DNA from: Granulosicoccaceae bacterium | GTDB taxonomy: Bacteria > Pseudomonadota > Gammaproteobacteria > Granulosicoccales > Granulosicoccaceae | NCBI GenBank assembly: GCA_020629835.1 | Contig: JAHDCO010000006.1 | Coordinates: 1-64,000, forward strand | Direction: 5' to 3' | DNA length: 64,000 nucleotides | Part shown: piece by piece, positions 1 through 64,000 of the stretch | Layout: each line of letters starts with the position of its first letter | How positions within the stretch are numbered: position 1 is the first letter of the stretch | Made by a program: the position numbers and the translations under genes | Notes under the pieces: model-generated | The model's input: the letters and a program-made list of their open reading frames with translations, nothing else | Databases searched by the model: none | What the model was told of the DNA's origin: nothing

Positions 1-521
1 TGCCAAGCCATCGTGTGTTTCGTGATGCGTCAGAGACTACCGATGCGGATCTTGATAAAGTGCAGCAAGCCTTGTTGAGTGCGACAACAGATACACACCA
101 AATACTGCATACCCAAAGCCTTCCGGGCCCAACGGGAGAATCCAATCGGTTATCCACGCACCCCAGAGGTACCATATTGTGTTTAGGCCCTACCATTGAT
201 GATGTACATCAGCAGATGGTTATTGCCGAACAAGCTGGTTGTAAAGCGGTGGGTGTCGCACCGGGGCTGCAAAGGGAAACCACCGTGGCGATGTTCTTGA
301 ATCGCGACGCTTTGCGCACACTCAATGGGTTTGCCGCCGTTGCGCTTTGGTCTGAAGTAAGTGATCTTCAGAAGGCAAAGCGAGCGTTAGCAGCGAGACC
401 GGGTCCGGTTGTGCCATTAATAGCCACCAACAACATGAGTGCACTGTGCACGAACGAGCGACATCTTTGTGTGGACACCACCGCCGCGGGTGGAAACACT
501 CAACTGCTGTCTGGTGGCTAA
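1..521 (+). CDS. putA: PutA C-terminal end (proline dehydrogenase / glutamate semialdehyde dehydrogenase), partial
   Basis: This is the 3' end of the bifunctional enzyme that oxidises proline to glutamate at the inner membrane. The frame is open from the window edge, so the M at base 15 is internal and not a start. The run GPTGESNRL, then HPRG and LCLGP, is typical of the last part of PutA, where the aldehyde dehydrogenase unit passes into the C-terminal domain. Only about 172 residues of a protein that is usually 1000-1300 residues long are visible, so no catalytic residue can be checked. It converges on the next gene with 8 bases between the stops, and I see no clear terminator hairpin there. 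The identity rests on motif recall and not on an alignment. Confidence 0.82.
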   Translation, partial: PSHRVFRDASETTDADLDKVQQALLSATTDTHQILHTQSLPGPTGESNRLSTHPRGTILCLGPTIDDVHQQMVIAEQAGCKAVGVAPGLQRETTVAMFLNRDALRTLNGFAAVALWSEVSDLQKAKRALAARPGPVVPLIATNNMSALCTNERHLCVDTTAAGGNTQLLSGG

Positions 522-529
522 AATTTAAG

Positions 530-1414
530 CTAGCTGCTCTTCTGGCGTTTGCGCAGTTCTGTTCTCACATCACTTATGGCTGAGTTGTTTTTGTAGCGTC
601 CTTTTGCGCTGTGCCGGATTCGTAAAAGATTATCGATAGGTACGGGCACCCCTTCATGCCCGAGTAGGTTTCTAAACACGGTATCTTCGTAGGTTTTACG
701 CCAGCGAGTATCCGGCTGTTGGTAAAGCGCAAGCCCGTCGCAATACCCCATCGTACGGGCAACGTCGCCGTGCACAATTTGAAACGCACCTTTCGCTTTC
801 GTGATGTCGTTGTGATGGAACTGGTTTGTATCAACATCTACAGGTAAGGGTTGCTCAAGGCTTTGCGTTACCCATGGGTGATCCGGTGGTAAAAGTTCGG
901 TAATGCGTTCCTGGCTTGGAAACAGTAAGCCCGCTTGCTTTGACTTTAAATGCACGGCCAGGCTGTCCAGGCAGTTACGATCAAAAATCAAATCGCAATC
1001 GGCAAACCACACCCAGTCGGCACTTGTGGATTTTGCTGCTTGGTTTCGTCCAATTGCACGACGAAATAGATCTGCTTTAGGCAACGCGATTGAACGCCAG
1101 GTGACATTGGGGGTGTCTATCGCGGCGAAGTCTGCAGCTAGTTTCGTTGTTTGTTGATCGCTGTCGGCATGGAATAGGGTATGAGTTACTGTCAGTTCGG
1201 TGGGTGGGTGCCGCACTAAAGAACTGAACTGATAAACAGCGAGGTGAGCGTACTGCCAGCAATGGCTGACGATCTCCAAATGTGGCGTGTGTTTCGGTAA
1301 GGACAGTTCACGGGTGGCCGGGGGCTTTTTTGCGTACCAACTTGCGGGTACAACCCTGCCAACCAGCTTGGTGTAGTACTGATTAGCCAGCCACAGTGTC
1401 AGGTCTGAGCGCAA
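530..1414 (-). CDS. glycosyltransferase-like protein (GT-A fold, DXD-type)
   Basis: A 294-residue protein with the pattern of a nucleotide-sugar glycosyltransferase of GT-A type. The N-terminal part contains EIVSHCWQYAHLAVYQFSSL, as in family-2-like enzymes. The segment WVWFADCDLIF in the middle supplies an acidic DCD motif expected to bind the metal and sugar nucleotide. No membrane segment or signal peptide is apparent, so it is probably cytoplasmic. It lies 3 bases downstream of the ABC ATPase gene on the same strand and is probably co-transcribed with it. The acceptor and donor cannot be told from sequence. It could also be a non-catalytic member of the fold. Confidence 0.6.
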   Translation of the reverse strand: MRSDLTLWLANQYYTKLVGRVVPASWYAKKPPATRELSLPKHTPHLEIVSHCWQYAHLAVYQFSSLVRHPPTELTVTHTLFHADSDQQTTKLAADFAAIDTPNVTWRSIALPKADLFRRAIGRNQAAKSTSADWVWFADCDLIFDRNCLDSLAVHLKSKQAGLLFPSQERITELLPPDHPWVTQSLEQPLPVDVDTNQFHHNDITKAKGAFQIVHGDVARTMGYCDGLALYQQPDTRWRKTYEDTVFRNLLGHEGVPVPIDNLLRIRHSAKGRYKNNSAISDVRTELRKRQKSS

Positions 1415-1417
1415 TGA

Positions 1418-2485
1418 TTATGATCTTTGTTGTTCGAAAATCATCAAATGATCCAGCTTTAAACGCACGCCGAATTCTTCACCCACAGCATGGTTTAAAT
1501 GAGACGGGGCGAGGCACAGTAGGCGCGTGCTCCCGGGCATTCGTAAGGTGTACAAATGATCTGCACCGCGGAAATCTTTTGCAATAACGGTAGCTCGAGT
1601 AGGGCTGGTGTCGTCGTGCAGTATGTCATCAGGGCGAACCAGCAACTCTATTTGCGTACCAACCTTAAATCGATTTGACAGCTCCCCTTCAATAATTCCG
1701 AGTTCGGTTTGGATGCGATTATTTTCCAGGGTGTTACCGCATACAAATACGCCTTCACCGATAAAGTCCGCTACGAAGCGATCTTGTGGTTTGTGGTAAA
1801 GATCGAATGCGTTATCCCACTGACATAATCCGCCGTCTCGTACCACACCGATGTGGTCAGCGATCGCAAAGGCTTCGTACTGATCGTGCGTCACCAGCAT
1901 GGCCGTGATACCGTCGTGTTTGAGTATTTCACGCACTTCGTGAGCTAGCTGCACGCGCCGTTCTGTGTCCTGGCTGCTGAAGGGCTCATCCAACAGCATC
2001 ACAGGAGGCCGTGGCGCCATGGCGCGTACCAAGGCCACACGCTGTTGTTGCCCACCGGATAACTGATGTGGGTAACTGTTGGCGTAGTCCTGCAGCCCGA
2101 CTAATTCGAGTAGCTCGTCCACCCGTTCATTAACGACCGATTTTTTCGCGCGCCGCATACCAAATGCCACGTTTTTGCGAACGTTGATGTGCGGAAACAG
2201 CGCAAGGTCCTGGAATACCATGCCAACCCGTCGATGCTCGGGGCTGGTTTGATGCTCAGGTGTGGCCATTAAACTGCCCGCAATGTGCACGGTGCCTTCG
2301 GTGGGCGCCTGAAACCCAGCGATGGTGCGCAGCAGAGTGGTTTTGCCGCAGCCGCTGGGGCCAAGCAGACAGCCTATTTCGCCTTCTTTGAGCCGGAACG
2401 AGACACCTTTTACGACGGGCGTATTGCCCAGCGTTACAGAAATCTGGTCAAGTTCTAGCTGGTCTTTGGACTTTACGGCTGTCAT
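1418..2485 (-). CDS. ABC transporter ATP-binding protein, FbpC/PotA type
   Basis: A complete ATPase subunit of an importer, 355 residues. Walker A is GPSGCGKTT, the Q-loop is VFQDLALFPH, the signature is LSGGQQQR, Walker B is VMLLDEPFS, and the switch histidine is in LVTHDQ. The C-terminal third, about residues 250-355, looks like the TOBE regulatory domain of the iron(III)/polyamine/sulfate group (LLVRPDDI, then a second strand set). These proteins drive uptake of Fe3+, polyamines or similar solutes by pairing with two permeases and a periplasmic binding protein. None of those partners is in the window, so the substrate is unknown. The only gene beside it in the same direction is a glycosyltransferase-like gene. 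Confidence 0.85.
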   Translation of the reverse strand: MTAVKSKDQLELDQISVTLGNTPVVKGVSFRLKEGEIGCLLGPSGCGKTTLLRTIAGFQAPTEGTVHIAGSLMATPEHQTSPEHRRVGMVFQDLALFPHINVRKNVAFGMRRAKKSVVNERVDELLELVGLQDYANSYPHQLSGGQQQRVALVRAMAPRPPVMLLDEPFSSQDTERRVQLAHEVREILKHDGITAMLVTHDQYEAFAIADHIGVVRDGGLCQWDNAFDLYHKPQDRFVADFIGEGVFVCGNTLENNRIQTELGIIEGELSNRFKVGTQIELLVRPDDILHDDTSPTRATVIAKDFRGADHLYTLRMPGSTRLLCLAPSHLNHAVGEEFGVRLKLDHLMIFEQQRS

Positions 2486-2889
2486 GGGTCAATAATAGCG
2501 GATCGCTGCAGTTTCTCGGTGCCTGACTACCTTAAGAAGATAGGGCTGAGATCACAGAAACCCCATACTTAGGCAAACCTGAAACCTTGCCGGATTGACA
2601 AATTCACCGACGGTGGGGTGGCTGTTGATGAGCGCGCTGGCTTCCTAGGCCCGCGGATCACGCCGTGAAGGCTGAACCATGATGCAGAAACGGCGTCGGA
2701 ATTTGCTTTGCGCGGTCAATTTACTCGGTTGGCATTCGCCACCGGACGCCCTGAACGGGTGGAATTAACAGATAATATGAAAACGGTCCAGGCGGCTAGC
2801 AATAGGCGCAGGGCTAGCGAAGCTCGTTTGTGGGCACAAGCCATCAAACGGGTTTTGCGAAAACCCGACTAACCATTTGTTGTGACTTT
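2486..2889. other. 404-base gap with a THI-box-like half motif and an open frame without a good start
   Basis: No gene is well supported here. Near 2518-2590 the plus strand reads CGGTGCC, a small hairpin (CTACCTT / AAGATAG, one mismatch), then GGCTGAGA, AACCCC and AACCTGA. These resemble the 5' half of a thiamine pyrophosphate riboswitch, but the 3' half (GGxUAAUxCC...GCGUAGGGA) does not fit. Downstream, 2669-2872 is an open frame on the plus strand ending 17 bases before the zinc-finger gene. It encodes a basic peptide containing ASEARLWAQAIKRVLRKPD, but the only ATG (2777) leaves 31 residues. It may be a gene remnant. Confidence 0.35.
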
Positions 2890-3090
2890 ATGAAAGAGAC
2901 TGATTCAGAAGGCGTCGTGCTGGTAACCCGTGATCAGCTGCCTATGCATTGTCCGCCACCTAACACCACTTTATGGGATGGGCACCCGAAGGTTTATATT
3001 CCATTAGAAGACACCCCAACGGCAAGCTGCTCGTACTGTGGAACGCAGTTTAAGCTAGTGGATGCCTCCACCTCCTCGAACGAAAGCTAA
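2890..3090 (+). CDS. small zinc-finger protein, zf-CHCC (NDUFS6-like) type
   Basis: A 66-residue protein. MHCPPPNTTLWDGHPKVYIP, then CSYCGTQF, gives the C...H...CxxC zinc-binding pattern of the bacterial zf-CHCC family, related to the small NDUFS6/complex I accessory subunit. I chose the ATG at 2890 because the track's earlier start at 2830 adds 20 residues unlike the family and uses a GTG. It stands 27 bases upstream of the Kdo kinase gene on the same strand, so the two may form a small operon. In other gammaproteobacteria this family is also often found next to lipopolysaccharide core genes, but I know no proven role for it there. Confidence 0.8.
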   Translation: MKETDSEGVVLVTRDQLPMHCPPPNTTLWDGHPKVYIPLEDTPTASCSYCGTQFKLVDASTSSNES

Positions 3091-3117
3091 CTAACGTTTA
3101 CGGGCGGTGGTTACGCC

Positions 3118-3882
3118 ATGTGGTTAGGTCAACAAAGCATCATCGCCCTGGGTGACACCCAGGCCGATCGTTACTGGCAGCACGTGCGGGATGCGCAGCC
3201 AGCGTTTAATCACCATTTTTTTAATGACCAGTGGTTGCAAGATGCCAACGCCATTGTGGGTGTTGCCAGCGCCGGGCGTGGCAACACGCATTTTCTGCAG
3301 TTGGACAACACCGAGCTGGTGTTGCGGCACTACAAGCGTGGCGGGTACGTGAGTAAAGTATCGGAAGACCGTTACTTGTGGACCGGCTTACATAGCGCAA
3401 GGCCGTTCCACGAGCTGTCGGTGCTGGTGCACTTGAACGCTCTGGAATTACCCGCTCCCAGGCCTTACGCGGCCGAAGTAATCCGAACCGGTGCAAGTTA
3501 CAGCGGTAGCTTGATTACCTACCGAGTACCGGGCCAAACGTTGGCCGAAGCGTTTATTCAAGACAACATGACCCCCGATCTATGGCATCAGGTGGGTTTA
3601 ACCATTCGATCGTTTCATCGTCACGGTGTGTGCCATGCCGATCTTAATGCCCACAACATTTTGGTAAACGAGGGCCGAGCCCTGGTAGGTCAATCAACGG
3701 TTGCTTTACTGGACTTTGATCGAGCAACGCTTAAAGACCCGAATCAACAAGACTGGCAGCACAAAGTGCTCAGCCGATTGCAGCGATCGTTATTAAAGAT
3801 TGCCGATAAGCACAATTCGGCTCTTTTGGAAATTGCCTGGCAAACAGTCCTGGATGGTGCACACGGAAAAAGCCGCGTTTAA
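3118..3882 (+). CDS. kdkA: 3-deoxy-D-manno-octulosonic acid (Kdo) kinase
   Basis: A 254-residue protein that phosphorylates the Kdo residue of the lipopolysaccharide inner core at the cytoplasmic face. VLRHYKRGGYVSKVSEDRYLW near residue 70 and the protein-kinase-like catalytic loop HADLNAHNILV followed by LLDFDRA are hallmarks of KdkA. The family's usual length of about 240-250 residues fits. It converges on the envelope operon that carries waaA, whose product makes its substrate. Its stop codon overlaps that of the malonyl-CoA decarboxylase gene and lies in the loop of a long hairpin. Where KdkA is present, WaaA usually adds a single Kdo. That is family knowledge and not shown here. Confidence 0.9.
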   Translation: MWLGQQSIIALGDTQADRYWQHVRDAQPAFNHHFFNDQWLQDANAIVGVASAGRGNTHFLQLDNTELVLRHYKRGGYVSKVSEDRYLWTGLHSARPFHELSVLVHLNALELPAPRPYAAEVIRTGASYSGSLITYRVPGQTLAEAFIQDNMTPDLWHQVGLTIRSFHRHGVCHADLNAHNILVNEGRALVGQSTVALLDFDRATLKDPNQQDWQHKVLSRLQRSLLKIADKHNSALLEIAWQTVLDGAHGKSRV

Positions 3883-3898
3883 GAGGCTTTTTCCGTGT
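3861..3898. terminator. bidirectional hairpin inside the overlapping 3' ends of kdkA and mcd
   Basis: A perfect 14-base inverted repeat, ACACGGAAAAAGCC and GGCTTTTTCCGTGT, surrounds a 10-base loop. The loop contains the stop codons of both convergent genes. The arms encode the last residues of KdkA (HGKSRV) and of malonyl-CoA decarboxylase (NTEKAS). On the plus strand the hairpin is followed by TTTTC. It would serve as a terminator for both transcripts. Confidence 0.7.
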
Positions 3899-5153
3899 TT
3901 TCAGGGTTGGTAATTTGGTCGGTAACTCGTGCGGCCAAGTCATGTAATGACTCATCGGCTACCACCATACTGTCGTTAGCAAAGCGTTCGTGGTTTTCTG
4001 CTACCGAATCCAATACATAGCGGTAGTTCACCATCAAACCATTGGATTGTTTCAGTCCGTTTTCTGATAAATCAGCGTTTGCGTGGATTGCGTGCACTTC
4101 AGCGCCGTTGCCCAAATGAAAGCGCGCCACTGGGTCGTAGGGCTTTCCGTCGGCATGCTTTACGTTAATAAAATAGTGAGCGGTTAATTCCCGCAATGTC
4201 TGCTCACCCAATGTTTTATAAGGCAGGTTCAGTTTTTCAAACCAACTGACCAACCGTGGAATGGGCGACAGCGTGACAAAGTTGGTTAGATTAGGCAGTT
4301 CAGCGGCTAAATCTCTGGCGACTTGTTTAATCAGAAAGTTACCAAACGAAATCTTCGCCAAGCCTTTTTGGCAATTGGAAATGGAATAAAACACGGCCGT
4401 GGTCGCCGACTGCGGATCCAAAGTGTCTCTGTTCGCCGTGAGCACTGAATCAATGGATTGTGGTGTTTGCGAAGTTAATGCGACTTCCACAAAGATCAGC
4501 GGTTCATCGGGCATGGACAGATGAAAAAACGCAAAGCAGCGTCTGTCTTCGGGTTGCAGGCGGCTGCGCAGTGCATCCCAGCTATCAATGGCGTGCACCG
4601 CTTCATAGGCGATAATTTTTTCTAAAATGTGCGCTGGGGTTTCCCAGGTAATGGGCCGCATGACCAAAAACCCGCGATTAAACCATGCGTCAAAGAGGCT
4701 TTGGAAGTCGAGATCCAAAGGGTCTAATTCGCTATCACGGCCCTTCAACCGCAACAGTTCTGCACGCATCGCTACAAGCTTTTCCGTGGCGCCGGGTACT
4801 TGGTTAACACGGCGAATGAACTTACGCCTGTCTGGATCAACCGCTTTAATAAAGTCCTGATAAGTGGCCGCTGATGTCCGGCGGCGATAGGCGTTGAGTG
4901 TGGTCTCTACGGTGGTGGCGTCAATGTCCATGTTGTGGCACAGATGGCTAAAAAATTGACGCTTCTCGTCGTCATTCATCTGGTCAAATCGGTCAAGGAT
5001 TTTCGTGGCGATTTCAATGCCTGAGCCTTCACCCGGGTTACCAATCAGGATATCGGCTAAATCTTCAATGCGGCGGCTATCGGTATCGATTTTCGATAAG
5101 GGGCGGTAGCGGCGTTCGAAAACGCTCGCGAGTAAATCTGCTACAACGCTCAT
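3879..5153 (-). CDS. malonyl-CoA decarboxylase
   Basis: Converts malonyl-CoA to acetyl-CoA and CO2, removing malonyl-CoA that inhibits other enzymes or arises from malonate. The 424-residue protein shows the full MCD layout. An N-terminal helical domain covers about residues 1-160. The catalytic acetyltransferase-like domain follows, with FYSISNCQKGLAKISFGNFL, LSPIPRLVSW (the conserved serine), PVARFHLGNGAEVH (the catalytic histidine) and a terminal GLMVNYRY. It is the last gene of the pcm-tolC-lpxL-waaA operon, 11 bases after waaA. This is an unexpected metabolic companion for outer-membrane genes and may simply share transcription. There is no malonate transporter or ligase in the window. 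Confidence 0.92.
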   Translation of the reverse strand: MSVVADLLASVFERRYRPLSKIDTDSRRIEDLADILIGNPGEGSGIEIATKILDRFDQMNDDEKRQFFSHLCHNMDIDATTVETTLNAYRRRTSAATYQDFIKAVDPDRRKFIRRVNQVPGATEKLVAMRAELLRLKGRDSELDPLDLDFQSLFDAWFNRGFLVMRPITWETPAHILEKIIAYEAVHAIDSWDALRSRLQPEDRRCFAFFHLSMPDEPLIFVEVALTSQTPQSIDSVLTANRDTLDPQSATTAVFYSISNCQKGLAKISFGNFLIKQVARDLAAELPNLTNFVTLSPIPRLVSWFEKLNLPYKTLGEQTLRELTAHYFINVKHADGKPYDPVARFHLGNGAEVHAIHANADLSENGLKQSNGLMVNYRYVLDSVAENHERFANDSMVVADESLHDLAARVTDQITNPENTEKAS

Positions 5154-5164
5154 GGTCCCAGTCC

Positions 5165-6550
5165 TTATGCAACGTCTGGTTGGGTCAGTTGAGTCAAATA
5201 ATCCGTGATCAGATCATGGGGCTTGACCGGTGTTACCACCTTCGGTGCAAGCTGTAACGCAAGCATCGAACCGATTACGTGTTCTGCGCTGTCAACCACC
5301 GTAATGGCGTCGCGCACAGACAGCCATTGAACCGCTTGCGTAAAATTTTGGGTGTGAATTCCGGTCACTACCGGAACGCCGTGGAAATAGGGTTCCAGCA
5401 CGTTGTGGCCACCACGCTCGATTAATGAGCCTCCAACAAAAGCTGCCGCGGCACCGGCGTACCAGTTGTGCAGTTCTCCGATGGTGTCTGCCACATAGAG
5501 ACGGTGATGCGCTTCGGGATAGCCGCCTTCACTGCGGCGCTGAGCTGTGGCGTTGCCGTAGCGTTGCTGGAGCGTTTTCTGCAGGGCTTCGGCCCGCTTC
5601 ACATGGCGCGGCACCACAACCAATAGCCCCGAATCGCTTTGTGCCATCCACTGTTCCGCTAACCACATTTCCTCAGGTTCGTGAGTGGATGCCGCAACGC
5701 AGTACGCGGTAATTTCAGGGTTGTTGCTGAGTGGCGATTCGCAATCAGCGGGGCGATTGTCTGCAAACTTTAAGTCACCGATCACCTGAGTAAGGTTGGG
5801 ATCTGCGCCCAGTCTTATGAACCCGCTGGCGTCGTCCGAACTTCGAGTCAATACACGTGCGTTGGCCAGTGCTGCCTGGTAGGCCGGGCGTAGCGCACGC
5901 TGCAATTTGTGCGCGGGGGTGACGGTGGCAAGGGTTTTTTGAGTTACTCGCGCGTTGACCAGCGTGACGGGAATCCTCTGACTGGCTAGAGCGCAATACC
6001 AGTTCGGCCAAACTTCGGTTTCAGTCACGACGCAGCGGCTTGGCTTTACGCGTTCGATAAACCGACTGACCGCACCCGGTGTGTCGATAGGGCAGTAAGC
6101 ATGAGTCACCACAGCCGACAGGTGAGTCTGTTCCAGGCGTTGGCTGAGTACGTCGAAGCCTGTGGTTGTATTGGTGGTAACGACCCAGCGCGCCTTTGGA
6201 TTATGTCGGCTTTCGCGTTCAATAAACGCAAAAAGCAGTGGCCAGATTGTTTGTACCTCACCCACCGAGGCGGCGTGCCACCAGTGTAGGGTTGCGGACG
6301 CAGTTGCGGACGCAGTTGCGGACGCAGCTGCGTGCGCCATTGCATGCGCCTGAGAGTCAGCCGAGCATAGCTTTTTAGGCCCCAGCCCTAGCCGTTGCAG
6401 AAAAAAGCGAGCGCTCTTGACACGCAAGGCGGTGACGCTCGCATGCAGCAACAAAGGTATCGCTGCCAAGTGAATCAATACTTGGTATCGCCAACCGGGC
6501 TGTCTGTTGTGTGTTGAGCCCGCCGAAAATTGTTGGTTTGATTCGCTCAC
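5165..6550 (-). CDS. waaA: Kdo transferase (3-deoxy-D-manno-octulosonic acid transferase)
   Basis: Transfers Kdo from CMP-Kdo to the lipid A precursor, the first step of lipopolysaccharide core assembly, at the inner-membrane face. The N-terminus has a hydrophobic anchor (LIHLAAIPLLLHASV). Next come WHAASVGEV with the catalytic glutamate, VVTETEVWPNW, and the nucleotide-sugar site GGSLIERGGHNVLEP. At 461 residues it is slightly longer than usual (about 425). The extra length is partly an Ala/Ser/Thr stretch at residues 70-86, encoded by a 12-base tandem repeat. It overlaps lpxL by 4 bases. With kdkA close by, it is likely to be the monofunctional type. Confidence 0.92.
   Translation of the reverse strand: MSESNQQFSAGSTHNRQPGWRYQVLIHLAAIPLLLHASVTALRVKSARFFLQRLGLGPKKLCSADSQAHAMAHAAASATASATASATLHWWHAASVGEVQTIWPLLFAFIERESRHNPKARWVVTTNTTTGFDVLSQRLEQTHLSAVVTHAYCPIDTPGAVSRFIERVKPSRCVVTETEVWPNWYCALASQRIPVTLVNARVTQKTLATVTPAHKLQRALRPAYQAALANARVLTRSSDDASGFIRLGADPNLTQVIGDLKFADNRPADCESPLSNNPEITAYCVAASTHEPEEMWLAEQWMAQSDSGLLVVVPRHVKRAEALQKTLQQRYGNATAQRRSEGGYPEAHHRLYVADTIGELHNWYAGAAAAFVGGSLIERGGHNVLEPYFHGVPVVTGIHTQNFTQAVQWLSVRDAITVVDSAEHVIGSMLALQLAPKVVTPVKPHDLITDYLTQLTQPDVA
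6291..6326. repeat. 12-base tandem repeat inside waaA (3 copies plus a decayed fourth)
   Basis: GTTGCGGACGCA is repeated three times head to tail, followed by a degenerate copy, GCTGCGTGCGCC. Read on the minus strand it encodes SATASATASAT just before the WHAASVGEV catalytic segment. Twelve-base units keep the frame, so copy number can change without breaking the gene. Confidence 0.85.
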
Positions 6551-7509
6551 TGCACGTAAGGGTTTGGCTCACCCGGCGGTGGCTTGAACCGTTTGTGTAA
6601 CCACAGGTACTGCTCGGGGTAGCGCTTCACTTGCGATTCGAATAAATCATTGATCGCTTGTGTGCACGCCTGTTCGTCGGATACGTCCAGTGTCAGCGGG
6701 GCGCAGTATTCAATGTGGTAGCGGCGTCCGTCATCGCTGCGAGTAGGAATCATGGGAATAACGCTGGCGCCGGTCATGCGAGCTATGCGTGCAGTGCCGT
6801 TGGATGTAAGCACGGGTTGCGAAAAATACTGACTGGGTATGCCGCCCTGGGAAGCACTAACGCATTGATCCGGCGAATACCATACGGTATGACCGCGTTT
6901 CAGTTGCCGAATCATATCGCGAATATTTTTGTTATCAATCATGCGATCAATTCGTCGACGGCGCTGTGCTACGAGCCAATCAGCGACAAACGGATTTTTC
7001 GGAGGGTCGTAAACGGCTGAAATAGGCCAACGCGGCCCCACGTAGCCACCGGCAATTTCCAATGTTGAAAAGTGCGCTTGCAGCAGGATCACACCCGAGT
7101 CGCTGGCCAGCGCCTGATTCAGGTGCTCAGTCCCTGACACACTGAAGCGATTGTCTATGGCTTCGGTGCCCCGAAACCACAACCATGCGGTTTCGATCAG
7201 TGTCATTCCCACGTTACGGTACACCGCCTTAAGGCGAAGGCTTTGCTCGGCGGGTGTTAGCTCAGGGAACGCGAGTTGGATATTCGTTTGTGTTGCGCGT
7301 TTGCGTTTGGGCACCAGGTGCAGAAAGCCTGTGCCAATTGCGCGCCCGATAGCCAACGCAGTATCAAAGGGTAAGCGTGCAATCAGCCATAGCACACCGA
7401 GCGCTAACCAAATGGGCCAATACTTCGGTTGCCAGTAAGACGTTGCTTTAAACGCCAGTGGCCTGTCGGGCGCCCTTGCCGGCGCTACGTTACTCGGTGG
7501 GTTTTTCAA
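6547..7509 (-). CDS. lpxL: lipid A late acyltransferase (LpxL/HtrB family)
   Basis: Adds a secondary acyl chain to Kdo-lipid A from acyl-ACP at the inner membrane. The 320-residue protein has one N-terminal membrane segment (IWLALGVLWLIARLPF). It also has the catalytic H-x4-D/E motif as HFSTLE, and the family blocks YDPPKNPF, MIDNKNIRDMIRQLKRG and WYSPDQ. GTARIARMTGASVIPM and YLWLHKRFK complete the pattern. It overlaps waaA by 4 bases downstream and tolC by 20 bases upstream. This is tight coupling, and it matches the order in which Kdo transfer and late acylation act. LpxL and LpxM/LpxP cannot be separated firmly by eye. Confidence 0.88.
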   Translation of the reverse strand: MKNPPSNVAPARAPDRPLAFKATSYWQPKYWPIWLALGVLWLIARLPFDTALAIGRAIGTGFLHLVPKRKRATQTNIQLAFPELTPAEQSLRLKAVYRNVGMTLIETAWLWFRGTEAIDNRFSVSGTEHLNQALASDSGVILLQAHFSTLEIAGGYVGPRWPISAVYDPPKNPFVADWLVAQRRRRIDRMIDNKNIRDMIRQLKRGHTVWYSPDQCVSASQGGIPSQYFSQPVLTSNGTARIARMTGASVIPMIPTRSDDGRRYHIEYCAPLTLDVSDEQACTQAINDLFESQVKRYPEQYLWLHKRFKPPPGEPNPYVQ

Positions 7510-8839
7510 GTAGGGCGTTGATGGCCATCAAATCTTGTTCGCCCAGCGTACCGGCAGCTGATTTCAGGTTTAGCGTGTTCAGCACGTAGTCGTAGCGAGC
7601 GTTGACGTAGTCTGTGCGAGCGCCAAACGTATCGCGTAAGGCACGCAGCACGTCTACTGAGGTTCTTGTGCCCGCGCGAAAACCCGCATCGGTTGCTTCA
7701 GCGGACTTTTGCGTGCTGTCCAGTGCTTGCCGCAACGCCCGTACGCGACTGATGTTGGTCAGAACACCGCGGTATGCATCGCGCGCCTGTTTCGTGGTGG
7801 CCAATTCCTGTTGCTTTAGTTGAGCTTGTGCCGCGGTAACTTCGGCTTTCGCTCTTGCCACTTGCGACTTAATACGGCCCCCGGTAAACAGCGGCATACG
7901 CACTTCCAAACGCAGCTCTCCTGCGTCTATGTCGCTGCGACCTGTCTGATCTGTGGTGCTGGAAGAGCCAATGGCAAGGATGTCAACCGTGGGATAGCTT
8001 GCACCGCGCTCAGCAGCCACCAGTACACCAGCGGTCTGCAGTTGAAGTCTTGTGGTAGCCAAAGTCAGATTCTGGTCGGTAGCCAGTTGAACCCATTCGT
8101 CAATGTTGGCAGGTTCGGGTGAGACGAGAGGAATATCGTTCTTTAGCTGATCCAGGGTATCGGCCGTGGAGCCACTGATCAAACGCAAGGCCTCCAACGC
8201 TGTAGACAGACTGTTCTGCGCTGCAACTTCTTGAGCAATCGCCAAATCGAATTGGGCTTGAGCCTCTCGCACATCGATCACGGTAGCCAGCCCCACGTCG
8301 AAGCGCTTTTCGGCCTGATCTTTTTGACGGCCGATTGCCTGTAACTCGGCTTGGCTAAACGCCAGTGTTGCCTCAGCCCTTAGAACACCAAAATAGGCAT
8401 CCGCTACACGCACAATCAGTTGCTGTCTGGCCGCTTCTAAATTTGCGTCGGCTACTCTAACGCCGAACTCTGCCTGATCCAGCAGAGCAGCGTTACTGCG
8501 ATGGTAAATGGATTGACTGATGCTTAAGGTTAAGCGCGTGGAGTTGAATGTGGCGCTAAGGTCGTCGTTTACATCGTTCAGACTGGCATCAAAACCTAAA
8601 TTGACCTGTGGCCTGAAGGCAGATCGAGCAAGCGGTAACTGCTGCGTGGCGGCTTCATGGTTCGCTATGGCTGCCTGCAGCGTGGGGTCGTTCTGCTTTG
8701 CAAGCTGGTAAATATCAGCCAGGTCAGTTGCGTTAGCAGCGAACGGAGCCAATAGCGCTGCTGCGACTACACCTGCTCGGATGTAGCGGGTTTTAACAGC
8801 CTTGAGGCTAGCGGAGAGTGGAGCCAGTCGAATTGTCAT
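7490..8839 (-). CDS. tolC: TolC family outer membrane channel protein
   Basis: Outer-membrane exit duct for type I secretion and RND/MFS efflux pumps. The 449-residue protein begins with a signal peptide ending FAANA, then TDLADIYQLAKQNDPTL, the classic TolC start. Two repeated helical/beta halves follow, with LSISQSIYHRSNAALLDQAE and LEVRMPLFTGGRIKSQV as the paired strand-loop motifs. DAYFGVLRAEA and TRTSVDVLRALRDTF are further TolC signatures. It lies between the methyltransferase gene (9 bases upstream) and lpxL (overlapping). No inner-membrane pump component is adjacent, so it probably serves several pumps encoded elsewhere. Confidence 0.92.
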   Translation of the reverse strand: MTIRLAPLSASLKAVKTRYIRAGVVAAALLAPFAANATDLADIYQLAKQNDPTLQAAIANHEAATQQLPLARSAFRPQVNLGFDASLNDVNDDLSATFNSTRLTLSISQSIYHRSNAALLDQAEFGVRVADANLEAARQQLIVRVADAYFGVLRAEATLAFSQAELQAIGRQKDQAEKRFDVGLATVIDVREAQAQFDLAIAQEVAAQNSLSTALEALRLISGSTADTLDQLKNDIPLVSPEPANIDEWVQLATDQNLTLATTRLQLQTAGVLVAAERGASYPTVDILAIGSSSTTDQTGRSDIDAGELRLEVRMPLFTGGRIKSQVARAKAEVTAAQAQLKQQELATTKQARDAYRGVLTNISRVRALRQALDSTQKSAEATDAGFRAGTRTSVDVLRALRDTFGARTDYVNARYDYVLNTLNLKSAAGTLGEQDLMAINALLEKPTE

Positions 8840-8848
8840 AGGTTTTAT

Positions 8849-9514
8849 TTAGAACACAAATGCCTTTTCTGTTACTGAAAAATTGATTAATGGATCAACT
8901 TGGGTCTCAAATAGGCTATCGATAGTCCATTCAGATTCGGACAGGCGGGTCATAACCACCGCTTCCATGGTGGGCTCGGACGGGTCGCCGAGTACGGCAA
9001 ACAGTCGCCCACCAATCGCTAACTTGTGCTTATAAAATTCTGGAATCGCTTGCAGGGAGCCTCCGAAGGCAATGGCATCGTATTCATCGCGCGCATCCCA
9101 GGTGTCGGCCGCATCCTGTAAATGCAGTGAAACGTTGCTGACGTTCAGTTGTTCTAACTGTAATTTTGCTTTGGCGTGCAACTCAGGATGAATTTCCAGG
9201 CTGTCGCAGTGGTGCGCCAAGCGCGCCATGCAGGCCGTTAAATATCCAGAACCGGTTCCGATATCCAACACGGTATCGGTAGGATCAAGTGCCAGTGATT
9301 GTAAAAGCCGACCGTCCAGAGTCGGTTTGAACAGCGTTTGACCAAATCCAATAGGCAGCTGGTAATCGCTATAGGCGAGGCCCCGATGCGCTTCAGCTAC
9401 AAACTGATCGCGCGGAATGTCGGCCAGGACATCCAGAACTCGCTGGTCCAGTACGTCCCAGGGGCGGACCTGCTGCTCGATCATATTTTGGCGGGCTTGC
9501 TGTAGTGCGTTCAT
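8849..9514 (-). CDS. protein-L-isoaspartate O-methyltransferase family protein
   Basis: A 221-residue SAM-dependent methyltransferase of the PIMT family, whose classical members repair isoaspartate in damaged proteins. IEQQVRPWDVLDQRVLDVLADIPRDQFV is the N-terminal block, SDYQLPIGFGQTLFKP the substrate-side block, and VLDIGTGSGYLTACMA the SAM-binding motif I. This subtype is commonly found directly upstream of tolC in proteobacteria, as here (9-base gap). It is the first gene of the minus-strand envelope operon, so its promoter should lie in the 140 bases to its right. Whether it really acts on isoaspartyl residues is uncertain, because the tolC-linked group is divergent. Confidence 0.83.
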   Translation of the reverse strand: MNALQQARQNMIEQQVRPWDVLDQRVLDVLADIPRDQFVAEAHRGLAYSDYQLPIGFGQTLFKPTLDGRLLQSLALDPTDTVLDIGTGSGYLTACMARLAHHCDSLEIHPELHAKAKLQLEQLNVSNVSLHLQDAADTWDARDEYDAIAFGGSLQAIPEFYKHKLAIGGRLFAVLGDPSEPTMEAVVMTRLSESEWTIDSLFETQVDPLINFSVTEKAFVF

Positions 9515-9654
9515 AGTTGCTTACTGTCTGTTAGTACGCACCCGGCAAAGACGGTCACCGGGCACCGAAGTACTCCAAGAGTACGTCGCGGGCTGTGAAT
9601 TATAAAAGAACTCACCCCCGCACGTTTCGCGCCTGAGAAAAGACTCTTATCTAA

Positions 9655-11154
9655 TTAGCTGGACTCGCCGGCGGGCTTATCGCCAGCGGGCTTTGGCTTG
9701 CGCCGGCGCCGCCTGCGTTTTTTGGGTGCCGAGGTGCTGTTTGCATCGGCGTGTGGCGGGGCGCCGCCAGTGGTTGAAGATGCGGTCGTAGATGCAGTTG
9801 CAGGCCCGGTCGCCGAAGTATCTGGCGAGCTATTAGAGCCTTGTTGCCTGCCGCGCGGCTTTGAACCACCGCGGTGACGACCACCACCTCCGCTGCGGCG
9901 TCCGCCACGTCCGCCTGGGCCTGCGCCCTTACCATTACGCGGTTGAACGCGGTCACTTCGATCACCCCAAACCGGTTTTTGGGGCTCGACCAGCATCTCA
10001 TCGGTGATGGCTTCGGTCGGGATACTTTGTCCGATGTATTCCTGTATCTCCGGCAGGGAAAACGCGTACTCCTCACAGACGAAGCTCACGGCTTCGCCCT
10101 GAGTGCCGGCCCGTGCGGTTCGGCCGATGCGGTGCACATAGTCTTCGGCGTGTTGTGGCAAATCGTAATTGAACACGTGGGTTACATCATCAATGTGCAA
10201 CCCCCGCGCGGCCACATCGGTAGCGATCAGGGCGGATAAATTACCCGAGGTAAATTCATTAAGAATTTTCTGCCGCTTCTTTTGTCTGACGTCTCCAGAG
10301 AGCGTACCGCAGGCAACGCCGTTGCCCGTGAGATACGCATCGACTTTTTCTGCCACGCGTTTGGTGTTTACAAACACGATGGCACGCTCGGGCTTTTTGG
10401 ATTGAATCAGCCCCAACAGCAGCGGAATTTTTTCGTCCGAGGCTGGGTGATAGAGGGCTTGCCGAACTCCGTCAGCCGTGACGTTACGCGCTTCGGTTTT
10501 GATAGCAACCGGGTTATTCATATGCTCGTACGCCAATTCCATGACGCGGTGTGACAAGGTGGCCGAGAACAACATACTGGTGCGATTTTCAGGCTCGGGC
10601 ATGCGACGGAGTAGAAAACGGATATCGGCAATGAAGCCCAGATCAAACATGCGATCAGCTTCGTCCAGGACGCAGATCTCTAAGCGCTTCAAGTTAAAGA
10701 CTTTTTGTTTGAAGTAGTCAATGAGTCGTCCGGGCGTGCCGATGACTATGTCCACGCCATCAGCTAACTCTTTTCGCTGTTTCTCATAATCGACGCCACC
10801 GTATGCGACCATAGATTTAAGGCCGGTGTGCTTACCCAACGCATCCGCGTCCTTTTTGATTTGTATGGCTAATTCACGGGTTGGCGCTAACACCAACATT
10901 CGGGGTTGATTCTGTTGTCGTTCGCCGCCATCGTTTTCCAGCAACCGGGCAAAGCTGCCGAGCAGGAACGCGGCGGTCTTCCCGGTACCGGTTTGGGCCT
11001 GGGCAGCAATGTCGTGGCCCTCAGCAATGGCGGGCAGGGTGAGCGCTTGAATTTCCGTGCAGTTTTCAAAGCCCAACTCTTCTACCGCTTGTAGCAGCAG
11101 GGGCGGAAGGGGCAGTTGGCTGAACGCCGTGGTTGCGTCAGAATCTATGGTCAT
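9655..11154 (-). CDS. rhlB: DEAD-box ATP-dependent RNA helicase RhlB
   Basis: RNA helicase that in gammaproteobacteria unwinds structured mRNA for the degradosome. All core motifs are present in 499 residues: AQTGTGKT (I), PTRELA (Ia), GTPGRL (Ib), DEAD (II), SAT (III), VFVNTK (IV), TDVAARGLH (V) and HRIGRTARAG (VI). The last 100 residues are low-complexity and rich in Gly, Arg and Lys (GGRGGRRSGGGGRHRGG and KKRRRRRRKPKP). This is typical of an RNA-binding tail. It is divergent from trxA-rho, the same arrangement as in enteric bacteria, which supports RhlB over RhlE. The helicase tail is longer than in E. coli RhlB. Confidence 0.9.
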   Translation of the reverse strand: MTIDSDATTAFSQLPLPPLLLQAVEELGFENCTEIQALTLPAIAEGHDIAAQAQTGTGKTAAFLLGSFARLLENDGGERQQNQPRMLVLAPTRELAIQIKKDADALGKHTGLKSMVAYGGVDYEKQRKELADGVDIVIGTPGRLIDYFKQKVFNLKRLEICVLDEADRMFDLGFIADIRFLLRRMPEPENRTSMLFSATLSHRVMELAYEHMNNPVAIKTEARNVTADGVRQALYHPASDEKIPLLLGLIQSKKPERAIVFVNTKRVAEKVDAYLTGNGVACGTLSGDVRQKKRQKILNEFTSGNLSALIATDVAARGLHIDDVTHVFNYDLPQHAEDYVHRIGRTARAGTQGEAVSFVCEEYAFSLPEIQEYIGQSIPTEAITDEMLVEPQKPVWGDRSDRVQPRNGKGAGPGGRGGRRSGGGGRHRGGSKPRGRQQGSNSSPDTSATGPATASTTASSTTGGAPPHADANSTSAPKKRRRRRRKPKPAGDKPAGESS

Positions 11155-11179
11155 GGCTTGCTACATTTTTGGGTATGAC

Positions 11180-11208
11180 ACTCGGTGATGTCGGAAGCCT
11201 CACCGAGT
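11180..11208. promoter_or_regulatory. inverted repeat between rhlB and trxA
   Basis: ACTCGGTGA and TCACCGAGT are perfect 9-base arms separated by 11 bases, in the 114-base divergent gap. It could be an RNA hairpin in either leader or a protein-binding site. The trxA ribosome binding site, GAGGAGG, lies about 10 bases before its ATG and is unusually strong. Confidence 0.5.
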
Positions 11209-11268
11209 AACATGCGTAGTCAAACTTCTAACCGATTACGCTTAGGCACTGAGGAGGTGCATTGAGTT

Positions 11269-11595
11269 ATGAGTAACCATATTACCGCGATTACAGACGC
11301 TACCTTCGATTCTGAGGTTTTACAGTCGGATGTGCCTGTTTTAGTGGACTACTGGGCTGAAACCTGCAGCCCGTGCAAGGCACTCAGCACCGTTCTGGAC
11401 GAGGTGGCCCCTGATTACGCCGGTCGGGTCAAGATTGTCAGTGTTGATATCGCTTCAAACCCGAATTCTGCAGCTCGTTACGGGGTGCGTGCGTTGCCCA
11501 CCCTGATGGTGTTCAAAAACGGCACGGTGGATAAAACATCCCAGGGCGCTCTGTCTCGAGCTCAACTGACTGAGATGCTCGACAAGGCCGTCTAG
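11269..11595 (+). CDS. trxA: thioredoxin, with CSPC active site
   Basis: A 108-residue cytoplasmic dithiol oxidoreductase that keeps protein cysteines reduced. It matches thioredoxin 1 end to end: VLVDYWAETCSPCKALSTVLDEVA, then the cis-proline loop ALPTLMVFKNG. The redox motif is C33-S-P-C36 instead of the usual WCGPC, and the tryptophan before the first cysteine is a threonine. In known CxxC proteins the two middle residues tune redox potential, so this enzyme may behave differently. It sits between rhlB and rho as in many gammaproteobacteria. The ATG at 11269 follows a strong GAGGAGG site. Confidence 0.93.
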   Translation: MSNHITAITDATFDSEVLQSDVPVLVDYWAETCSPCKALSTVLDEVAPDYAGRVKIVSVDIASNPNSAARYGVRALPTLMVFKNGTVDKTSQGALSRAQLTEMLDKAV

Positions 11596-11609
11596 GCGGC
11601 TGTGCGGAT

Positions 11610-11637
11610 AACCCGCCCGCGCCCGGCGAGGCGGGTT
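11610..11637 (+). terminator. GC-rich hairpin after trxA
   Basis: AACCCGCC and GGCGGGTT are perfect 8-base arms around a 12-base loop. The hairpin starts 14 bases after the trxA stop. It is followed by GTCATCGTCTT and not by a clean U-run, so it may be a weak or processing-type terminator ahead of rho. Confidence 0.6.
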
Positions 11638-11855
11638 GTCATCGTCTTCAAAGCGCCACATCCGGTAAATATTGCGCTCTAAGCATGGATTGAGTAGACG
11701 TCAGCTGACTGGCGTGCTAACGTATCAGTATTGAATGACTTGCAGGCAACGCTGTCCGAGCTTTGCTGCCTCTTCTGAATTAAGACTCCCACCAGAAACA
11801 CATAAGCCACGCATTCGCGTGCACGCACAAGCGCATTCGCGCCGAGTACTTTCTC

Positions 11856-13118
11856 ATGTCAATGAACCTTACTGACCTTAAAAAAATGAACCCCACTGAG
11901 CTCATTGAGCTGGCTCAGTCCATCGGCATCGACAACATTGCGCGTCAGCGCAAGCAAGACATGATCTTCGCCATCCTTAAGCAACACTCGCGTAAAGGAG
12001 AAGATATTTTCGGTGGCGGCGTGGTTGAAATACTGCAAGACGGCTTCGGCTTCTTGCGTTCGTCCGACAGTTCATACCTGGCGGGCCCGGACGATATTTA
12101 CGTATCGCCCAGCCAAATTCGTCGTTTCTCTCTACGCACCGGTGACACGGTTGAGGGCAAGATTCGTCCACCCAAAGAAGGCGAGCGTTACTTTGCTCTG
12201 TTGAAAGTAGACGAAATTAATTTTGGCCCGCCAGAGCAAGCCAAAAATAAGGTTCTTTTTGAAAACTTAACACCGCTGCATTGTAACGAGCGTTTAACCA
12301 TGGAATTGGGTAACGGCAGTACCGAAGACATTACTGCTCGAATCATTGATATCGCAGCTCCCATCGGTAAAGGTCAGCGAGGGCTGTTGGTATCGCCACC
12401 CAAAGCCGGTAAAACCCTCATGCTGCAAAATGTGGCGCAAAGTATTGCCGCTAATCACCCGGAATGTCATCTCATCGTCTTGTTGATTGATGAGCGGCCT
12501 GAAGAAGTGACGGAGATGCAGCGCATGGTAAAAGGCGAGGTCATCTCCAGTACCTTTGACGAGCCTGCCAGCCGTCACGTGCAAGTTGCTGAAATGGTCA
12601 TCGAGAAAGCCAAGCGCCTGGTTGAACACAAAAAAGATGTCGTGATTCTGCTGGATTCCATCACGCGTTTAGCCCGTGCCTACAACACCGTCGTGCCGTC
12701 ATCGGGCAAGGTATTAACCGGTGGTGTAGACGCTAACGCCTTGCATCGACCAAAACGCTTTTTCGGTGCCGCTCGAAACATCGAAGAAGGTGGCAGCCTG
12801 ACCATTGTCGCCACAGCCCTGATTGATACCGGCTCGAAGATGGACGAAGTGATTTATGAAGAATTTAAAGGCACCGGTAATATGGAGCTGCACTTAGACC
12901 GTCGTATCGCTGAGAAGCGCGTATTCCCTGCTATCAACATCAATCGCTCCGGTACCCGCCGTGAAGAGCTCATGATGGATCAGGAAGAACTCCAGAAAGT
13001 TTGGATTTTGCGCAAGTTCATTCACGCGATGGATGAAATTGAGGCGATGGAATTCTTATTGGGCCGCCTGCAACAAACCAAGACCAACAATGAATTCTTC
13101 GATGCGATGAAGCGTTAA
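11856..13118 (+). CDS. rho: transcription termination factor Rho
   Basis: Hexameric RNA-dependent ATPase that ends transcription at Rho-dependent sites. The 420-residue protein starts [19 protein letters not shown] (Rho N-domain). The RNA-binding cold-shock-like domain follows with [17 protein letters not shown] and [13 protein letters not shown]. The ATPase part has Walker [21 protein letters not shown], Walker [17 protein letters not shown], the Q-loop [11 protein letters not shown] and the R-loop region. Both M1 and M3 are possible starts. The 260-base leader after trxA is long enough for the autoregulatory attenuation known for rho, but I cannot show it from sequence. Confidence 0.97.
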
Positions 13119-13159
13119 GAAGCTGTTGCCTCTGGGTGTAAATAAACCCAAAGAAGTAT

Positions 13160-13232
13160 CACCCTAAAACAGTATGTTCACCCGACTCACTTGTCACAAT
13201 CGGTTTGCCGATGTGCCAAGTGGGTTAGGGTG
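13160..13232. repeat. nested inverted repeats between rho and the glycan cluster
   Basis: The outer arms are CACCCTAA (13160) and TTAGGGTG (13225). The inner hairpin at 13188-13222 pairs CACTTGTCACAATCGG with CCGATGTGCCAAGTG, with one mismatch and one bulge. The structure lies at the meeting point of two convergent transcripts and overlaps the stop codon of the minus-strand gene. There is no U-run, so it is not a textbook intrinsic terminator. It may protect 3' ends. Confidence 0.55.
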
Positions 13233-13977
13233 AGCTAAAGCCGCGTTCCTGTAGAACCGCTTGCATGTGTTCAAGATCAAACACACCGTCACGTCGGCTC
13301 ACGAAAATCGCATCGGTTTGACCATCAATGGCGTGCTCAGCATCGGTCAGCGCAACCAGGCGTGCGCCATTGGGTTTCGCTAAGCCAAACCACCATCGGC
13401 TTTGCTTGGCGTAGCATTGCCACAAAGCCAACTGATCGTGAAACCAGGCCACGCCATCGGTTGATGATTTCTTAACTAAACCATCGGATTGCAAGGTACT
13501 GGTTGCATACTCTGAGAGTAAGCGTTTGGCTGCTTCGGTGCGCGTAAAGCATAGAACGGCTACAGCAAACTTCGCGTGATTGCGCTTGTTTTTCCGGTAG
13601 GTAACTGCAAAATCCCCATCAGCATTAACGCGCTCAAGCAATGGTTCAATAGGTTTAAGTAACAGCGTGTCGGCGTCTACCCAAATCACCGGCGTGGTGG
13701 TTTCGTCGTAGTGATCCTTTAGCAGCTTGACTTTAAGTTTCAGGATAGCGGCACTTCGAGGCACGGGGCCAAGTTGTTCTAATGGCTCATTGATATCCGG
13801 TGCCTGGCAGGCGTGAAACGTTGCATACGGAAATGTCGCCGTTGCCGATTTTCGTAACTCATCCGGCCAGTCGATCGCGTGCACATGCAAGGTGTGTGAC
13901 GGGTTTGTGTGATGGTGCGAAATCAGTAGCGGTTGCAGTAAAGGCCAGTAATTGTCGGTGGCGCAGGTAACCAGCAT
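13225..13977 (-). CDS. putative glycosyltransferase (DXD, GT-A-like), last gene of glycan cluster
   Basis: A roughly 250-residue protein beginning MLVTCATDNYWPLLQPLL. VIWVDADTLLLKPIEPLL supplies the DxD motif of nucleotide-sugar transferases of the GT-A fold. The later GVAWFHDQLALWQCY resembles the acceptor-side block of GT8/GT77-like enzymes. I prefer the ATG at 13977, 10 bases after the upstream stop. The track start at 14007 is a TTG that overlaps the neighbour by 20 bases. No membrane segment is visible, so the enzyme is probably cytoplasmic. Substrates are unknown. It would act on whatever glycan the four upstream genes build. Confidence 0.6.
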   Translation of the reverse strand: MLVTCATDNYWPLLQPLLISHHHTNPSHTLHVHAIDWPDELRKSATATFPYATFHACQAPDINEPLEQLGPVPRSAAILKLKVKLLKDHYDETTTPVIWVDADTLLLKPIEPLLERVNADGDFAVTYRKNKRNHAKFAVAVLCFTRTEAAKRLLSEYATSTLQSDGLVKKSSTDGVAWFHDQLALWQCYAKQSRWWFGLAKPNGARLVALTDAEHAIDGQTDAIFVSRRDGVFDLEHMQAVLQERGFSSP

Positions 13978-13987
13978 GGCAGCGGGA

Positions 13988-14851
13988 CTACTTATGCCGC
14001 AACGCAAAGTTGCCCGTGCGCTCGTATTTTTTAAACCGGCTGTTTAGTGGGTAGCCGGTCATGATGCGATCAGCGTTGTGGTGATCGTACACACACTTGT
14101 TAAAGATCGGCATGTTCAAGTTAAACAACTCGCCACGCTCTGTTAATCCATCAAACACGGCCATCATCGTTTCCAGTAACGGCATGATGACATCGCGTCG
14201 CCCACCCAGAATGCCTGCGTTCAGTTTAATCTGGTCCTCATAGTGAGGTTCGCCAAACGCTTTAAGCATTTTCTCCCGGTTTAATTGATTGTTGTATTGG
14301 TCCGCATCGCCGCCGCAGTAAATATCAAATTGCTCATCGTCGAACAGCGTGAATGGGTTTTTAAAAAACTCGATATCAAACAAATCCATCATAAAGATGC
14401 GTTGCACCTCAGGATGACGTTCTAAAAATTGGTAGTAGCACTGGTAACGTTCATCGTTAACCGAACGTGGGGTTTGCAAAGCGTAGTGTTCAAATCGTAC
14501 GTGCTCGTTTTGCCATTGCTGTGTGAATCCGTCACTGAGTTCATCGTGAAAAATGACGGCGTGACACCCAACCGCTTGCAAACTGCGATACCACACTTCA
14601 ATACGCCGAAATTCATCCGGGCCCGCCACCCCCGGGATTTCTGATACGGCACCGCCGCGTCGGCTGCGTAGCCACGTTTTTGCGTGTTTGATGAGGTTGG
14701 TTTTGCGCTTACTGCTGGCCTGTGGATCGGGTTTGCCTGTGAAGTAGGTGGTTAAGACAATGTCAGAAGCCACCGGTGCATCAACGCGGGGAATGCCGTT
14801 ATTACTGCTACGGTTGTTGGGTTCCGCAGCTGGCGCGGTGCCTTTGTTCAC
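13988..14851 (-). CDS. putative glycosyltransferase-like protein
   Basis: A protein of about 287 residues with SDIVLTTYFTGKPDPQ near its start, RRIEVWYRSLQAVGCHAVIFHDEL, and RIFMMDLFDIEFFKNPF, a D-x-x-D segment like the metal-binding motif of GT-A enzymes. LNAGILGGRRDVIMPLLETMM then resembles the inspection helix of galactosyl- or glycosyltransferases that act on surface glycans. I reassign the start to a GTG at 14851. There GTGA joins the start to the stop of the upstream methyltransferase gene. The track's start at 14902 is a TTG overlapping by 55 bases. The substrate is unknown. Confidence 0.6.
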   Translation of the reverse strand: MNKGTAPAAEPNNRSSNNGIPRVDAPVASDIVLTTYFTGKPDPQASSKRKTNLIKHAKTWLRSRRGGAVSEIPGVAGPDEFRRIEVWYRSLQAVGCHAVIFHDELSDGFTQQWQNEHVRFEHYALQTPRSVNDERYQCYYQFLERHPEVQRIFMMDLFDIEFFKNPFTLFDDEQFDIYCGGDADQYNNQLNREKMLKAFGEPHYEDQIKLNAGILGGRRDVIMPLLETMMAVFDGLTERGELFNLNMPIFNKCVYDHHNADRIMTGYPLNSRFKKYERTGNFALRHK

Positions 14852-15630
14852 GCTGGCGTATCCATGTACTCGCGAGTTGTGGTGGTTAACGTAAAGTGGC
14901 AATGCTCACCTGAGCCGCGTTTATTTTTCCACGATAAGGTGTATCCACGTTCGGTTAACCACGACTCAATGGTGGTCGTGCCGTCTGGCATAAACTCGCC
15001 TTCGCCTTTAGGGTGAATTTCTAAAAAGATATGAGTGGGTGCACCTAAGGCGATTAGCGGTTCCATCCCCGCGAGCACTTGCCCTTCCGCACCTTCAACA
15101 TCGATTTTTATAATGTCAGGACGCACATTGTGTTGTTCACTGAAAGCCGCCATGGTTTGAAGCTTCACAGTAATGGCATCGGTTGCGCCTTTGCTGGTAG
15201 CAATGGAGTGCCGACCTTCGCCTTCGGTACCGCGAATGTGCAGTTCCACTTCGCCGTCAGTTGCCCCTAGTGCCAATTGATGCGCATGCAGGCGGCCGAT
15301 CAGTTCGTTGTGCTCAATATTTTGGTTCAGCTGCTTAAAATTACGTGGCTCAGGCTCAAAACAGTGAACCGTAGAATCCAATCCATTGTCGTGTTTTGCC
15401 AGCAACAAACTGATCAAGCCGATGTTTGCGCCGATATCAAAGATGGTGTCGCCGCTGGTTACCGTGCGGCGCATTAACTCCACTAACTCAGTCTCAGTAC
15501 CGATCTCTTTGGCTCGGCGAATTTCACGTGGTGCAGCAATACCCAGTCGAACGGTTTCCCCGAGTAACGTGAAATTAAAAACAGAACGCTTACCGGTTAG
15601 TTTATTAAAGTAGAAACGAAGCAAACTCAT
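14848..15630 (-). CDS. FkbM family methyltransferase (first of two)
   Basis: A 260-residue SAM-dependent O-methyltransferase of the FkbM type. TIFDIGANIGLISLLLAKH is the SAM-binding motif and VHCFEPEPRNFKQLNQNI follows with the acidic ribose-binding residue. DIIKIDVEGAEGQVLAGM and HIFLEIHPKGEGEF are the remaining FkbM blocks. In surface polysaccharide clusters such enzymes cap or decorate sugars, which is the likely role here. The gene is coupled at both ends, overlapping the upstream methyltransferase gene by 4 bases (ATGA) and the downstream gene by 4 (GTGA). It is only distantly similar to its neighbour, so this is not a recent tandem duplication. Confidence 0.85.
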   Translation of the reverse strand: MSLLRFYFNKLTGKRSVFNFTLLGETVRLGIAAPREIRRAKEIGTETELVELMRRTVTSGDTIFDIGANIGLISLLLAKHDNGLDSTVHCFEPEPRNFKQLNQNIEHNELIGRLHAHQLALGATDGEVELHIRGTEGEGRHSIATSKGATDAITVKLQTMAAFSEQHNVRPDIIKIDVEGAEGQVLAGMEPLIALGAPTHIFLEIHPKGEGEFMPDGTTTIESWLTERGYTLSWKNKRGSGEHCHFTLTTTTREYMDTPA

Positions 15631-16442
15631 GCGGGAAGCGCTCTTGAATGAGAAAAAGTTCGGTTAGGTGGAACCAGTACACCATCGCGAGTGAGATAAA
15701 CGTTTTCACCTTGCATCCATTCGGCATCAAAGCCGCGACTGCCCTCGCGAAAGCTCTCTGTGCAGCCAGGTTTCATCCCTTCATGCAATTCAACAATCAT
15801 CGCGCCTACTTTATCCAGCCACGCAGCGCTGGTTTGAAATACTTCCAATTCGGCGCCTTCAATGTCCATCTTTAGTAGATCGATATGCGCAAGGTTGTAC
15901 CGCTGCATTAAGGTTTGCACAGTGACCGCTTCGACTTCGCTGACGGTAGTACCGCTTAACGTGGAATCGGGTGCATCCTGGTTGCCGGTCATAAAGCCCC
16001 AATTGCCCACACCGACATCGCGCACTTCGATCGAGCCTTCCTTATCCCACAACGCAGCTTGTACCGCTGTAATGTTGGGGTAGGGAGCCACGTTGTGTTT
16101 TAGCAATTCAAAATTGCCGCGTTCAGGTTCGACCGCAATAATTTTTGCATCGGGAAAACGATGCGTAAACCAAATAGCCGCAAGCCCGATATTGGCGCCG
16201 GCATCAACGATTACTTTTGGGTCCTGGTGCGTTTCAAATTCGTATTCTTCGGTTTTAAAAACCTGTTTAACCACCTGGATGTCGGAGGTCGGTAGCCGTA
16301 ACCCCACGGGGTGTTGCCAGCCGGGCAGGGCGACCTCTCGTAGTTGTACGTCGCCGCGCAACCAGCTACCCAAAACGCTGAACGTGGCTTTTAAGCCGAT
16401 GGTTTGGCGGTATAAACGAAATTTGCGATTCAGTTTTTTCAC
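15627..16442 (-). CDS. FkbM family methyltransferase (second of two)
   Basis: A protein of about 271 residues. VIVDAGANIGLAAIWFTHRF is SAM motif I, IIAVEPERGNFELLKHNV motif II, and HIDLLKMDIEGAELEVF plus GAMIVELHEGM complete the FkbM pattern. I place the start at the GTG at 16442, which forms GTGA with the stop of the upstream GT25 gene. The track start at 16511 would add 23 residues that overlap that gene and look unlike the family. The substrate is unknown. Two FkbM enzymes in one five-gene unit suggest a glycan methylated at two positions or on two residues. Confidence 0.85.
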   Translation of the reverse strand: MKKLNRKFRLYRQTIGLKATFSVLGSWLRGDVQLREVALPGWQHPVGLRLPTSDIQVVKQVFKTEEYEFETHQDPKVIVDAGANIGLAAIWFTHRFPDAKIIAVEPERGNFELLKHNVAPYPNITAVQAALWDKEGSIEVRDVGVGNWGFMTGNQDAPDSTLSGTTVSEVEAVTVQTLMQRYNLAHIDLLKMDIEGAELEVFQTSAAWLDKVGAMIVELHEGMKPGCTESFREGSRGFDAEWMQGENVYLTRDGVLVPPNRTFSHSRALPA

Positions 16443-17188
16443 AACGAATCCAAGGGGTAGTCGGCGGGCAGCAGTTGCGGTTCGATGCGCTCGGAACGGC
16501 GTCGGCGCCACTTACGCCGATAGTGCGCTTTGGTTAAGTAGCGCTTCAGCGATTTCGGTTTGCGGCGTCGTTCAATGGCCAAGCCTGAGCCTTGTTCGTG
16601 CGGTGGATGCTGCACCAATACCGGTCGAACAATGCAGGCACCCAGGTCGGCGATCTCCATCGGCCAGTCGGGTATATCGGTAACTGGGGATGTGGCGTGC
16701 ATGAGCTGTTTGGCAGCTTCCAGATTCAGGGTGTAGGCCACGGTATGGCTGCAATTCAGGTTCAGTGGTCGCGCGACGACCTCATCAAACAACGGAATAC
16801 TGACACCGGGTTTTACGTACGAACGGCCGTGATACAGGGTCATTAACGGTGCTTTTAGGTAGCTTTGTGTCTGCAGAAACGTTGCAAGTTCCGGTAGGGG
16901 TATGGCGTCATCTTCAAGGATTAACGCGTGTGCAATTTGTTCGTTGACCAGTTTTTTATATAAAAACGCGTGCGATAAAGAGCATCCGTACTCCGGCGGG
17001 CTGATGTGTTTTTTAGGATCTACATACACTTCATCAGCGCTTAAGGTATGCAGGTCCTCTTTCGCATTGAATGCATCGAAAAATGCAAATTCTATGTCTA
17101 GCGCAGCCAGACGCTCCGCAATAACGGCGCGCCTATCCGTATCTTTTTTCAGTGAAACCACAAAGACCGGTATTGGGCTTAACGACAT
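16439..17188 (-). CDS. glycosyltransferase family 25 (LPS sugar transferase type)
   Basis: A 249-residue cytoplasmic glycosyltransferase like those extending lipooligosaccharide chains. PVFVVSLKKDTDRRAVIAERL is the GT25 N-terminal block. YGCSLSHAFLYKKLV and HALILEDDAIPL, with its acidic triad, are the family signatures. CSHTVAYTLNLEAAKQLM forms the acceptor side. The C-terminal 50 residues are very basic (RRKPKSLKRYLTKAHYRRKWRRRRSER), probably binding the membrane surface. It is the first gene of the five-gene minus-strand cluster and starts 10 bases after the stop of purD, which lies upstream on the same strand. The exact donor and acceptor cannot be read. Confidence 0.85.
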   Translation of the reverse strand: MSLSPIPVFVVSLKKDTDRRAVIAERLAALDIEFAFFDAFNAKEDLHTLSADEVYVDPKKHISPPEYGCSLSHAFLYKKLVNEQIAHALILEDDAIPLPELATFLQTQSYLKAPLMTLYHGRSYVKPGVSIPLFDEVVARPLNLNCSHTVAYTLNLEAAKQLMHATSPVTDIPDWPMEIADLGACIVRPVLVQHPPHEQGSGLAIERRRKPKSLKRYLTKAHYRRKWRRRRSERIEPQLLPADYPLDSL

Positions 17189-17198
17189 GGCTCAGCGA

Positions 17199-18509
17199 TT
17201 ATCCGTTCGATGACGTCGATGCGGACTGTAGTCTGGCAACTGCACGGTAACCAATGTCTCGTCGCCAGTGCACATTTGGCCAGTGAATCAGTTCGGCGGC
17301 TGCATCAGCTTTGCTCTTTGCGTCAACTATGGTTGCCCCACGGGCTGTGACGCACAGTACACGTCCACCGGCCGTCACCGTATTGCCTGCATCGTCAAGT
17401 TGGGTTCCGGCGTGGAAAACTTTGGCACCGGTTGCGTCCGCCTCGGCCAGGCCTGTAATCACTTCTCCGCGGCTGCTACCGGCTGGGTATTCACCGGCGG
17501 CTAACACCACACCCAAGGCGGCATCGTCAGACCAATCAGCGCTGGCATCGGCTAATGCGCCGTCAACGGTTGCGTTGAAGAGCTCCATTAAATCGCTGTC
17601 CAAGCGCATCATAAGCGGCTGTGTTTCGGGGTCGCCTAAGCGCACGTTGTATTCAATGACGTAGGGGTCACCATTCGCATCAATCATCAACCCCACATAC
17701 AAGAAGCCGGTGAATGGTTTGCCATCGGCTGCCATGCCTTGCACGGTAGGGTTTACGATGCGCTGCATAACTTTCTCATGCACGCTTTTTGTTACAACCG
17801 GGGCCGGTGAGTAAGCGCCCATGCCGCCAGTGTTGGGCCCCGCATCACCTTCATCACGCGCCTTGTGGTCTTGGCTGGTTGCAAACGGCAGGGCGGTTTG
17901 GCCATCTACCAGGCAGATAAAGCTTGCTTCTTCACCCACCAGGAAGTCTTCAATGACGACACGCGCACCGGCGGCGCCATGCGCTCCGTCGTCAAGCATA
18001 TCCCGCACAGCGCTTGCAGCTTGCTCATCGGTCATGGCAACCACCACGCCTTTACCTGCGGCCAAACCATCGGCTTTGATCACGATCGGCGCAGAGTGCG
18101 ACTGTAGGTAGGTTAAAGCATCGGCCGAGTTATCAAAGGTTTCAAACTGCGCGGTTGGTATGCCGTGGCGGGACATAAACTGTTTGGCGAAGTCTTTACT
18201 GCCTTCTAACGCTGCGGCGGCTCGCGTAGGACCCATAACGCGCAAGCCTGCGTTTAAGAATTGATCAACCAGACCCTGGACTAAAGGTGCTTCCGGGCCC
18301 ACCACCGTCATAGCGACGTTTTCCGATTCGGCGAATTTCTGTAATGCGTCGAGGTCTGTGGCGGCAATATCGACCGTGCTCACACCGGCTTCGTTTTGCA
18401 TATTCGGATTACCCGGCGCAACCGTGACCTGTTGTACGTGAGCCGACTGGGCTAATTTCCAAGCGATGGCGTGCTCTCGGCCGCCAGACCCAACGAGAAG
18501 AATGTGCAT
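17199..18509 (-). CDS. purD: phosphoribosylamine-glycine ligase (GAR synthetase)
   Basis: Second step of purine synthesis: ATP-dependent joining of glycine to 5-phosphoribosylamine in the cytoplasm. The 436-residue protein has the N-terminal VGSGGREHAIAWKL and APGNPNM, then the ATP-grasp domain with FIVIKADGLAAGKGVVV-like residues, EEASFICLVDG, and GDPETQPLMMRL. The length equals that of the E. coli enzyme. The gene sits 10 bases upstream of the glycan cluster on the same strand, so those genes may be read from the purD promoter. The divergent MFS gene begins within about 60 bases of its start. Confidence 0.96.
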   Translation of the reverse strand: MHILLVGSGGREHAIAWKLAQSAHVQQVTVAPGNPNMQNEAGVSTVDIAATDLDALQKFAESENVAMTVVGPEAPLVQGLVDQFLNAGLRVMGPTRAAAALEGSKDFAKQFMSRHGIPTAQFETFDNSADALTYLQSHSAPIVIKADGLAAGKGVVVAMTDEQAASAVRDMLDDGAHGAAGARVVIEDFLVGEEASFICLVDGQTALPFATSQDHKARDEGDAGPNTGGMGAYSPAPVVTKSVHEKVMQRIVNPTVQGMAADGKPFTGFLYVGLMIDANGDPYVIEYNVRLGDPETQPLMMRLDSDLMELFNATVDGALADASADWSDDAALGVVLAAGEYPAGSSRGEVITGLAEADATGAKVFHAGTQLDDAGNTVTAGGRVLCVTARGATIVDAKSKADAAAELIHWPNVHWRRDIGYRAVARLQSASTSSNG

Positions 18510-18566
18510 AGCTGTTGTGGAGGGTGCTCTGACGCGGTGACGATATTGAAAGCGTATTCTACCTTG

Positions 18567-19796
18567 ATGCCCAAGCCTCGCGCCCCAGAACTTACCGAAA
18601 AACCTACAGAGCCCATGGCAAAGCAGAGTGTCTGGCGCGATCTGTCGAGCTTATGGCTGCTTGTCGTGGTGGCCGCAGTGGGGCCGATCATGATCAATGG
18701 TGTCTTACCGGCGAATAGCGCGGTCATGAGTGAGTTCGGGGTGTCCTATGCGTTAGTGCAACTCACGCTCACCATCTTTATGGTGGCTTTGTTAGTGGCA
18801 CAGCCAATCCTGGGTTACTGCGCAGACCGCTTCGGTCGTCGACCCGTCATGATCGGCAGCTTGGCGTTGTTTGCGCTAGGCTGTTTTGTATCTGCTACCG
18901 CCAGCTCGATGACGGTTTTGTTACTCGGGCGATTTTTACAAGGGTTTGGTGGCTCGGTGTGTACCTTCCTGCCTCGAACCATCGTTCGCGACCGATTTCC
19001 AAAAGATCGTGCCGCCAGCATGATTGGTTACATGACCATGGCCATGATGATGGCGCCGTTGTTTGGTCCCGCCTTCGGCGGTTGGGTGACAGATCAATTT
19101 GACTGGCGGTATCTGTACGGCATCCTCGGTGTGGTGGGCGCCATGGTCGCGTTCATCGCGTGGAAGTCATTGAAAGAGACGCGCAGTGTTAACGCCGATA
19201 CGCAATCGGTGTCTTTTTTCAAAGCAGCCCGCGTGCTACTGGGGATGCGTGAATTTCGCGCGTACGCGTTTTTGATCGCGGGCTCGGTCGGTGTTTACTA
19301 CTCGTTTCTAGGCAGTGCGCCATATCTCGTGATGGAGGTGCGAGAGGTATCGGCATCCTCGTTTGGACGCTGGTTTATAATCGTTGCCGTAGGTTATCTC
19401 AGCGGGAATGCCATTGCAGCGACCTTGTCCGAACGTCTGGGCTCCGAACGGATGATCCTATTAGGGCAAATTCCATTACTTATTGGGATTGTTGGCTTTT
19501 GGTTATCGTTGCTGCTGAAATCCCCGGGCGCTTTGTTTTTTCCTATGGCTTGCATTGCTATCTCCAACGGCATGTCATTGCCTAGCCTGACCACTGGTGC
19601 GATGAATGTGTACCCACCGTTGGCTGCTTCGGCATCCGGTATCGCCGGGGCATTACAAACGGCGGTCGGTATCGTATTCACGGTGGTACTTGGGTTTCTA
19701 CTACCTTATTCGGAAGTTTGGTTCCAGGTACTCGTGACACTGTCAGTTTTTGGGGGGTTGTTTGCCTGGTACGTCGGCAGGCGTTCCCAGACCTAA
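18567..19796 (+). CDS. MFS drug-resistance type transporter, Bcr/CflA family
   Basis: A 12-TM proton-coupled exporter of the DHA1 group, about 409 residues. The first helix GPIMINGVLPANSAVM, the loop GYCADRFGRRPVMIGSLALF with the MFS D-R-x-G-R-R motif, and LLLGRFLQGFGGSVC plus MMMAPLFGPAFGGWV are Bcr/CflA blocks. The ATG at 18567 is preferred because the track start at 18471 lies inside purD on the opposite strand. An ATG at 18615 is also possible. Known members export sulfonamide, bicyclomycin or peptides, and the substrate here is not predictable. It converges on the SDR gene with a hairpin between them. Confidence 0.85.
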   Translation: MPKPRAPELTEKPTEPMAKQSVWRDLSSLWLLVVVAAVGPIMINGVLPANSAVMSEFGVSYALVQLTLTIFMVALLVAQPILGYCADRFGRRPVMIGSLALFALGCFVSATASSMTVLLLGRFLQGFGGSVCTFLPRTIVRDRFPKDRAASMIGYMTMAMMMAPLFGPAFGGWVTDQFDWRYLYGILGVVGAMVAFIAWKSLKETRSVNADTQSVSFFKAARVLLGMREFRAYAFLIAGSVGVYYSFLGSAPYLVMEVREVSASSFGRWFIIVAVGYLSGNAIAATLSERLGSERMILLGQIPLLIGIVGFWLSLLLKSPGALFFPMACIAISNGMSLPSLTTGAMNVYPPLAASASGIAGALQTAVGIVFTVVLGFLLPYSEVWFQVLVTLSVFGGLFAWYVGRRSQT

Positions 19797-19830
19797 GGCT
19801 TCTATACCTAAGGTTTTCTGTTAAGACCTA

Positions 19831-19854
19831 CATCAAAGCTTCGGCGCTTTGATG
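19831..19854. terminator. hairpin between convergent MFS and SDR genes
   Basis: CATCAAAGC and GCTTTGATG are perfect 9-base arms closing a TTCGGC loop. The hairpin lies 35 bases after the MFS stop and 5 bases before the SDR stop. No long U-run follows on either strand. Confidence 0.55.
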
Positions 19855-19859
19855 GTTAG

Positions 19860-20621
19860 TTAAAACTGCCCGCCGTTTATCTCTAACGTCTGACCCGAGA
19901 TGTAACCGGACAGGGCATTACTGGCTAAAAATACAAATGCGGGGGCGCAGTCTTCAGCCGTGCCCAATCGCTGCAGCGGTATCTGCTGACGCGTTTTTTC
20001 TAACTTCTCAGCCGATGAATAACGTTCGTGGAAGTCGGTATGGATTACACCGGGTGACAGCGCATTTGCACGAATTTGATCAGGCGCCAGCTCGCGTGCC
20101 AGTGCTTTGGTGTATGTGGAGACGAAGGCTTTTGTTGCTGAATAAATGGATGAGCCCGGGCTACCACCGGTACTCGCTGAAATCGATACCGTATTCACAA
20201 TCGCAGCGGAACCCCGTCGGGTGGAACCCGCTTTCAGCAGTGGTATCAGCGCTCTTGTAATGCGCACCACCGCGTCTTGATTAAGCGACACAATGTGCTG
20301 GTATTCATTGTCGGTTAATGAATCGGCCGGAAAACGCCCCACCATGGTTCCTGCGTTGTTGATGAGCACATCCAGTGAATTGGTGTTGCTACACACGAAA
20401 TCAGCGAAGGCTTGCTGACCCTCGGCGGTTGTAAAGTCCGAAGTCATAGCCTTTACGTTGTCCGGCCAGCTCGTTTGATGCGCGGTACGCCCCTGATGCA
20501 GGATAACGTCGGCACCTAATTCGCTAAACAGCCGTGCAGCGCTTAAACCAATACCCGCACCCGCGCCCGTGATGGCGACGGTGCGGCCTTTAAAAAGCTC
20601 AGCACTGAATCCTGGGTTCAT
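19860..20621 (-). CDS. short-chain dehydrogenase/reductase (SDR)
   Basis: A 253-residue NAD(P)-dependent oxidoreductase of the classical SDR family. The nucleotide motif is TGAGAGIG, the structural NNAG motif is LINNAGTM, and the catalytic set is S in NTVSIS plus YSATK. SPGVIHTDF and the C-terminal GQTLEINGGQF are family standard. The substrate is unknown. Classical SDRs of this length act on 3-ketoacyl, sugar or alcohol substrates. It follows the LysM gene on the same strand with 12 bases between them and may be co-transcribed. There is no signal peptide, so it is cytoplasmic. Confidence 0.85.
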   Translation of the reverse strand: MNPGFSAELFKGRTVAITGAGAGIGLSAARLFSELGADVILHQGRTAHQTSWPDNVKAMTSDFTTAEGQQAFADFVCSNTNSLDVLINNAGTMVGRFPADSLTDNEYQHIVSLNQDAVVRITRALIPLLKAGSTRRGSAAIVNTVSISASTGGSPGSSIYSATKAFVSTYTKALARELAPDQIRANALSPGVIHTDFHERYSSAEKLEKTRQQIPLQRLGTAEDCAPAFVFLASNALSGYISGQTLEINGGQF

Positions 20622-20633
20622 AGGGGCTGACTA

Positions 20634-21083
20634 TTAGTTACTGGGGTACAGTATTTCTTGTCCGATAAAAATGGTGCTGCCGCTGATGCCGTTGATACGG
20701 CGCAGTTCACCTACGGATGTGTCGTACTGTGCAGCAATTTCTGAAAGCGAATCGCCAGAGCGCACGACATGAGTGAGTAACTGTGTTTCAGGTTGCGCAG
20801 GTTCGGTGGTTTCGACTGCAATCGTGGCAACCGCAGGCGCATCTTGAATTTCAACCACTTGCCCTGTGACAGGCGTTGTCGTGTCCTGAGTGGCTGCTGT
20901 CGTCACAGCGGTATCCAACACGGTGTCGTTGGTGTTCAGAGTAGTGGCAGTTTGTTCAACGCGTGTGTTCGCAAGTACGGTAGAGGTGTCTACATTGCGA
21001 GTGTTTTGATCCCAGCGGTATACGGCCACAGCGAGCAGAGAGCTTGATACGGCCAAAATGACGAGGTCCGATTTTGCTATCAC
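20634..21083 (-). CDS. LysM domain protein, single membrane anchor
   Basis: A protein of about 149 residues. The N-terminal hydrophobic segment SDLVILAVSSSLLAVAVY is a signal anchor. A Thr/Ala/Val-rich linker of about 75 residues follows, then one C-terminal LysM domain (THVVRSGDSLSEIAAQYDTSVGELRRINGI ending IFIGQEILYP), which binds peptidoglycan. I move the start to the GTG at 21083, preceded by AGGGA. The track's start 98 codons earlier adds a Cys/His-rich stretch with no sign of coding selection. A structural or cell-wall tethering role is likely, and no catalytic domain is present. Confidence 0.7.
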   Translation of the reverse strand: MIAKSDLVILAVSSSLLAVAVYRWDQNTRNVDTSTVLANTRVEQTATTLNTNDTVLDTAVTTAATQDTTTPVTGQVVEIQDAPAVATIAVETTEPAQPETQLLTHVVRSGDSLSEIAAQYDTSVGELRRINGISGSTIFIGQEILYPSN

Positions 21084-21392
21084 GTTCTTAAGATCCCTGC
21101 GGTGGCAATTCAATGGCGAATGATACCGCGACACACACCGCGGTTGGGCCGAAAAACGTAATGTGCCACACGCAATGGCATCAAGGCCACGGTATAAGTG
21201 CCTGATTTTCCGGATGAACCCACAAACTACTAGCTCTAGAGATAGGTGAACAGTCCACAAAATGGCGCCATTGTCTCCGATTACGGTGTGTGACAAACAA
21301 CATTGTAATTTTGGGGTGGCCGCGTGTTGACCAAGTTGCGGTAGTGCCTGAGGCGTGTCTTGTCGGTTTTGTGCCACAGAGCTAGCGGGTAG

Positions 21393-22604
21393 CTAGCCGT
21401 TCGACCGCGCTCGTTGTTTGGCAAATATCAGATGTACGGAGATACCCAGTGCGTAGCAACTCGCAAGGGTAACCACCAGTGCTACGGTGCCGCCGTTATT
21501 CACTGTCATCAGAAGTAGTGGGGTTCCAATCAAGTTGCCGAGGTTACCCGCTTGTGCCAGCGCGCCATACGCCAGTGCTTGATCGCTGGCGGTGTTGTTG
21601 AGTTGTGGGATGGTGGCGAAGCTGGCACCTTGAACTAAGCCCAGCGCACAAAAGAGTGCCACGGATAGTGACGGGCTGAACCCAAGAAAAGGCAACAGTA
21701 AAACCAACGCCATCGCCATAGCAAACCCTGTCAACACCACTTGAACGGCTGTGAATCGCCATAACAGCACGACACCCAATGTCATGGAGGCAACAATGCT
21801 GGCCAGCGGCATGGCCGTTGAGACTAAGGCTCGTTGTGTCGCGTCTACCAGGCTTGGCAACAGCGCCAGCAAAGCAACAAATGTAAACGTATAAAACAGC
21901 CAGCCCGCGGCGGGCGCTGCAATAAAGGGCGATGTCCACGCTTGTTTATGTCGTTGTAAAAAATGTTGCCATCCGGGTTGGGGTGCTGTTTCAGAAGGCA
22001 AGACTCTCTCAGTACTTTCAGCTAATGGTGTTTTTGGAACGAATAACACCACGAGTAAGGTGGCTAACGCGGTAATCATTCCATGTAGGAAGAATAACGA
22101 CCGTATGCCGTGGCTATGTACTAGCGGCAACGCAAGCCAGGCAGTCACGGCAAAAGACACACCAAAAAACGTACCCCAAAATGTCATCGCTGTGGCTCGA
22201 TACTTCGGTGTGTTGTACTGAGCAATCAGGGTAGGTGCGGCAATGACAATCGCCAGATGAGAAATGCCTTCTAGTATTCGAGTTATAAGTAGACTGTACA
22301 GTGGTTGACTAACGGCCTGGAGTAACGATACGCCACTGCCGATGACGAGCCCCATAACCAATGCTCTATAGGCGCCAAGTTTTCCTACAAAAATACCCGC
22401 CACCAAACCAAACACTGCCCCAACAAGACTGATCAGTGTGATCAATAAACCGGTTGTAGCTTCCGCTGTTGGGTATAACTGTTGAAGTTCAGGTAAGAAA
22501 AGACCCATCTTGGCGAACTGAGCCGCGGCACAGAGCCCGGCAAACCAGAGAATGAGGGTAATAAGGAAGCGGGTTGCCAAATGCATGCTGCTAGTGTGAC
22601 TCAA
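21393..22604 (-). CDS. MFS transporter
   Basis: A 403-residue 12-TM transporter of the major facilitator superfamily. FLPELQQLYPTAEATTGLLITLISLVGAVFGLVAG in the first two helices, GKLGAYRALVMGLVIG in loop 2-3, and ITRILEGISHLAIVIAAPTLIAQY are MFS-like. The D-R-x-G-R-R loop motif is reduced to GKLGAYR. The pattern resembles the CynX/NimT-type group, but I cannot name the substrate. It is divergent from the YHYH lipoprotein gene across a 186-base gap and is followed by a 15-base gap to the upstream leader of the LysM gene. Confidence 0.8.
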   Translation of the reverse strand: MSHTSSMHLATRFLITLILWFAGLCAAAQFAKMGLFLPELQQLYPTAEATTGLLITLISLVGAVFGLVAGIFVGKLGAYRALVMGLVIGSGVSLLQAVSQPLYSLLITRILEGISHLAIVIAAPTLIAQYNTPKYRATAMTFWGTFFGVSFAVTAWLALPLVHSHGIRSLFFLHGMITALATLLVVLFVPKTPLAESTERVLPSETAPQPGWQHFLQRHKQAWTSPFIAAPAAGWLFYTFTFVALLALLPSLVDATQRALVSTAMPLASIVASMTLGVVLLWRFTAVQVVLTGFAMAMALVLLLPFLGFSPSLSVALFCALGLVQGASFATIPQLNNTASDQALAYGALAQAGNLGNLIGTPLLLMTVNNGGTVALVVTLASCYALGISVHLIFAKQRARSNG

Positions 22605-22790
22605 TCAAGTGACTTTGACCATGCAAAGGTATTATCGGTTTATGAATACTGGATGAATTAAGGAAACAATTAGGGCTTTTCTGATTAGAACCTGTGTGGA
22701 ACCGTTGTGGCGCTAAGCTGGCGCTTCGATGCCTTGCTTTGTGTAAAGGCATCTGCAATCAAGCACAACTATCAAACGTCAGGGACGCAA

Positions 22791-23864
22791 ATGCAAATGA
22801 AAGCAAAGGTTCGGATTTTCAGATCATCGGTACATCAGGCGTTAGGGCTCTTCAGTGTGACCCTACTCACCGTCGGATGCAGTGCCAATGGCAGTGTCGA
22901 GCAGATTGTCGAAAGCGACAATGTTGTCCCAGCACCTAATGGCGTGCTTGACCTTAGCCAATTTGAAGCTGATGCATTAACGAGTAGCGAGATCGTCGAT
23001 TGCGAGCTATCAGATGGCACAGAAACCCAATGCTATTTGCTTCGGACCAGTGGCTTACAGAAAGTGAGTGATAACATTGGGCCCTTTTGTCCCAGCACGA
23101 CATCGACAACTGCTGAAGATTCGGGTATCTGGCTGGACGGACAGTCTCTGTACGAAGCGGACGGAGATTTCTTTTTGAATTTACCGAATATCTATGGGGA
23201 TGATTACCCGAGCACAGCGTGGGCGGAATTTGCCGATGCACAGGGAACTATAAATGTCACCCAAACGTTGGAAGATTGCCAGGCCGCAGCGAACCCTAAC
23301 GTCGGTCCTGAGTACGCAGGCTTTTGTGTGCAGTGTGATTTGGCTGAATTAACTGCTGATTTAGAACTGGAATTTTTGATTCCAGTAACGCCCATAAACG
23401 CAGATCAACCTCAGTCTTTAAGCGCATCTGCAGGTATATCGCTAAATGGTTTCCAGATTGCGGCACAAGCCCCTGTGGATGCTATTTTGTCGGCGGTTAC
23501 CGTGGCACCCTTTGATGATTGTGGGGGGCATGTTAACCCCAACGACGGTTATCACTACCACGCGGCCACCGCTAGAGAAGGGTGCAACAGCGCAGGGATA
23601 GACGAAAATGGCCACCCTGAGTTAATGGGCTATGCCATGGATGGTTATGGAATTTACGGGCCGCTGCCGGCCGGAAGTGCAGAGGCCGGAAGTCTGGATG
23701 AATGCAACGGTTCTGACGATGCTGAACTTGGTTATCACTACCACGCAGGAAGCCCCGAGCTCAATCAACACATTGCGTGCTTCAAAGGTAAAGTGGTGGC
23801 TTCAAGTGCTGGACCCGGCGGCCCGCGTGGCCCACGCAGAGAACGCGGTGGCGACGAGGGTTAA
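22791..23864 (+). CDS. YHYH domain lipoprotein
   Basis: A secreted lipoprotein of about 357 residues. The start at 22791 follows AGGGA with a 5-base spacing and gives a signal peptide ending at the lipobox LTVGC. The C-terminal half carries two copies of the YHYH signature: HVNPNDGYHYHAATAREGC and AELGYHYHAG, with MGYAMDGYGIYGPLP between them. Many cysteines suggest disulfides in the periplasm or at the cell surface. YHYH proteins are widespread in marine bacteria, but no biochemical function is established that I know of. The His-rich motif suggests metal binding. Confidence 0.85.
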   Translation: MQMKAKVRIFRSSVHQALGLFSVTLLTVGCSANGSVEQIVESDNVVPAPNGVLDLSQFEADALTSSEIVDCELSDGTETQCYLLRTSGLQKVSDNIGPFCPSTTSTTAEDSGIWLDGQSLYEADGDFFLNLPNIYGDDYPSTAWAEFADAQGTINVTQTLEDCQAAANPNVGPEYAGFCVQCDLAELTADLELEFLIPVTPINADQPQSLSASAGISLNGFQIAAQAPVDAILSAVTVAPFDDCGGHVNPNDGYHYHAATAREGCNSAGIDENGHPELMGYAMDGYGIYGPLPAGSAEAGSLDECNGSDDAELGYHYHAGSPELNQHIACFKGKVVASSAGPGGPRGPRRERGGDEG

Positions 23865-23962
23865 ACTCGTTCGATCTTGATGCTTCGGGTTTCGTTAATG
23901 CAGTGACGGTGATAATCTGGGACGGTATCGTTACAGCGAACTTACCGAACCAGAGTCACCGC

Positions 23963-24574
23963 ATGAGCATTGAATTTTTACTGACCTCGTTAATCGTTGT
24001 TCTACTGCCAGGAACCGGTGTTATCTACACCCTAGCGGTGGGTTTGGGTCGAGGCTTTAAGGCGAGTGTCGCTGCTGCTGTGGGCTGCACTTTAGGTATT
24101 GTGCCCGCTGCACTTGCCAGCGTCCTAGGGCTGGCGGCCATTTTTCACGCCAGCGCGGTGGCCTTTCTTGCTGTGAAATATCTGGGTGTGCTGTACTTGT
24201 TTTATATGGCCTGGTCTATTTTAAAAGATGGTAGTTTGCTTCAGGTCGATCAAAACGTTGAAGAGCAGAGCTACGTAAAAACTGCTGTTCAAGGTACGTT
24301 ATTGAATGTGCTTAACCCTAAGCTCTCCGTGTTTTTCATGGCATTCCTACCTCAATTCGTACCGGTACATCAGGTGGGTTCGGTGCAGTACTTAATCAGC
24401 TTAGCGCTGGTGTTCATGCTCATGACGTTTGTCGTGTTTGTGGTCTACGGCGCATTTGCCGCAAAAGCCAGGCAGTACGTCATCGAATCCCCCACGGTGA
24501 TGGCGTGGTTAAGGCGCTTCTTTGCAGGAACCTTTGGTGCTCTGGGGCTAAAGCTTGCTTTAACCGACCGATAA
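23963..24574 (+). CDS. LysE family translocator (amino acid exporter type)
   Basis: A membrane protein of about 203 residues with six predicted helices in the RhtB/LysE pattern. The N-terminal FLLTSLIVVLLPGTGVIYTLAVGLGRGFKAS contains the conserved P-G-T/P motif, and QGTLLNVLNPKLSVFFMAFLPQF is the second signature. Family members export lysine, homoserine, threonine and related compounds. The start at 23963 (MSIEFLL) is preferred over the track's 23903, because the extra 20 residues are hydrophilic and unlike the family. It stands 24 bases before the PhyH gene. Confidence 0.87.
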   Translation: MSIEFLLTSLIVVLLPGTGVIYTLAVGLGRGFKASVAAAVGCTLGIVPAALASVLGLAAIFHASAVAFLAVKYLGVLYLFYMAWSILKDGSLLQVDQNVEEQSYVKTAVQGTLLNVLNPKLSVFFMAFLPQFVPVHQVGSVQYLISLALVFMLMTFVVFVVYGAFAAKARQYVIESPTVMAWLRRFFAGTFGALGLKLALTDR

Positions 24575-24598
24575 ACTTAAGTTAACGCCGGGTGAGTT

Positions 24599-25432
24599 AT
24601 GCCAAAGGTTCTGACAAACCAACAGCTTAGAGATTACAACGAATACGGGTTTATATCCCCCATTGATGTAATGTCTGAAGATGAGGCGGCTACTTATAAA
24701 GACCGACTGGAAGAAGCGGAACAGAACCACCCAGAACACATACACGCAGAGAACCGCAATAACGCGCATTTGTCATTTATGTTTCTGGATGAACTGGCGC
24801 ATCACCCCATTGTGTTAGATGTGGTGGAAGACTTATTGGGCCCTCACTTTTCCCTGTGGGCCAGCGTTTTGTTTATCAAAGAACCCAATACCAAACACTA
24901 TGTCAGCTGGCATCAGGATGCCACGTATATGGGTATGAGCAATAATGATTTTTTATCGCCCTGGATTGCGCTTACCCCAAGTAATCTGGAGACAGGTTGC
25001 ATGAGCATGATTCCCGGTAGCCATAAGCAACACATCGTTGCCCATGAAGATACCTTTGCTGATGACAATATCCTTACACGAGGTCAGCGTGTGAACGATG
25101 TAGATGAATCCAAAGCTGAGCACTTGATTTTGAAGCCTGGGCAAATGTCGGTACATCACGCGGAAATCATCCATGGGTCGCAGCCCAATCGCAGTGATGA
25201 ACGTCGCATTGGTTTCACCTTGCAGTCTTACATGCGGCACGACGTAAAACAGCAAATCGCGCAAAATCAATGGATGCATTGCCGTGGTGATAAGCGTACC
25301 GATGATGACCTATTGGAACTTGAACGCCCCCGCTTCGATCTTGACCCCATTGCTCAGAAGGGGCGGGATGCGGCCAGTGCCAATTACGCCGACATTCTTT
25401 ACCACGGGGCGAAACAGCGCAGGGCTTATTAA
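24599..25432 (+). CDS. phytanoyl-CoA dioxygenase (PhyH) family oxygenase
   Basis: A 277-residue Fe(II)/2-oxoglutarate-dependent dioxygenase. The metal triad is visible as WHQDATYMG (HxD) and the distal histidine in HHAEIIHGSQPNRS, followed by RRIGF with the 2-oxoglutarate-binding arginine. WIALTPSNLETGCMSMIPGSH is a strong PhyH block. PhyH-like enzymes hydroxylate lipids, amino acids (ectoine) or secondary metabolites. The fit here is to the generic bacterial group and not to EctD, so the substrate is unknown. It may share a transcript with the LysE exporter. Confidence 0.88.
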   Translation: MPKVLTNQQLRDYNEYGFISPIDVMSEDEAATYKDRLEEAEQNHPEHIHAENRNNAHLSFMFLDELAHHPIVLDVVEDLLGPHFSLWASVLFIKEPNTKHYVSWHQDATYMGMSNNDFLSPWIALTPSNLETGCMSMIPGSHKQHIVAHEDTFADDNILTRGQRVNDVDESKAEHLILKPGQMSVHHAEIIHGSQPNRSDERRIGFTLQSYMRHDVKQQIAQNQWMHCRGDKRTDDDLLELERPRFDLDPIAQKGRDAASANYADILYHGAKQRRAY

Positions 25433-25602
25433 GCCATAGTCATCGTGTGAGCCACTTGGCGACAACGAAATGCTGTCTGGTTATTTTTGGTATAGCGCTT
25501 ACCGTTGAGCGCTGGGCGTGCATCGTAGTGCTTGAAGCGCAGTAGCCCTTGCTTTAGTGTGGGTATCCCTGCACCACCGGCTTCATTACTATAGGTTCTC
25601 TC

Positions 25603-27159
25603 ATGTCCCAACCCGGGTTTCACACAGCTGGAACGTCACAGCCGGATGTTCCCAGTACCGTGGGTTCTGCCAGCAACGACGATGCGCTGGACTCATTGCT
25701 GAAGTCTGCTGCTGTGCTGGTGGTGGATGATGAGCCGGGTATGCGCAATTTCCTGAAACGCGCATTAGAAAAACGCTGCGCGTTGTTGGAAGTTGCTGGC
25801 AGCGCCGAAGAAGCCGAAGCGTTACGTTTGCGGATCCACTTTGATCTGCTGTTGGTTGATATCAAGTTGCCGGGTATATCCGGGCTTGAGTGGCTGGGTC
25901 AGCTGCGTGAGCGCGGTGTGCGAACACACGTTATCTACATGACGGCCTTTGCCGACCTTGAAATGGCGGTCAACGCATTACGTAATGGCGCTGACGATTT
26001 CGTTATGAAGCCGTTTCGTGCGGAGCAGATATTTTTGTCTATCCAACGTTCGCTGGGGCGACAACAAATCTTGCGTGAGAATTCGTTGTTGCGGTTTCAG
26101 CTGCAGCATGTGAAGCAAGACACCGGCGTTGTGGGTGAAAGTCAACCCATCAAAGATACGTTGGCACTGGCGCAGCGTGTGGCGCCGACGCAAACCACCG
26201 TACTTATTCAAGGTGAAACGGGTACCGGGAAAGAACTGATCGCCCGAACCATTCACGCGTCTAGTCAACGAAGCGGTGGGTTTGTAGCCATAAATTGTGG
26301 CACCATCGCACCCGACTTATTTGAAAGCGAACTTTTTGGACATATCAAGGGGGCGTTCACCGGTGCCATGCAAGCCCGTGATGGGTTACTGTTTCACGCG
26401 GATAAAGGCACCTTGTTCCTTGATGAGATCGGTGAACTGCCTGCGGCGATGCAGGCAAAGCTGTTGCGCTTTTTAGAAGAACGCGTGATCCGCCCGGTCG
26501 GTTCGGAAAGAGAAGTGCCGGTTGATGTGCGCATTGTTGCAGCCACCAATCGTGACTTAGGGGAATTGGCTGAGGCGGGCCGTTTTCGGCAGGATTTGTT
26601 TTTTCGACTGCATGTTTTATTGATACAAGTACCACCACTGCGTCAGCGGATGGAAGACGTCGAGTTACTCATTGCGCATTTTATGAAGCACTTATCTGCT
26701 GAGATGCGGCTGGCGCCGATCGAGTTCATGCACACTGATCGGCAGAAACTAAAAAATTATCACTGGCCCGGCAACGTGCGGGAATTAAGAAATTTGGTTG
26801 AGCGTACTTTGCTACTGGGTGGCTTGCCCGCCGATAGTCTGAATCACCTGCCAGTGGACAGCTCAAACGAGGTCGGCAACGCAAGTTCAACGGGCCAAGC
26901 TCCTGCGGTTGAACGCGGGTTCCCGAACGATTGGCCTATGGCAAAAGTGGAACGTGAGCACATTGAATCGGTGTTGGCATCGGTGAACTACAACAAGTCT
27001 GCGGCGGCCCGGCTGTTGTGTGTGTCTCGTAAAACCTTAGAACGAAAAGTGCAGCTGTGGTCATCGGATACGACCGCTGATGACGTGGCGAACAACCCTC
27101 CGGGTGAAGAAGTAAGCGCATCGGTTGGGGATACTAGCGACCCAGTGAACCCGGGCTAA
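25603..27159 (+). CDS. sigma54-dependent response regulator (NtrC type)
   Basis: A 518-residue transcription activator with three domains. The receiver covers about residues 35-155, with acid pair D42/D43, phospho-acceptor D86 in LLLVDIKLPG, and K in VMKPF. The AAA+ domain covers about 165-400, with Walker A GETGTGKE, the sigma54 contact loop GAFTGA, Walker B LFLDEIGE and the R-finger region. The Fis-type helix-turn-helix near the C-terminus is YNKSAAARLLCVSRKTLERK. It pairs with the sensor kinase gene 2 bases downstream. It lies just upstream of the formate dehydrogenase locus, which is a possible but unproven target. I found no convincing sigma54 promoter nearby. Confidence 0.92.
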   Translation: MSQPGFHTAGTSQPDVPSTVGSASNDDALDSLLKSAAVLVVDDEPGMRNFLKRALEKRCALLEVAGSAEEAEALRLRIHFDLLLVDIKLPGISGLEWLGQLRERGVRTHVIYMTAFADLEMAVNALRNGADDFVMKPFRAEQIFLSIQRSLGRQQILRENSLLRFQLQHVKQDTGVVGESQPIKDTLALAQRVAPTQTTVLIQGETGTGKELIARTIHASSQRSGGFVAINCGTIAPDLFESELFGHIKGAFTGAMQARDGLLFHADKGTLFLDEIGELPAAMQAKLLRFLEERVIRPVGSEREVPVDVRIVAATNRDLGELAEAGRFRQDLFFRLHVLLIQVPPLRQRMEDVELLIAHFMKHLSAEMRLAPIEFMHTDRQKLKNYHWPGNVRELRNLVERTLLLGGLPADSLNHLPVDSSNEVGNASSTGQAPAVERGFPNDWPMAKVEREHIESVLASVNYNKSAAARLLCVSRKTLERKVQLWSSDTTADDVANNPPGEEVSASVGDTSDPVNPG

Positions 27160-27161
27160 GC

Positions 27162-29297
27162 GTGGCGCAGGCTTACCACATACAGTCCCGGTGGTTCAGT
27201 AGTTTACGTTATCGGTTATTGACGCTGGCTTTGGTGCCGTTGCTATTGCTTGCGGTGACGGTGGTGGTGTTCGCCGCTCAGTGGACAACGAACTTCACTT
27301 ACGAACAGCTCTTTACCAAAGTTAATACTGACCTTCGTGTCGCACACGATAGCTTCCAACGCATTCAAAGCGAACAGGAAGAGACCATACTGACGTTGGC
27401 CTCTAGCAAAGAGATTGTTAGCTACTGGCAAAACCCAACTGAGCTGGTTAAATGGGTTGACGTGCAGCGCGAACTGAATGAGTACAACTACCTGATATTG
27501 CTGAGCCAGGACGGCGAACAACGCTTAGGTCAGGGCGGATGGTTACCGCACACCATGCACGCTTCGCCGTTGACCCAGAGTGCACTGAGCAATGGCGTCA
27601 CGCCCGGGGGTGGTACCGGCATAGAAATCGTACCGGTGGAAGTCTGGCTGAGTAATGGGTTGCTTGAACCAGGCAAAGTGGTGTTTCCACTCATAGACAC
27701 ACCGCGTGCCGCACCGTCGGATCGTTCAGCCGAAGATCGCGCCATGTTGATACGCTCTGTGCATGCCGTCATTGATGAGAATGGTGACCGCATAGCGTTG
27801 TTGGAAGGCGGGCGGCTACTTAATCGAGATTTTGATTTTGTGGATCGCATACGCGACCTAGTCTATGGCCCGGGGAGCTTAGCGCCAGGAAGTCTGGGAA
27901 CGGTAACTGTATTTTTGGATGATGTACGAATTACCACAAACGTACCGTCCTCCGATGCTACACGTGCGTTAGGAACACGCGTATCAGAGGAAGTGCGCAA
28001 CACCGTTTTGCAGTTAGGGGAACAGTGGATAGATCGTGCGTTCGTGGTAAATGACTGGTACATCTCGGCGTACGAACCCATCATTGATGTGAACGACGAA
28101 CGCGTCGGTATGTTGTATGCCGGTTACTTAGAGAAGCCTTTTCGACAGGAGTTGTTTAACGCCATCGCGGTGTTATCTGCCCTGGTGTTGGCCGGTTGTT
28201 TATTTGCGATTTGTGCAGCCATGTTAGGTGCGCGTTCCATCTTTCGTCCCATTGAGCGATTAACGTCGGTTGTTAGAGCAACTGCGGCTGGGAAAAGTAC
28301 GCGGGTCGGGGCTGTAGAATCGGTGGACGAAATTGGTGAATTGGCCGCGCAGTTCGATGGCATGCTGGATACACTGGAAGTGCAGCGGCGCAAGATAGAA
28401 CAAGGGGCGCAGCTACTAGAAGATAAGGTGCAGCTACGCACGACTGAGCTGCGACAACAAAACCAGCGCTTAACGGATTCGTTAACGCTGCTAAAGCAAA
28501 CCCGTCAGCAACTTGAAACGGCCGAAAGACTGGCAGCACTGGGTGAACTCACGGCGGGGGTAGCCCATGAGATTAATAATCCGACCGCTGTCATCCTGGG
28601 CAACATGGATATCCTGATTTCAGAGATCGGTGAAGACCGGGAAGATGTGGCTACTGAAATCGATTTAATCATTCAACAGGTTTATCGCATACGCTCAATC
28701 ACCCACCGGCTGGTGCAGTACTCACGTTCGGAGAACGACCAACTCTCGCCATCGGCACAAACGGTGTCGTTGCCTGATCTCGTATCCAATACCGTGCGGC
28801 TGATTCAACACGATTTTCTGGACGATTCACTGGTTATCACAGAGCAACACGATTGCACGCAAGACGCACTGGTAGACCCTGATGAAATGCAACAGGTATT
28901 GGTGAACCTGGTTCGAAATGCGGTTGAAGCCATCAATCAAACGTCAGTCAAAGGGCGGATTGTTATCGCAACAAAAGACCTGGACGATAAAGAAGTGTGC
29001 ATTGAAGTCACCGATAACGGCGCGGGTATCGAACCCACGCATATCGCTCGACTCTTCGATCCGTTTTTCACCTCTGGTAAAGAGTTGGGTACCGGCTTGG
29101 GATTGTCAGTGAGCTTTGGCATCGTTAGAAGGCACGGTGGGCGCATTGATGTAACTTCCACATTAGGTGCTGGTTCAACCTTTACGGTCGTATTGCCTGT
29201 GGCGGCCAGCGCTCCGTATGTGGCGTCAAATAGTCCAAGCGTTAAAGCGGCACCCATTTTCGACACCGAAGACGTGCTGTCTGAATTTAAACGCTAA
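27162..29297 (+). CDS. membrane sensor histidine kinase (Cache-like sensor, HAMP)
   Basis: A 711-residue sensor with a GTG start 2 bases after the regulator's stop. TM1 is about residues 15-37 (LLTLALVPLLLLAVTVVVF). A periplasmic sensor of about 290 residues follows, in the double-Cache size range and containing VGMLYAGYLEKPFRQEL. TM2 is near residues 330-355. Then come HAMP (FRPIERLTSVVRATAAG), a coiled coil, and HisKA with phospho-acceptor H469 in GVAHEINNP. The HATPase has NLVRNAVEAI, DNGAGI, GTGLGLS. The ligand is unknown. Its stop overlaps that of the convergent HTH-PBP gene by 4 bases. Confidence 0.92.
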   Translation: MAQAYHIQSRWFSSLRYRLLTLALVPLLLLAVTVVVFAAQWTTNFTYEQLFTKVNTDLRVAHDSFQRIQSEQEETILTLASSKEIVSYWQNPTELVKWVDVQRELNEYNYLILLSQDGEQRLGQGGWLPHTMHASPLTQSALSNGVTPGGGTGIEIVPVEVWLSNGLLEPGKVVFPLIDTPRAAPSDRSAEDRAMLIRSVHAVIDENGDRIALLEGGRLLNRDFDFVDRIRDLVYGPGSLAPGSLGTVTVFLDDVRITTNVPSSDATRALGTRVSEEVRNTVLQLGEQWIDRAFVVNDWYISAYEPIIDVNDERVGMLYAGYLEKPFRQELFNAIAVLSALVLAGCLFAICAAMLGARSIFRPIERLTSVVRATAAGKSTRVGAVESVDEIGELAAQFDGMLDTLEVQRRKIEQGAQLLEDKVQLRTTELRQQNQRLTDSLTLLKQTRQQLETAERLAALGELTAGVAHEINNPTAVILGNMDILISEIGEDREDVATEIDLIIQQVYRIRSITHRLVQYSRSENDQLSPSAQTVSLPDLVSNTVRLIQHDFLDDSLVITEQHDCTQDALVDPDEMQQVLVNLVRNAVEAINQTSVKGRIVIATKDLDDKEVCIEVTDNGAGIEPTHIARLFDPFFTSGKELGTGLGLSVSFGIVRRHGGRIDVTSTLGAGSTFTVVLPVAASAPYVASNSPSVKAAPIFDTEDVLSEFKR

Positions 29298-30223
29298 GCG
29301 TTGAGCGGAATGACTTGAGGGGACAGGTTAATCTGGTAGCCGTCCTGTTCGGTCAAACGATCATCGGTGCCCAGACTTCTTATGCGTACAATCAGTTCCT
29401 GAACCAGCGTTCGAAAATAGGTTCGCTGCGGCATGACTAAATCCAATGCGACGGTGGCGATGGGGACGTAATGCAAGCCAAAATCTCGTGCGGTACTTTG
29501 AACACCGCAACAGATGTCAGCTAGGCTTGTGTTAACCGCCGCGACCGCAGCGCGTTCGCTACTGTAGGTTCCCCCTGCAGTGAAAGTGCTTAGCGACACT
29601 TGATGTACCGCACAAAGGTCTTCCAGCAGTCGCTCGGCTCCTGAATCATCGTGGCGCATCGCCCAGCGAAGCGAGGAGGCCTGGATAAGGGATGTGGGGT
29701 TGTTCCAGCACTGCGTTTTGAACGAGTCACTAAAATCATGACGCAGGATGAATCCTTGACTGCGCTGCAAGCAGCGAACAATGACCCACTGGTTATGGTG
29801 CTGATAGCCACGCAATAAACCCAGATGCCTGCGAGCGCTGGGTTCTGCTTCACCCCAGTTGATAAAGCAGGCGTCAACACGTCCTTGGTCCAACATTTTT
29901 AAACCGTGCCGCGTTCCGTTAGGGCTGTAACTTATTAACGCATCACGTTGCCATTCAATGGCGGCCTCAGAGCAAATGTTTCTGACTAATCGATCGTCAC
30001 TACCGGCCAGTAGTAATCGATCGTTCATTACCCCGCCATGGCTGTTTTCAATGAGCCACGTGTCAATCAGTGTCCGCGGGAAAATCCACTTACCCGTGAC
30101 CTTAGTACCGGGTAAGGCACCGTCTCCGGCTAACTGATACACCTTCTTTTCATTAATGTTTAACAGCTCGGCGAGTTCTTGAACGTTCAGGAACGGCTTG
30201 GTTATTTGCTCGAAGGTGCTCAT
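29294..30223 (-). CDS. HTH_17 / PBP-like domain transcriptional regulator
   Basis: A 309-residue DNA-binding protein. The N-terminal 60 residues (FLNVQELAELLNINEKKVYQLAGDGALPGTKVTGKWIFPR) are an excisionase/MerR-like helix-turn-helix. The rest looks like the periplasmic-binding-protein-like domain found fused to such HTHs, with DRLLLAGSDDRLVR and SLADICCGVQSTARDFGL. In known cases this domain resembles molybdate-binding proteins. The gene lies 6 bases after fdhD on the same strand, inside a molybdo- or tungsto-enzyme locus, so metal- or cofactor-linked control of formate dehydrogenase is a reasonable inference. An inverted repeat at 31144 is a candidate target. Confidence 0.8.
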   Translation of the reverse strand: MSTFEQITKPFLNVQELAELLNINEKKVYQLAGDGALPGTKVTGKWIFPRTLIDTWLIENSHGGVMNDRLLLAGSDDRLVRNICSEAAIEWQRDALISYSPNGTRHGLKMLDQGRVDACFINWGEAEPSARRHLGLLRGYQHHNQWVIVRCLQRSQGFILRHDFSDSFKTQCWNNPTSLIQASSLRWAMRHDDSGAERLLEDLCAVHQVSLSTFTAGGTYSSERAAVAAVNTSLADICCGVQSTARDFGLHYVPIATVALDLVMPQRTYFRTLVQELIVRIRSLGTDDRLTEQDGYQINLSPQVIPLNA

Positions 30224-30229
30224 AGCGAA

Positions 30230-31099
30230 CTACGCTAGATCTCGCATGCCTTTGGTCGGTGGTGGTACCCGACGCTCGCGGGGAATCGCGTCAAAGTCAA
30301 TGTATTCTTCACCGTTATACACCAGGAAATGGCGACCTTTGGCACGGGCGATAACGTTCATACCTACTTCTTTGGCAAGCTCTAACCCCATTTGAGTCAC
30401 GCCACTTCGTGACAACAATGTGGGTATGCCCATGAACGCTGTCTTCATGACGATTTCTGAGGTTAGGCGTCCGGTGGTATAAAAAATTTTGTCACTTCCG
30501 TCGATATGGTTTAACCACATACGGCCGGATATGGCATCCGCGGCGTTATGACGACCCACGTCTTCAATGTGCATGAGTGACGTCGTCTTCGTGCATAAAC
30601 CACAGCCATGTACCGCGCCGGAGACTCGGTATACCGCATTTAACTGGCTCACGTGTTTGATTAGCGCGTACAGCTCCGACTGTTTCAATTGGGTCGGTGT
30701 TAACTTCACCTCATACAGCTTGTCCACTGTGCAACTGAAGATCGTGCCCTGACCGCAACCGCTGGTTACGATGCGGCGCTTCATTTTTTCTTTCCAATCG
30801 GCTATGCCACGGCCGGCATGAGTCAACACATCAACCACTTCACGATCCCAATCGACTGTGACCGATGCAATGGCTTCGATATCTTCCATCAGTTTTTGGT
30901 TGCGGATGTAACCCAACGCCAAGGCTTCAGGTTCTGTACCCAGCGTCATTAACGTCACCACTTCCATGCCATCGACACGTAGCGTGAGTGGTAATTCGCC
31001 GGGAATATGTGCCGCAACGGCGTCACCGAATTCGTTAATCACCGTGACGTTGTGTGCGGGGTTCAGGCTTTCGTTGCTGAGTACAGGTGAGGTAAGCAC
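30230..31099 (-). CDS. fdhD: formate dehydrogenase accessory sulfurtransferase FdhD
   Basis: Delivers sulfur from the cysteine desulfurase to the molybdenum cofactor of formate dehydrogenase. The 289-residue protein contains EPEALALGYIRNQKLM, the catalytic cysteine loop VTSGCGQGT (C115), GAVHGCGLCT, and VGRHNAADAISG, all FdhD features. The CxxC loop of the E. coli protein is replaced by a single C-G-Q-G here, a version I believe occurs in other FdhD proteins. The GTG start at 31099 lacks a strong ribosome binding site. It is divergent from the DUF3305-DUF3306-ferredoxin genes and should share its control region with them. Confidence 0.93.
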   Translation of the reverse strand: MLTSPVLSNESLNPAHNVTVINEFGDAVAAHIPGELPLTLRVDGMEVVTLMTLGTEPEALALGYIRNQKLMEDIEAIASVTVDWDREVVDVLTHAGRGIADWKEKMKRRIVTSGCGQGTIFSCTVDKLYEVKLTPTQLKQSELYALIKHVSQLNAVYRVSGAVHGCGLCTKTTSLMHIEDVGRHNAADAISGRMWLNHIDGSDKIFYTTGRLTSEIVMKTAFMGIPTLLSRSGVTQMGLELAKEVGMNVIARAKGRHFLVYNGEEYIDFDAIPRERRVPPPTKGMRDLA

Positions 31100-31143
31100 G
31101 ATGACGACTAAGCCTTTGCGTTAAACAGAACACCGACTTTAAG

Positions 31144-31165
31144 AGTGAATTCTTGCGAAGTCACT
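31144..31165. promoter_or_regulatory. inverted repeat in the fdhD / DUF3305 divergent region
   Basis: AGTGAATTC and GAAGTCACT form 9-base arms with one mismatch around TTGC. The site lies 45 bases upstream of the fdhD start in the gap between the two divergent halves of the formate dehydrogenase locus. This is a natural place for an operator, perhaps for the HTH-PBP regulator. Binding is inferred. Confidence 0.5.
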
Positions 31166-31326
31166 ATCGTTGTTCAGTACCGCATTAAATTGATCGGGTA
31201 TTGTTGCGACTTTTTGTCTCACATTGGGACAACTTGTCACGATTCGTTGAGTCTGCTGTTCCTCTAAAACAAATCCAAATTCGTTTGGTTCTTCTTTGGC
31301 TAAGCGCTGCGTGCAATAGTACCCTC

Positions 31327-31866
31327 ATGAATGTTGAGGACATTGGCCAACGGGGGTTACCAGCACTCGACAAGCGCGTGGAATTCAGAGCCACAGTATT
31401 GCTTGAGAAACGGTTGGTAAAGCGTAAGTTCTGGCAATCGCACGCCTGGTACTTAGATACTGTGGCTTTGGGTGATGGTGTCAGTCAGCACGATGGTCAG
31501 GGTGAATTTGCTTATCAACGCCCAGGCGGTGATGTGTTTCGCTGGGACGGTTTACGAATCACTTTGTACAAAGATGCGTGCGAGCGTTACTGGCATGCGC
31601 TGATATCGGATAAACCGAAAATTTATGTGGTATGCCGAGATTCAGACGACGAATCTTCTGCACACGACGTGGCACCCTTGGTTGTAACCGCTGATTATGA
31701 TGAAGCGTTGGCGTTTGCAGAAACCGATGATCTAACACTCTCGGCACCCATTCCACCTCAGCTATATCGGTACATGGAGGACTTTGTTCTCACCCACTAC
31801 CGGCCTGTGCCCTTCAAAAAGCGCAAGCGCAAGAATTGGAGTGAGGACCACGGGAGGCGCGCGTGA
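31327..31866 (+). CDS. DUF3305 family protein of formate dehydrogenase loci
   Basis: A roughly 179-residue protein matching the DUF3305 family, which accompanies formate dehydrogenase genes in proteobacteria. KRVEFRATVLLEKRLVKRKFWQSHAWYLDTVAL and the C-terminal PPQLYRYMEDFVLTHYRPVPFKKRKRKNW are the recognisable parts. I start it at the ATG at 31327. The track's extra 42 residues overlap the control region and look non-coding. Its last four bases, GTGA, contain the start of the DUF3306 gene, so the two are translationally coupled. The function is not established. The gene order suggests a role in enzyme assembly. Confidence 0.8.
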   Translation: MNVEDIGQRGLPALDKRVEFRATVLLEKRLVKRKFWQSHAWYLDTVALGDGVSQHDGQGEFAYQRPGGDVFRWDGLRITLYKDACERYWHALISDKPKIYVVCRDSDDESSAHDVAPLVVTADYDEALAFAETDDLTLSAPIPPQLYRYMEDFVLTHYRPVPFKKRKRKNWSEDHGRRA

Positions 31867-32642
31867 GTGACGACAATCGCACGGGTTTTGCGCGCCGCTG
31901 GTCAGAGCGTAAAGCGGCGCAAAAGCAGCGTGTTCGTAGCGCGGCCGACACCACGCTTACCGATGAATTGGCTCATGATGAAGCTGGTGATGACGCTGCA
32001 ATTCAGGCTGATGCTGCAGCTACTTCATTCGTCTCTGTTAGCGATGCATCGGGTCAAACAGATCAATCTACTGAGATCGAAGATACCGCTGAGGATCAGG
32101 CAGCAGAACCGGTATTGACCGATGCGGATATGCCGGATATCGCCACGCTCAACGGCCAAAGCGACCTAAAAGACTTCTTCAATTCGGGCGTGTCTGCGGA
32201 GTTACGACGGGCGGCATTACGTCATGTGTTTTCGTTACCCGTTTACAACGTGCGTGATGGGTTGAACGACTACGACGACGATTACACGCGATTCGAACCA
32301 CTGGGTGACACCGTCACCTCTGACATGAAGTGGCATAAAGCACGAAAAGAGCGAGAAGCCGAAGAAGAGCGCTTGCGTCTTGCTAAAGAGCAGGAACAGT
32401 TAGACGAACAAGCACAGCTGGATGATCAGAAGCAGCTCGAAAATCAAGCCAATGATCAAGAACAGCCGAGTGAAGAGAACCCAGCCGATCAAGAGCACTT
32501 GCAAGAGCAAGAGCTAGATCAAGAGCAAGATCAGGAACTTGAGCAGCAGCGCCTGGCAGAAGGCGAGACCAACAACAGCAACGTTATTCCAGAATCCCTT
32601 TCATCTGACACGGCAAATCAAGCTGCCGAGACTACCGTATGA
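31863..32642 (+). CDS. DUF3306 family protein with Gln/Glu-rich tail
   Basis: A 259-residue protein. The DUF3306 pattern is seen in the N-terminal FARRWSERKAAQKQ and the middle block LPDIATL-like PDIATLNGQSDLKDFFNSGVS followed by RRAALRHVFSLPVYNVRDGLNDYDDDYT. The last 90 residues are a low-complexity Q/E/D/L run (EQEQLDEQAQLDDQKQ) that is probably helical and disordered and is much longer than in typical members. GTG start, overlapping DUF3305 by 4 bases, and its stop overlaps the ferredoxin start (ATGA). The molecular function is unknown. It is conserved next to formate dehydrogenase genes. Confidence 0.8.
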   Translation: MSDDNRTGFARRWSERKAAQKQRVRSAADTTLTDELAHDEAGDDAAIQADAAATSFVSVSDASGQTDQSTEIEDTAEDQAAEPVLTDADMPDIATLNGQSDLKDFFNSGVSAELRRAALRHVFSLPVYNVRDGLNDYDDDYTRFEPLGDTVTSDMKWHKARKEREAEEERLRLAKEQEQLDEQAQLDDQKQLENQANDQEQPSEENPADQEHLQEQELDQEQDQELEQQRLAEGETNNSNVIPESLSSDTANQAAETTV

Positions 32643-34294
32643 GCGAAACACAACAGCCTCTGGCTTTTCACGTTAATAGCGATGCCTGGACGGCTAAGCA
32701 GCAGCTACCTACCGAGACATCGCAAGTCAGTTACACCTGTGGTGGTCATGTGTTAGCGCTGTGTGACCGCCTGGATGATGTGTATCCGTATCTGGATCGC
32801 ATGCAGGAAAACGGCGTCACAGTGGTTGTACTCGATTCGGCTGTGGGCGGTATAGAGAAACAACTGCTGGACTCTGGAACGGCCGTTTTTACCGTACCTT
32901 CACTGGTGGTTACCGGGCACTTAGGGTCGTACTTCGCACACGCGGTGGACACGACGCGTGAATTGGATTTGGCTGTGTCCGTGTTTCGTGAAACCGGGGC
33001 GTTTGATCTTGTGTTGGATGTGAAAGCGTCACCCAGTATCGATGTGACATTAAAGCCTTTTGGCTATGTACACCGAACCGATGCCGATGACCTAGCGGGT
33101 GACATCGATGAGTTGCTTGCGTTAACCGGCGACTTCGATAAGCCCAAATACTTTGACTACAGCGCATCTGTGTGTGCGCACAGTCGTAGCCAGCTGTCCG
33201 GGTGCACACGCTGTATGGATGTGTGTACGACAGGCGCGATACAAACCGATGGCGAAGGGGTAAAAGTGGATCCGTATCTTTGCCAGGGCTGTGGTACCTG
33301 CGCCACGGTTTGCCCGAGCGGGGCGATGACTTACGCGTACCCACGCCCTAAAACCGCCATAAAGAAAAGTCGTGAATTGCTGGCCGAAGCTAACGCTAGC
33401 ACGGTGTTGCTATACAGCGAAAAGCATCAAGCGCAGATGGATGAGCTGCACTTGGAAGACGACGTATTCGGTTTGTTGGTGGAAGAGACAACAGCCTATG
33501 GGCTGGACTACTGGTTAAGTCTTTTGGCAGGGCATATTCAAAAAATTATTGTCCTAGTGTCTTGCGATGAGGTTGAACTGATCGCGCTACGTCAACAACA
33601 AGCGATTGCCCATGAGCTGCTGGCAGGGCTTGGTGTTACTGAATCGGTTGTGCATTTGTTGCCAGTAGAAGCACTGAGTCAGTGGCAATCGCTTCCAGTA
33701 CCTTCGCAGGTGTTGGCGACTGTGCCGGCGTCCAGTTACGACACGCATAACGATAAACGTCAAACGGTGCGCTTGGCGCTTGATGCACTCGCTGAGGCGC
33801 TGATGCCCACGTTGTCAGAACCGGTTAGCGAAACGCCATTACCGATAGGCGCGTCGTTTGGACGAATTGCCGTGAACCAGGATGCCTGCACCTTGTGTAT
33901 GGCGTGTGTGTCTACATGCCCAGCCAAAGCGCTGCAAGACGGGCAAGACACGCCGGCGTTGAAACTGATTGAAGCTAACTGCGTTCAGTGCGGACTATGC
34001 GAGCAAGCGTGCCCGGAGTCGGCCATCTCACTGCAGCCCCAGTATTTATGGGATTCGGTTTCGGCGAGAGAGGTCAAGACGCTGCATGAGGATTCACCGT
34101 TTCATTGCATCAGCTGTCATACGCCGTTTGCCACAAAAGGTGTGATCGCGAATATGGCCTCTCGTTTGGGCAGTCATTGGATGTTTCAGGATGATGCAGC
34201 GCTCCGACGGCTGAAGATGTGCGGGGATTGCCGAGTGAAAGATATTTTTCGTCAGGACGCGGCGGGCATCGAAACGCATCGCGAAGAACGATAG
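32639..34294 (+). CDS. 4Fe-4S polyferredoxin of the formate dehydrogenase locus
   Basis: A 551-residue iron-sulfur protein. At least four 4Fe-4S binding sets are visible: CTRCMDVCTTGAI, CQGCGTCATVCPSGA, CTLCMACVSTCPAKA and CVQCGLCEQACPESA. Two more cysteine pairs lie near the end (CISCHTPF, CGDCR). The N-terminal 160 residues lack cysteines except a few and may be a partner-binding domain. There is no signal peptide, so it is cytoplasmic. This family regularly accompanies DUF3305/DUF3306 and fdh genes and presumably moves electrons during assembly or turnover, but the reaction is not known to me. Confidence 0.88.
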   Translation: MSETQQPLAFHVNSDAWTAKQQLPTETSQVSYTCGGHVLALCDRLDDVYPYLDRMQENGVTVVVLDSAVGGIEKQLLDSGTAVFTVPSLVVTGHLGSYFAHAVDTTRELDLAVSVFRETGAFDLVLDVKASPSIDVTLKPFGYVHRTDADDLAGDIDELLALTGDFDKPKYFDYSASVCAHSRSQLSGCTRCMDVCTTGAIQTDGEGVKVDPYLCQGCGTCATVCPSGAMTYAYPRPKTAIKKSRELLAEANASTVLLYSEKHQAQMDELHLEDDVFGLLVEETTAYGLDYWLSLLAGHIQKIIVLVSCDEVELIALRQQQAIAHELLAGLGVTESVVHLLPVEALSQWQSLPVPSQVLATVPASSYDTHNDKRQTVRLALDALAEALMPTLSEPVSETPLPIGASFGRIAVNQDACTLCMACVSTCPAKALQDGQDTPALKLIEANCVQCGLCEQACPESAISLQPQYLWDSVSAREVKTLHEDSPFHCISCHTPFATKGVIANMASRLGSHWMFQDDAALRRLKMCGDCRVKDIFRQDAAGIETHREER

Positions 34295-34301
34295 GGACTA
34301 T

Positions 34302-34385
34302 GTGTCCACGGTTGGGAAGTTTTGCCCCGATTGTTACCAGCGCATGGACAAAAAGTCGCACCGAGGCTTGATGCGTGTTGTTTGA
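34302..34385 (+). CDS. candidate micro-ORF with CPDC motif
   Basis: A GTG-started frame of 27 residues lies 7 bases after the polyferredoxin stop, preceded by AGGGA: VSTVGKFCPDCYQRMDKKSH continuing RGLMRVV. It is below the track's cutoff. The basic sequence with one CxxC looks like a fragment of a zinc-ribbon protein and not random translation, but nothing else supports expression. It could be a decayed gene end. Confidence 0.3.
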   Translation: MSTVGKFCPDCYQRMDKKSHRGLMRVV

Positions 34386-34468
34386 GGTGAGCTGGCTAGG
34401 TGTTTAGTGGTTGTTATTGAGACTTTTCTGTCTTTTTTTAGGGTACAGCGGTTGCTGAAGAATAAATT

Positions 34469-35185
34469 ATGAGTTCAACATTAATGGATATAGACCGTCC
34501 CGAAGCGGGTGCGGCAGATGCGGCCGTAACCGATGCGCAAAAGAGAACGCATGTCGGTTCTACTGTCTCTGCAATTCCTGTGCAAAGTGATGTGGCGTTT
34601 CAACAGGATCAAGCGCAGCTTGCGCGCGTTGGCGTGTATCACTTGCTCTCTACGTTGTTTAGTCAAGAGCCGGATCACGAGGTGTTGCAACGCTTGTGCG
34701 ACATCGGTGACGTTGATACCAGCAACGGCAAAATTGCGATGGGCTGGGAACTCATGAAGCAAAGCGCTGCGAACACAAACGTGGAAGCGGTCCGGGATGA
34801 GTTTTTCTCGTTGTTTATTGGGGTGGGGCGTGGCGAACTCATGCCGTTTGGATCGTGGTACCTCACCGGGTTTTTAATGGAAAAACCGGTGGCGGTGCTT
34901 CGACGTGACTTACAGATGCTGGGCATAGAACGTCAAGAGGGCGTGGCTGAGTCCGAAGATCACATCGCTGGTTTGTGCGACGCCATGGCGTTAATGATTC
35001 AGCACAGCGATGAGATTGACTTGGCCACTCAGGCCCAGTTTTTTAAAGATCACATCGAGCCATGGGCAGGTCGATTTTTTGAAGACTTGCAATCGGCATC
35101 GAACGCAAACTTTTATCGCACGGTCGGATTTTTCGGTGCCGCGTTTATTGAATTTGAATCGGATTTACTGGCTCGCACCAGTTGA
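34469..35185 (+). CDS. TorD/DmsD family molecular chaperone
   Basis: A 238-residue, mostly helical cytoplasmic chaperone of the TorD family. Such proteins bind the Tat signal of a molybdo-enzyme subunit and hold it until the cofactor is inserted. ARVGVYHLLSTLFSQEP, EFFSLFIGVGRGELMPFGSWYLTGFLMEKP and SEDHIAGLCDAMALMI are family blocks. The first 45 residues are extra, polar, and possibly disordered. An internal start near 34580 cannot be excluded. The obvious client is the Tat-exported FdhA encoded 300 bases downstream. It precedes the small Tat peptide gene by 53 bases. Confidence 0.88.
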   Translation: MSSTLMDIDRPEAGAADAAVTDAQKRTHVGSTVSAIPVQSDVAFQQDQAQLARVGVYHLLSTLFSQEPDHEVLQRLCDIGDVDTSNGKIAMGWELMKQSAANTNVEAVRDEFFSLFIGVGRGELMPFGSWYLTGFLMEKPVAVLRRDLQMLGIERQEGVAESEDHIAGLCDAMALMIQHSDEIDLATQAQFFKDHIEPWAGRFFEDLQSASNANFYRTVGFFGAAFIEFESDLLARTS

Positions 35186-35238
35186 TTCCATAACAAGTTG
35201 TATTGATACCGTCGGGTGTTGCCGACGCAGGGGAGCAT

Positions 35239-35460
35239 ATGAAAGACAAGAAAAAGCAGGCCAAGTTTATCGATGCTAAACGTCGAGGCTTTATGCAAGG
35301 TGCTGCGGTTGCCGGCGCGGGTGTGGCCACAGGAGTTGCCACTTCGACGGCAAACGCTGCCGACATTGACTTGGTAAAACCTGACGCTGATGGCAACAAA
35401 CTAGAGCGTTACGAAGAGAACGACTACGTGCGCGCTTACTACAAAAACGCGCGCTTCTAA
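35239..35460 (+). CDS. small Tat-signal protein of formate dehydrogenase region
   Basis: A 73-residue protein. The ATG at 35239 follows GGGGAG. A twin-arginine signal (AKRRGFMQGAAVAGAG, cleavage after TANA) takes up half of it, followed by an acidic then aromatic tail ending EENDYVRAYYKNARF. It matches the short Tat-target family found just before formate dehydrogenase alpha subunits. After export only about 33 residues would remain in the periplasm. Its role is not established. Suggestions include an assembly aid or an additional small subunit. Confidence 0.85.
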   Translation: MKDKKKQAKFIDAKRRGFMQGAAVAGAGVATGVATSTANAADIDLVKPDADGNKLERYEENDYVRAYYKNARF

Positions 35461-35489
35461 AACGCCATAAACCTTTGAGGAGATAAGCG

Positions 35490-38396
35490 ATGAAACTGAC
35501 ACGTAAATCGGATTCAAGCGTCAATGGCGTTAGCCGACCATCTGCGGGTGTTAAAGCCGCCAGCTTGCTCGGTACATCAGTCAATCGACGATCGTTTCTG
35601 AAAAATTCAGGCTTAACGGCCGGTGGTGCGGCATTGGCTGTCGGTGCCGGCCCGTCCATGCTGAAAAAAGCGCGCGCTGCGACCACGTATGCGAAAGAGG
35701 GGGTTGCCACCACTCGCGTTAATTCCATTTGCACGCACTGCTCCGTAGGTTGCGGTGTGGTTGCTGAAGTACAAAACGGCGTATGGACTGGGCAAGAGCC
35801 AGATTATGATTCACCGATTAACTTAGGCGCGCATTGTGCCAAGGGCGCTTCGGTTCGCGAGCATGGCCACGGCGATCGTCGTTTGCGTTATCCCATGAAG
35901 TTGGTGGGTGGCAAATGGCAGAAAGTGTCGTGGGATACCGCCATCAACGAAATCGGTGATCAGATGCTGAAAATTCGTGAAGAGTCCAGCCCGGATTCTG
36001 TGTACTGGTTAGGCTCGGCCAAGCACAACAACGAACAAGCGTATTTGTTCCGCAAATTTGCAGCGCTGTGGGGCACAAACAATGTGGATCACCAAGCGCG
36101 AATTTGTCACTCCACCACGGTAGCCGGTGTTGCTAACACCTGGGGCTACGGTGCCATGACAAATTCATACAACGATATGCATAACTCGAAAGCGATGTTC
36201 TTCATCGGTTCTAACGCCGCCGAAGCTCATCCCGTAGCCATGCAACATATCCTAAAGGCGAAGGAAAACGGGTCTAAGTTAATCGTGGTAGACCCACGAT
36301 TTACACGTACTGCAGCGCACGCGGATCAATTTATTCAAATGCGCCCGGGAACAGACGTACCTGTCATCTGGGGAATCATGTGGCATATCTTTGAAAACGG
36401 TTGGGAAGATCAGGAGTACATCGACCAACGCGTTTACGGCATGGATGATGTGCGTGCAGAAGTTGCTAAGTGGAACCCAGCCGAAACTGAACGCGTTACG
36501 GGTATTCCGGAAGCCACATTAAAACTCGCTGCACAAACCATGGCAGAGAATCGTCCCGGCACCATCGTATGGTGCATGGGCGGCACGCAACACACCATCG
36601 GTAATAACAACACGCGCGCCTATTGTGCGTTGCAACTTGCCTTAGGCAACGTGGGTGTGTCCGGTGGCGGTGCCAATATCTTCCGTGGTCACGATAACGT
36701 GCAGGGCGCAACAGACTTCGGCGTTCTGTCTCATACCTTGCCCGGTTACTACGGTTTATCGGCTGGTTCGTGGAAGCATTGGTCAAAAGTGTGGGACTTA
36801 GACTTTGAATGGGTTCAGGGTCGTTTTGATTCGGCGTCTTATGAGAAGAAAGGCGATAAAGATATCCCCACCATGCACACGGCCGGTATGCCGGTTTCAC
36901 GCTGGATTGATGGTGTATTAGAAGATCCTGACAACATTGCGCAGAAAGACAACATCCGCGCCATGGTGTTATGGGGGCACGCCCCGAACTCACAAACCCG
37001 TGGGCCGGAAATGAAAGCGGCGATGGAAAAGCTGGAACTTTTGGTGGTTATCGATCCGTACCCAACGCATACCGCGGTATTGCCCGACCGGCAGGAAGGC
37101 ATGTACCTGTTACCGGCGGCTACTCAGTTTGAAACCTATGGTTCGGTCACCGCGTCAAACCGTTCACTGCAGTGGCGTAACAAAATCATTGAACCGTTGT
37201 TTGAGTCGCTACCCGATCACACCATCATGTACAAGATGGCGGCAAAACTTGGGTTTGGCGATGAGTTAACCAAGAACATCGCAGTTAACAACGATGAACC
37301 ACTGATTGAAGACATCACGCGTGAATTCAATAGTGGTATGTGGACAATTGGCTACACCGGACAAAGCCCTGAACGTATCCAGGAGCACATGAAACACCGT
37401 GCCACGTTTGATAGCACCACATTGCAAGCGAAGGGTGGTCCGCTGGATGGTGAATACTTTGGGATGCCTTGGCCGTGTTGGGGCACCGCGGACATGAAAC
37501 ACCCGGGCACGCCAAACTTGTACGACACCAGTAAGCGTGTGAGTGAAGGCGGCTTAAACTTCAGAGCTCGTTTCGGTGTAGAACGCGATGGCGTAAACCT
37601 CCTGGCTGAAGATAGTTGGTCGGTGGATGCTGAGATTGAAGACGGTTATCCGGAATTTACTGCGGACATGCTGAAGCAGTTAGGTTGGTGGAACGACTTA
37701 ACCGACGCTGAGAAGCAGGCGGCTGAAGGTAAGAACTGGAAAACGGATTTATCGGGCGGTATTCAGCGAGTGGCTATTGCGCACGAGTGTGCACCGTTTG
37801 GTAACGCTAAAGCTCGAGTAAACGTTTGGACTTTCCCAGATCCTGTGCCAGTGCACCGTGAACCGCTGTATGCACCGGATCGAGAATTGGTGGCTAAGTA
37901 CCCCACTTACGAAGATCGTAAGTCTCACTATCGTTTGCCTACCCGTTATGGGTCTATCCAGGCGGTAGATTACTCCAAAGACTTCCCGCTGATTCATACC
38001 AGTGGTCGCTTGGTGGAATACGAAGGCGGCGGTGATGAGACGCGCTCTAATCCGTGGCTTGCAGAATTACAGCAAGACATGTTTGTGGAAATTAATCCAG
38101 CGGATGCGAATGACCTGGGTATTAAAGATGATGAGATGGTGTGGCTTGAGGGCCCTGAAGGCGGCAAGATCCACATCAAAGCCATGGTCACTGAACGCGT
38201 AGCACGCGGCGTCGTCTTTACACCGTTCCACTTTGGTGGTCACTACCAAGGTGAAGACTTGCACGATAAGTACCCAGAAGGTGCAGCGCCTTATGTTCGC
38301 GGTGAAAGTAACAACACCGCCATGACGTATGGCTACGATTCAGTCACTCAGATGCAAGAGACGAAAACGTCTTTATGCAAAATCTACTCAGCGTAA
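35490..38396 (+). CDS. fdhA: formate dehydrogenase alpha (catalytic) subunit, Cys type
   Basis: A 968-residue molybdenum or tungsten bis-MGD enzyme that oxidises formate to CO2 in the periplasm. A Tat signal with RRSFLK at residues 33-38 marks export. A 4Fe-4S cluster is bound by C81, C84, C88 and C116 (CTHCSVGCG...GAHC). The catalytic residue is C206 in ARICHSTTV, encoded by TGT, so this is a cysteine enzyme and not a selenocysteine one. NNEQAYLFRKFAALWGTNN and GMWCMGG-like WCMGGTQHT are cofactor-binding blocks. It is followed within 12 bases by the iron-sulfur subunit gene. Confidence 0.96.
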   Translation: MKLTRKSDSSVNGVSRPSAGVKAASLLGTSVNRRSFLKNSGLTAGGAALAVGAGPSMLKKARAATTYAKEGVATTRVNSICTHCSVGCGVVAEVQNGVWTGQEPDYDSPINLGAHCAKGASVREHGHGDRRLRYPMKLVGGKWQKVSWDTAINEIGDQMLKIREESSPDSVYWLGSAKHNNEQAYLFRKFAALWGTNNVDHQARICHSTTVAGVANTWGYGAMTNSYNDMHNSKAMFFIGSNAAEAHPVAMQHILKAKENGSKLIVVDPRFTRTAAHADQFIQMRPGTDVPVIWGIMWHIFENGWEDQEYIDQRVYGMDDVRAEVAKWNPAETERVTGIPEATLKLAAQTMAENRPGTIVWCMGGTQHTIGNNNTRAYCALQLALGNVGVSGGGANIFRGHDNVQGATDFGVLSHTLPGYYGLSAGSWKHWSKVWDLDFEWVQGRFDSASYEKKGDKDIPTMHTAGMPVSRWIDGVLEDPDNIAQKDNIRAMVLWGHAPNSQTRGPEMKAAMEKLELLVVIDPYPTHTAVLPDRQEGMYLLPAATQFETYGSVTASNRSLQWRNKIIEPLFESLPDHTIMYKMAAKLGFGDELTKNIAVNNDEPLIEDITREFNSGMWTIGYTGQSPERIQEHMKHRATFDSTTLQAKGGPLDGEYFGMPWPCWGTADMKHPGTPNLYDTSKRVSEGGLNFRARFGVERDGVNLLAEDSWSVDAEIEDGYPEFTADMLKQLGWWNDLTDAEKQAAEGKNWKTDLSGGIQRVAIAHECAPFGNAKARVNVWTFPDPVPVHREPLYAPDRELVAKYPTYEDRKSHYRLPTRYGSIQAVDYSKDFPLIHTSGRLVEYEGGGDETRSNPWLAELQQDMFVEINPADANDLGIKDDEMVWLEGPEGGKIHIKAMVTERVARGVVFTPFHFGGHYQGEDLHDKYPEGAAPYVRGESNNTAMTYGYDSVTQMQETKTSLCKIYSA

Positions 38397-38408
38397 GGGA
38401 GAATAATC

Positions 38409-39002
38409 ATGGCTAGAATGAAGTTTCTATGTGATGCCGAGCGCTGCATTGAGTGCAACGGGTGTGTCACCGCGTGTAAGAACGAGCATGAAGTGCCTTG
38501 GGGTGTTAACCGACGTCGAGTGGTCACACTGGATGATGGTCTGCCTGGAGAGAAATCGATCTCGGTGGCGTGCATGCACTGTACTGACGCTCCATGCCAG
38601 GCGGTATGTCCGGTTGATTGCTTTTCAACCACATCAGACGGCATCGTGTTACACGATAAAGATCTGTGTATTGGTTGCGGCTATTGTTTCTACGCGTGCC
38701 CGTTTGGTGCACCGCAGTACCCGCAACAAACCTCGTTTGGCGCACGCGGCAAGATGGATAAATGTACGTTCTGTGCGGGCGGTCCAGATGAAAGTGCCAA
38801 CCTAACCGATGCAGAGTACGAGCAATACGGCCGTAACCGAATTGCAGAAGGGCGTATGCCGTTGTGTGCAGAAATGTGCGCAACTAAAGCGCTGGTGGCT
38901 GGTGACGGTGATCAGATCGCTGACATCTACCGTGAGCGCGTCTTGCGTCGTGGCGGGCGCCCACAAACCTGGGGCTGGGAGACAGCCTACACCGAGGGGT
39001 AA
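38409..39002 (+). CDS. fdhB: formate dehydrogenase beta subunit (4 x 4Fe-4S)
   Basis: A 197-residue electron-transfer subunit carrying electrons from FdhA to the membrane cytochrome. Four cysteine sets are visible: CIECNGCVTAC, CMHCTDAPCQAVC, CIGCGYCFYAC, and CTFC with a later CAEMC. It has no signal peptide, so it is presumably exported as a complex with FdhA. It lacks the C-terminal membrane helix of E. coli FdnH, which places it in the shorter Fdh3-like group. The gene lies 6 bases before the cytochrome subunit gene. Confidence 0.94.
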   Translation: MARMKFLCDAERCIECNGCVTACKNEHEVPWGVNRRRVVTLDDGLPGEKSISVACMHCTDAPCQAVCPVDCFSTTSDGIVLHDKDLCIGCGYCFYACPFGAPQYPQQTSFGARGKMDKCTFCAGGPDESANLTDAEYEQYGRNRIAEGRMPLCAEMCATKALVAGDGDQIADIYRERVLRRGGRPQTWGWETAYTEG

Positions 39003-39008
39003 TCGCTA

Positions 39009-40172
39009 ATGGACAAGCAAATCCCTCAACTCGATGCTCAAACCATAAAAGCGGTGGTGGACGAGCACAACGCAAAAGTTAGCAAGCGACGTCGTCGACA
39101 TCGAATTGTGTTCTGGAGTTTATTCACCATTCTGGGTTTGGCGATCGCCTTACCCATGGTGAGTTACACGAGCCATTGGATGGGGGCTAATGCAGTGGCT
39201 CAGGAAGCGGCGGCCTCAGCGAACCCGCGTTCCAACTACTGGCGTGCGGTGAAAGAAGGTGTGGCTGGTTATTCGGCTGTGAGTGGGCCTGAATCGGGTG
39301 TGCTCATCCAAATGAACGGTACAGGATGGCAACAGTTGCGTGATGGTCCCATCGCGCAGAAACTGCCTTGGGCTATCGCAGGTTCAGCTGTGTTACTGCT
39401 GTTATTTCATTTGATCTTTGGTAAGAGCAAGTTAACCCACAGTAAATCGGGGCGTAAGATTAAACGGTGGAGTTGGCTTGATCGCCTTGTGCACTGGGTA
39501 ACTGCCATATCGTTTATCGCGTTAGCGATTACCGGGCTCAGTATGCTCATTGGTAAAACGCTTTTGATTCCCGTACTGGGAAAAGCCGGGTTTGCAGCAT
39601 GGGCGCAGGTATCCATGCAAGCGCACAACGTGCTGGGACCTGTGTTCAGCGTCGGTATCGTCTCTATGATTGTGTTGTGGGTCTGGTACAACTTCCCCAG
39701 CAAAGTGGATATGGCGTGGTTAAAAGCTGGTGGTGGTATGTTCAACAAGAACAAACACCCATCTGCTGGACGCATGAACGCTGGTGAAAAGATCTGGTTC
39801 TGGCTACTGGCTACCTTGGGTGTCGTCGTGTGCTTAACAGGCATAGCGATGGTTGCGCCAATTTATGGCATTGCCATTCCCGATTGGGCACAAAACCTTC
39901 CGTGGCTGGCAGGGACTCGAGCGGACATGCAACAAGCCAATCTCATCCATGCCGGTTTGGGCATCGTCTGGACCGCGATTGCCCTGGGTCATATCTATAT
40001 CGGCACAGCCGGTACAGAAGGGGCATTCGAGGGTATGGCTTCAGGTTACGTTTCTGAAGAGTGGGCGTTACAGCATCACGATTTGTGGGCAGAGAAGATG
40101 ATCGCCAACGGTAAAGTGATTGAAGCCGGCAGTGGCTCAACAGCGGCTGCGGGAACAACGGCTGCAACTTAA
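39009..40172 (+). CDS. fdhC: formate dehydrogenase gamma subunit, cytochrome b
   Basis: A 387-residue membrane cytochrome b that passes electrons to the quinone pool. The N-terminus has one helix (IVFWSLFTILGLAIALPMV), followed by a 90-residue periplasmic part. Then come four core helices: AIAGSAVLLLLFHLIF, LDRLVHWVTAISFIALAITGLSM, NVLGPVFSVGIVSMIVLWVW and LVHAGLG-like LIHAGLGIVWTAIALGHIYIG. Histidines in HWVTA, AHNVLG and LIHAGLG are candidates for heme ligation. The C-terminal Ala/Thr/Gly tail is low-complexity. This is the last gene of the fdh operon, and a terminator hairpin follows. Confidence 0.93.
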   Translation: MDKQIPQLDAQTIKAVVDEHNAKVSKRRRRHRIVFWSLFTILGLAIALPMVSYTSHWMGANAVAQEAAASANPRSNYWRAVKEGVAGYSAVSGPESGVLIQMNGTGWQQLRDGPIAQKLPWAIAGSAVLLLLFHLIFGKSKLTHSKSGRKIKRWSWLDRLVHWVTAISFIALAITGLSMLIGKTLLIPVLGKAGFAAWAQVSMQAHNVLGPVFSVGIVSMIVLWVWYNFPSKVDMAWLKAGGGMFNKNKHPSAGRMNAGEKIWFWLLATLGVVVCLTGIAMVAPIYGIAIPDWAQNLPWLAGTRADMQQANLIHAGLGIVWTAIALGHIYIGTAGTEGAFEGMASGYVSEEWALQHHDLWAEKMIANGKVIEAGSGSTAAAGTTAAT

Positions 40173-40200
40173 TTGCCGTACTCACATTTTAGGCAAACAC

Positions 40201-40222
40201 AACGGTCGCTTTGGCGGCCGTT
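40201..40222 (+). terminator. terminator hairpin after the fdh operon
   Basis: AACGGTCGC and GCGGCCGTT form a 9-base stem with one G-U pair around TTTG, 28 bases after the fdhC stop and followed by GTTCGTTCTT. It separates the fdh operon from the next plus-strand pair. Confidence 0.65.
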
Positions 40223-40263
40223 GTTCGTTCTTGGCGTCCTATTGTTAGTAAGCCAGTGGTAAT

Positions 40264-40818
40264 GTGTATTCCGTGATAGAGACGAATCAAAAACTCCCTG
40301 ATGACGTCATGGTTGCGCTGCACGCTGCCAATGTGACGGTTACCATAACGCCTGTGCAAATCGATCACGGGGAATGGCAGGCTGCGCTGTTTTTTGTGTT
40401 GGCAGAAGATGCGGCGTGTTTAAACAAGGGTCAGTTAATCGGTCGTGGGCCCTTCACGGTGGGTTTTGATGCGGACTTGCATGAGCATCACAATGCCACG
40501 GTCATTGAACTCGGAGTTGAGATCGCTACGCCACCTGAGTCTCAAAATGGCACCGTACTGTTTATTACCGGTCATAGCAGCAATCACTTTGATGGTTTGA
40601 AGCTTATGACTGAGCAAGACGATCTGCCGCTGTTCATCGCTGATGCGTACTGCAATGTTCTATCGCAACAACGTGTGCCGTTAAATCAAGCATTAAAGGC
40701 CGGCTTGCGTGGTTTGCTCGACGAAGCGGTTCGTCGCGATGCACTGATCCGTATGACGGGGCACTACGACCCTGACGCTGCGTTTACTGCAGTTCTTTCG
40801 CAACGTGGCATGAATTGA
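40264..40818 (+). CDS. uncharacterised protein
   Basis: I do not recognise this 184-residue protein. It starts with GTG and has no signal peptide or membrane segment. The sequence alternates beta-like and helical stretches, with several histidines (DLHEHHNATV, GHSSNHF, GHYDP) and the phrase GTVLFITGHSSNHFDGL. Its stop TGA is directly followed by the ATG of the ankyrin gene, so the two are translated from one transcript. The pair sits between the fdh operon and a Rieske protein gene, but no sequence feature ties it to formate metabolism. Confidence 0.6.
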   Translation: MYSVIETNQKLPDDVMVALHAANVTVTITPVQIDHGEWQAALFFVLAEDAACLNKGQLIGRGPFTVGFDADLHEHHNATVIELGVEIATPPESQNGTVLFITGHSSNHFDGLKLMTEQDDLPLFIADAYCNVLSQQRVPLNQALKAGLRGLLDEAVRRDALIRMTGHYDPDAAFTAVLSQRGMN

Positions 40819-41715
40819 ATGATGCAACCGTTGGTTCGGTGGTGTTTAGTCAGGTGGCATCTTGGCTATTGGGGCCCCTTCCAGTGGTGCCCCGTCCGTT
40901 GGAGTAAGAGCCGCAGCGCTGCGTTCTTTATGCTGCTCTTTGTTGGTGTTCATGCATCGAGCGTTTCTGCCGATACCGCTCAAACTGCGAAGCAGCGGTG
41001 GATTACCGCCATCAATCAAGACGATGCTGTCACGCTGATGAGTTTATTAAATCAGCGTGTGGTAGACGATGCGTGGAAGGTTACCGCATCAAATGGCAAA
41101 ACAGCATTAATGGTGGCCGCTAAAGTGGGTCATCGAGACCTGGCAGCGCGCCTGGTGACTGAAGGTTCGAGCATTCATCGAAAAACGATAACGGCTGGTA
41201 CGGCATTTATGTTCGCCATCCTGGGTGATCAATTGCCAATGGCTCAATGGTTAGCTTCCCGAGGGGCCAATGTGAATGCGCAAGGTTCCAATGGTTGGAC
41301 ATCGGTCATGATCGCGTCAGCGAAAGGTTTAGACAGTACCTTAGCTTGGTTACTGGAGCAGGGGGCGGATTCCAGCACGACGGACGTGTATGGATTTTCA
41401 CCGTTAATGCGAGCGGTTGATAACGGGCACATAGACGCTGTACGGTTACTACTTAGCGATACACGCGTACAGATTAACTGGCAGGATGAGCTTGGGAATA
41501 CGGCATTACACTATGCTGTGTCTAATGCGTCCGCGATAAGTGTGGCGCTGTTGATCGATGCGGGTGCGTCTGTGCATATCGATAATTGGGCCGGTACATC
41601 GCCGTTAGCGCTAGCAAGAGAAATCGCTGACAAGGGGCGCGATCAGTTACGTTCAGATGACCCACAGGTGGCTGCGTTACAGGCCATATTGGCAAAATTC
41701 AAAGTAGTTCAGTAA
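40819..41715 (+). CDS. exported ankyrin repeat protein
   Basis: A 298-residue protein with about five ankyrin repeats between residues 90 and 285, for example GKTALMVAAKVGHRDLAARLV, GWTSVMIASAKGLDSTLAWLL and GFSPLMRAVDNGHIDAVRLLL. The signal-like segment SAAFFMLLFVGVHASSVSADT before them suggests export. The 30 residues ahead of that are rich in Trp and Arg in a repeating RW pattern and may not be translated, so the true start may be further in. Ankyrin domains mediate protein contacts. In bacterial periplasm they occur with catalase or other partners. The partner here is unknown. Confidence 0.75.
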   Translation: MMQPLVRWCLVRWHLGYWGPFQWCPVRWSKSRSAAFFMLLFVGVHASSVSADTAQTAKQRWITAINQDDAVTLMSLLNQRVVDDAWKVTASNGKTALMVAAKVGHRDLAARLVTEGSSIHRKTITAGTAFMFAILGDQLPMAQWLASRGANVNAQGSNGWTSVMIASAKGLDSTLAWLLEQGADSSTTDVYGFSPLMRAVDNGHIDAVRLLLSDTRVQINWQDELGNTALHYAVSNASAISVALLIDAGASVHIDNWAGTSPLALAREIADKGRDQLRSDDPQVAALQAILAKFKVVQ

Positions 41716-41723
41716 TTGAGGGT

Positions 41724-42407
41724 TTAACACAGTACTTGTTGTGCGGAGAAGTCTTTAGCCAGAACAACCTTCGTTGTATTACCCACACGAGCGCGTACAT
41801 CGCTGGTGCCATATTCCATAGCAAGACGGAATCCGAAGGCTTGTAAAAACCGCTCGTACTGATCCGGGCCATGACTGCCGGTTGCGAATAGCGCACCGTT
41901 CTCGTCTGGCTCTAACGCAATTGCCGCCAGCGGTACCGGTGCAGGGCCACTAAGCACTTGGCCGCCTTTGGCCGGATGGTAAACACTACGCTCAGAACAG
42001 CAGCTAATAACGCCACGCTGCGTTTGTTTTTGGCGCTGCTTATCGTAGAACGTGACTGGCTTATCCTGATAAGAGATGTGGCTAATAGGCCGTGCAGGGT
42101 GAGACATTTTGTGGCTGCAGATCGCTGAGAAGGCCACCACGCTCTGATCATGATCCACACCCCCAGGCCACGATCCTTGATGCGGAGCGGATTCGTGTAA
42201 GCGCACCAGAAAACAGGGTGTGGTTTTATACGGGTAGCTGAATATCCAGGCTTCACCAGGATTCAACTGCGCTAGCGTAACCGGTGAATCATCTTCAAAT
42301 ACCAGCGCACTCCTCGGAGTGGGGGTGATATCGGTTGCATTGACGTGTAACGAGGATGCTCCTGCAACCAAACCTGTGCACAGTCGATTGAATTGCCGTC
42401 GATCCAT
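41724..42407 (-). CDS. Rieske-type iron-sulfur protein with an altered ligand motif
   Basis: A 227-residue protein with a Tat-like start (MDRRQFNRLC) and the Rieske layout. The first ligand pair is present as C97-S-H99 in AFSAICSHKMSHP. The second pair, normally C-x-x-H, reads C137-S-E-R140 in SCCSERSVYHP, so the usual histidine is an arginine and a histidine appears four residues later (H144). GGQVLSGPAPVPLAAI after it is standard Rieske. If the cluster forms, one ligand must be unusual. Alternatively the protein has lost its cluster. The gene is divergent from the EamA gene and convergent with the ankyrin gene. Confidence 0.75.
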   Translation of the reverse strand: MDRRQFNRLCTGLVAGASSLHVNATDITPTPRSALVFEDDSPVTLAQLNPGEAWIFSYPYKTTPCFLVRLHESAPHQGSWPGGVDHDQSVVAFSAICSHKMSHPARPISHISYQDKPVTFYDKQRQKQTQRGVISCCSERSVYHPAKGGQVLSGPAPVPLAAIALEPDENGALFATGSHGPDQYERFLQAFGFRLAMEYGTSDVRARVGNTTKVVLAKDFSAQQVLC

Positions 42408-42557
42408 AGAATCATCCTAGGTGTTTAATAAGGACTTTCTGCAAGTGCGACTTATGTTTTACCACACCTCCGCTCCCGTTGTGGCGGTGTCAATCATGAA
42501 TCCATTTTGCCGTAGCACTGCGTAGTAACACTGCAACGAGACCGACAAGAAGCTCGC

Positions 42558-43484
42558 ATGACCGAACAGATCAAACAACATATGGGCCCGATTGAAATTG
42601 GGCTATTGCTTTTCATTTCGCTGTGCTGGGGTGGGTCTTTCTTTTTTATTGAGATCTTGTTGGACTATCTTCCGCCGTTGACTATTGTGACCTTGCGCAT
42701 TGGCTTGGCCGTCATCGTTTTATGGGGCATCGTGTTTCTGAGTAACCTCCAACGTCCGCAAGGTGTTTCTCAGTGGGCTGCATTAACTGTTCTGGGACTA
42801 TTGAGCATTGCACTGCCATTCAGCCTGATCACTTGGGCGCAAACCCGTATAGACTCTGGCATCGCGTCGGTACTGAACGCCACAGCACCACTCTTTGTTG
42901 TGCTCCTAGCAGGTATAACGCTGTCTGACGAGCGCTTTACGCGAGGTAAGATTGCGGGTGTGTTTATCGGAGTATTGGGTGTGGCTGTATTAATCGGCCC
43001 GGAGGCATTAACGGGTATCGGCGGCTCGGCCTTAGGTCAAATTGCGGTCATCGGCGCATCATTTTCTTACGCCTTAGCCGCGGTATTTTCTCGGCGGTTT
43101 GCGCAAATGGGCTTGTCGCCGACAGTAGTGGCGACCGGGCAGGTGAGCATGGCCACACTGATGCTTGTACCGATTACGTTAACAGTTGAAGGTATGCAGA
43201 GCTACATATTCATACCTGTAGCAGCGTGGGCTAGCCTACTGTCAATGGCGTTACTGAGTACCGTACTCGCGAATGTATTGTATTTTCGGTTGATTAAAAC
43301 GGCTGGGGCTACCAACTCGGCTATTGTTGGTTTTTTGATGCCAGTGGTTGGCACCAGCTTAGGAATTGCACTGTTAGGTGAAGCATTCAGCGCCGTGCAA
43401 ATCATCGGCGCAGGCTTAATCGGGGTTGGGTTGATTGTGATGGATGGACGGTGGGTTCGTCTCGTCCGAAGTAGTAAGAATTGA
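42558..43484 (+). CDS. EamA/DMT family permease
   Basis: A 308-residue ten-helix permease of the drug/metabolite transporter superfamily. Two EamA repeats are visible. The first is FISLCWGGSFFFIEILLDYLPPLTIVTLRI up to VFIGVLGVAVLIGPEAL. The second starts at IGASFSYALAAVFSRRFAQMG and ends IIGAGLIGVGLIVM. Members export amino acids, purines or other metabolites, and the substrate is not predictable. It begins 150 bases from the divergent Rieske gene. Its stop nearly touches the small MAPEG-like fragment on the other strand. Confidence 0.88.
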   Translation: MTEQIKQHMGPIEIGLLLFISLCWGGSFFFIEILLDYLPPLTIVTLRIGLAVIVLWGIVFLSNLQRPQGVSQWAALTVLGLLSIALPFSLITWAQTRIDSGIASVLNATAPLFVVLLAGITLSDERFTRGKIAGVFIGVLGVAVLIGPEALTGIGGSALGQIAVIGASFSYALAAVFSRRFAQMGLSPTVVATGQVSMATLMLVPITLTVEGMQSYIFIPVAAWASLLSMALLSTVLANVLYFRLIKTAGATNSAIVGFLMPVVGTSLGIALLGEAFSAVQIIGAGLIGVGLIVMDGRWVRLVRSSKN

Positions 43485-43595
43485 TCAATACCGCGAAGAC
43501 ACTCTGCGCAATTTGATTGTGCGAATACTCAATCCAAGAAATATCAGTGCCGCGATAGCAGCATAAGCGGGTGTGATCAGGTGTTGCATGAGCAT
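43485..43595 (-). pseudogene. truncated N-terminal fragment resembling a MAPEG membrane protein
   Basis: Too short for the track. The minus strand from the ATG at 43595 reads MLMQHLITPAYAAIAALIF then LGLSIRTIKLRRVSSRY and a stop. This looks like the first transmembrane helix and basic loop of MAPEG (glutathione/eicosanoid) proteins, which normally run to about 130 residues. The remaining three helices are missing because the frame ends at the EamA 3' end. I read it as a gene cut by a past deletion. A genuine 36-residue membrane peptide is the alternative. Confidence 0.4.
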
Positions 43596-43756
43596 ATTCC
43601 ACAAGGAGCCATCGTTTTTAGGCGGCAGCAATCAATATTGGCGACTATTCAATTGATTTGAACTCGGCCTGATCGCTATCATGCCAGCGAACGGGTGTGA
43701 GCGTTTTGAATAAAACCGCAGGATTTCGCCATGGAGAACGGTTGGAGATTGAAACC

Positions 43757-44413
43757 ATGAATCTACCCCAGATAGTGGCCCCATCAAAATGGGAAGAGGC
43801 GATAGAGCAAATTAGGATCAAAGAAAAAGCTCTGACCCGCGAGCTGGATGCATTGGCCGCTGCACGTCGACGATTACCAATGACCGAAGTTTCCAAAGAC
43901 TACAAATTTATGACTGTCGAAGGGCGCCGGTCGCTTCTTGATTTGTTTGACGATCGTAATCAGCTCATCGTTTATCATCACATGTTGAGGCCGGGTGACT
44001 CAAAACCCTGTGCTGGCTGCTGTATGTTTATTGATAACGTCGGGCACCCAAAACATCTTCATGCGCGTAACACGAGTTTCGTTGTGGTCGCAAAAGCACC
44101 CGTTGACGAAATCGCCAGCTTGGCCAATCGTCTTCAATGGACCTTGCCGTTTGTTGAAACGGTAGATGACTTCAATAGTGATATGGGAATCACTGACGGG
44201 TTTGGCCTCTCAGTTTTTGTCCGCCGTGATCAGAACATCTATAGAACCTATTTCACACACGGTCGGGGTGTGGAATCACTGGGCAGTACGTGGACATTCC
44301 TGGATTTGACGCCGTGGGGGCGGCAAGAGACCTGGGAAGATTCACCGCAGGGATGGCCGCAATCGAAACCCTACGAGTGGTGGCGTCTACACGATGAATA
44401 CTCTGAGCTATAG
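43757..44413 (+). CDS. DUF899 family thioredoxin-like protein
   Basis: A roughly 218-residue protein of the DUF899 family. The motifs are VAPSKWEEAIEQIRIKEKALTRELDALAAARRRLPM at the start, FDDRNQLIVYHHML, GCCMFIDNVGHPKHLHARNTSFVVVAKAP, and the terminal DLTPWGRQETWEDSP...WWRLHDEY. The fold is thioredoxin-like, with a CAGCC cysteine set in place of CxxC. No reaction is established. I start at the ATG at 43757, which follows GGAG. The track's GTG at 43697 adds 20 unrelated residues. It converges on mgtE. Confidence 0.85.
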   Translation: MNLPQIVAPSKWEEAIEQIRIKEKALTRELDALAAARRRLPMTEVSKDYKFMTVEGRRSLLDLFDDRNQLIVYHHMLRPGDSKPCAGCCMFIDNVGHPKHLHARNTSFVVVAKAPVDEIASLANRLQWTLPFVETVDDFNSDMGITDGFGLSVFVRRDQNIYRTYFTHGRGVESLGSTWTFLDLTPWGRQETWEDSPQGWPQSKPYEWWRLHDEYSEL

Positions 44414-44424
44414 GACCTTTCGAA

Positions 44425-45768
44425 CTACAACAGCCACCAAGTTGCTAAGCCTAAAAATAGTGTGAAACCGACAATATCAGTCACCGTTGTCAGTACGACT
44501 GAACCTGATAAAGCCGGATCAATTCCGAATTTGTCTAGAACAACGGGAATAATCACACCGACCACTGCAGCTGCTAAAAGATTTAAAAATAGCGCCAAAG
44601 CAATACTTACTGCCAACATAGGTGAACCAAACCACACGGCGGTAACAGCGCCGACAACCAAGGCCCAGGTCACACCATGAAGTATTCCCACCCAAAGCTC
44701 TTTCTTAAACAACCAGCCCAGGTTTCCTCGACTGAGTTGCCCCATGGATAGCCCACGTATCGTCAACGTCAAGGTTTGACTCCCTGCAATACCACCCATA
44801 CTCGACACGATAGGCATCAATACAGCCAAGGCCACAATCTGCTGCAGTGTGTGTTGAAACAGACTGATAACTCCAGCGGCCATAAACACGGTAACTAAAT
44901 TAATCGCTAACCAAACGCCACGGGACTTATAGCTTTTTAAGGGTGTTGCGAGCAGGTCGGTATCGTGTTCCATTCCCGCTGTTTTCATAAACTGATCGCC
45001 ACTGCGTTTTTTAATCACTGTGAGTGCTTCTTCAATCGTCACTCTGCCCAGCAAACGCTGGTCCTCGTCAACAACCGCCGCTTGAATTAATCGGTGGTCG
45101 TCAAATAGGGCGGCTACCTCTGCTTCATTTGCTGAACTTAAAATCACGTTTGTATCATTATCCAGAACGTCACGTACGAGTGTTTCTGGCGAACGCGTGG
45201 TCAGCATTATCAAAGGGAGTTTACCCAAATAGTGTTGATTTTCATCCACCACCAGTAAGGTGTTTGTGTACCACGGCAGTGATGAATAATTCGACTTCAG
45301 GTGTATTACGACCTCAGATAAAGCCCAATCGGCTTGAATAGTCACACTGTCGTCTCGCATCCATCTCAAGACAGAATCGGGTGCACTGGCAAGGTTTCGC
45401 TGAACAGCTTCAGATTCCGTCAAACCGAGTGCATCAATAACAGCAGCTGCGGATTTAGAATCCAGTTGTTCGACCACCAATGTTGCCGTTCGTAATGGCA
45501 AGGAGGGTGTTATTGACGCGAGTTCATCGTTCGTGGTGTGAAAAATCAGCGAATCCTGCACGGGAGTATCCAGCTGGGGTAGCACGGCAGTTCGTTGATC
45601 TGTAGTGAGGCTTAACCAAACCACTTCACGCGTTGGAGCGGGCAGCTGCTCTAAAACATCCGCCGTGAATTCGGGGGTGAAATCATCCCAAATTACTTGA
45701 TCAGCCGATGAAGGATCTCCAACGAGTTGTGAAATTAAAGTGACAGGGTCAGCGGTTTTATCGTTCAC
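44425..45768 (-). CDS. mgtE: magnesium transporter MgtE
   Basis: A 447-residue Mg2+ channel of the inner membrane. An N-terminal helical domain covers about residues 1-125. A CBS pair follows at about 130-255, which in known MgtE senses cytoplasmic Mg2+ (LLVVDENQHYLGKLPL and AAVVDEDQRLLGRVTIEE). Five transmembrane helices complete it, with the signatures SMGGIAGSQTLTLTIRGL and DPALSGSVVLTTVTDIVGF, the latter including the pore aspartate. Length and order match the family. It is transcribed away from the outer-membrane gene at 46013 and shares the 244-base control region with it. Confidence 0.95.
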   Translation of the reverse strand: MNDKTADPVTLISQLVGDPSSADQVIWDDFTPEFTADVLEQLPAPTREVVWLSLTTDQRTAVLPQLDTPVQDSLIFHTTNDELASITPSLPLRTATLVVEQLDSKSAAAVIDALGLTESEAVQRNLASAPDSVLRWMRDDSVTIQADWALSEVVIHLKSNYSSLPWYTNTLLVVDENQHYLGKLPLIMLTTRSPETLVRDVLDNDTNVILSSANEAEVAALFDDHRLIQAAVVDEDQRLLGRVTIEEALTVIKKRSGDQFMKTAGMEHDTDLLATPLKSYKSRGVWLAINLVTVFMAAGVISLFQHTLQQIVALAVLMPIVSSMGGIAGSQTLTLTIRGLSMGQLSRGNLGWLFKKELWVGILHGVTWALVVGAVTAVWFGSPMLAVSIALALFLNLLAAAVVGVIIPVVLDKFGIDPALSGSVVLTTVTDIVGFTLFLGLATWWLL

Positions 45769-45898
45769 ATAATTCTCAACAGTGATTTTGGAAAGGAAAA
45801 TTGCGTTCTACAGAGTATAGCGATAGGGTGTGCGCTACCAGAACAACCGATCAGCATTCGACCACAATGCCTTATGCAGTTTGACCGCCTACTTGCAT

Positions 45899-45917
45899 GA
45901 TAAATAATAGTTATCAA
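45899..45917. promoter_or_regulatory. Fur-box-like palindrome upstream of the outer-membrane gene
   Basis: TGATAAATAATAGTTATCA has TGATAA / TTATCA arms around an AT-rich centre, close to the Fur consensus of repeated GATAAT hexamers. It lies about 95 bases before the ATG at 46013 and 130 bases before mgtE. A second small repeat, ATACC-N5-GGTAT, sits at 45972-45986. Binding is inferred only. Confidence 0.4.
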
Positions 45918-46012
45918 TTAATATAAAATATTCCGTTTTATTTATTGATTGGTCTTCCGCAAACTCTTGTCATACCCCCTTGGTATTTAAACGAGAGTTT
46001 TGGGAGTCAACC

Positions 46013-47191
46013 ATGAAAAATTCTTCAACCGTATTACTCGTCGCCACCGCGTTTCCCTTGAACGCCATGGCCTTGGACTTAATAACTTACGAGAACCCCG
46101 AAAGCTCGTTTGAATCTGCGTACGTGGACTTCAATGCGAATGCCAACGCGGGCAATCAGGACCAGACAAGCTTTAATTCGTTGATTGATGTGCAATATTC
46201 ATTACGTCGATCAGAAGAAAAGCGCGTTTGGGGTTTACGTGGCAACGCAGTTTCCAATGCTAGCCGTGGTCCCAACGATGGGGATAAAACCAATAGCGAA
46301 TATGGATTTGAAGTCGGCGCTTATACCGATGTGTACTTCAACGAAGCGCGTCCCAAATTGTTTTATTTTGGTGATGTCAGCTACGCCCACGAAAGTAGTG
46401 CAGCTGATGACAACATTGGTGTTACTGCAGGTATTGGCTATGGTCGAGTCTGGAATGCAACACCTTTAGCGAAAGCCTTGAGAATTCAAGAGGCTTTTAA
46501 GTCACACGGTTTACTGTCACAAGATCTAACCGATGAGCAGTTGATGCAGTTAGCTGATGTTATCGCTCGAGAGGACGAGTATCGTGTTACGCATGGTGTT
46601 GAGGACTATAAAGGCGCCTGGTACACCGATATGGAAGCGGTTATGGTAGGCGCTAACGCATTACCCAGTGGTAGCTTGAGTGCATTGGCGACAGTGAAAT
46701 TGGATGATGTTCTATTCAACGAACCAATCAGTGCCCGACGGCACGGTTGGGTGGTTCGTGCGGGTGCTGGATTCCAATCGAGTGACTTTTCTGGTTTAAC
46801 AGATAATGACCCAAAACTGACATTCCAAGCGGAATACGCGAAGCCGGTGGGATTGCGAGGCCAGTGGATTAATCTGTTTTCCTATGAGCCAATTTTTGGT
46901 AGCAATACCGTGCATACGGTGCAAAATCGCTTGAGTTACACCCACGAGATCAGTGATCGAATTGATTGGGTAAACGGATTAGATACGCTGATTCTGCAGG
47001 CGGATGATCGTAATGATAGCCGTTTCACCAGTAACACCTTATCCAGTGGCTTTAACTTTCATGTCACCAATACGATTGATCTGGCTTTAACCTTTGCCGC
47101 CATCAAGACCAGTGAGCGACCCAACGTCGATCGCACAAATGATGAGGTAAGTACTTCAGCAGTAATCGGTGTTAAATACCGTCTGAAGTAG
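46013..47191 (+). CDS. putative outer-membrane beta-barrel protein
   Basis: An exported protein of about 392 residues. The ATG at 46013, after GGGAG, gives a clean signal peptide (MKNSSTVLLVATAFPLNAMA). The mature part alternates polar and hydrophobic residues with repeated GY/SY/W ends, and closes with VSTSAVIGVKYRLK, as in outer-membrane barrels of 14-16 strands. A soluble helical insert lies near residues 155-200 (QDLTDEQLMQLADVIARED). I cannot assign a family. A Fur-like site upstream would suggest metal control, but the protein lacks TonB-dependent receptor features. Confidence 0.65.
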   Translation: MKNSSTVLLVATAFPLNAMALDLITYENPESSFESAYVDFNANANAGNQDQTSFNSLIDVQYSLRRSEEKRVWGLRGNAVSNASRGPNDGDKTNSEYGFEVGAYTDVYFNEARPKLFYFGDVSYAHESSAADDNIGVTAGIGYGRVWNATPLAKALRIQEAFKSHGLLSQDLTDEQLMQLADVIAREDEYRVTHGVEDYKGAWYTDMEAVMVGANALPSGSLSALATVKLDDVLFNEPISARRHGWVVRAGAGFQSSDFSGLTDNDPKLTFQAEYAKPVGLRGQWINLFSYEPIFGSNTVHTVQNRLSYTHEISDRIDWVNGLDTLILQADDRNDSRFTSNTLSSGFNFHVTNTIDLALTFAAIKTSERPNVDRTNDEVSTSAVIGVKYRLK

Positions 47192-47587
47192 TGAGTTTTT
47201 ATTTGCCTCGGGTCTGAGACGACCCGGGGCAAGACTACCGCGTACCATCCTGCGAAGTATGTCTTGCGAACTTTAAAAGTCGGGTAAGCCTTGCATTTTA
47301 AGGGCTAAGTGCCTTCGGTCTCTAGCTGAAGCCCAGTGGTATTCTGTAGAGGTCATAGTTCAGCACGAAACTACTGTGGCCTGCGGCGTACAACCCATGT
47401 CCTTATTCATTGCAATACCTTGATGGAGCTGTGCTCGACGGGTGAGAAGCCCGACGTGTGTATGTTTTCCGTACTGAGGTGGATTTTAAAGATACGATTT
47501 TTTCTCTCGCCACTAAGTTTCTCCTAATTCTGGGAACCGAAACTACTCCTACGCAATAAGCGTTTACCTAATAAGTGGAGAGACAAA
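47192..47587. other. 396-base gap with a hairpin and no supported gene
   Basis: At 47205-47230 GCCTCGGGTC and GACCCGGGGC form a 10-base stem (one G-U) just after the barrel gene, without a U-run. The 63-residue frame at 47336-47527 has no ribosome binding site or recognisable motif. The rest holds the promoter of the PepSY gene, whose ribosome binding site is GTGGAG at 47575. I see nothing else. Confidence 0.5.
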
Positions 47588-47905
47588 ATGAATCATTCAA
47601 AGAAATTAATTGCTACCGCCGCCGTTGCTGGAGTATTGGCTGCTGGAACGCTGGCTTACGCCGATAACCTGCAGTCGTATGAGGGGGCTTTGCCCATACA
47701 ACAAGCCTCAGAACTTGCGCTAAATATTGTGCCCGGCACCATCATAGAGGCGGAACTTGAACGCGAAGACGGTGTGCTGATTTGGGAGGTGGAGGTTGTG
47801 AATGGGGAGAACCAGACGGTGGAGTTAATGCTGGATGCGATGTCTGGCGAGCTTCTCGGGCAGGAGATTGACGATGACGACCATCATCGCAAATTGAAAG
47901 GTTGA
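47588..47905 (+). CDS. exported PepSY domain protein
   Basis: A 105-residue periplasmic protein. The signal peptide ends TLAYA, and a single PepSY unit follows: IQQASELALNIVPGTIIEAELEREDGVLIWEVEVVN...VELMLDAMSGELLG. PepSY domains are thought to inhibit peptidases or act in sensing. Short single-domain forms like this are often found beside two-component systems or cytochrome genes. The DDDDHH stretch near the end could bind metal. It converges on the AraC gene, with a stem-loop between them. Confidence 0.85.
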   Translation: MNHSKKLIATAAVAGVLAAGTLAYADNLQSYEGALPIQQASELALNIVPGTIIEAELEREDGVLIWEVEVVNGENQTVELMLDAMSGELLGQEIDDDDHHRKLKG

Positions 47906-47966
47906 CCGACGCTTCATAGTACCTAATAGGAAATTATTAGAAAGCCGGAATGGCACGTTGCTTCTT

Positions 47967-47998
47967 ACCGACCCTCAATTTGTTTGATTTGGGTCGGT
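47967..47998. terminator. stem-loop between PepSY and araC-type genes
   Basis: ACCGACCC and GGGTCGGT are perfect 8-base arms, extended by partial CAA/TTT pairing, around a 16-base spacer. It lies between two convergent genes. It may act on either strand, but there is no clean U-run. Confidence 0.5.
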
Positions 47999-48068
47999 CT
48001 GAAGCTTCTACCCTAGCCATAATTTAATGGTCGTGCTGTTGGAAGGTAACTAAAGAAATGAATCGGTG

Positions 48069-49010
48069 CTAGCTTGAGATTTGGTGTTGGCTGAGTCTGA
48101 AACTAGCGGGTGGTTGATCGAAATAGCGTTTAAATACTCTGCCGAATGATGCCTCGGAGGAGTACCCGCTAAGTTGTGCAACCTCAATTATTGGTTTGTT
48201 TGTCTCGGCCAACAAATGCTTCGCAACCTGCATGCGCCAATCGGTTAAGTACGCTAACGGTGTACTGCCCATTAACTCGCTAAATTTATTGGCAAAACTC
48301 GTACGGGATAACCCTGCCACTTTGGCAAGGCTATCCACTGTCCACATATCACCAGGATCACGATGCATCGCTTCTAGAGCACTTCGGATTTTTTGATCGG
48401 CAAAAGCCGCGGTAATATGCCGGTTTTTGCCATCGCCGGAAATGTAAGTGCGGATTGCTTGCGCGAAAATTATCTCTGCTAGCTTGTGTGCAATCAAATC
48501 GCTTCCGAGATCATCCCGACCAACTTCGAAACCGATCATCTTTAAGGATTCATTCAACCAAGTGGGAGATGCTTCGCCGTAGGCACGAAGCAAAATGTAT
48601 TCGGGTAACGCGTCAATCAAAACATGTTCAGCTACTGGATCAAACGCAAAGTGACCGCAGATTAATTGCGTTTCATGATCTGAGTCACTCTCGCCATAAA
48701 TTAGAGCACCCCTTCCGGTGAAACCTGAATCTTCTAGCACGCTATCCAATGATTTGCTTCTGGCATCAGCAGGCTCAGACAGTACATGGCTTGCTCCTTT
48801 GGTGATGATAATAAGATCACCTTGGTTTATTTGTACCGTTTCACCAGCAGTTGGCAGGTGAGCGAAGCATCGACCACGATGTACGTAATGAAATCGAGAA
48901 ACGTTTTGATACTGTGGCACTTCTACACCCCAGGGTGCAGTAAAAGATGTTCGAAAGTACAAAGTACCTGACATCTTTGAGAAACGAAGTATTTCACTTA
49001 GTAAATCCAT
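48069..49010 (-). CDS. AraC family transcriptional regulator (cupin_6 type)
   Basis: A regulator of about 313 residues starting at the ATG at 49010. The N-terminal cupin-like domain has HYVHRGRCFAHLPTAGETVQINQGDLIII, and a linker and two helix-turn-helix units follow. HRDPGDMWTVDSLAKVAGLSRTSFANKF and PIIEVAQLSGYSSEASFGRVFKRYF are the AraC DNA-binding helices. Cupin_6 regulators usually sense small molecules and control an adjacent oxidoreductase or transporter. Here the divergent neighbour is the DUF4142/cupredoxin pair. The track's 17 extra N-terminal residues reach into the control region and are doubtful. Confidence 0.88.
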   Translation of the reverse strand: MDLLSEILRFSKMSGTLYFRTSFTAPWGVEVPQYQNVSRFHYVHRGRCFAHLPTAGETVQINQGDLIIITKGASHVLSEPADARSKSLDSVLEDSGFTGRGALIYGESDSDHETQLICGHFAFDPVAEHVLIDALPEYILLRAYGEASPTWLNESLKMIGFEVGRDDLGSDLIAHKLAEIIFAQAIRTYISGDGKNRHITAAFADQKIRSALEAMHRDPGDMWTVDSLAKVAGLSRTSFANKFSELMGSTPLAYLTDWRMQVAKHLLAETNKPIIEVAQLSGYSSEASFGRVFKRYFDQPPASFRLSQHQISS

Positions 49011-49192
49011 GTAGGAACGATACCGCGTTAATGCGGCTTCCGCTACCGTCCGTTCAAGCACGGGAATGTGAAAATGTACGAATAATCAAAAGTGCTGAAC
49101 GATCGGTCGTGTATGTTGAAAAACCATCCTTAATACTTTGTCTCATGGGGTGTTTGGATATTACAGGCACCGAATTCCATTCGCAAAGCAGG

Positions 49193-49747
49193 ATGAAAAA
49201 ATCAATGAAGACTCTGTATTCAACGCTGGTTATCGGTTTGACTCTTATGGTCGGTTGTGCAACAGCGCAGGCGAACAAACCTTCTGATCTAAATGATCTA
49301 GAAATCGCACATGCGGCGTACACTGCCGACAATATAGACATTAGGTACGCTCATTTAGCGCTAGCAATCTCAGATAACCCGGATATCGTAGAATTTGCAA
49401 AGACTATGATCCGCGATCATGAAGCGGTGAACGAACAAGCTCTTGCACTGTTAGCTAAACTAGAGGTGCAGCCGAAAGATAATTTTCTCAGTCAGCAATT
49501 GACTGTAGGTTCAATAGAACTGATCAATGAAATGAGCCAATTGCGTGGGGTGGAATTCGATAGGCGTTATGCTGAAAATGAATTGGCCTATCACAAAGCG
49601 GTGAATGAAATTGTCAGTAAAGAGTTCATTCCTAATATCGAAAATATGGACGTTAAAGCCTTGTTTGAGCAAGCGTTAGTGATTTTTTTAGCGCATGAAA
49701 AACACGCTGAGATGATGGTCAAGAAACTTTCGAACAAATCCGAGTAG
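49193..49747 (+). CDS. DUF4142 family exported protein
   Basis: A helical protein of about 184 residues. The start is ATG 49193 or 49205, giving a signal peptide with a lipobox-like LMVGC. The mature part matches DUF4142: LEIAHAAYTADNIDIRYAHLALAISDNPDIVEFAKTMIRDHEAVNEQALAL, a four-helix, ferritin-like pattern, closing with HEKHAEMM. The family's function is unknown. Histidines and glutamates at ferritin-like spacing hint at metal binding. It precedes the cupredoxin gene by 2 bases, so they form an operon. The track's start at 48947 overlaps the AraC gene and is rejected. Confidence 0.83.
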   Translation: MKKSMKTLYSTLVIGLTLMVGCATAQANKPSDLNDLEIAHAAYTADNIDIRYAHLALAISDNPDIVEFAKTMIRDHEAVNEQALALLAKLEVQPKDNFLSQQLTVGSIELINEMSQLRGVEFDRRYAENELAYHKAVNEIVSKEFIPNIENMDVKALFEQALVIFLAHEKHAEMMVKKLSNKSE

Positions 49748-49749
49748 AC

Positions 49750-50109
49750 ATGCGAGGGCGAATCGTAACAGGGGCTAGAGTCACAAAAGCTATAGTTGTC
49801 GTAGTTTCAAGTTTTGCTCCGGTTCTGTGGGGAGCAGAGGCAAGCCAAAAGGCTGTTCGGATAACACATTATGTCGAGATTCGAGGGTTTGAATTCAAAC
49901 CTTCGAATCTGTCTGTAAGCCCGGGAGACTCGATAGTCTTCATGAATCTTGACATCGTACCTCATACGGCGACAGCAATTGATAACACTTGGACGACAGA
50001 CACATTAGAGACAGGGGAAACCCAACTAATCACGATCACGTCGGACTCCACGCCTGTGTATTATTGTATTTTCCATCCCTCTATGAACGGATCTCTCGAT
50101 CTTCAATAG
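49750..50109 (+). CDS. exported cupredoxin (plastocyanin-like blue copper protein)
   Basis: A 119-residue periplasmic protein. A signal peptide (IVVVVSSFAPVLWGAEA) is followed by a cupredoxin domain: VEIRGFEFKPSNLSVSPGDSIVFMNLDIVPHTATA and the C-terminal loop CIFHPSM. The type 1 copper ligands H72, C106, H109 and M112 are all present in the expected spacing. Such proteins shuttle electrons or bind copper. It is co-transcribed with the DUF4142 gene and converges on the TetR gene. I see no partner oxidase in the window. Confidence 0.87.
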   Translation: MRGRIVTGARVTKAIVVVVSSFAPVLWGAEASQKAVRITHYVEIRGFEFKPSNLSVSPGDSIVFMNLDIVPHTATAIDNTWTTDTLETGETQLITITSDSTPVYYCIFHPSMNGSLDLQ

Positions 50110-50141
50110 AGGGCCAATCATTCAATGAGAAATGAGTTGTA

Positions 50142-50675
50142 TTAAGCCTTCTTGGCGGTTTTCATTGCGTCTCTTATCAATGACGGATCGTCTGATAGTC
50201 GCGCGATCAGTAGCGAGCCCTCTAGCGCACTGACAAAGTTAAATGAGCGGTGTTTGTAGTCTTTGAAACCCATCTCTTTAAATTGTTTTGCAACCCAGGC
50301 TCTCATGTCCTCAAAGTACACTTTTAAGCGTTTTTTGACTGCAGGGCTTACCGATTGCATTTCGGCAGACATCATTCCACAAAGGCAGAATTTTTCCTGT
50401 TCCAGATAGCTCTCAAAAACTTCCACCAGCGTTGTTAGGCGTTTCTCAGGGTTAGAGAACCTAACCTCAAGCTTGCTGAGTGCCGCAACCTGGTCTTCAT
50501 GAGCACGCTCTACTAACGCAAGGGCGAGATCCGCTTTTAATTTGTAGTGGTAATGAACGCTGGCTGTTTTCACGCCAATTTCGTTTGCAAGGTCAATGTA
50601 GCTGAAGCCATTAAACCCTTTGAGTTGGGTCAGCTCTTCGGCCACATCTAATATTCGAGTTTTAGTGTCTGCCAT
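50142..50675 (-). CDS. TetR/AcrR family repressor of the local palindrome regulon
   Basis: A 177-residue regulator. The N-terminal helix-turn-helix is GFNGFSYIDLANEIGVKTASVHYHYKLKADLALAL, and an all-helical ligand domain follows with C in KFCLCGMMSAEM. TetR-type repressors release DNA when a small molecule binds. CLCGMM near residue 99 could make it thiol-sensitive, by analogy to NemR, but that is inference. A 14-base palindrome lies 46 bases upstream of its start and recurs before two neighbouring transcription units. This is the strongest evidence that it controls itself and them. Confidence 0.88.
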   Translation of the reverse strand: MADTKTRILDVAEELTQLKGFNGFSYIDLANEIGVKTASVHYHYKLKADLALALVERAHEDQVAALSKLEVRFSNPEKRLTTLVEVFESYLEQEKFCLCGMMSAEMQSVSPAVKKRLKVYFEDMRAWVAKQFKEMGFKDYKHRSFNFVSALEGSLLIARLSDDPSLIRDAMKTAKKA

Positions 50676-50720
50676 AAGTTGCTTTATCCAAGCTAAATTT
50701 TTTTGGTACTCATTAGATGA

Positions 50721-50734
50721 CTACATACATATAG
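50721..50734. promoter_or_regulatory. TetR-type operator A (upstream of the tetR gene)
   Basis: CTACATACATATAG, an imperfect 14-base palindrome. On the minus strand it is followed after three bases by TCTAAT, a -10-like hexamer, so a bound repressor would cover the -35/-10 spacer of the tetR promoter. The flanks GA and GTA extend the match to other copies. Confidence 0.7.
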
Positions 50735-50804
50735 GTAAAGTATAGCAATTCAACGGAATTAACAAGCAAAAAAATTTCCCATCTCAGATCGAAATTCGGT
50801 ATGG

Positions 50805-50818
50805 CTACATATACGAAG
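50805..50818. promoter_or_regulatory. TetR-type operator A2 (degenerate copy)
   Basis: CTACATATACGAAG, followed by GT, matches the other copies at 11 of 14 positions of site B. The preceding AATTCGGTA is also found before site B, suggesting a shared origin. It is weaker than the other copies and may not be functional. Confidence 0.45.
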
Positions 50819-51202
50819 GTTAATGATTAGAAAAGTAGCGTTGATATCTCTGAATTTGTAGGCTGTCTCTCAGCAAAAAACGTTATTAAGAGGCATCTGA
50901 ATAATTGGCTGGTTTGCTTTAGAGAGATTCTTTTCCAAGTTGTAGTTTGGTGTGTACACGCTATGCGCTTACTGCTAAATAATACGGATAACGCATTTGT
51001 GATTTAGCCAAATCAAGTTTATTGTTGCAAATGGTGGGTTGATTTTAGGCGCTGTGTAGCACAGTACACTGCGATCAATACCGGGGGTGGCAGGGGCTGA
51101 GAAAGGTTGGTCTGCGTTTCGACAACTTACTCTTACTCAACGCCCCAAATCCAACGGACATCGACCATTCCAGCCCAAAAATGGACTAGATAAGTAGATG
51201 TC

Positions 51203-51991
51203 TTATCCCCAGTGGTGCTCTGGCACGTTTTCGCCCACTTGCACCGCCTTTCTAGCATTGAATCGATCCATATAAGCAGAAACGTGCTTGTAGGTTCTAA
51301 GGCCTGTCACCTCATTAGCCTGGTAAAAACGTTCCATACCGTTCAACCATGGTGCGATGGACATGTCGGCAATGGAATAGTCCCCCGCCAACCAATCGCG
51401 CTGACTCAATGCCTGATCCAAGACGTTCAGTAGACGTTTTACTTCATTGGTATACCGCTCTAGTGGACGCTTGTCCTCATACTCTTTACCGGCGAAAGAA
51501 TGGAAGAAGCCAAACTGCCCTGCCATGGGGCCTAATCCACCCATTTGAAACATTAACCACTGTAGTACTTCATAGCGCTGTGCTTCATTATTACCGATGA
51601 ACTTATTGGATTTTTCAGCCAAGTAAATGAGAATAGCGCCGCTTTCAAATAGTCCGAGTGCTTTTCCATCGGGACCGTGAGGGTCAACAATGGCTGGAAT
51701 TTTATTGTTGGGATTTAATGACAAAAACTCAGGGCTGGTAACTCCTTCGTCGTTCAAGGGAATTTTGTGTGCTTCGTACGCTAACCCCGTTTCTTCTAGC
51801 ATGATGGATACTTTCTGCCCATTCGGTGTTGGCATGGAATACAGCTGTATTACGTCAGGGTTCTGGGGTGCCCAGCGCTTCGATATTAAGAAATCGGATA
51901 GAGAATTTGTTTCATTTTTAGGTTTATGAGGCACAACGGGGTTCCTTTTTGTGTAGCGATACTCAAGCGATATGACTTGCTGTGTAGGCAT
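51203..51991 (-). CDS. glutathione S-transferase, nu class (YghU/YfcG-like)
   Basis: A 262-residue cytoplasmic enzyme of the GST superfamily. Its thioredoxin-like half starts at VIQLYSMPTPNGQKVSIMLEE, where T and N replace the usual catalytic Ser/Tyr/Cys. This is a feature of the nu-class disulfide-bond oxidoreductases YghU and YfcG, and FESGAILIYLAEKS carries the glutathione gamma-glutamyl contacts. The helical half contains QMGGLGPMAGQFGFF, also seen in that class. Members reduce disulfides or organic peroxides with glutathione. It follows the AhpD-like gene on the same strand, but a strong hairpin lies between them. Confidence 0.9.
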   Translation of the reverse strand: MPTQQVISLEYRYTKRNPVVPHKPKNETNSLSDFLISKRWAPQNPDVIQLYSMPTPNGQKVSIMLEETGLAYEAHKIPLNDEGVTSPEFLSLNPNNKIPAIVDPHGPDGKALGLFESGAILIYLAEKSNKFIGNNEAQRYEVLQWLMFQMGGLGPMAGQFGFFHSFAGKEYEDKRPLERYTNEVKRLLNVLDQALSQRDWLAGDYSIADMSIAPWLNGMERFYQANEVTGLRTYKHVSAYMDRFNARKAVQVGENVPEHHWG

Positions 51992-52025
51992 CTGAAATAG
52001 TTGGGAACGGGCACAATCAACGTGC

Positions 52026-52061
52026 CCTTAGCCCACGATCACGTTGAACCGTGGGCTAAGG
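52026..52061 (-). terminator. strong hairpin after the AhpD-like gene
   Basis: CCTTAGCCCACG and CGTGGGCTAAGG are perfect 12-base arms around a 12-base loop. It lies between the stop of the AhpD-like gene and the start of the GST gene, both on the minus strand, and would reduce read-through into the GST gene. A shorter repeat, GGGCAC-N7-GTGCCC, overlaps it at 52009-52027. Confidence 0.65.
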
Positions 52062-52082
52062 CATAAAGACACTACTGCTGAA

Positions 52083-52649
52083 TTACGCGACCGCTTGATC
52101 TTTAGTGGTTGGAGCGTACTTCTGGAACGGTGCGTCAATCGGTGTCTGTGCAATGTGATTGCTGTAGTTAGACATCAGCTTCAGGCTGGTGCCCATAATC
52201 ACATCGAGAATATTAGCTTGGGTGAAACCTGCGTTTAAAAACGCCTGAATATCTTCTTCACTAACCCAGCCCCGGGCTTCATTGATTCGACGAGTGAACA
52301 CATGCAGTGCTTCTAGCTTCGGATCAGCGATCGGTGTGCCGTTCCGCAGTGCTTCGATGGTGTCTTCAGGAATGTTCTTCATGTGGGCAGCCATTGTGTG
52401 GGCAGCGGTGCAATAATCGCATTGGTTGAGTTGATTATTGGTCATTAACACAACTTCTTGCTCAATCGGCGTTAAGGTAGTTTTTGTGTAGCTATCGGCC
52501 AAGGCCCAGTAGCCTTCCACCAAAGCAGGTGATTCAGCGAACACCGCAGTTAAATTGGGTATAAAGCCAAAATCCTTCTGCATTCGATCAAAGACTGGCA
52601 GACTGCCTTCAGGTGCCGTTTCAGCGGTGTGTACGGGTAAAATGTTCAT
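52083..52649 (-). CDS. carboxymuconolactone decarboxylase / AhpD-like protein with CxxC
   Basis: A 188-residue protein of the AhpD-like fold. The redox motif C77-D-Y-C80 followed by H84 (QCDYCTAAHTMAAH) is that of alkylhydroperoxidase AhpD and related peroxidase-like proteins and not of true decarboxylases. FGFIPNLTAVFAESPALVEGYWAL and QANILDVIMGTSLKLMSNYSNHI are further blocks of this group. It probably reduces peroxides or relays thiol electrons. It lies 78 bases downstream of the NTF2-like gene and so shares its promoter with operators B and C. Confidence 0.87.
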   Translation of the reverse strand: MNILPVHTAETAPEGSLPVFDRMQKDFGFIPNLTAVFAESPALVEGYWALADSYTKTTLTPIEQEVVLMTNNQLNQCDYCTAAHTMAAHMKNIPEDTIEALRNGTPIADPKLEALHVFTRRINEARGWVSEEDIQAFLNAGFTQANILDVIMGTSLKLMSNYSNHIAQTPIDAPFQKYAPTTKDQAVA

Positions 52650-52727
52650 ATGGATATCCTTTTTTTAATTGGTTGAATTATCGGTTTTGCGAAAAATGGG
52701 TAACTGAACGAAATATTCCAGTGCGAA

Positions 52728-53138
52728 TTAATTGTTGCTGTGCGAGTCGTAAACTTTTCCACTGATCTTCCACTCACCATCGTGTTGGTAGAGCACGAAG
52801 TAATCGGTGAAACGCAAACCACCCCAGTGGATAAATTCCACCTTTGCAGCAGCAGCTGGCCCAGAGATATCGATCCAAGCAATGTGGTGTTGAACTTCGG
52901 GAGCTGGGCCACCCTCGGTCACGGCACCTTTAAATTCATCGGCGCTCATGTTGTAGAACTCGCCCTGTACTGAGCCAACAATGTGGGCGTGATCGAAGAA
53001 AGCGGTGCGGGTTAATGCGCCATCGCCTGTTTTAGCCGAGTCGATATAAGGTTTAAGCGCCGCCTCAACCGCTTTATATGCAGCAAAGTTATGGGCCTCA
53101 TCGGCTTGTGTTTCTTTAGAGATTTCAGCTTGTGACAT
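52728..53138 (-). CDS. NTF2-like / lumazine-binding-like protein
   Basis: A 136-residue cytoplasmic protein with the cone-shaped NTF2/SnoaL-type pattern: AYKAVEAALKPYIDSAKTGDGALTRTAFFDHAHIVGSVQGEF, IAWIDISGPAAAAKVEF and DYFVLYQHDGEWKISGKVY. This subgroup is often named putative lumazine-binding. Such proteins can be small enzymes (isomerases, cyclases) or ligand binders. It is the first gene of the unit read from the promoter carrying operator B. The reaction is unknown, but the company of GST and AhpD-like proteins suggests handling of reactive small molecules. Confidence 0.85.
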   Translation of the reverse strand: MSQAEISKETQADEAHNFAAYKAVEAALKPYIDSAKTGDGALTRTAFFDHAHIVGSVQGEFYNMSADEFKGAVTEGGPAPEVQHHIAWIDISGPAAAAKVEFIHWGGLRFTDYFVLYQHDGEWKISGKVYDSHSNN

Positions 53139-53260
53139 GATGTAAGTCCTTATTGGTTAATGTGATAACAGAAAAAATTTAGGTGCTATTAGCGAAGTGC
53201 GTACCGTCGATGATTACATTCATCGGAGTTCTCATTTCGCCAATTCGGTAAAATATATAT

Positions 53261-53274
53261 CTACATATAAATAG
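53261..53274. promoter_or_regulatory. TetR-type operator B (NTF2-like unit)
   Basis: CTACATATAAATAG. On the minus strand the palindrome is followed, after three bases, by TATATT, a -10-like hexamer, the same geometry as at sites A and D. It lies 123 bases upstream of the NTF2-like start. Confidence 0.7.
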
Positions 53275-53366
53275 GTGATTGGCCCAAAAGATTAATTAAT
53301 GTTCTATCTTCAGGATATTGAAAAATTGGAAATTTTCCGACTTCGTTTCAAGTAATATCGACAACT

Positions 53367-53384
53367 ACCTACATATTTATAGGT
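53367..53384. promoter_or_regulatory. TetR-type operator C
   Basis: ACCTACATATTTATAGGT, with perfect ACCTA/TAGGT outer arms, is the most symmetric copy. No -10-like hexamer follows at the fixed distance on the minus strand, so it may be an auxiliary site about 108 bases from B. Confidence 0.65.
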
Positions 53385-53484
53385 ACAAAAAGCCAAATGC
53401 AAGCGAATTTGTGAGATAAATCGACTTTGTTTAAAGCTTAGGAGATGATTGTTCATCTACTTGTGCTTTTGCGACTGGGTTTGC

Positions 53485-53667
53485 TCAGTCGATCAACACA
53501 GGTTCCTGCTCGATATCAACAGATACGCTGGAATCCAGATCAGTATCGAAAAACTCAGTTACATCGAAACTAGAGTCATAGCGTTCTCTAAGCAAAAAGC
53601 TCAGTTCAATATCGATGTTTGAAATCTCAACGTCGCCAAGTGTGAGGTGGTCAAATTGTGGGTTCAT
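53485..53667 (-). CDS. small acidic protein, uncertain
   Basis: A 60-residue frame starting at ATG with AGAGA 8 bases upstream. The peptide is very acidic (VTEFFDTDLDSSVSVDIEQEP) and has no signal peptide or known motif. It lies downstream of the small exported protein gene on the same strand (152 bases), so it could be the second gene of that unit. Coding is plausible but not certain, because the composition could also arise by chance in AT-rich DNA. Confidence 0.4.
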   Translation of the reverse strand: MNPQFDHLTLGDVEISNIDIELSFLLRERYDSSFDVTEFFDTDLDSSVSVDIEQEPVLID

Positions 53668-53819
53668 GTGTTGTCTCTGTTAGGTTAGATAGTTCTGATT
53701 TAAATTGTTGAAATGGTGTAGACGGTCGAATCGTAAATGTTTTGATAAAAGTAGTCGTCTGTACTAGGAAAATCTGTTGTTTACTAGAAGTAGTTACCAG
53801 GGAACGGACGATGCTCATT

Positions 53820-54098
53820 TTATGTCTCGCGATTTCTTTCACAGCGTAACTGGTGAGCCGCAAGCGATCCTAGGCTATAAACGCCGTCATTCAATTGACA
53901 AACCTGTGGCAGCCGATCGTTGTAGAAAGACCGATTCGTATCATCGATGAGTGGCGGATTTGACACGCTAGGTGATTCTGATTGGGCAGTTTTTCCGCTG
54001 GAGAAAGGATCAGATGGATTGCCGTAGTTAGAACTCACGGTAGCTACCGTCGATAGGAGAACAAATCCAAGAAAAAAATGCTGTTTGTTGGTTTTCAT
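53820..54098 (-). CDS. small exported protein under operator D
   Basis: A 92-residue protein. The ATG at 54098 has AAGGAA upstream and gives a clear Sec signal peptide (MKTNKQHFFLGFVLLSTVATVSS). The mature part of about 68 residues is Ser/Asn/Pro-rich with two cysteines (VCQLNDGVYSLGSLAAHQLRCE) that could form a disulfide. I do not recognise the family. A TATAAT and operator D stand just upstream, so it is probably repressed by the TetR protein. The track start at 54134 adds 12 residues without a ribosome binding site. Confidence 0.7.
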   Translation of the reverse strand: MKTNKQHFFLGFVLLSTVATVSSNYGNPSDPFSSGKTAQSESPSVSNPPLIDDTNRSFYNDRLPQVCQLNDGVYSLGSLAAHQLRCERNRET

Positions 54099-54161
54099 GA
54101 AGGTTCCTTGACACGAGATATTTGCGATTGCCAATACGTTGGTATTGATGAAAGCAAAATC

Positions 54162-54184
54162 ATTATATATCTATATGTATATAG
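54162..54184 (-). promoter_or_regulatory. promoter with TetR-type operator D
   Basis: The operator CTATATGTATATAG (54171-54184) is followed on the minus strand by three bases and a perfect TATAAT (54167-54162). The operator therefore fills the spacer of the promoter for the small exported protein, whose ATG is 63 bases further. No good -35 is seen. Confidence 0.72.
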
Positions 54185-54198
54185 AACTCGTAGTGTTT

Positions 54199-54231
54199 AA
54201 AAAACCTGTTGAGCTGCGGACCCAACAGGTT
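54199..54231 (-). terminator. intrinsic terminator after the araC remnant
   Basis: On the minus strand AACCTGTTG, an 11-base loop, CAACAGGTT and then TTTT give a 9-base stem with a run of six T (two within the stem). This is a textbook Rho-independent terminator. It ends transcription coming from the araC remnant before the operator D promoter. Confidence 0.8.
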
Positions 54232-54277
54232 AATGAGTTAGAAAAATCCAGTAAAAATTACCTACAAGTCCATATAC

Positions 54278-54291
54278 CTATATGTATATAG
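54278..54291. promoter_or_regulatory. TetR-type operator E
   Basis: CTATATGTATATAG, identical to site D over all 14 bases, lies 107 bases away on the other side of the terminator. No -10 hexamer sits at the fixed distance. It may be auxiliary, for looping, or a relic of a duplicated promoter. Confidence 0.65.
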
Positions 54292-54376
54292 AATAATTTA
54301 GTAAAATGCAAGTTTTCAGGTGGAAAAAATTCTTTATTGCCAACTCGCGGGCTAAAATTTGAACAATTCTTGGGGG

Positions 54377-54877
54377 TTATGAATTTCTGAACTCTTTGAA
54401 TTGCGTTAGCCACTCTCGAGGTGTTTGGCCGGTACGACGTCGAAATGTGCGCGTGAAGGCGGCAGAATCTTTGTATCCGACCTGTCTGGCGGCGGTTGCC
54501 ACCGACAAGCCACTGCGCAGCAGGCTCCTTGCCACGCCAAACCGCCAGTCGGTGAGATAGTCCAATGGGGTAGAGCCGACTGACTCTCTAAAATATCGTG
54601 CAAAGCTCGACCGTGACATTGCCGCTTGTTGTGCAAGAGTTTCTAGCGTCCATGGTTTTTCAGGATGGTCGTGTATTGCCGTGATCGCGCACGCCAGGCG
54701 TTCATCGCCGAGGCTACTCAATATACAGGTGGGCACTTGGCTGTTTTACATTACATGCCTGAGCAATAAGATGAGCATGTATTCCATTAAAAGTTCTAGA
54801 GCCGTCTCACGTTCACAAACATTACCATCGGCTTCAACAAACATACACCGCTTTGTCGGCAGAGATCTGGGGTGGGG
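54377..54877 (-). pseudogene. decayed AraC family regulator with in-frame stop
   Basis: The track frame (54377-54736, GTG start) encodes only the C-terminal DNA-binding domain: DHPEKPWTLETLAQQAAMSRSSFARYF and ATAARQVGYKDSAAFTRTFRRR. Reading upstream in the same frame through a TAA at 54748-54750, the minus strand continues MFVEADGNVCERETALELLM then EYMLILLLRHVM. This is the end of the cupin domain and linker seen in full-length relatives. The next in-frame stop is at 54878. Most of the sensor domain (about 150 residues) is missing and seems to include an internal deletion. I read this as a dying gene whose DNA-binding part could still be made. Confidence 0.7.
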
Positions 54878-54880
54878 TTA

Positions 54881-55132
54881 GTACGGATGTGGGTGCACAC
54901 CTTAGGGCTGATGTGTTTTTGCGGACGCGAACACGAGACATTGAGTTGGCCGAATCCAAGCGGTTGACTTGGGGAGGAGTAACGCTCAGCCGTACGTTTT
55001 GATACTGGCTGGGCGTTTGATGTTTGTGGCGAGGGATTTATTGTTCGTTTGAATCGCAGTAATAGAAGAATCAAATAGATTCAAGATGGGCGATAAAACC
55101 CGACACAAACAACCTGTACTATCCTGTCGGAT
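54881..55132. other. control region upstream of the GNAT gene, no gene seen
   Basis: Beyond the araC remnant no frame on either strand shows recognisable protein. A 92-residue minus frame here has no family resemblance. It may hold further eroded araC sequence and the promoter of the plus-strand acetyltransferase gene. Confidence 0.4.
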
Positions 55133-55906
55133 ATGACAATCGTATTGGAAAAGTCGGTTAAGCCTTCCCGTCTCAGGGCCGAGTACCTGAGCTCTTTGGC
55201 AGAACCTCAGGAGTATTTCGTAGAATTGATGGTGCAGCAGGGCATCACGGTGACCTGCGACGATACAACCTACGCCGTTATCCATAACGATAATTTGGTC
55301 GAGCTGTACTGCACGGAGTTGAGCACAGAGCGGGGCGTTAAATTGCTTCATCAATTGTTCGATGATCGGCTTATCTCAACGGTTTTGTGCAAATCCTACG
55401 ATTCGCAATTGTTGAACGCCGCTTTGTCACGGGACGCTAAGGTGTCCACAGTGGCGTATTTATTCCGCCGCACTGTTGCTGTTCCACGTCCCGCTTTAGA
55501 TGCTGGAATGCTGTTTCGCGCAGCAGTTATCACGGATGTCGAGGCCATCATGGCGTTCAATGACGGGTTCTTTGAATCAGTGGATGAGCTGAGTGGATAT
55601 CTGAACCGCGATGGGTTATTTGTTTTGGAGTGGCATGAAGAGATTGTTGCGTGTGGCACTGGCACTGCGGTTGTCCCCGGGGAACGTGACATTGACGTGG
55701 GCGTGTTGGTGTCAGTAAAGCATCGAAATCACGGCCTGGGTCATGTTGTGGTGCATGCCGTAAAAGAGCATTACCTAGCAAGGGGTTTCCGCCCGATTTG
55801 TGGTTGCGCAGTCCGCAATCTAGCCTCTAAACGTGTGCTGGAAAAAGCAGGTTTTATCAGTGAGCACCGTCTGTTGTCAATTCAGTACGAATCAGTGCTC
55901 TCTTAG
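55133..55906 (+). CDS. GNAT family N-acetyltransferase
   Basis: A 257-residue protein whose C-terminal half is a GNAT domain: LFRAAVITDVEAIMAFNDGFF, IDVGVLVSVKHRNHGLGHVVVHAVKEHYLARG (the acetyl-CoA-binding R/Q-x-x-G-x-G/A region, here HRNHGLG), and CAVRNLASKRVLEKAGF. The N-terminal half is not recognisable and may be a second, degenerate GNAT fold, as in other tandem members. The substrate is unknown. It stands alone on the plus strand between the araC remnant and the convergent YcaQ-like gene. Confidence 0.83.
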   Translation: MTIVLEKSVKPSRLRAEYLSSLAEPQEYFVELMVQQGITVTCDDTTYAVIHNDNLVELYCTELSTERGVKLLHQLFDDRLISTVLCKSYDSQLLNAALSRDAKVSTVAYLFRRTVAVPRPALDAGMLFRAAVITDVEAIMAFNDGFFESVDELSGYLNRDGLFVLEWHEEIVACGTGTAVVPGERDIDVGVLVSVKHRNHGLGHVVVHAVKEHYLARGFRPICGCAVRNLASKRVLEKAGFISEHRLLSIQYESVLS

Positions 55907-56002
55907 CTAAATTGACGACCACCACTGTAGATTCAAAGACTAACTGCGCGCTGTAGTGCCATATCAGGCACCCGTCAGAAGCGAAAAAAAACATGCTTTT
56001 TA

Positions 56003-57217
56003 TTACAATCGTGCCAAATTCGTTTTGTTGATTACAGTCGGTTGAGTCAAGCGTTTCAGACCAATAACGGTTTTAGCCCCACAAAACCTGCGCATCCTTT
56101 CTAGTTCACTGCACAGCTTTGCCATTCGTCCGGTGCCAAAACGTACCCCTTCCCCTGGCCAAAGATTCAGCACATCCAGTTGATCAAGTGCGCGGTTGTG
56201 TTTCACTTCAATACGCCCCACAAACGTATCGCCCTCCAGCAACGGATAAACGTAGTACCCGTACTGTCGTTCAGCGGGTGGGGTATAGATCTCAATCCGA
56301 TAGTCAAAGCCGAAGAGGGCAGCTAATCGTTTACGATCACGTACTAAGGGATCGAACGGATTGATGATTCGAAGGCGCGACGTCGGCGTGGGCGGGCTTT
56401 GGACGACATCAAGTTGGGAACTATGTACGAGGTAATCTGATTCTTTTCCATGCGCGGTTGTTACTTGAACCGTTGTTAATTCCTCCTGGTGTTTGTTGCA
56501 CCAAGCTTTGGATTCAGCAACGGTGTAAACATCCCAAAACCTTGCAACTTCTCCTGCCGTTGCAAATCCTAGCCGGCTAAACGCGTTGTGCATCAACCAC
56601 TGCTTGCGTGAGTGCGGGGTGGTTTTTTCCTGAAGTGTTTTATCGGGGAAGATACGGCTGGATAAATTGTAGTACTTGGAGAAATTCACGCGCTTGGAAA
56701 CCGCTAAGTCACCTTTCAGCCATAAATAATCCAGCGCTTTTTTATGCGGCGCTTTGGTCCAAATGGCTTTCTTGGTTTCACGGGTGTCGGATTGAAAATC
56801 GTTGGATCGTAAGCAGCCTTCGGTACTAATTCGTGCCATTAAGGCTTTTTGTAATGCGCGATTGTCTGGGTTTTGTCGACACTCGGTCCAGTAACGAGAT
56901 TGGGTGAGCTTTTTGAACTGGTCAGACCAGTACGGCAGGGTGCTCATGGGCAGCACACACGCGTCATGACAGAAGTGTTCAAAAATCTCACCTTGCTTTA
57001 ACAAGGTGTTTAACTTACTCGGACGGTACTGATTACAGCGGTTCCATAAAATATGATCATGGGCACGAGCAACCACCTGCAGTGGGTCGAGCTGTACATA
57101 CCCCAAGCGATTGATGAGTGCGAGCAGCTCGGCCGTTGTGCAGGAACCGGTTGGTGCTTCGCTTAACCCGGCGTAATGAATAACGAGCTGGCGCGCTTGT
57201 TGGTTGGTGAGCTTCAT
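56003..57217 (-). CDS. YcaQ-like winged-helix DNA glycosylase family protein
   Basis: A 404-residue protein of the HTH_42/YcaQ family. E. coli YcaQ is a DNA glycosylase that unhooks interstrand crosslinks. GYVQLDPLQVVARAHDHILWNRCNQYRPSKL is the characteristic N-terminal winged-helix block. HFCHDACVLPMSTLPYW, RLRIINPFDPLVRDRKRLAALFGFDYRIEIY and the YGYYVYPLLEGDTFVGRIEVK core are all typical, and the catalytic QxD/QLDP motif is present. Its start is 23 bases from the stop of the class V aminotransferase gene on the same strand, so it may be the tail of that operon. Confidence 0.9.
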   Translation of the reverse strand: MKLTNQQARQLVIHYAGLSEAPTGSCTTAELLALINRLGYVQLDPLQVVARAHDHILWNRCNQYRPSKLNTLLKQGEIFEHFCHDACVLPMSTLPYWSDQFKKLTQSRYWTECRQNPDNRALQKALMARISTEGCLRSNDFQSDTRETKKAIWTKAPHKKALDYLWLKGDLAVSKRVNFSKYYNLSSRIFPDKTLQEKTTPHSRKQWLMHNAFSRLGFATAGEVARFWDVYTVAESKAWCNKHQEELTTVQVTTAHGKESDYLVHSSQLDVVQSPPTPTSRLRIINPFDPLVRDRKRLAALFGFDYRIEIYTPPAERQYGYYVYPLLEGDTFVGRIEVKHNRALDQLDVLNLWPGEGVRFGTGRMAKLCSELERMRRFCGAKTVIGLKRLTQPTVINKTNLARL

Positions 57218-57240
57218 GTGCTTAAGTGGCTCACAAGCGT

Positions 57241-58410
57241 TTAAAGCGTATCCACGGCTTCCAGGAATCGATCTACTTCGTCGTCGGTATTGAAGTAATG
57301 AACCGAAGCTCTAAGGATATCGTTCAGGCCGCGTCGTTGAAAATCCAAACGCGCAGATCCTTGAAGCGAGACGGAAACGTTCATTTTTTTCTTACGTAAA
57401 GCGGCGGCTGCATCATTCGCATCCCATCCTGCCTTACTGAACGTAACGATGCCACATTGCTTTTGTCCTAAATCATGTACGGAGATGCCGGGTAGAGCCT
57501 GCAAGTCGTTTCGAAGTCGACGGCTTAAGTGCGTGATGCGTTCTTCAATAGCCGGCAGGCCTATGTCATTGGCATATTCCGCAGCCTTTGCTAAACCTAC
57601 GCGCCCTGCATAAAAGGATTCCCAATTTTCAAACTTGATCGCGCTTGGGTGAAACTCAAAACCGTCATCACGCGTCCATCGTGCGGAGTGCAAATCCACG
57701 AACGGCGGGTCGAGTTCGGGCAGAAGACCCTCTCGTACGTACAAAAATCCCGTGCCCCTTGGACCGCGCAGAAATTTACGCCCAGTACCGGACAGCATGT
57801 CGCACTGCAAAGTTTCCACATCCAACGGCAGTTGCCCCACCGATTGGCAAGCGTCTAACAGGTACATAAGGCCTGCGTCCTTTGCGATCTTACCCACAGC
57901 TTCGGCTGGATTAACCAAGCCGCCTTGCGTCGGAACATGAGTGAGTGCGATCAGTTTGGTTTTGTCAGTGATTTGGTTTTGCAGGGCGGTTAAGTCGATT
58001 TGCCCGTGCTCGTCCGATGGCACGAGATCAATGTGTAGCGATCGTCGTTCGGCTTGTTGCAGCAACGCGAGGTAATTCGAGACGTATTCAGAATCGTGGG
58101 TAAGAATTCTATCGCCCGGTTCCAAAGGCAGAGCGTAGAACGCCATATCCCAGGCTCGTGTGGCGTTCTCAATAAAGGCGATCTCGTTTGGTTTGGCATT
58201 CAGTAGCGTTGCAAATTGCGTGTAGAAATCGGCTACCTTCTGCGCATTGGCTGCGTGTGCTTCATACCCTCCGATTTCTTGCTCCAGAGCCAGGTGCTGC
58301 AGCACCGCGTCGTACACCGGTGTGGGCATGATGGATGCCCCGGCATTATTGAAATGCAGCAGAGTGTTACAGCTGGGAGTGTCGTCTCGAACGCGATCAA
58401 TGCACAGCAA
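57241..58410 (-). CDS. class V aminotransferase (PLP enzyme, cysteine desulfurase-like)
   Basis: A PLP-dependent enzyme of about 389 residues. LHFNNAGASIMPTPVYDAV opens the fold, FIENATRAWDMAFYAL and THVPTQGGLVNP line the active site, LLDACQSVGQLPLDV contains the PLP aspartate, and SGTGRKFLRGPRGTGFL the Schiff-base lysine. Members include cysteine desulfurases, isopenicillin N epimerase-like and kynureninase-like enzymes. The start is a TTG at 58410, chosen because AGGAAAG precedes it by 6 bases and the track start overlaps the upstream gene by 79 bases. It is in one unit with the gamma-glutamyl-amine genes, so an amine or amino acid substrate is likely. Confidence 0.85.
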   Translation of the reverse strand: MLCIDRVRDDTPSCNTLLHFNNAGASIMPTPVYDAVLQHLALEQEIGGYEAHAANAQKVADFYTQFATLLNAKPNEIAFIENATRAWDMAFYALPLEPGDRILTHDSEYVSNYLALLQQAERRSLHIDLVPSDEHGQIDLTALQNQITDKTKLIALTHVPTQGGLVNPAEAVGKIAKDAGLMYLLDACQSVGQLPLDVETLQCDMLSGTGRKFLRGPRGTGFLYVREGLLPELDPPFVDLHSARWTRDDGFEFHPSAIKFENWESFYAGRVGLAKAAEYANDIGLPAIEERITHLSRRLRNDLQALPGISVHDLGQKQCGIVTFSKAGWDANDAAAALRKKKMNVSVSLQGSARLDFQRRGLNDILRASVHYFNTDDEVDRFLEAVDTL

Positions 58411-58412
58411 GG

Positions 58413-59744
58413 TTACTTTCCTGATGTTGGCCCTAATGTCGGCAGGCGATCCAATAGGGCGGATCCACCCATGGCGGCAGCTGCCAACCACGGCCGAATT
58501 TTGTCATTGCCGGGTATATACCCCGTAGGCAATGCGCTCAATTGGTTGAACTCTTCATGATCACCCAATATAGCGCTGGCGACCGCTGATCCGCAATAGT
58601 TTGCAAGCGCGACACCATGCCCGGAATAGCCACTGGATGAATAGCAGTGTGGTTCGAGTTGTTGCACGCTTGGCCAACGGGTCCGTGTGATACCTAATGT
58701 ACCGCCCCATACATAATCCAACTTAGCGTCTTCCAGGCTAGGAAAAATTTCCAGCATCGCCTTACGAACTATCGACTGGATGTTAGCCGGAAACCGGTAA
58801 CCATAATTTTCGCCGCCACCAAACAGCAAGCGATTGTCCGAGCTGCGGCGAAAGTAGTTAACCACATAGCGAGAATCAGCCACCGCTGCATTGCTCGGCA
58901 ACAACGCTTTTATTCGGTCACCCAACGGCTCGGTTGCAGCAATAAAATTGTTGATCGGTATAACGTCTCGTCTTGCTTTGGGTATCAGTCCATCGAGATA
59001 CCCGTTCATTGCGCAAACAACGGTGTTGGCCAGCACATAGCCATCACGTGTTCGAATCCGATAGTTCGTATCGGAAGTTACTAACCGCGTAACCTCGGTT
59101 ACGGCACTGGTCTCAAACAGCAATGCTCCTTCATTCTCAGCCGCTTGGGACAGACCGACAGCCAGCTTGAGTGGGTGAATATGCCCGGCGCTTGGGTCGT
59201 AAACACCAGCGTGGTAGTCGTCGCTAACGACATGATCCTGTAGCGCCGACTTATCCAATGCACACAGTTGAGCGCCAGGGTGTGCGTCGTTAAACGCATC
59301 AATTTCGTGTTGCAGTTGCTTAAGGTTTGTGGGGCGGTGCAGGGCGTCTACGATGCCTGGCACATACTCAATATCGATGTGGTGTTGCTCGCGCGTGTCC
59401 AGCACCCACCGTTTAGCGCGCTCAGCCAGGTCCCAATAGGTTTGTGATGCTTGCGCACCGAGTCGGCTAGCTATCGCCTCATGCCTGTTGAAACCGGAGC
59501 CTAGTTGCCCACCGTTACGTCCGGATGCACCCCAGCCCACGCGGTGCGCTTCCAACACGCAAACGGATTTACCGGCTTGTGCAAGCGTTAAGGCAGCCGA
59601 TAAACCTGTGTAACCTCCACCAATGACACAAACGTCGGTCTGTTGAATTCCGCTTAACGATGGGTACTGAGGTGTGTCAACTGTTGCGCTATACCACGAC
59701 GGGGCGTGTTGCCCGAGTTCGTCGTTGGCATACAGTAACTTCAT
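58413..59744 (-). CDS. FAD-dependent amine oxidase, PuuB-like (copy 1)
   Basis: A 443-residue flavoprotein of the DAO/glycine oxidase group, closest in pattern to gamma-glutamylputrescine oxidase. The N-terminal block HAPSWYSATVDTPQYPSLSG precedes the FAD motif VCVIGGGYTGLSAALTLAQAG. AHRVGWGASGRNGGQLGSGF carries the flavin-attachment neighbourhood, and GYSGHGVALANYCGSAVA is the C-terminal signature. It would oxidise a gamma-glutamylated amine, releasing ammonia and peroxide. It is followed by the class V aminotransferase gene after 2 bases and preceded by the ligase gene 7 bases away. A second paralogue lies 3 kb upstream. Confidence 0.87.
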   Translation of the reverse strand: MKLLYANDELGQHAPSWYSATVDTPQYPSLSGIQQTDVCVIGGGYTGLSAALTLAQAGKSVCVLEAHRVGWGASGRNGGQLGSGFNRHEAIASRLGAQASQTYWDLAERAKRWVLDTREQHHIDIEYVPGIVDALHRPTNLKQLQHEIDAFNDAHPGAQLCALDKSALQDHVVSDDYHAGVYDPSAGHIHPLKLAVGLSQAAENEGALLFETSAVTEVTRLVTSDTNYRIRTRDGYVLANTVVCAMNGYLDGLIPKARRDVIPINNFIAATEPLGDRIKALLPSNAAVADSRYVVNYFRRSSDNRLLFGGGENYGYRFPANIQSIVRKAMLEIFPSLEDAKLDYVWGGTLGITRTRWPSVQQLEPHCYSSSGYSGHGVALANYCGSAVASAILGDHEEFNQLSALPTGYIPGNDKIRPWLAAAAMGGSALLDRLPTLGPTSGK

Positions 59745-59751
59745 ATATCCG

Positions 59752-61125
59752 CTACACGTTCAACAGCAAATGCTCGCGTTCCCACGGGCTTATCACTTGT
59801 TCATAAGCGGCTGTTTCATGCTGCTTAATCGCGCGATAGGTGACGCAGAAATCTTCACTCAGTGTTTCGCGCATCAGAGTGTTGTCTTCAAACAATTCCA
59901 GCGCTTCGTACAGCCCGTAGGGTAAGGCACGCGGTAGGGAATACGCATCGATGTTTACAGCGTCTCTTGGGGTAAGTTTATGTTTCATACCCAGGTAACC
60001 GCAGGCAAGGCTTGCCGCAATGGCAAGATACGGATTGCAGTCCATACCAACGATACGATTCTCCACCCGTCGTGAAGCCGGTCGCGATAACGGAACACGA
60101 ATGCCCGTCGTGCGATTATCTACTGCCCATTCGATGTTGATGGGCGCGGCGTCTTCACGAGTAAACCGTCGATACGAATTAACATAGGGCGCCAGGATGC
60201 AAATGACTGATGGCAGATGGTGCTGTTGCCCACCGATGAAGTGATAGAACGCGTCACTCGGTGAATCATCCTCGTTGGTGAACAAGTTACGGCCCGTGCG
60301 GCTATCCACCACGCTTTGGTGAATGTGCATGGCACTGCCGGGTTGATCTTCCATTGGCTTTGCCATAAACGTTGCAAAACACTGGTTGCGCATGGCAGCT
60401 TCACGAATCGTGCGTTTGTAGTAGAACACCTGATCGGCCAAAGCTAATGGGTTGCCATGCTGCAAATTGATTTCAATTTGCCCAGCGCCACCTTCCTGAA
60501 TAAGCGTATCGATTTCAAAGCCTTGCGCTTCGGCAAAGTCGTAGATGTCGTCGATGACTTTGCCATATTCCTCCACAGCGGTCATAGAGTAGGCTTGTCG
60601 TGCAATGCCCTGGCGACCGCTTCGACCGACTGGTGGTTCGATGGGATAATCCGGGTCGATGTTCGGTTTGGTTAAGTAGAACTCCAACTCGGGCGACACA
60701 ATCGGTTGCCATCCTTCGGCTTCATATAACGCCAGTACACGCTTTAAAATGTTTCGTGGTGCGACGCGTATGGGATTGCCGTTACGATCCTGCACATCGT
60801 GAATGACTTGCAGCGTTGTATCTTCCGACCACGGCACGGCTGTAGCGGTATTGAAGTCAGGTACTAAACACAGGTCCGATTCTTTCCATTGTTCGGGGCT
60901 GTTTTCTAAATCAACGTAATCGCCGTTAATGGTTTGCTGAAAAATCGATGTGGGTAAGTACAAGCTTTCTTCGCGGGTGAACTTACGCCACGGCATGGCT
61001 TTTCCTCGCGACATACCGGCAATGTCTGCCACTATGCATTCCACATCGTCTACGCGGCGTGCGCCAAGCCATTCAATAAACGCAGCCGGAAGCTGATTTA
61101 GAAAGTCATCATTGGGTTGGTTCAT
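59752..61125 (-). CDS. glutamine synthetase family ligase, PuuA-like
   Basis: A 457-residue enzyme that by family would join glutamate to an amine with ATP, as PuuA does with putrescine. VECIVADIAGMSRGKAMPW at the N-terminus, VSPELEFYL with the catalytic glutamate, GAGQIEINLQHGNPLALADQVFYYKR and QCFATFMAKPMEDQPGSAMHIHQS cover the metal and ATP sites. NRTTGIRVPLSRPASRRVENR is also standard. The motifs match the GlnA4/PuuA group better than housekeeping GlnA. It overlaps the amidotransferase gene by 4 bases, so its products are made together. Confidence 0.88.
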   Translation of the reverse strand: MNQPNDDFLNQLPAAFIEWLGARRVDDVECIVADIAGMSRGKAMPWRKFTREESLYLPTSIFQQTINGDYVDLENSPEQWKESDLCLVPDFNTATAVPWSEDTTLQVIHDVQDRNGNPIRVAPRNILKRVLALYEAEGWQPIVSPELEFYLTKPNIDPDYPIEPPVGRSGRQGIARQAYSMTAVEEYGKVIDDIYDFAEAQGFEIDTLIQEGGAGQIEINLQHGNPLALADQVFYYKRTIREAAMRNQCFATFMAKPMEDQPGSAMHIHQSVVDSRTGRNLFTNEDDSPSDAFYHFIGGQQHHLPSVICILAPYVNSYRRFTREDAAPINIEWAVDNRTTGIRVPLSRPASRRVENRIVGMDCNPYLAIAASLACGYLGMKHKLTPRDAVNIDAYSLPRALPYGLYEALELFEDNTLMRETLSEDFCVTYRAIKQHETAAYEQVISPWEREHLLLNV

Positions 61126-61847
61126 GCGAGTCCCTGCAGAATAAAATCGCGAAGCACGGACGATACCGACGCGTTGTCTAAGGGCGGACCCAGGGAGCTT
61201 CGCGCGGTGGTGACGTTGTGGCCTGGGAACAAATGCCCACGTTCGTCCAGTAATGCGCTAACAAACGCATCATCAAACTCGGGATGGGGTTGTATAGACA
61301 AAGCGCGCTGTCCGTATTGAAGAGCGGCGTATTGGCAGTGTGGAGTAGTGCCTACTACGGTGGCACCTTGCGGTAACTCGGTGACTTGATCCTGATGAAA
61401 AGCCAGTAGTGTGGTGCTGTCAGGAACGCGTTGTTCGAACGGGCCGCTTAAGTGGTATTGCATTTGACCCATACCCCAGCCACCTGAGAACTTTTCCACT
61501 TTACCGCCAAAGGCCTGTGCAAGGATTTGATGGCCAAAACACACCCCGATGATGGGCTGTTTGGCTTCAAACGCATCGCGCAGATGTTGCTCTAACGGGG
61601 GTATCCAATCGTGATCTTCGTAGGCGCCATGTCTGGAGCCTGAAATTAACCACGCATCAGCATCGTCAAGTGTGGGGTAATCACCCAAGTGCACATCAAA
61701 CGATCGGTAATCGAACGCAGCGTCGTCGTGATTTTCGGCACTGAGCATATTCGCGTACAGCGTGCTGTACGCGCCGTGGTTCTCGGTCATGGCTTCTGAG
61801 AACCGACCGCATTCTAAAATGCCAACAACGGGTTTGCGTGTACTCAC
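61122..61847 (-). CDS. class I glutamine amidotransferase family protein
   Basis: A 241-residue protein with the class I glutaminase fold. The nucleophile elbow is GVCFGHQILAQAFGG (Cys in the second half of the first 100 residues), and the His/Glu pair is in SIQPHPEF. WGMGQMQYHLSG and FHQDQVTELPQGATVVG are the GMP-synthase-like blocks. In polyamine-degradation clusters such proteins probably hydrolyse gamma-glutamyl amides, the role PuuD plays in E. coli, though PuuD has a different motif set. It overlaps the ligase gene by 4 bases, and 36 bases separate it from the second oxidase gene. Confidence 0.87.
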   Translation of the reverse strand: MSTRKPVVGILECGRFSEAMTENHGAYSTLYANMLSAENHDDAAFDYRSFDVHLGDYPTLDDADAWLISGSRHGAYEDHDWIPPLEQHLRDAFEAKQPIIGVCFGHQILAQAFGGKVEKFSGGWGMGQMQYHLSGPFEQRVPDSTTLLAFHQDQVTELPQGATVVGTTPHCQYAALQYGQRALSIQPHPEFDDAFVSALLDERGHLFPGHNVTTARSSLGPPLDNASVSSVLRDFILQGLA

Positions 61848-61883
61848 AAAGCCTCTAGGGTTTGGTTAAAAGAAAACGTTCAT

Positions 61884-63170
61884 CTATAAGCCTACGGCAT
61901 CGCGAAAACCGTACCACCACGAACCCACGGTGCTGTACGCCGGGCCAAAACGCTGACCACCAGGGAACGGTAACCACGGCAAAGACGCTAAGCGATCAAA
62001 CCGTTCGGTGCGACCTTGAATGCCTTCAGAAAGCAAACGCCCGAACAAATGCGACCCGGTGACACCGTGGCCACTGTAACCCATGGCAAAAAACGTCTGG
62101 TCGCCAAGGCGCCCTAGTTGCGGAACGCGTGAAAATGACAGCGCAAAGTTACCGCTCCACGCGTATTCCACCGCCACATCTTTAAGTTGTGGAAACACCT
62201 TTTCCATGTTGGGTCGCAACTTAGCTTCGACGCTGCGAGGGTCTTTACCGCCGTAGATGGTGCCGCCACCGAACAGTAAGCGTTTATCGGCTGACAGGCG
62301 GTAGTAATCCAGTATGTAGCGCACGTCTTCGATGCAGGCGTCGTTGGGTAATAGCTCATGGGCTAAATCATCGCTCAACACTTCGGTTGCCATAACCTGC
62401 GTCGATACCGGCATCACGCGCGAAGCCAGGGCGGGCACGGCATCGCCTAAGTACGCATTTCCGCATAAAACCAACGTGTTGCAGCGTACCCTGCCAGTGG
62501 CGGTCGTGACAGTGGGCTGTGCTGCATTTGTATCCACGGACTGTACGAGGGTGTTCTCATGTATACGCCCGCCCAGCGATTCAATGGCCGCAGCTTCTCC
62601 GAGTGCAAGATTTAACGGGTGTAAGTGACCACCGGAATGGTCGACCATGCCCCCGGCGTATAAATCTGATCTTACATACTGTTGCAGTTGTTCTTTGTCT
62701 AACAGCTCATGATCGTCCATGCCGTGGGCACGCCACAGGGTTTGTTTGTCTTGCAGGCCCTGCAAGTGTTTCTCGTTAAAACCCACGTACACGTTGCGTG
62801 GTTTTAAATCGCAATCGATCTCGTAGTCCGCCACGAACTGGCGAATGATGCTGGCACCTTCCTGCAGAACCGAGCCGATAAAAGTAGCGGTGTCAGCGCC
62901 AAAACGGGCGTGAATGTGCGGCAGGCTGGCGTTCAGTCCATTAACGATTTGTCCGCCGTTTCGCCCGGATGCCCCCCAACCAATCTGTTGACCTTCCAGT
63001 AGCAGCACCGAACGCCCGTTTTGCAAGCAATGCAGCGCTGTGGACAGCCCGCTGAATCCGCCGCCCACCACGCACACATCGGCCTCAGTGTCGCCATCCA
63101 GGGTGGGCCGTTCGGGTGAGGGGTTAGCGCTGGCGGCGTAATAGCTGGGGGCGTGGTTGGAACGGGACAT
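61884..63170 (-). CDS. FAD-dependent amine oxidase, PuuB-like (copy 2)
   Basis: A protein of about 428 residues starting at the ATG at 63170. The track start at 63269 adds 33 residues that read like untranslated leader and are Ser-rich with no family match. SRSNHAPSYYAASANPSPERP, then VCVVGGGFSGLSTALHCLQNG (FAD motif), GQQIGWGASGRNGGQIVNG and FAMGYSGHGVTGSHL follow the same plan as copy 1. Overall identity looks moderate, so the two copies probably have different amine preferences. It is the first gene of the minus-strand unit and is divergent from the HisD-family gene 105 bases away. Confidence 0.87.
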   Translation of the reverse strand: MSRSNHAPSYYAASANPSPERPTLDGDTEADVCVVGGGFSGLSTALHCLQNGRSVLLLEGQQIGWGASGRNGGQIVNGLNASLPHIHARFGADTATFIGSVLQEGASIIRQFVADYEIDCDLKPRNVYVGFNEKHLQGLQDKQTLWRAHGMDDHELLDKEQLQQYVRSDLYAGGMVDHSGGHLHPLNLALGEAAAIESLGGRIHENTLVQSVDTNAAQPTVTTATGRVRCNTLVLCGNAYLGDAVPALASRVMPVSTQVMATEVLSDDLAHELLPNDACIEDVRYILDYYRLSADKRLLFGGGTIYGGKDPRSVEAKLRPNMEKVFPQLKDVAVEYAWSGNFALSFSRVPQLGRLGDQTFFAMGYSGHGVTGSHLFGRLLSEGIQGRTERFDRLASLPWLPFPGGQRFGPAYSTVGSWWYGFRDAVGL

Positions 63171-63274
63171 TGGATTCGTGGAATGCAAAGATAGAGTTGT
63201 GATAGCGCCGGGCGATGCTGAACATCGCGACCCCGTTATACTCGCACGATTGAACGCTTTCGAATGCAAAATTT

Positions 63275-64000
63275 ATGGGTGACCGAACCTATCCCGCCAT
63301 CGCCGTACACCGCTTGGCGGACCTGACAGACGATGAGATTCATACGCTGTGTTTGCGCGCTGAAGACGATTTGCAGCCGTTTATTGAGGGGGTACAGCCC
63401 ATCATTGAAGCGGTCCGCACCGACGGTGATGCCGCGCTGGCGCATTTTGCTCAGAAGTTCGATCAAGCGCCAGTTAGCGCCGACGCCATAGCCGCCACAC
63501 CGGCTCAAATCGACGCTGCGTTCGATACGGTGGGCGCCGAGATGGTCGATGTTCTGACCGTAGCAGCCGAGAACATTCGCCGCTTTCACGAAGAGCAGGT
63601 ACCCGAGCCGATGTGGACGAAAGAAATTCGCCCTGGGGTGGTGGTTGGGGAGCGCTATACGCCGATCGATTCAGTGGCCTGCTATTCGCCACGCGGCAAG
63701 GGGTCCTTCCCGTCAGTGACGCTTATGACAGCGGTTCCTGCCGTGGTGGCAGGTGTGCCGAACCCCATCATTTTGACGCCCGCCGGGCCCGACGGTGAAA
63801 TTGATCCTGCGACCTTGGTGGCCGCGCGCTTGGCTGGGGTGGAGCAGGTTTACAAAGCCGGGGGCGCTCAAGCCGTCGCTGCTGCAGCGTATGGCACCCA
63901 AACCGTACCGCGTTGCCGAAAGATTGTTGGCCCCGGTAGCCCATGGTTAGCCGCCGCCAAACGGGTGCTGGCGCATCGCATTGACCCTGGTCTTCCCGCC
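63275..64000 (+). CDS. histidinol dehydrogenase family protein, 3' end beyond the window
   Basis: The frame from ATG 63275 stays open to the window end, about 242 residues, and is not in the track because it has no stop here. FHEEQVPEPMWTKEI, SVACYSPRGKGSFPSVTLMTAVPAVVAGVPN and VYKAGGAQAVAAAAYGTQTVP then KIVGPGSPWLAAAKRV are HisD blocks. The sequence differs from housekeeping HisD in VGPGSPW (usually VGPGNxY) and ends near the PAGPSE region. It may be a paralogue such as the sulfopropanediol-type dehydrogenases of marine bacteria. No other his gene is visible. Confidence 0.82.
   Translation, partial: MGDRTYPAIAVHRLADLTDDEIHTLCLRAEDDLQPFIEGVQPIIEAVRTDGDAALAHFAQKFDQAPVSADAIAATPAQIDAAFDTVGAEMVDVLTVAAENIRRFHEEQVPEPMWTKEIRPGVVVGERYTPIDSVACYSPRGKGSFPSVTLMTAVPAVVAGVPNPIILTPAGPDGEIDPATLVAARLAGVEQVYKAGGAQAVAAAAYGTQTVPRCRKIVGPGSPWLAAAKRVLAHRIDPGLPA

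Follow-up and report, generated by a model that had tools for sequence, protein, structure and literature searches.

The window, a stretch of 64,000 nucleotides, carries a formate dehydrogenase (FDH) locus with a Rieske-fold protein encoded at its far end. Accessory genes for FDH occupy positions 30230 to 35185, with fdhD on the minus strand and genes for a DUF3305 protein, a DUF3306 protein, a multi-4Fe-4S protein and a TorD/NarJ-type chaperone on the plus strand. They are followed by fdhA, fdhB and fdhC (35490-40172, plus strand; NCBIfam TIGR01591, NF038355 and TIGR01583), which encode, respectively, a catalytic subunit with a Tat-like N-terminus, a ferredoxin subunit and a cytochrome b subunit. 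FdhA scores 480.5 bits as a formate dehydrogenase as against 89.3 bits as AioA (cut-off 359.05). Between fdhC and an ankyrin gene lies the gene for C2 (40264-40818, plus strand), a conserved protein of 184 amino acids that matches no Pfam or NCBIfam family above its cut-off. The ankyrin-repeat protein (40819-41715, plus strand; Pfam Ank) is the usual neighbour of the Rieske gene, which closes the series in convergent orientation (41724-42407, minus strand).

The open frame at 41724-42407 is a genuine gene. Its product, a protein of 227 amino acids, contains AICSHKMSHP and GVISCCSERSVYHPAKGGQVLSGPAPVPL, and the motif pair reads ICSHKMSHP / ISCCSERSVYHPAKGGQVLSGPAPVPL in translation. The N-terminal region (residues 1-25, MDRRQF...; 42333-42407, minus strand) looks like a Tat signal, in line with the original prediction: it bears a twin-arginine pair, and R3, R4 and F6 are invariant in alignment A1. 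The same region contains a cysteine, C10 (42378-42380, minus strand), that 53 of the 54 family members share. By Pfam the relationship to Rieske proteins is remote: PF00355 scores 13.0 bits where 20.3 are needed. NCBIfam matches the protein to the Rieske subunit of arsenite oxidase and to SoxL2, in both cases below the cut-off. The top relatives in a sequence search of the PDB were SoxF and AioB, hhalign aligned the family profile with an AioB-type profile at 99.8% probability, and the AlphaFold model, which contains no cofactor (pLDDT 81), has AioB chains as its top Foldseek neighbours (E about 1e-7, TMt 0.75-0.82). On the strength of these PDB relatives, the profile alignment and the structural neighbours we assign the product to the Rieske fold.

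In the Cys-x-x-His loop of Rieske proteins the first cysteine and the histidine are ligands, and the middle cysteine of CPCH is a disulfide partner. Sequence and profile alignments place CCSERSVY over CPCHGSIY of SoxF and CPCHFSVF of AioB-type proteins, a register in which C136 takes the ligand-cysteine position, E139 the ligand-histidine position and R140 that of the glycine in CHGS. Because CCSERSVY overlies the CPCH loops, C136 and the glutamate at position 139 represent the ligand pair of the second loop (C136-C137-S138-E139; 41991-42002, minus strand), which thus departs from Cys-x-x-His. The first loop, C97-S98-H99 (42111-42119, minus strand), is a complete Cys-x-His motif, and by alignment and conservation the four ligand positions hold two cysteines, one histidine and one glutamate (C97, C136, H99 and E139). 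The earlier claim that one of the four ligand positions has lost its histidine is borne out by this alignment, but the residue then named, R140 (41988-41990, minus strand), was off by one, the count having begun at C137. Between H99 and C136 the spacing is 36 residues, inside the range of 15-47 residues that separates the loops of Rieske and Rieske-type proteins (PMC11138216). The cysteines that form the loop disulfide of bc1/b6f Rieske proteins are missing, as is general in Rieske-type proteins, and the residues that align with them, 102 and 138, are serines; Rieske-type proteins do not need this disulfide (PMC11138216).

Conservation was assessed in 54 distinct family members. Position 139 is glutamate in 49 of them, histidine in four and aspartate in one, so that a carboxylate is found in 50 of the 54. 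C97, H99, C136, C137, S141 and C227 do not vary in any member, which upholds the predicted integrity of the first C-S-H pair, and the residue beside the ligand position, 140, varies (R 37, K 6, H 5, G 3, Q 1, N 1, A 1). The glutamate forms share a mean pairwise identity of 52%, the lowest being 30%, and E139 has thus been held across considerable divergence; most other acidic columns of the family alignment vary far more. Three fixed ligands with a carboxylate at the fourth position look like a retained metal site and not like decay. C137 (41997-41999, minus strand) and C227, at the very C-terminus (41727-41729, minus strand), are invariant cysteines in glutamate and histidine forms alike, and they possibly form a new disulfide that replaces the classical one.

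When genome contigs were scanned, 31 relatives of full length emerged (L002-L032), 30 of them from Granulosicoccus or Granulosicoccaceae and one from Chromatiales, and whole-genome searches found members across many families of the class together with one in another class. The protein is present in 43 of the 48 genomes of the order. Among relatives the Rieske gene adjoins the ankyrin gene, C2 and fdhABC, on one strand in six loci (L008, L009, L014 and L016-L018) and convergently in the others, and the same layout recurs with gaps in further families of the class (L118-L126). Most glutamate forms either adjoin fdhABC and the ankyrin gene or stand behind the glycolate oxidase genes glcDEF, the latter in one genus of Granulosicoccaceae (L024, L025, L027-L029, L031 and L032) that includes genomes without FDH. 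One branch (L005, L007, L010-L013, L019-L022 and others) has a further gene between the Rieske and ankyrin genes, for a protein of roughly 780 amino acids which from its sequence appears to be cyclic-nucleotide-binding and patatin-like. Across the order, FDH and the Rieske protein occur together in 39 genomes, the Rieske protein alone in four, FDH alone in one and neither in four (Fisher p = 0.0017, a value that is not corrected for shared ancestry). The single genome with FDH alone (G770) was considered as a case of FDH lacking the Rieske protein and set aside as uninformative, since its contig stops about 2.4 kb beyond fdhA. The four genomes that keep the Rieske protein without FDH, along with the glcDEF-linked genus, indicate that FDH is not the sole possible partner of the Rieske protein and not an absolute requirement for it.

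The four members with histidine at position 139 (L047, L048, L050 and L067) have a different neighbour. In each case a flavoprotein gene stands immediately upstream of the Rieske gene (loci L128, L129, L131 and L133); the flavoprotein of L131 carries a Tat signal and the domains of flavocytochrome-c sulfide dehydrogenase (PF21706 and PF09242), and its identity to the other three is 61-71%. No histidine form adjoins FDH, and no glutamate form examined adjoins such a flavoprotein. The histidine-form protein stands as if it had replaced the usual cytochrome c partner of the sulfide-dehydrogenase-like flavoprotein. The histidine forms make up one clade (support 100/98), nested among the glutamate forms in the best tree, and being a single clade they provide one evolutionary correlation with the flavoprotein and not four. 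Searches around two of the histidine-form genomes gave no additional histidine forms. Because the root of the best tree falls on the long branch leading to the outgroup, and because the AU test does not reject a tree with all carboxylate forms in one clade (p = 0.27), a single change from histidine to glutamate and a later return to histidine are both possible. Two members (L049 and L066, with the loops CCADHS and CCAEHS, one of them having aspartate at the ligand position) adjoin neither FDH nor the flavoprotein. It is conceivable, if doubtful, that the family differs at one ligand according to partner, with histidine for the flavoprotein and glutamate for FDH, and that the Cys2-His-Glu set re-tunes reduction potential and proton coupling.

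By fold, the nearest solved structures are those of AioB, the Rieske subunit of arsenite oxidase (TIGR02694; PDB 1g8k and 4aay). The two share a profile alignment along most of the chain, a Tat-like N-terminus and an FxYPxxxxPC segment. Unlike AioB, which has Cys-x-x-His, the glutamate family has Cys-x-x-Glu, as well as a long insert between the loops and a C-terminal extension ending in cysteine; moreover, AioB is partnered by AioA, whereas the gene described here neighbours FDH (FdhA) and no AioA, and its product scores 45.7 bits against TIGR02694, below the cut-off of 95.65. SoxF of the Sulfolobales, the best sequence match in the PDB, has CPCHGS with the histidine in place. SoxL2, also of the Sulfolobales, is the best NCBIfam match, yet the score against TIGR03171 is 48.6 bits where the cut-off is 582.1. 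NirD-type proteins (PF13806) resemble the glutamate family in being Rieske folds that depart from the canonical ligand set. One of them, a protein of the same bacterial family with a strong PF13806 match (sequence L139), has neither C-x-H nor C-x-x-H, in contrast to the three ligands and carboxylate kept by the glutamate family; the remaining PF13806 members examined retain both ligand motifs.

A Rieske-fold family with glutamate at the fourth ligand position suggests a natural iron-sulfur site. We tentatively favour, at close to even confidence, a model in which the protein is exported by the Tat system to the periplasm, carries electrons on a [2Fe-2S] cluster held by Cys2-His-Glu and probably exchanges them next to FdhABC. 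According to this model, C97 and C136 would hold one iron and H99 and E139 the other, the carboxylate of E139 replacing the histidine of the second loop and so taking away one of two ionisable imidazoles. The reduction potential should then be lower than in Cys2-His2 Rieske centres, a change that would match a donor of low potential such as formate dehydrogenase, and with one histidine instead of two the coupling to protons should be reduced. The carrier would probably exchange electrons beside the periplasmic formate dehydrogenase, where C2 and the ankyrin protein may serve as partners for assembly or docking.

There is chemical precedent for such a site. The Rrf2 family regulator RsrR naturally carries [2Fe-2S] on two cysteines, one histidine and one glutamate, the same ligand set as proposed here and described as perhaps the first such site to combine three types of side chain, but RsrR is a DNA-binding regulator of unrelated fold that draws its ligands from two subunits (PMC11138216). 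In the Rieske ferredoxin of Sulfolobus, replacement of the second-loop histidine by cysteine (H64C) still allows a low-potential cluster to assemble, whereas the corresponding change in the first loop (H44C) prevents assembly (PMC2946596). H64C alters the same histidine position with retention of the cluster, although it is engineered and introduces cysteine, not glutamate. The natural change to E139 falls at the tolerant of these two positions, and the counterpart of the intolerant one, H99, is invariant. One consideration counts against a carrier role: FdhC should already hand electrons to quinone, which leaves the need for a Rieske carrier unclear.

The original prediction had held that either the cluster site is altered or the cluster has been lost, which proves to be the right framing. 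The strongest of the alternatives, which we nevertheless regard as unlikely, is that the protein binds no [2Fe-2S] cluster but a single iron or zinc ion, or no metal, and serves the exported dehydrogenase structurally or in its assembly. The full set of Cys-x-His and Cys-x-x-His is indeed absent, Rieske folds without a cluster exist (the NirD-type protein above), the engineered Sulfolobus scaffold can accept a mononuclear iron site (PMC2946596), and having an ankyrin gene and genes for FDH accessory proteins as neighbours would fit an assembly factor. Against this reading, three ligands and a carboxylate are strictly retained, and the histidine-bearing members of the same family keep the classical ligand set. 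A related consideration is that E139 could be conserved for a role in the second coordination sphere rather than for ligation.

Less probable again is a [2Fe-2S] cluster whose fourth ligand is not E139 but water or another conserved residue, namely C137, C227 or H103. A Rieske fold can carry a cluster with three cysteines and one histidine (PMC2946596), the two cysteines are invariant and H103 is kept in 49 of the 54 members. The remaining five have tyrosine at position 103, however, and C137 and C227 are just as invariant in the histidine-bearing members, from which it follows that neither arose as a replacement for the lost histidine. The notion that the two cysteines compensate for that loss is not supported, on the same ground.

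That R140 stands in place of the ligand histidine and H144 (codon CAT; 41976-41978, minus strand) takes over its function, as originally put forward, we consider very improbable. Histidine at 144 occurs solely in the protein of the window, its codon being one base from GAT, and the other 53 members have aspartate there, which rules out H144 as a conserved substitute ligand; alignment of relatives, the check proposed at the time, finds neither residue conserved, and the register speaks against this reading as well. Homologues with histidine at 140 had been named as the sign of a strain-specific change or sequencing error. Such homologues do exist, five among the 54, but all five keep a carboxylate at 139 (glutamate, in one case aspartate; loops CCSEHS, CCAEHS and CCADHS), which leaves the unusual site standing, and glutamate at 139 in 49 distinct members shows that the change is not confined to one strain. 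Sequencing or assembly error, or decay of the gene in this genome, has a negligible chance of explaining the loop: the assembly is fragmented (149 contigs) and H144 is a one-base singleton, but the glutamate loop is common to dozens of separate assemblies, which contradicts an error at E139, and the reading frame is unbroken, conserved residues running up to the last codon.

Rieske centres are defined by a Cys2-His2 ligand set. In the open-access papers searched, a body that leaves most subscription journals uncovered, we found no natural family of Rieske-fold proteins described as having a carboxylate at a ligand position, nor any report, within the same coverage, of a case that combines a Rieske protein, an ankyrin protein and formate dehydrogenase. 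Since the protein scores under the Pfam cut-off, annotation can miss members of this kind. A conserved variant that differs at one ligand and has histidine-bearing sisters would make it possible to test cleanly how reduction potential and proton coupling in this fold depend on one ligand. As judged from gene order and sequence, the glutamate-family Rieske protein may be an overlooked exported component of formate dehydrogenase loci of a common type.

Follow-up and report, generated by a model that had tools for sequence, protein, structure and literature searches.

Genes and predicted operators at the locus

The window analysed here is a 64-kb stretch of DNA from the genome of a marine bacterium whose relatives are Granulosicoccaceae. 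It includes a block of genes, all on the minus strand, and the gene content of this block is as described in an earlier reading made from the letters alone (referred to here as the sequence-only reading), namely TetR, glutathione S-transferase (GST), AhpD-like and NTF2-like genes and an ORF for a small exported protein. The TetR-family repressor (177 aa, 50142..50675) has TetR_N and TetR_C_13 (LmrA/YxaF type) domains. The GST (51203..51991) belongs with the nu-class-like YghU/YfcG group, and comparison with structures bears out the nu-class relation (4nax, 3e-87; YfcG 5hfk, 4e-46; YghU 3c8e, 1e-40). The start listed for this gene, an ATG at 51991, needs correction, as the probable start is an in-frame GTG near 51934 with a ribosome-binding site, AAGGAA. 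The AhpD-like protein (188 aa, 52083..52649) is CMD/peroxidase-related, contains CDYC and matches 6e8l (2e-39). The NTF2-like protein (136 aa, 52728..53138), which is the conserved core target of the regulon, falls in Pfam Lumazine_bd_2 and had been described as a lumazine-like binder. However, lumazine is only the Pfam label; the fold is NTF2, close to that of 3blz, 3fka and 3duk, which are all of unknown function.

Two further ORFs in the block are orphans. No relatives were found for an acidic 60-aa ORF (53485..53667), and a 92-aa ORF with a signal-peptide-like N terminus (53820..54098) has none in 27 genomes of the genus. This second ORF encodes the small exported protein that had been counted as a regulon member, and it lies outside the conserved core. 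An intact AraC/cupin gene that is RclR-like (48069-49061) and an AraC remnant (54377-54736) are found beside the block, and no operator of the kind described below adjoins the intact gene. There is no OYE or glyoxalase gene at the window locus, and an OYE gene elsewhere in the genome is without an operator.

The sequence-only reading listed five clear copies and one degenerate copy of a palindrome within 3.6 kb. This was confirmed, with CTAYATRYATRTAG occurring in the block three times with 0 mismatches, twice with 1 mismatch and once with 2 mismatches, and the five good copies spanning 3,571 bp. All sites are recorded on the minus strand, with positions given for the 14-mer and then the 18-mer. 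Operator T1 (50721-50734; 50719..50736; ACCTATATGTATGTAGTC, 0 mismatches) precedes the TetR start by approximately 46 bp, placing it just downstream of an extended -10-like element, TGCTATACT. The degenerate T2 (50805-50818, 2 mismatches) is 84 bp from T1 and, as it falls below the matrix threshold, is doubtful as an operator. N1 (53261-53274; 53259..53276; 1 mismatch) is proximal to the NTF2-like gene, and the distal N2 (53369-53382; 53367..53384; 1 mismatch), 108 bp from N1, overlies the -10 of a promoter, CTTGCA-16-TATAAA. Similarly, E1 (54171-54184; 54169..54186; 0 mismatches) is proximal to the 92-aa ORF, and the distal E2 (54278-54291; 54276..54293; 0 mismatches), 107 bp from E1, overlies the -10 of CTTGCA-16-TATATA. 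Thus, operators are paired before the 92-aa ORF and the NTF2-like gene, while TetR is preceded by one good and one poor site. The position of operators over or next to -10 elements suggests repression. Spacings within the pairs are near-integral in helical turns (8.0, 10.2 and 10.3), which would allow looping, though three cases prove nothing. Dyad symmetry can be drawn through the sites in two registers offset by 2 bp, with means of 6.5 and 6.0 of 9 pairs.

Distribution of the palindrome and content of orthologous loci

Pattern scans with mismatches allowed were used for the genome-wide counts. In the 4.34 Mb genome, the only matches to CTAYATRYATRTAG at ≤1 mismatch were the five copies in the 3.6-kb block, and the 18-mer AYCTAYATRYATRTAGRT recovered only the same five sites at ≤2 mismatches. 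An operator matrix was built from 37 training sites drawn from the window locus and its orthologues, and applied with a cut-off of 14 bits. The five window sites, which are among the 37 used in training, score 22.0-24.7 bits. No sites of ≥14 bits were found in 512 kb of shuffled window sequence, and none besides the five were found in the 64-kb window.

Orthologues were sought in one genome per species using the TetR pair as query, and 18 orthologous loci were recovered from Alpha- and Gammaproteobacteria, Cyanobacteria and one chlamydial MAG, with TetR proteins that are 42-64% identical. The sequence-only reading had proposed a motif search near TetR orthologues, and had held that orthologous loci with the same genes but no palindrome would count against it. 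In fact, both genes and palindrome are kept: the window motif, used unchanged, has 32 sites at ≤1 mismatch in 272 kb of these loci, compared to 0 in ten shuffles of the same DNA. All 32 are within 1.7 kb of the TetR gene and 28 are within 250 bp. In 15/18 loci the matrix places a site no more than 70 bp upstream of TetR, and in 16/18 it places one before the following gene, which supports the proposal that a single palindrome underlies a compact TetR regulon. A predicted operator in the regulator's own promoter, as T1 is in the window, is thus present in 15 of the 18 orthologues. L035 retains TetR and the NTF2-like gene with only a degenerate site at the usual position, and in L049 the usual sites and the NTF2-like partner gene are both missing. 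As in the window, operators in the orthologues overlap -10-like elements (e.g. TTGACT-16-TATCTA in L038, L039 and L047). Among 15 related genomes, zero-mismatch matches to the 18-mer are confined to the TetR locus, except for a second locus approximately 15 kb away in genome G063. Genome G015, from the same genus as the window genome, has an NTF2-like gene (69% identical) with no operator near it, and the closest TetR proteins of that genome reach only about 36% identity. As this NTF2-like gene has neither a close TetR nor an operator, it is TetR, not the target, that the operator accompanies. In TetR relatives at a greater distance (30-37%) the dyad is related to this one but distinct, CTACCTACTAGTAGGTAG. 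The computational comparison shows that the sites exist, that in the window genome they are confined to this locus, and that they are inherited together with this TetR across phyla.

The sites are AT-rich and are set in AT-rich intergenic DNA, as would be expected if the palindrome were a product of AT-rich chance or a repeat-family artefact. However, this explanation is refuted by the restriction of the sites within the 4.34 Mb genome and the empty shuffles, and the palindrome is also conserved across phyla, including in loci of 50-64% GC. We give it practically no weight.

The gene after TetR encodes an NTF2-like protein in all but L033, L034 and L049, and identity over 16 relatives is 56-73%. 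In L033 and L034, which are from two filamentous cyanobacteria, this gene encodes a membrane-like protein of 147 aa that matches nothing in Pfam. Other genes in orthologous loci have their own operator, namely OYE in L038 and L039, Zn-ADH (Zn-dehydrogenase) in L039, a peroxiredoxin-like protein and an SDR in L037, an exported DUF3237 protein in L036, and exported NTF2-like paralogues in L040, L042 and L048. Against the model for N-ethylmaleimide reductase, which has a cut-off of 403 bits, the OYE of L038 and L039 scores 377. The clusters also include glyoxalase I-like, PIG3-type quinone reductase, GST and AhpD-like genes, and L050 carries OYE plus glyoxalase. The set formed by the NemA-like OYE, glyoxalase I-like, quinone reductase, GST, AhpD-like and peroxiredoxin-like genes is an electrophile/oxidant-response set, and its occurrence in the orthologous loci strengthens the detoxification role that had been suggested for the window genes. 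In six loci there is an additional TetR, which most resembles the acrylate regulator AcuR, and some roseobacter clusters include an MBL metallo-hydrolase.

The clade is rare. A class-wide profile search gave 2 matches in 369 genomes, the window's own and a divergent relative, and a family-wide search around Roseovarius gave 1 match in 298 genomes; neither search found any further close orthologue. A plasmid collection searched with the TetR protein contained only relatives of 29-37% identity and no orthologue. Carriers that can be cultivated include Roseovarius albus CECT 7450 and Octadecabacter dasysiphoniae G9-8. In the TetR tree, the window protein groups with that of L050 (support 98) and not with that of L036, the other Granulosicoccaceae locus, which is from a genome (G009) of the same genus as the window genome. 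This grouping suggests horizontal spread, and the regulon is patchily distributed and probably horizontally spread. Granulosicoccus is a dominant bacterium on kelp surfaces (PMC9238374), which makes algal oxidants and phenolics a plausible natural stimulus.

The TetR protein and related systems

Assignment to the TetR family rests on a helix-turn-helix TetR_N domain and a TetR_C_13-type ligand domain, with Pfam scores of 33.1 bits for PF00440 (cut-off 24), 32.4 for PF21993 (27) and 28.8 for PF16925 (27). The C-terminal match to TetR_C_13_2 (LmrA/YxaF) exceeds its cut-off. None of the NCBIfam TetR models came near its cut-off with the window TetR, and there was no match to a curated NemR equivalog. 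The AlphaFold model (pLDDT 90) is all-helical. Among solved folds, 3on4 is the nearest (TM 0.93), and E. coli NemR (4yze, TM 0.85) is the nearest functionally characterised redox sensor among the matches listed. By sequence and fold together, the closest solved relatives are 3on4, a TetR of L. pneumophila, and 2g7s of A. tumefaciens (approximately 30% and 22% identical, respectively).

A CLCGMM stretch, residues 97-102 (C97-L-C99-G-M-M), had been suggested as a thiol sensor. In favour of this suggestion, C97 aligns with Cys106 of E. coli NemR, and C97 and C99 are unchanged in 19/19 orthologues. However, a C97-type cysteine is also common in distant TetR relatives, so C97 need not be a sensor here, and the suggestion stands as a candidate only. 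NemR Cys106 senses reactive chlorine (PMC5297802, PMC7464077). The positions of NemR K175, C21 and C116, read from the alignment, are L156, T16 and Q107 in the window TetR, and without these counterparts a NemR-type sulfenamide cannot be assumed, nor can NemR chemistry be copied unchanged. Sensing may run through C97-C99 or through alkylation of C97.

The likeness to E. coli NemR (nemRA-gloA) extends to the presence of a TetR-family repressor beside detoxification genes, and the orthologous clusters have counterparts of nemA and gloA in their NemA-like OYE and glyoxalase I-like genes. However, the two regulators are only approximately 20-23% identical, neither nemA (OYE) nor gloA is at the window locus, the core target here is an NTF2-like protein, and there are several separate operators per locus. 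LmrA/YxaF (QdoR) of B. subtilis shares the Pfam C-terminal families TetR_C_13 and TetR_C_13_2, and for QdoR both autoregulation and a two-operator target promoter, as predicted here, are described (PMC8481877). Nevertheless, the similarity is weak (1sgm, E 5e-4) and the QdoR target is quercetin dioxygenase. In the RclR/rclX system of P. aeruginosa, HOCl/HOSCN induces an effector of the AhpD family (PMC7950407). The window locus recalls this system in its AhpD-like protein and in the RclR-like AraC gene beside it, but RclR is of the AraC type.

Proposed mechanism and alternatives

The reading we prefer, and consider rather probable, is that the TetR regulates its own gene and, in the manner of NemR, represses a local regulon for electrophile/oxidant detoxification, and that it forms a separate clade and responds to a thiol-sensed inducer. 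A TetR dimer would bind AYCTAYATRYATRTAGRT over the -10/start region in the promoters of tetR itself, of the NTF2-like/AhpD-like(/GST) unit and of the upstream small-ORF unit. From the promoter overlap we infer that binding represses. A quinone, aldehyde, organic peroxide or hypohalous acid, acting as a thiol-reactive electrophile or oxidant, would then either modify C97/C99, where helix 6 begins, or occupy the pocket beside these residues; thiol sensing and this inducer class are suggested by the cysteines and the gene set. TetR would leave the DNA and the detoxification genes would be switched on. Such a system would work as E. coli NemR does on nemRA-gloA, but with a separate TetR clade, its own operator and an NTF2-like core effector. 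Counting against this reading are the lack of OYE and glyoxalase genes at the window locus, the missing counterparts of NemR K175, C21 and C116, the wide occurrence of C97-type cysteines, and the degenerate or lost sites of L035 and L049.

A rather unlikely alternative is that TetR senses one specific metabolite non-covalently, with ligand binding causing derepression, as for LmrA/YxaF (QdoR) with flavonoids. The loci would then be catabolic clusters of dehydrogenases, quinone reductase, SDR, metallo-hydrolase and an NTF2-like isomerase/hydratase. The LmrA/YxaF-type C-terminal match is in keeping with this, as are the clusters' Zn-ADH, SDR and MBL genes, and binding or isomerisation of small organics is common among NTF2-like folds. 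The AcuR-like second TetR of six loci, together with the metallo-hydrolase of some roseobacter clusters, also leaves room for a catabolic role. However, neither the second TetR genes nor the MBL genes of the orthologous clusters carry an operator of this kind, and detoxification accounts better than a single pathway for the repeated presence of GST, AhpD-like, peroxiredoxin-like, OYE and glyoxalase genes. That the palindromes are bound by another regulator, such as the adjoining AraC/RclR-like protein, leaving TetR as a bystander, is very improbable. An intact AraC gene and a remnant are nearby and an AraC relative is also found near L044, but that AraC gene is in only 1/18 orthologous loci, the palindrome accompanies TetR in nearly all, and an 18-bp dyad at the tetR start is the usual arrangement for TetR regulators.

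A separate question, compatible with the preferred reading, is what E1 and E2 serve. A strong intrinsic terminator (54193..54231, minus strand, 12-bp stem followed by UUUUUU) separates them, so that E2, which lies on a good promoter, may drive a short RNA, or a transcript of the AraC remnant may end there. It is possible, though doubtful, that the pair does not serve the exported protein, and that E2 either produces a terminated RNA of approximately 80 nt or is a leftover. The lack of relatives of the 92-aa ORF fits this, but E1 is close upstream of that ORF, which has a ribosome-binding site as well as its signal-like N terminus. In addition, an Rfam search of the block gave no match, and the E1-terminator-E2 arrangement is absent from related loci, both of which argue against this possibility. 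More speculative, and in our view unlikely in its full form, is a mobile cross-phylum marine module in which the NTF2-like protein, located in the cytoplasm and, in certain species, exported as well, would be an undescribed enzyme or scavenger of one electrophile class (e.g. halogenated or oxidised algal compounds) that the NemR-like TetR senses, with E2 giving a short terminated RNA in the window genome.

The regulatory interpretation is well supported, and the locus would be a TetR-controlled local detoxification regulon of known type, NemR-like in its working but not a NemR. No description of a TetR regulon with NTF2-like, OYE, GST or AhpD-like genes turned up in the literature library searched, and the regulon appears to be a so far undescribed relative of the system by which E. 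coli NemR answers reactive chemicals. As the operator is nearly unique in each genome, a few binding or reporter assays would suffice as a test, and the promoter/TetR pair could become a biosensor part. An uncharacterised TetR clade gains a testable operator, a regulon and a likely inducer class together, and an NTF2-like family with structures (3blz, 3fka and 3duk) but no function is linked to electrophile stress.

Predicted RNA structures in the TetR block

The operators E2 and E1 form a pair, and a strong intrinsic terminator on the minus strand (54193-54231, CCTGTTGGGTCCGCAGCTCAACAGG-TTTTTT) separates them; a regulated RNA of ~80 nt could be bounded by the promoter that E2 overlaps and this terminator. 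Between the AhpD-like and GST genes there is also a hairpin (52010-52060, TTAGCCCACG...CGTGGGCTAA), which is possibly an attenuator or a repeat element.

Genes flanking the TetR block

A small, exported cupredoxin-like gene (49750-50109) is convergent with the TetR gene and follows a plus-strand gene (48947-49747) whose product is putatively exported. The flanks also include an intact AraC/Cupin_6 gene (48069-49061) and an AraC remnant retaining only the C-terminal HTH (54377-54736). For both, the nearest match was RclR, the reactive-chlorine regulator, with scores below the RclR cut-off. A relative of the intact gene was found near the TetR locus L044.

Exported paralogues and operators in other genomes

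NTF2-like paralogues with a signal peptide were found at four orthologous loci. Those at L040 (6880-7353), L042 (6909-7580) and L048 (7275-7748) are divergent from TetR and have their own operator; the fourth is at L050 (3704-4207). The Tateyamaria genome G063 contains a second pair of good predicted operators (C1:244196-244976), ~15 kb from its TetR locus.

Palindromes of the form CTACCTACTAGTAGGTAG were found near the own genes of distant TetR relatives (30-37 % identity) at L010, L011, L016, L018, L024 and L030, whose hosts belong to the same bacterial family. Palindromes of this form make up a wider predicted operator family for TetR proteins of the CLCGMM/CLAGMM type.
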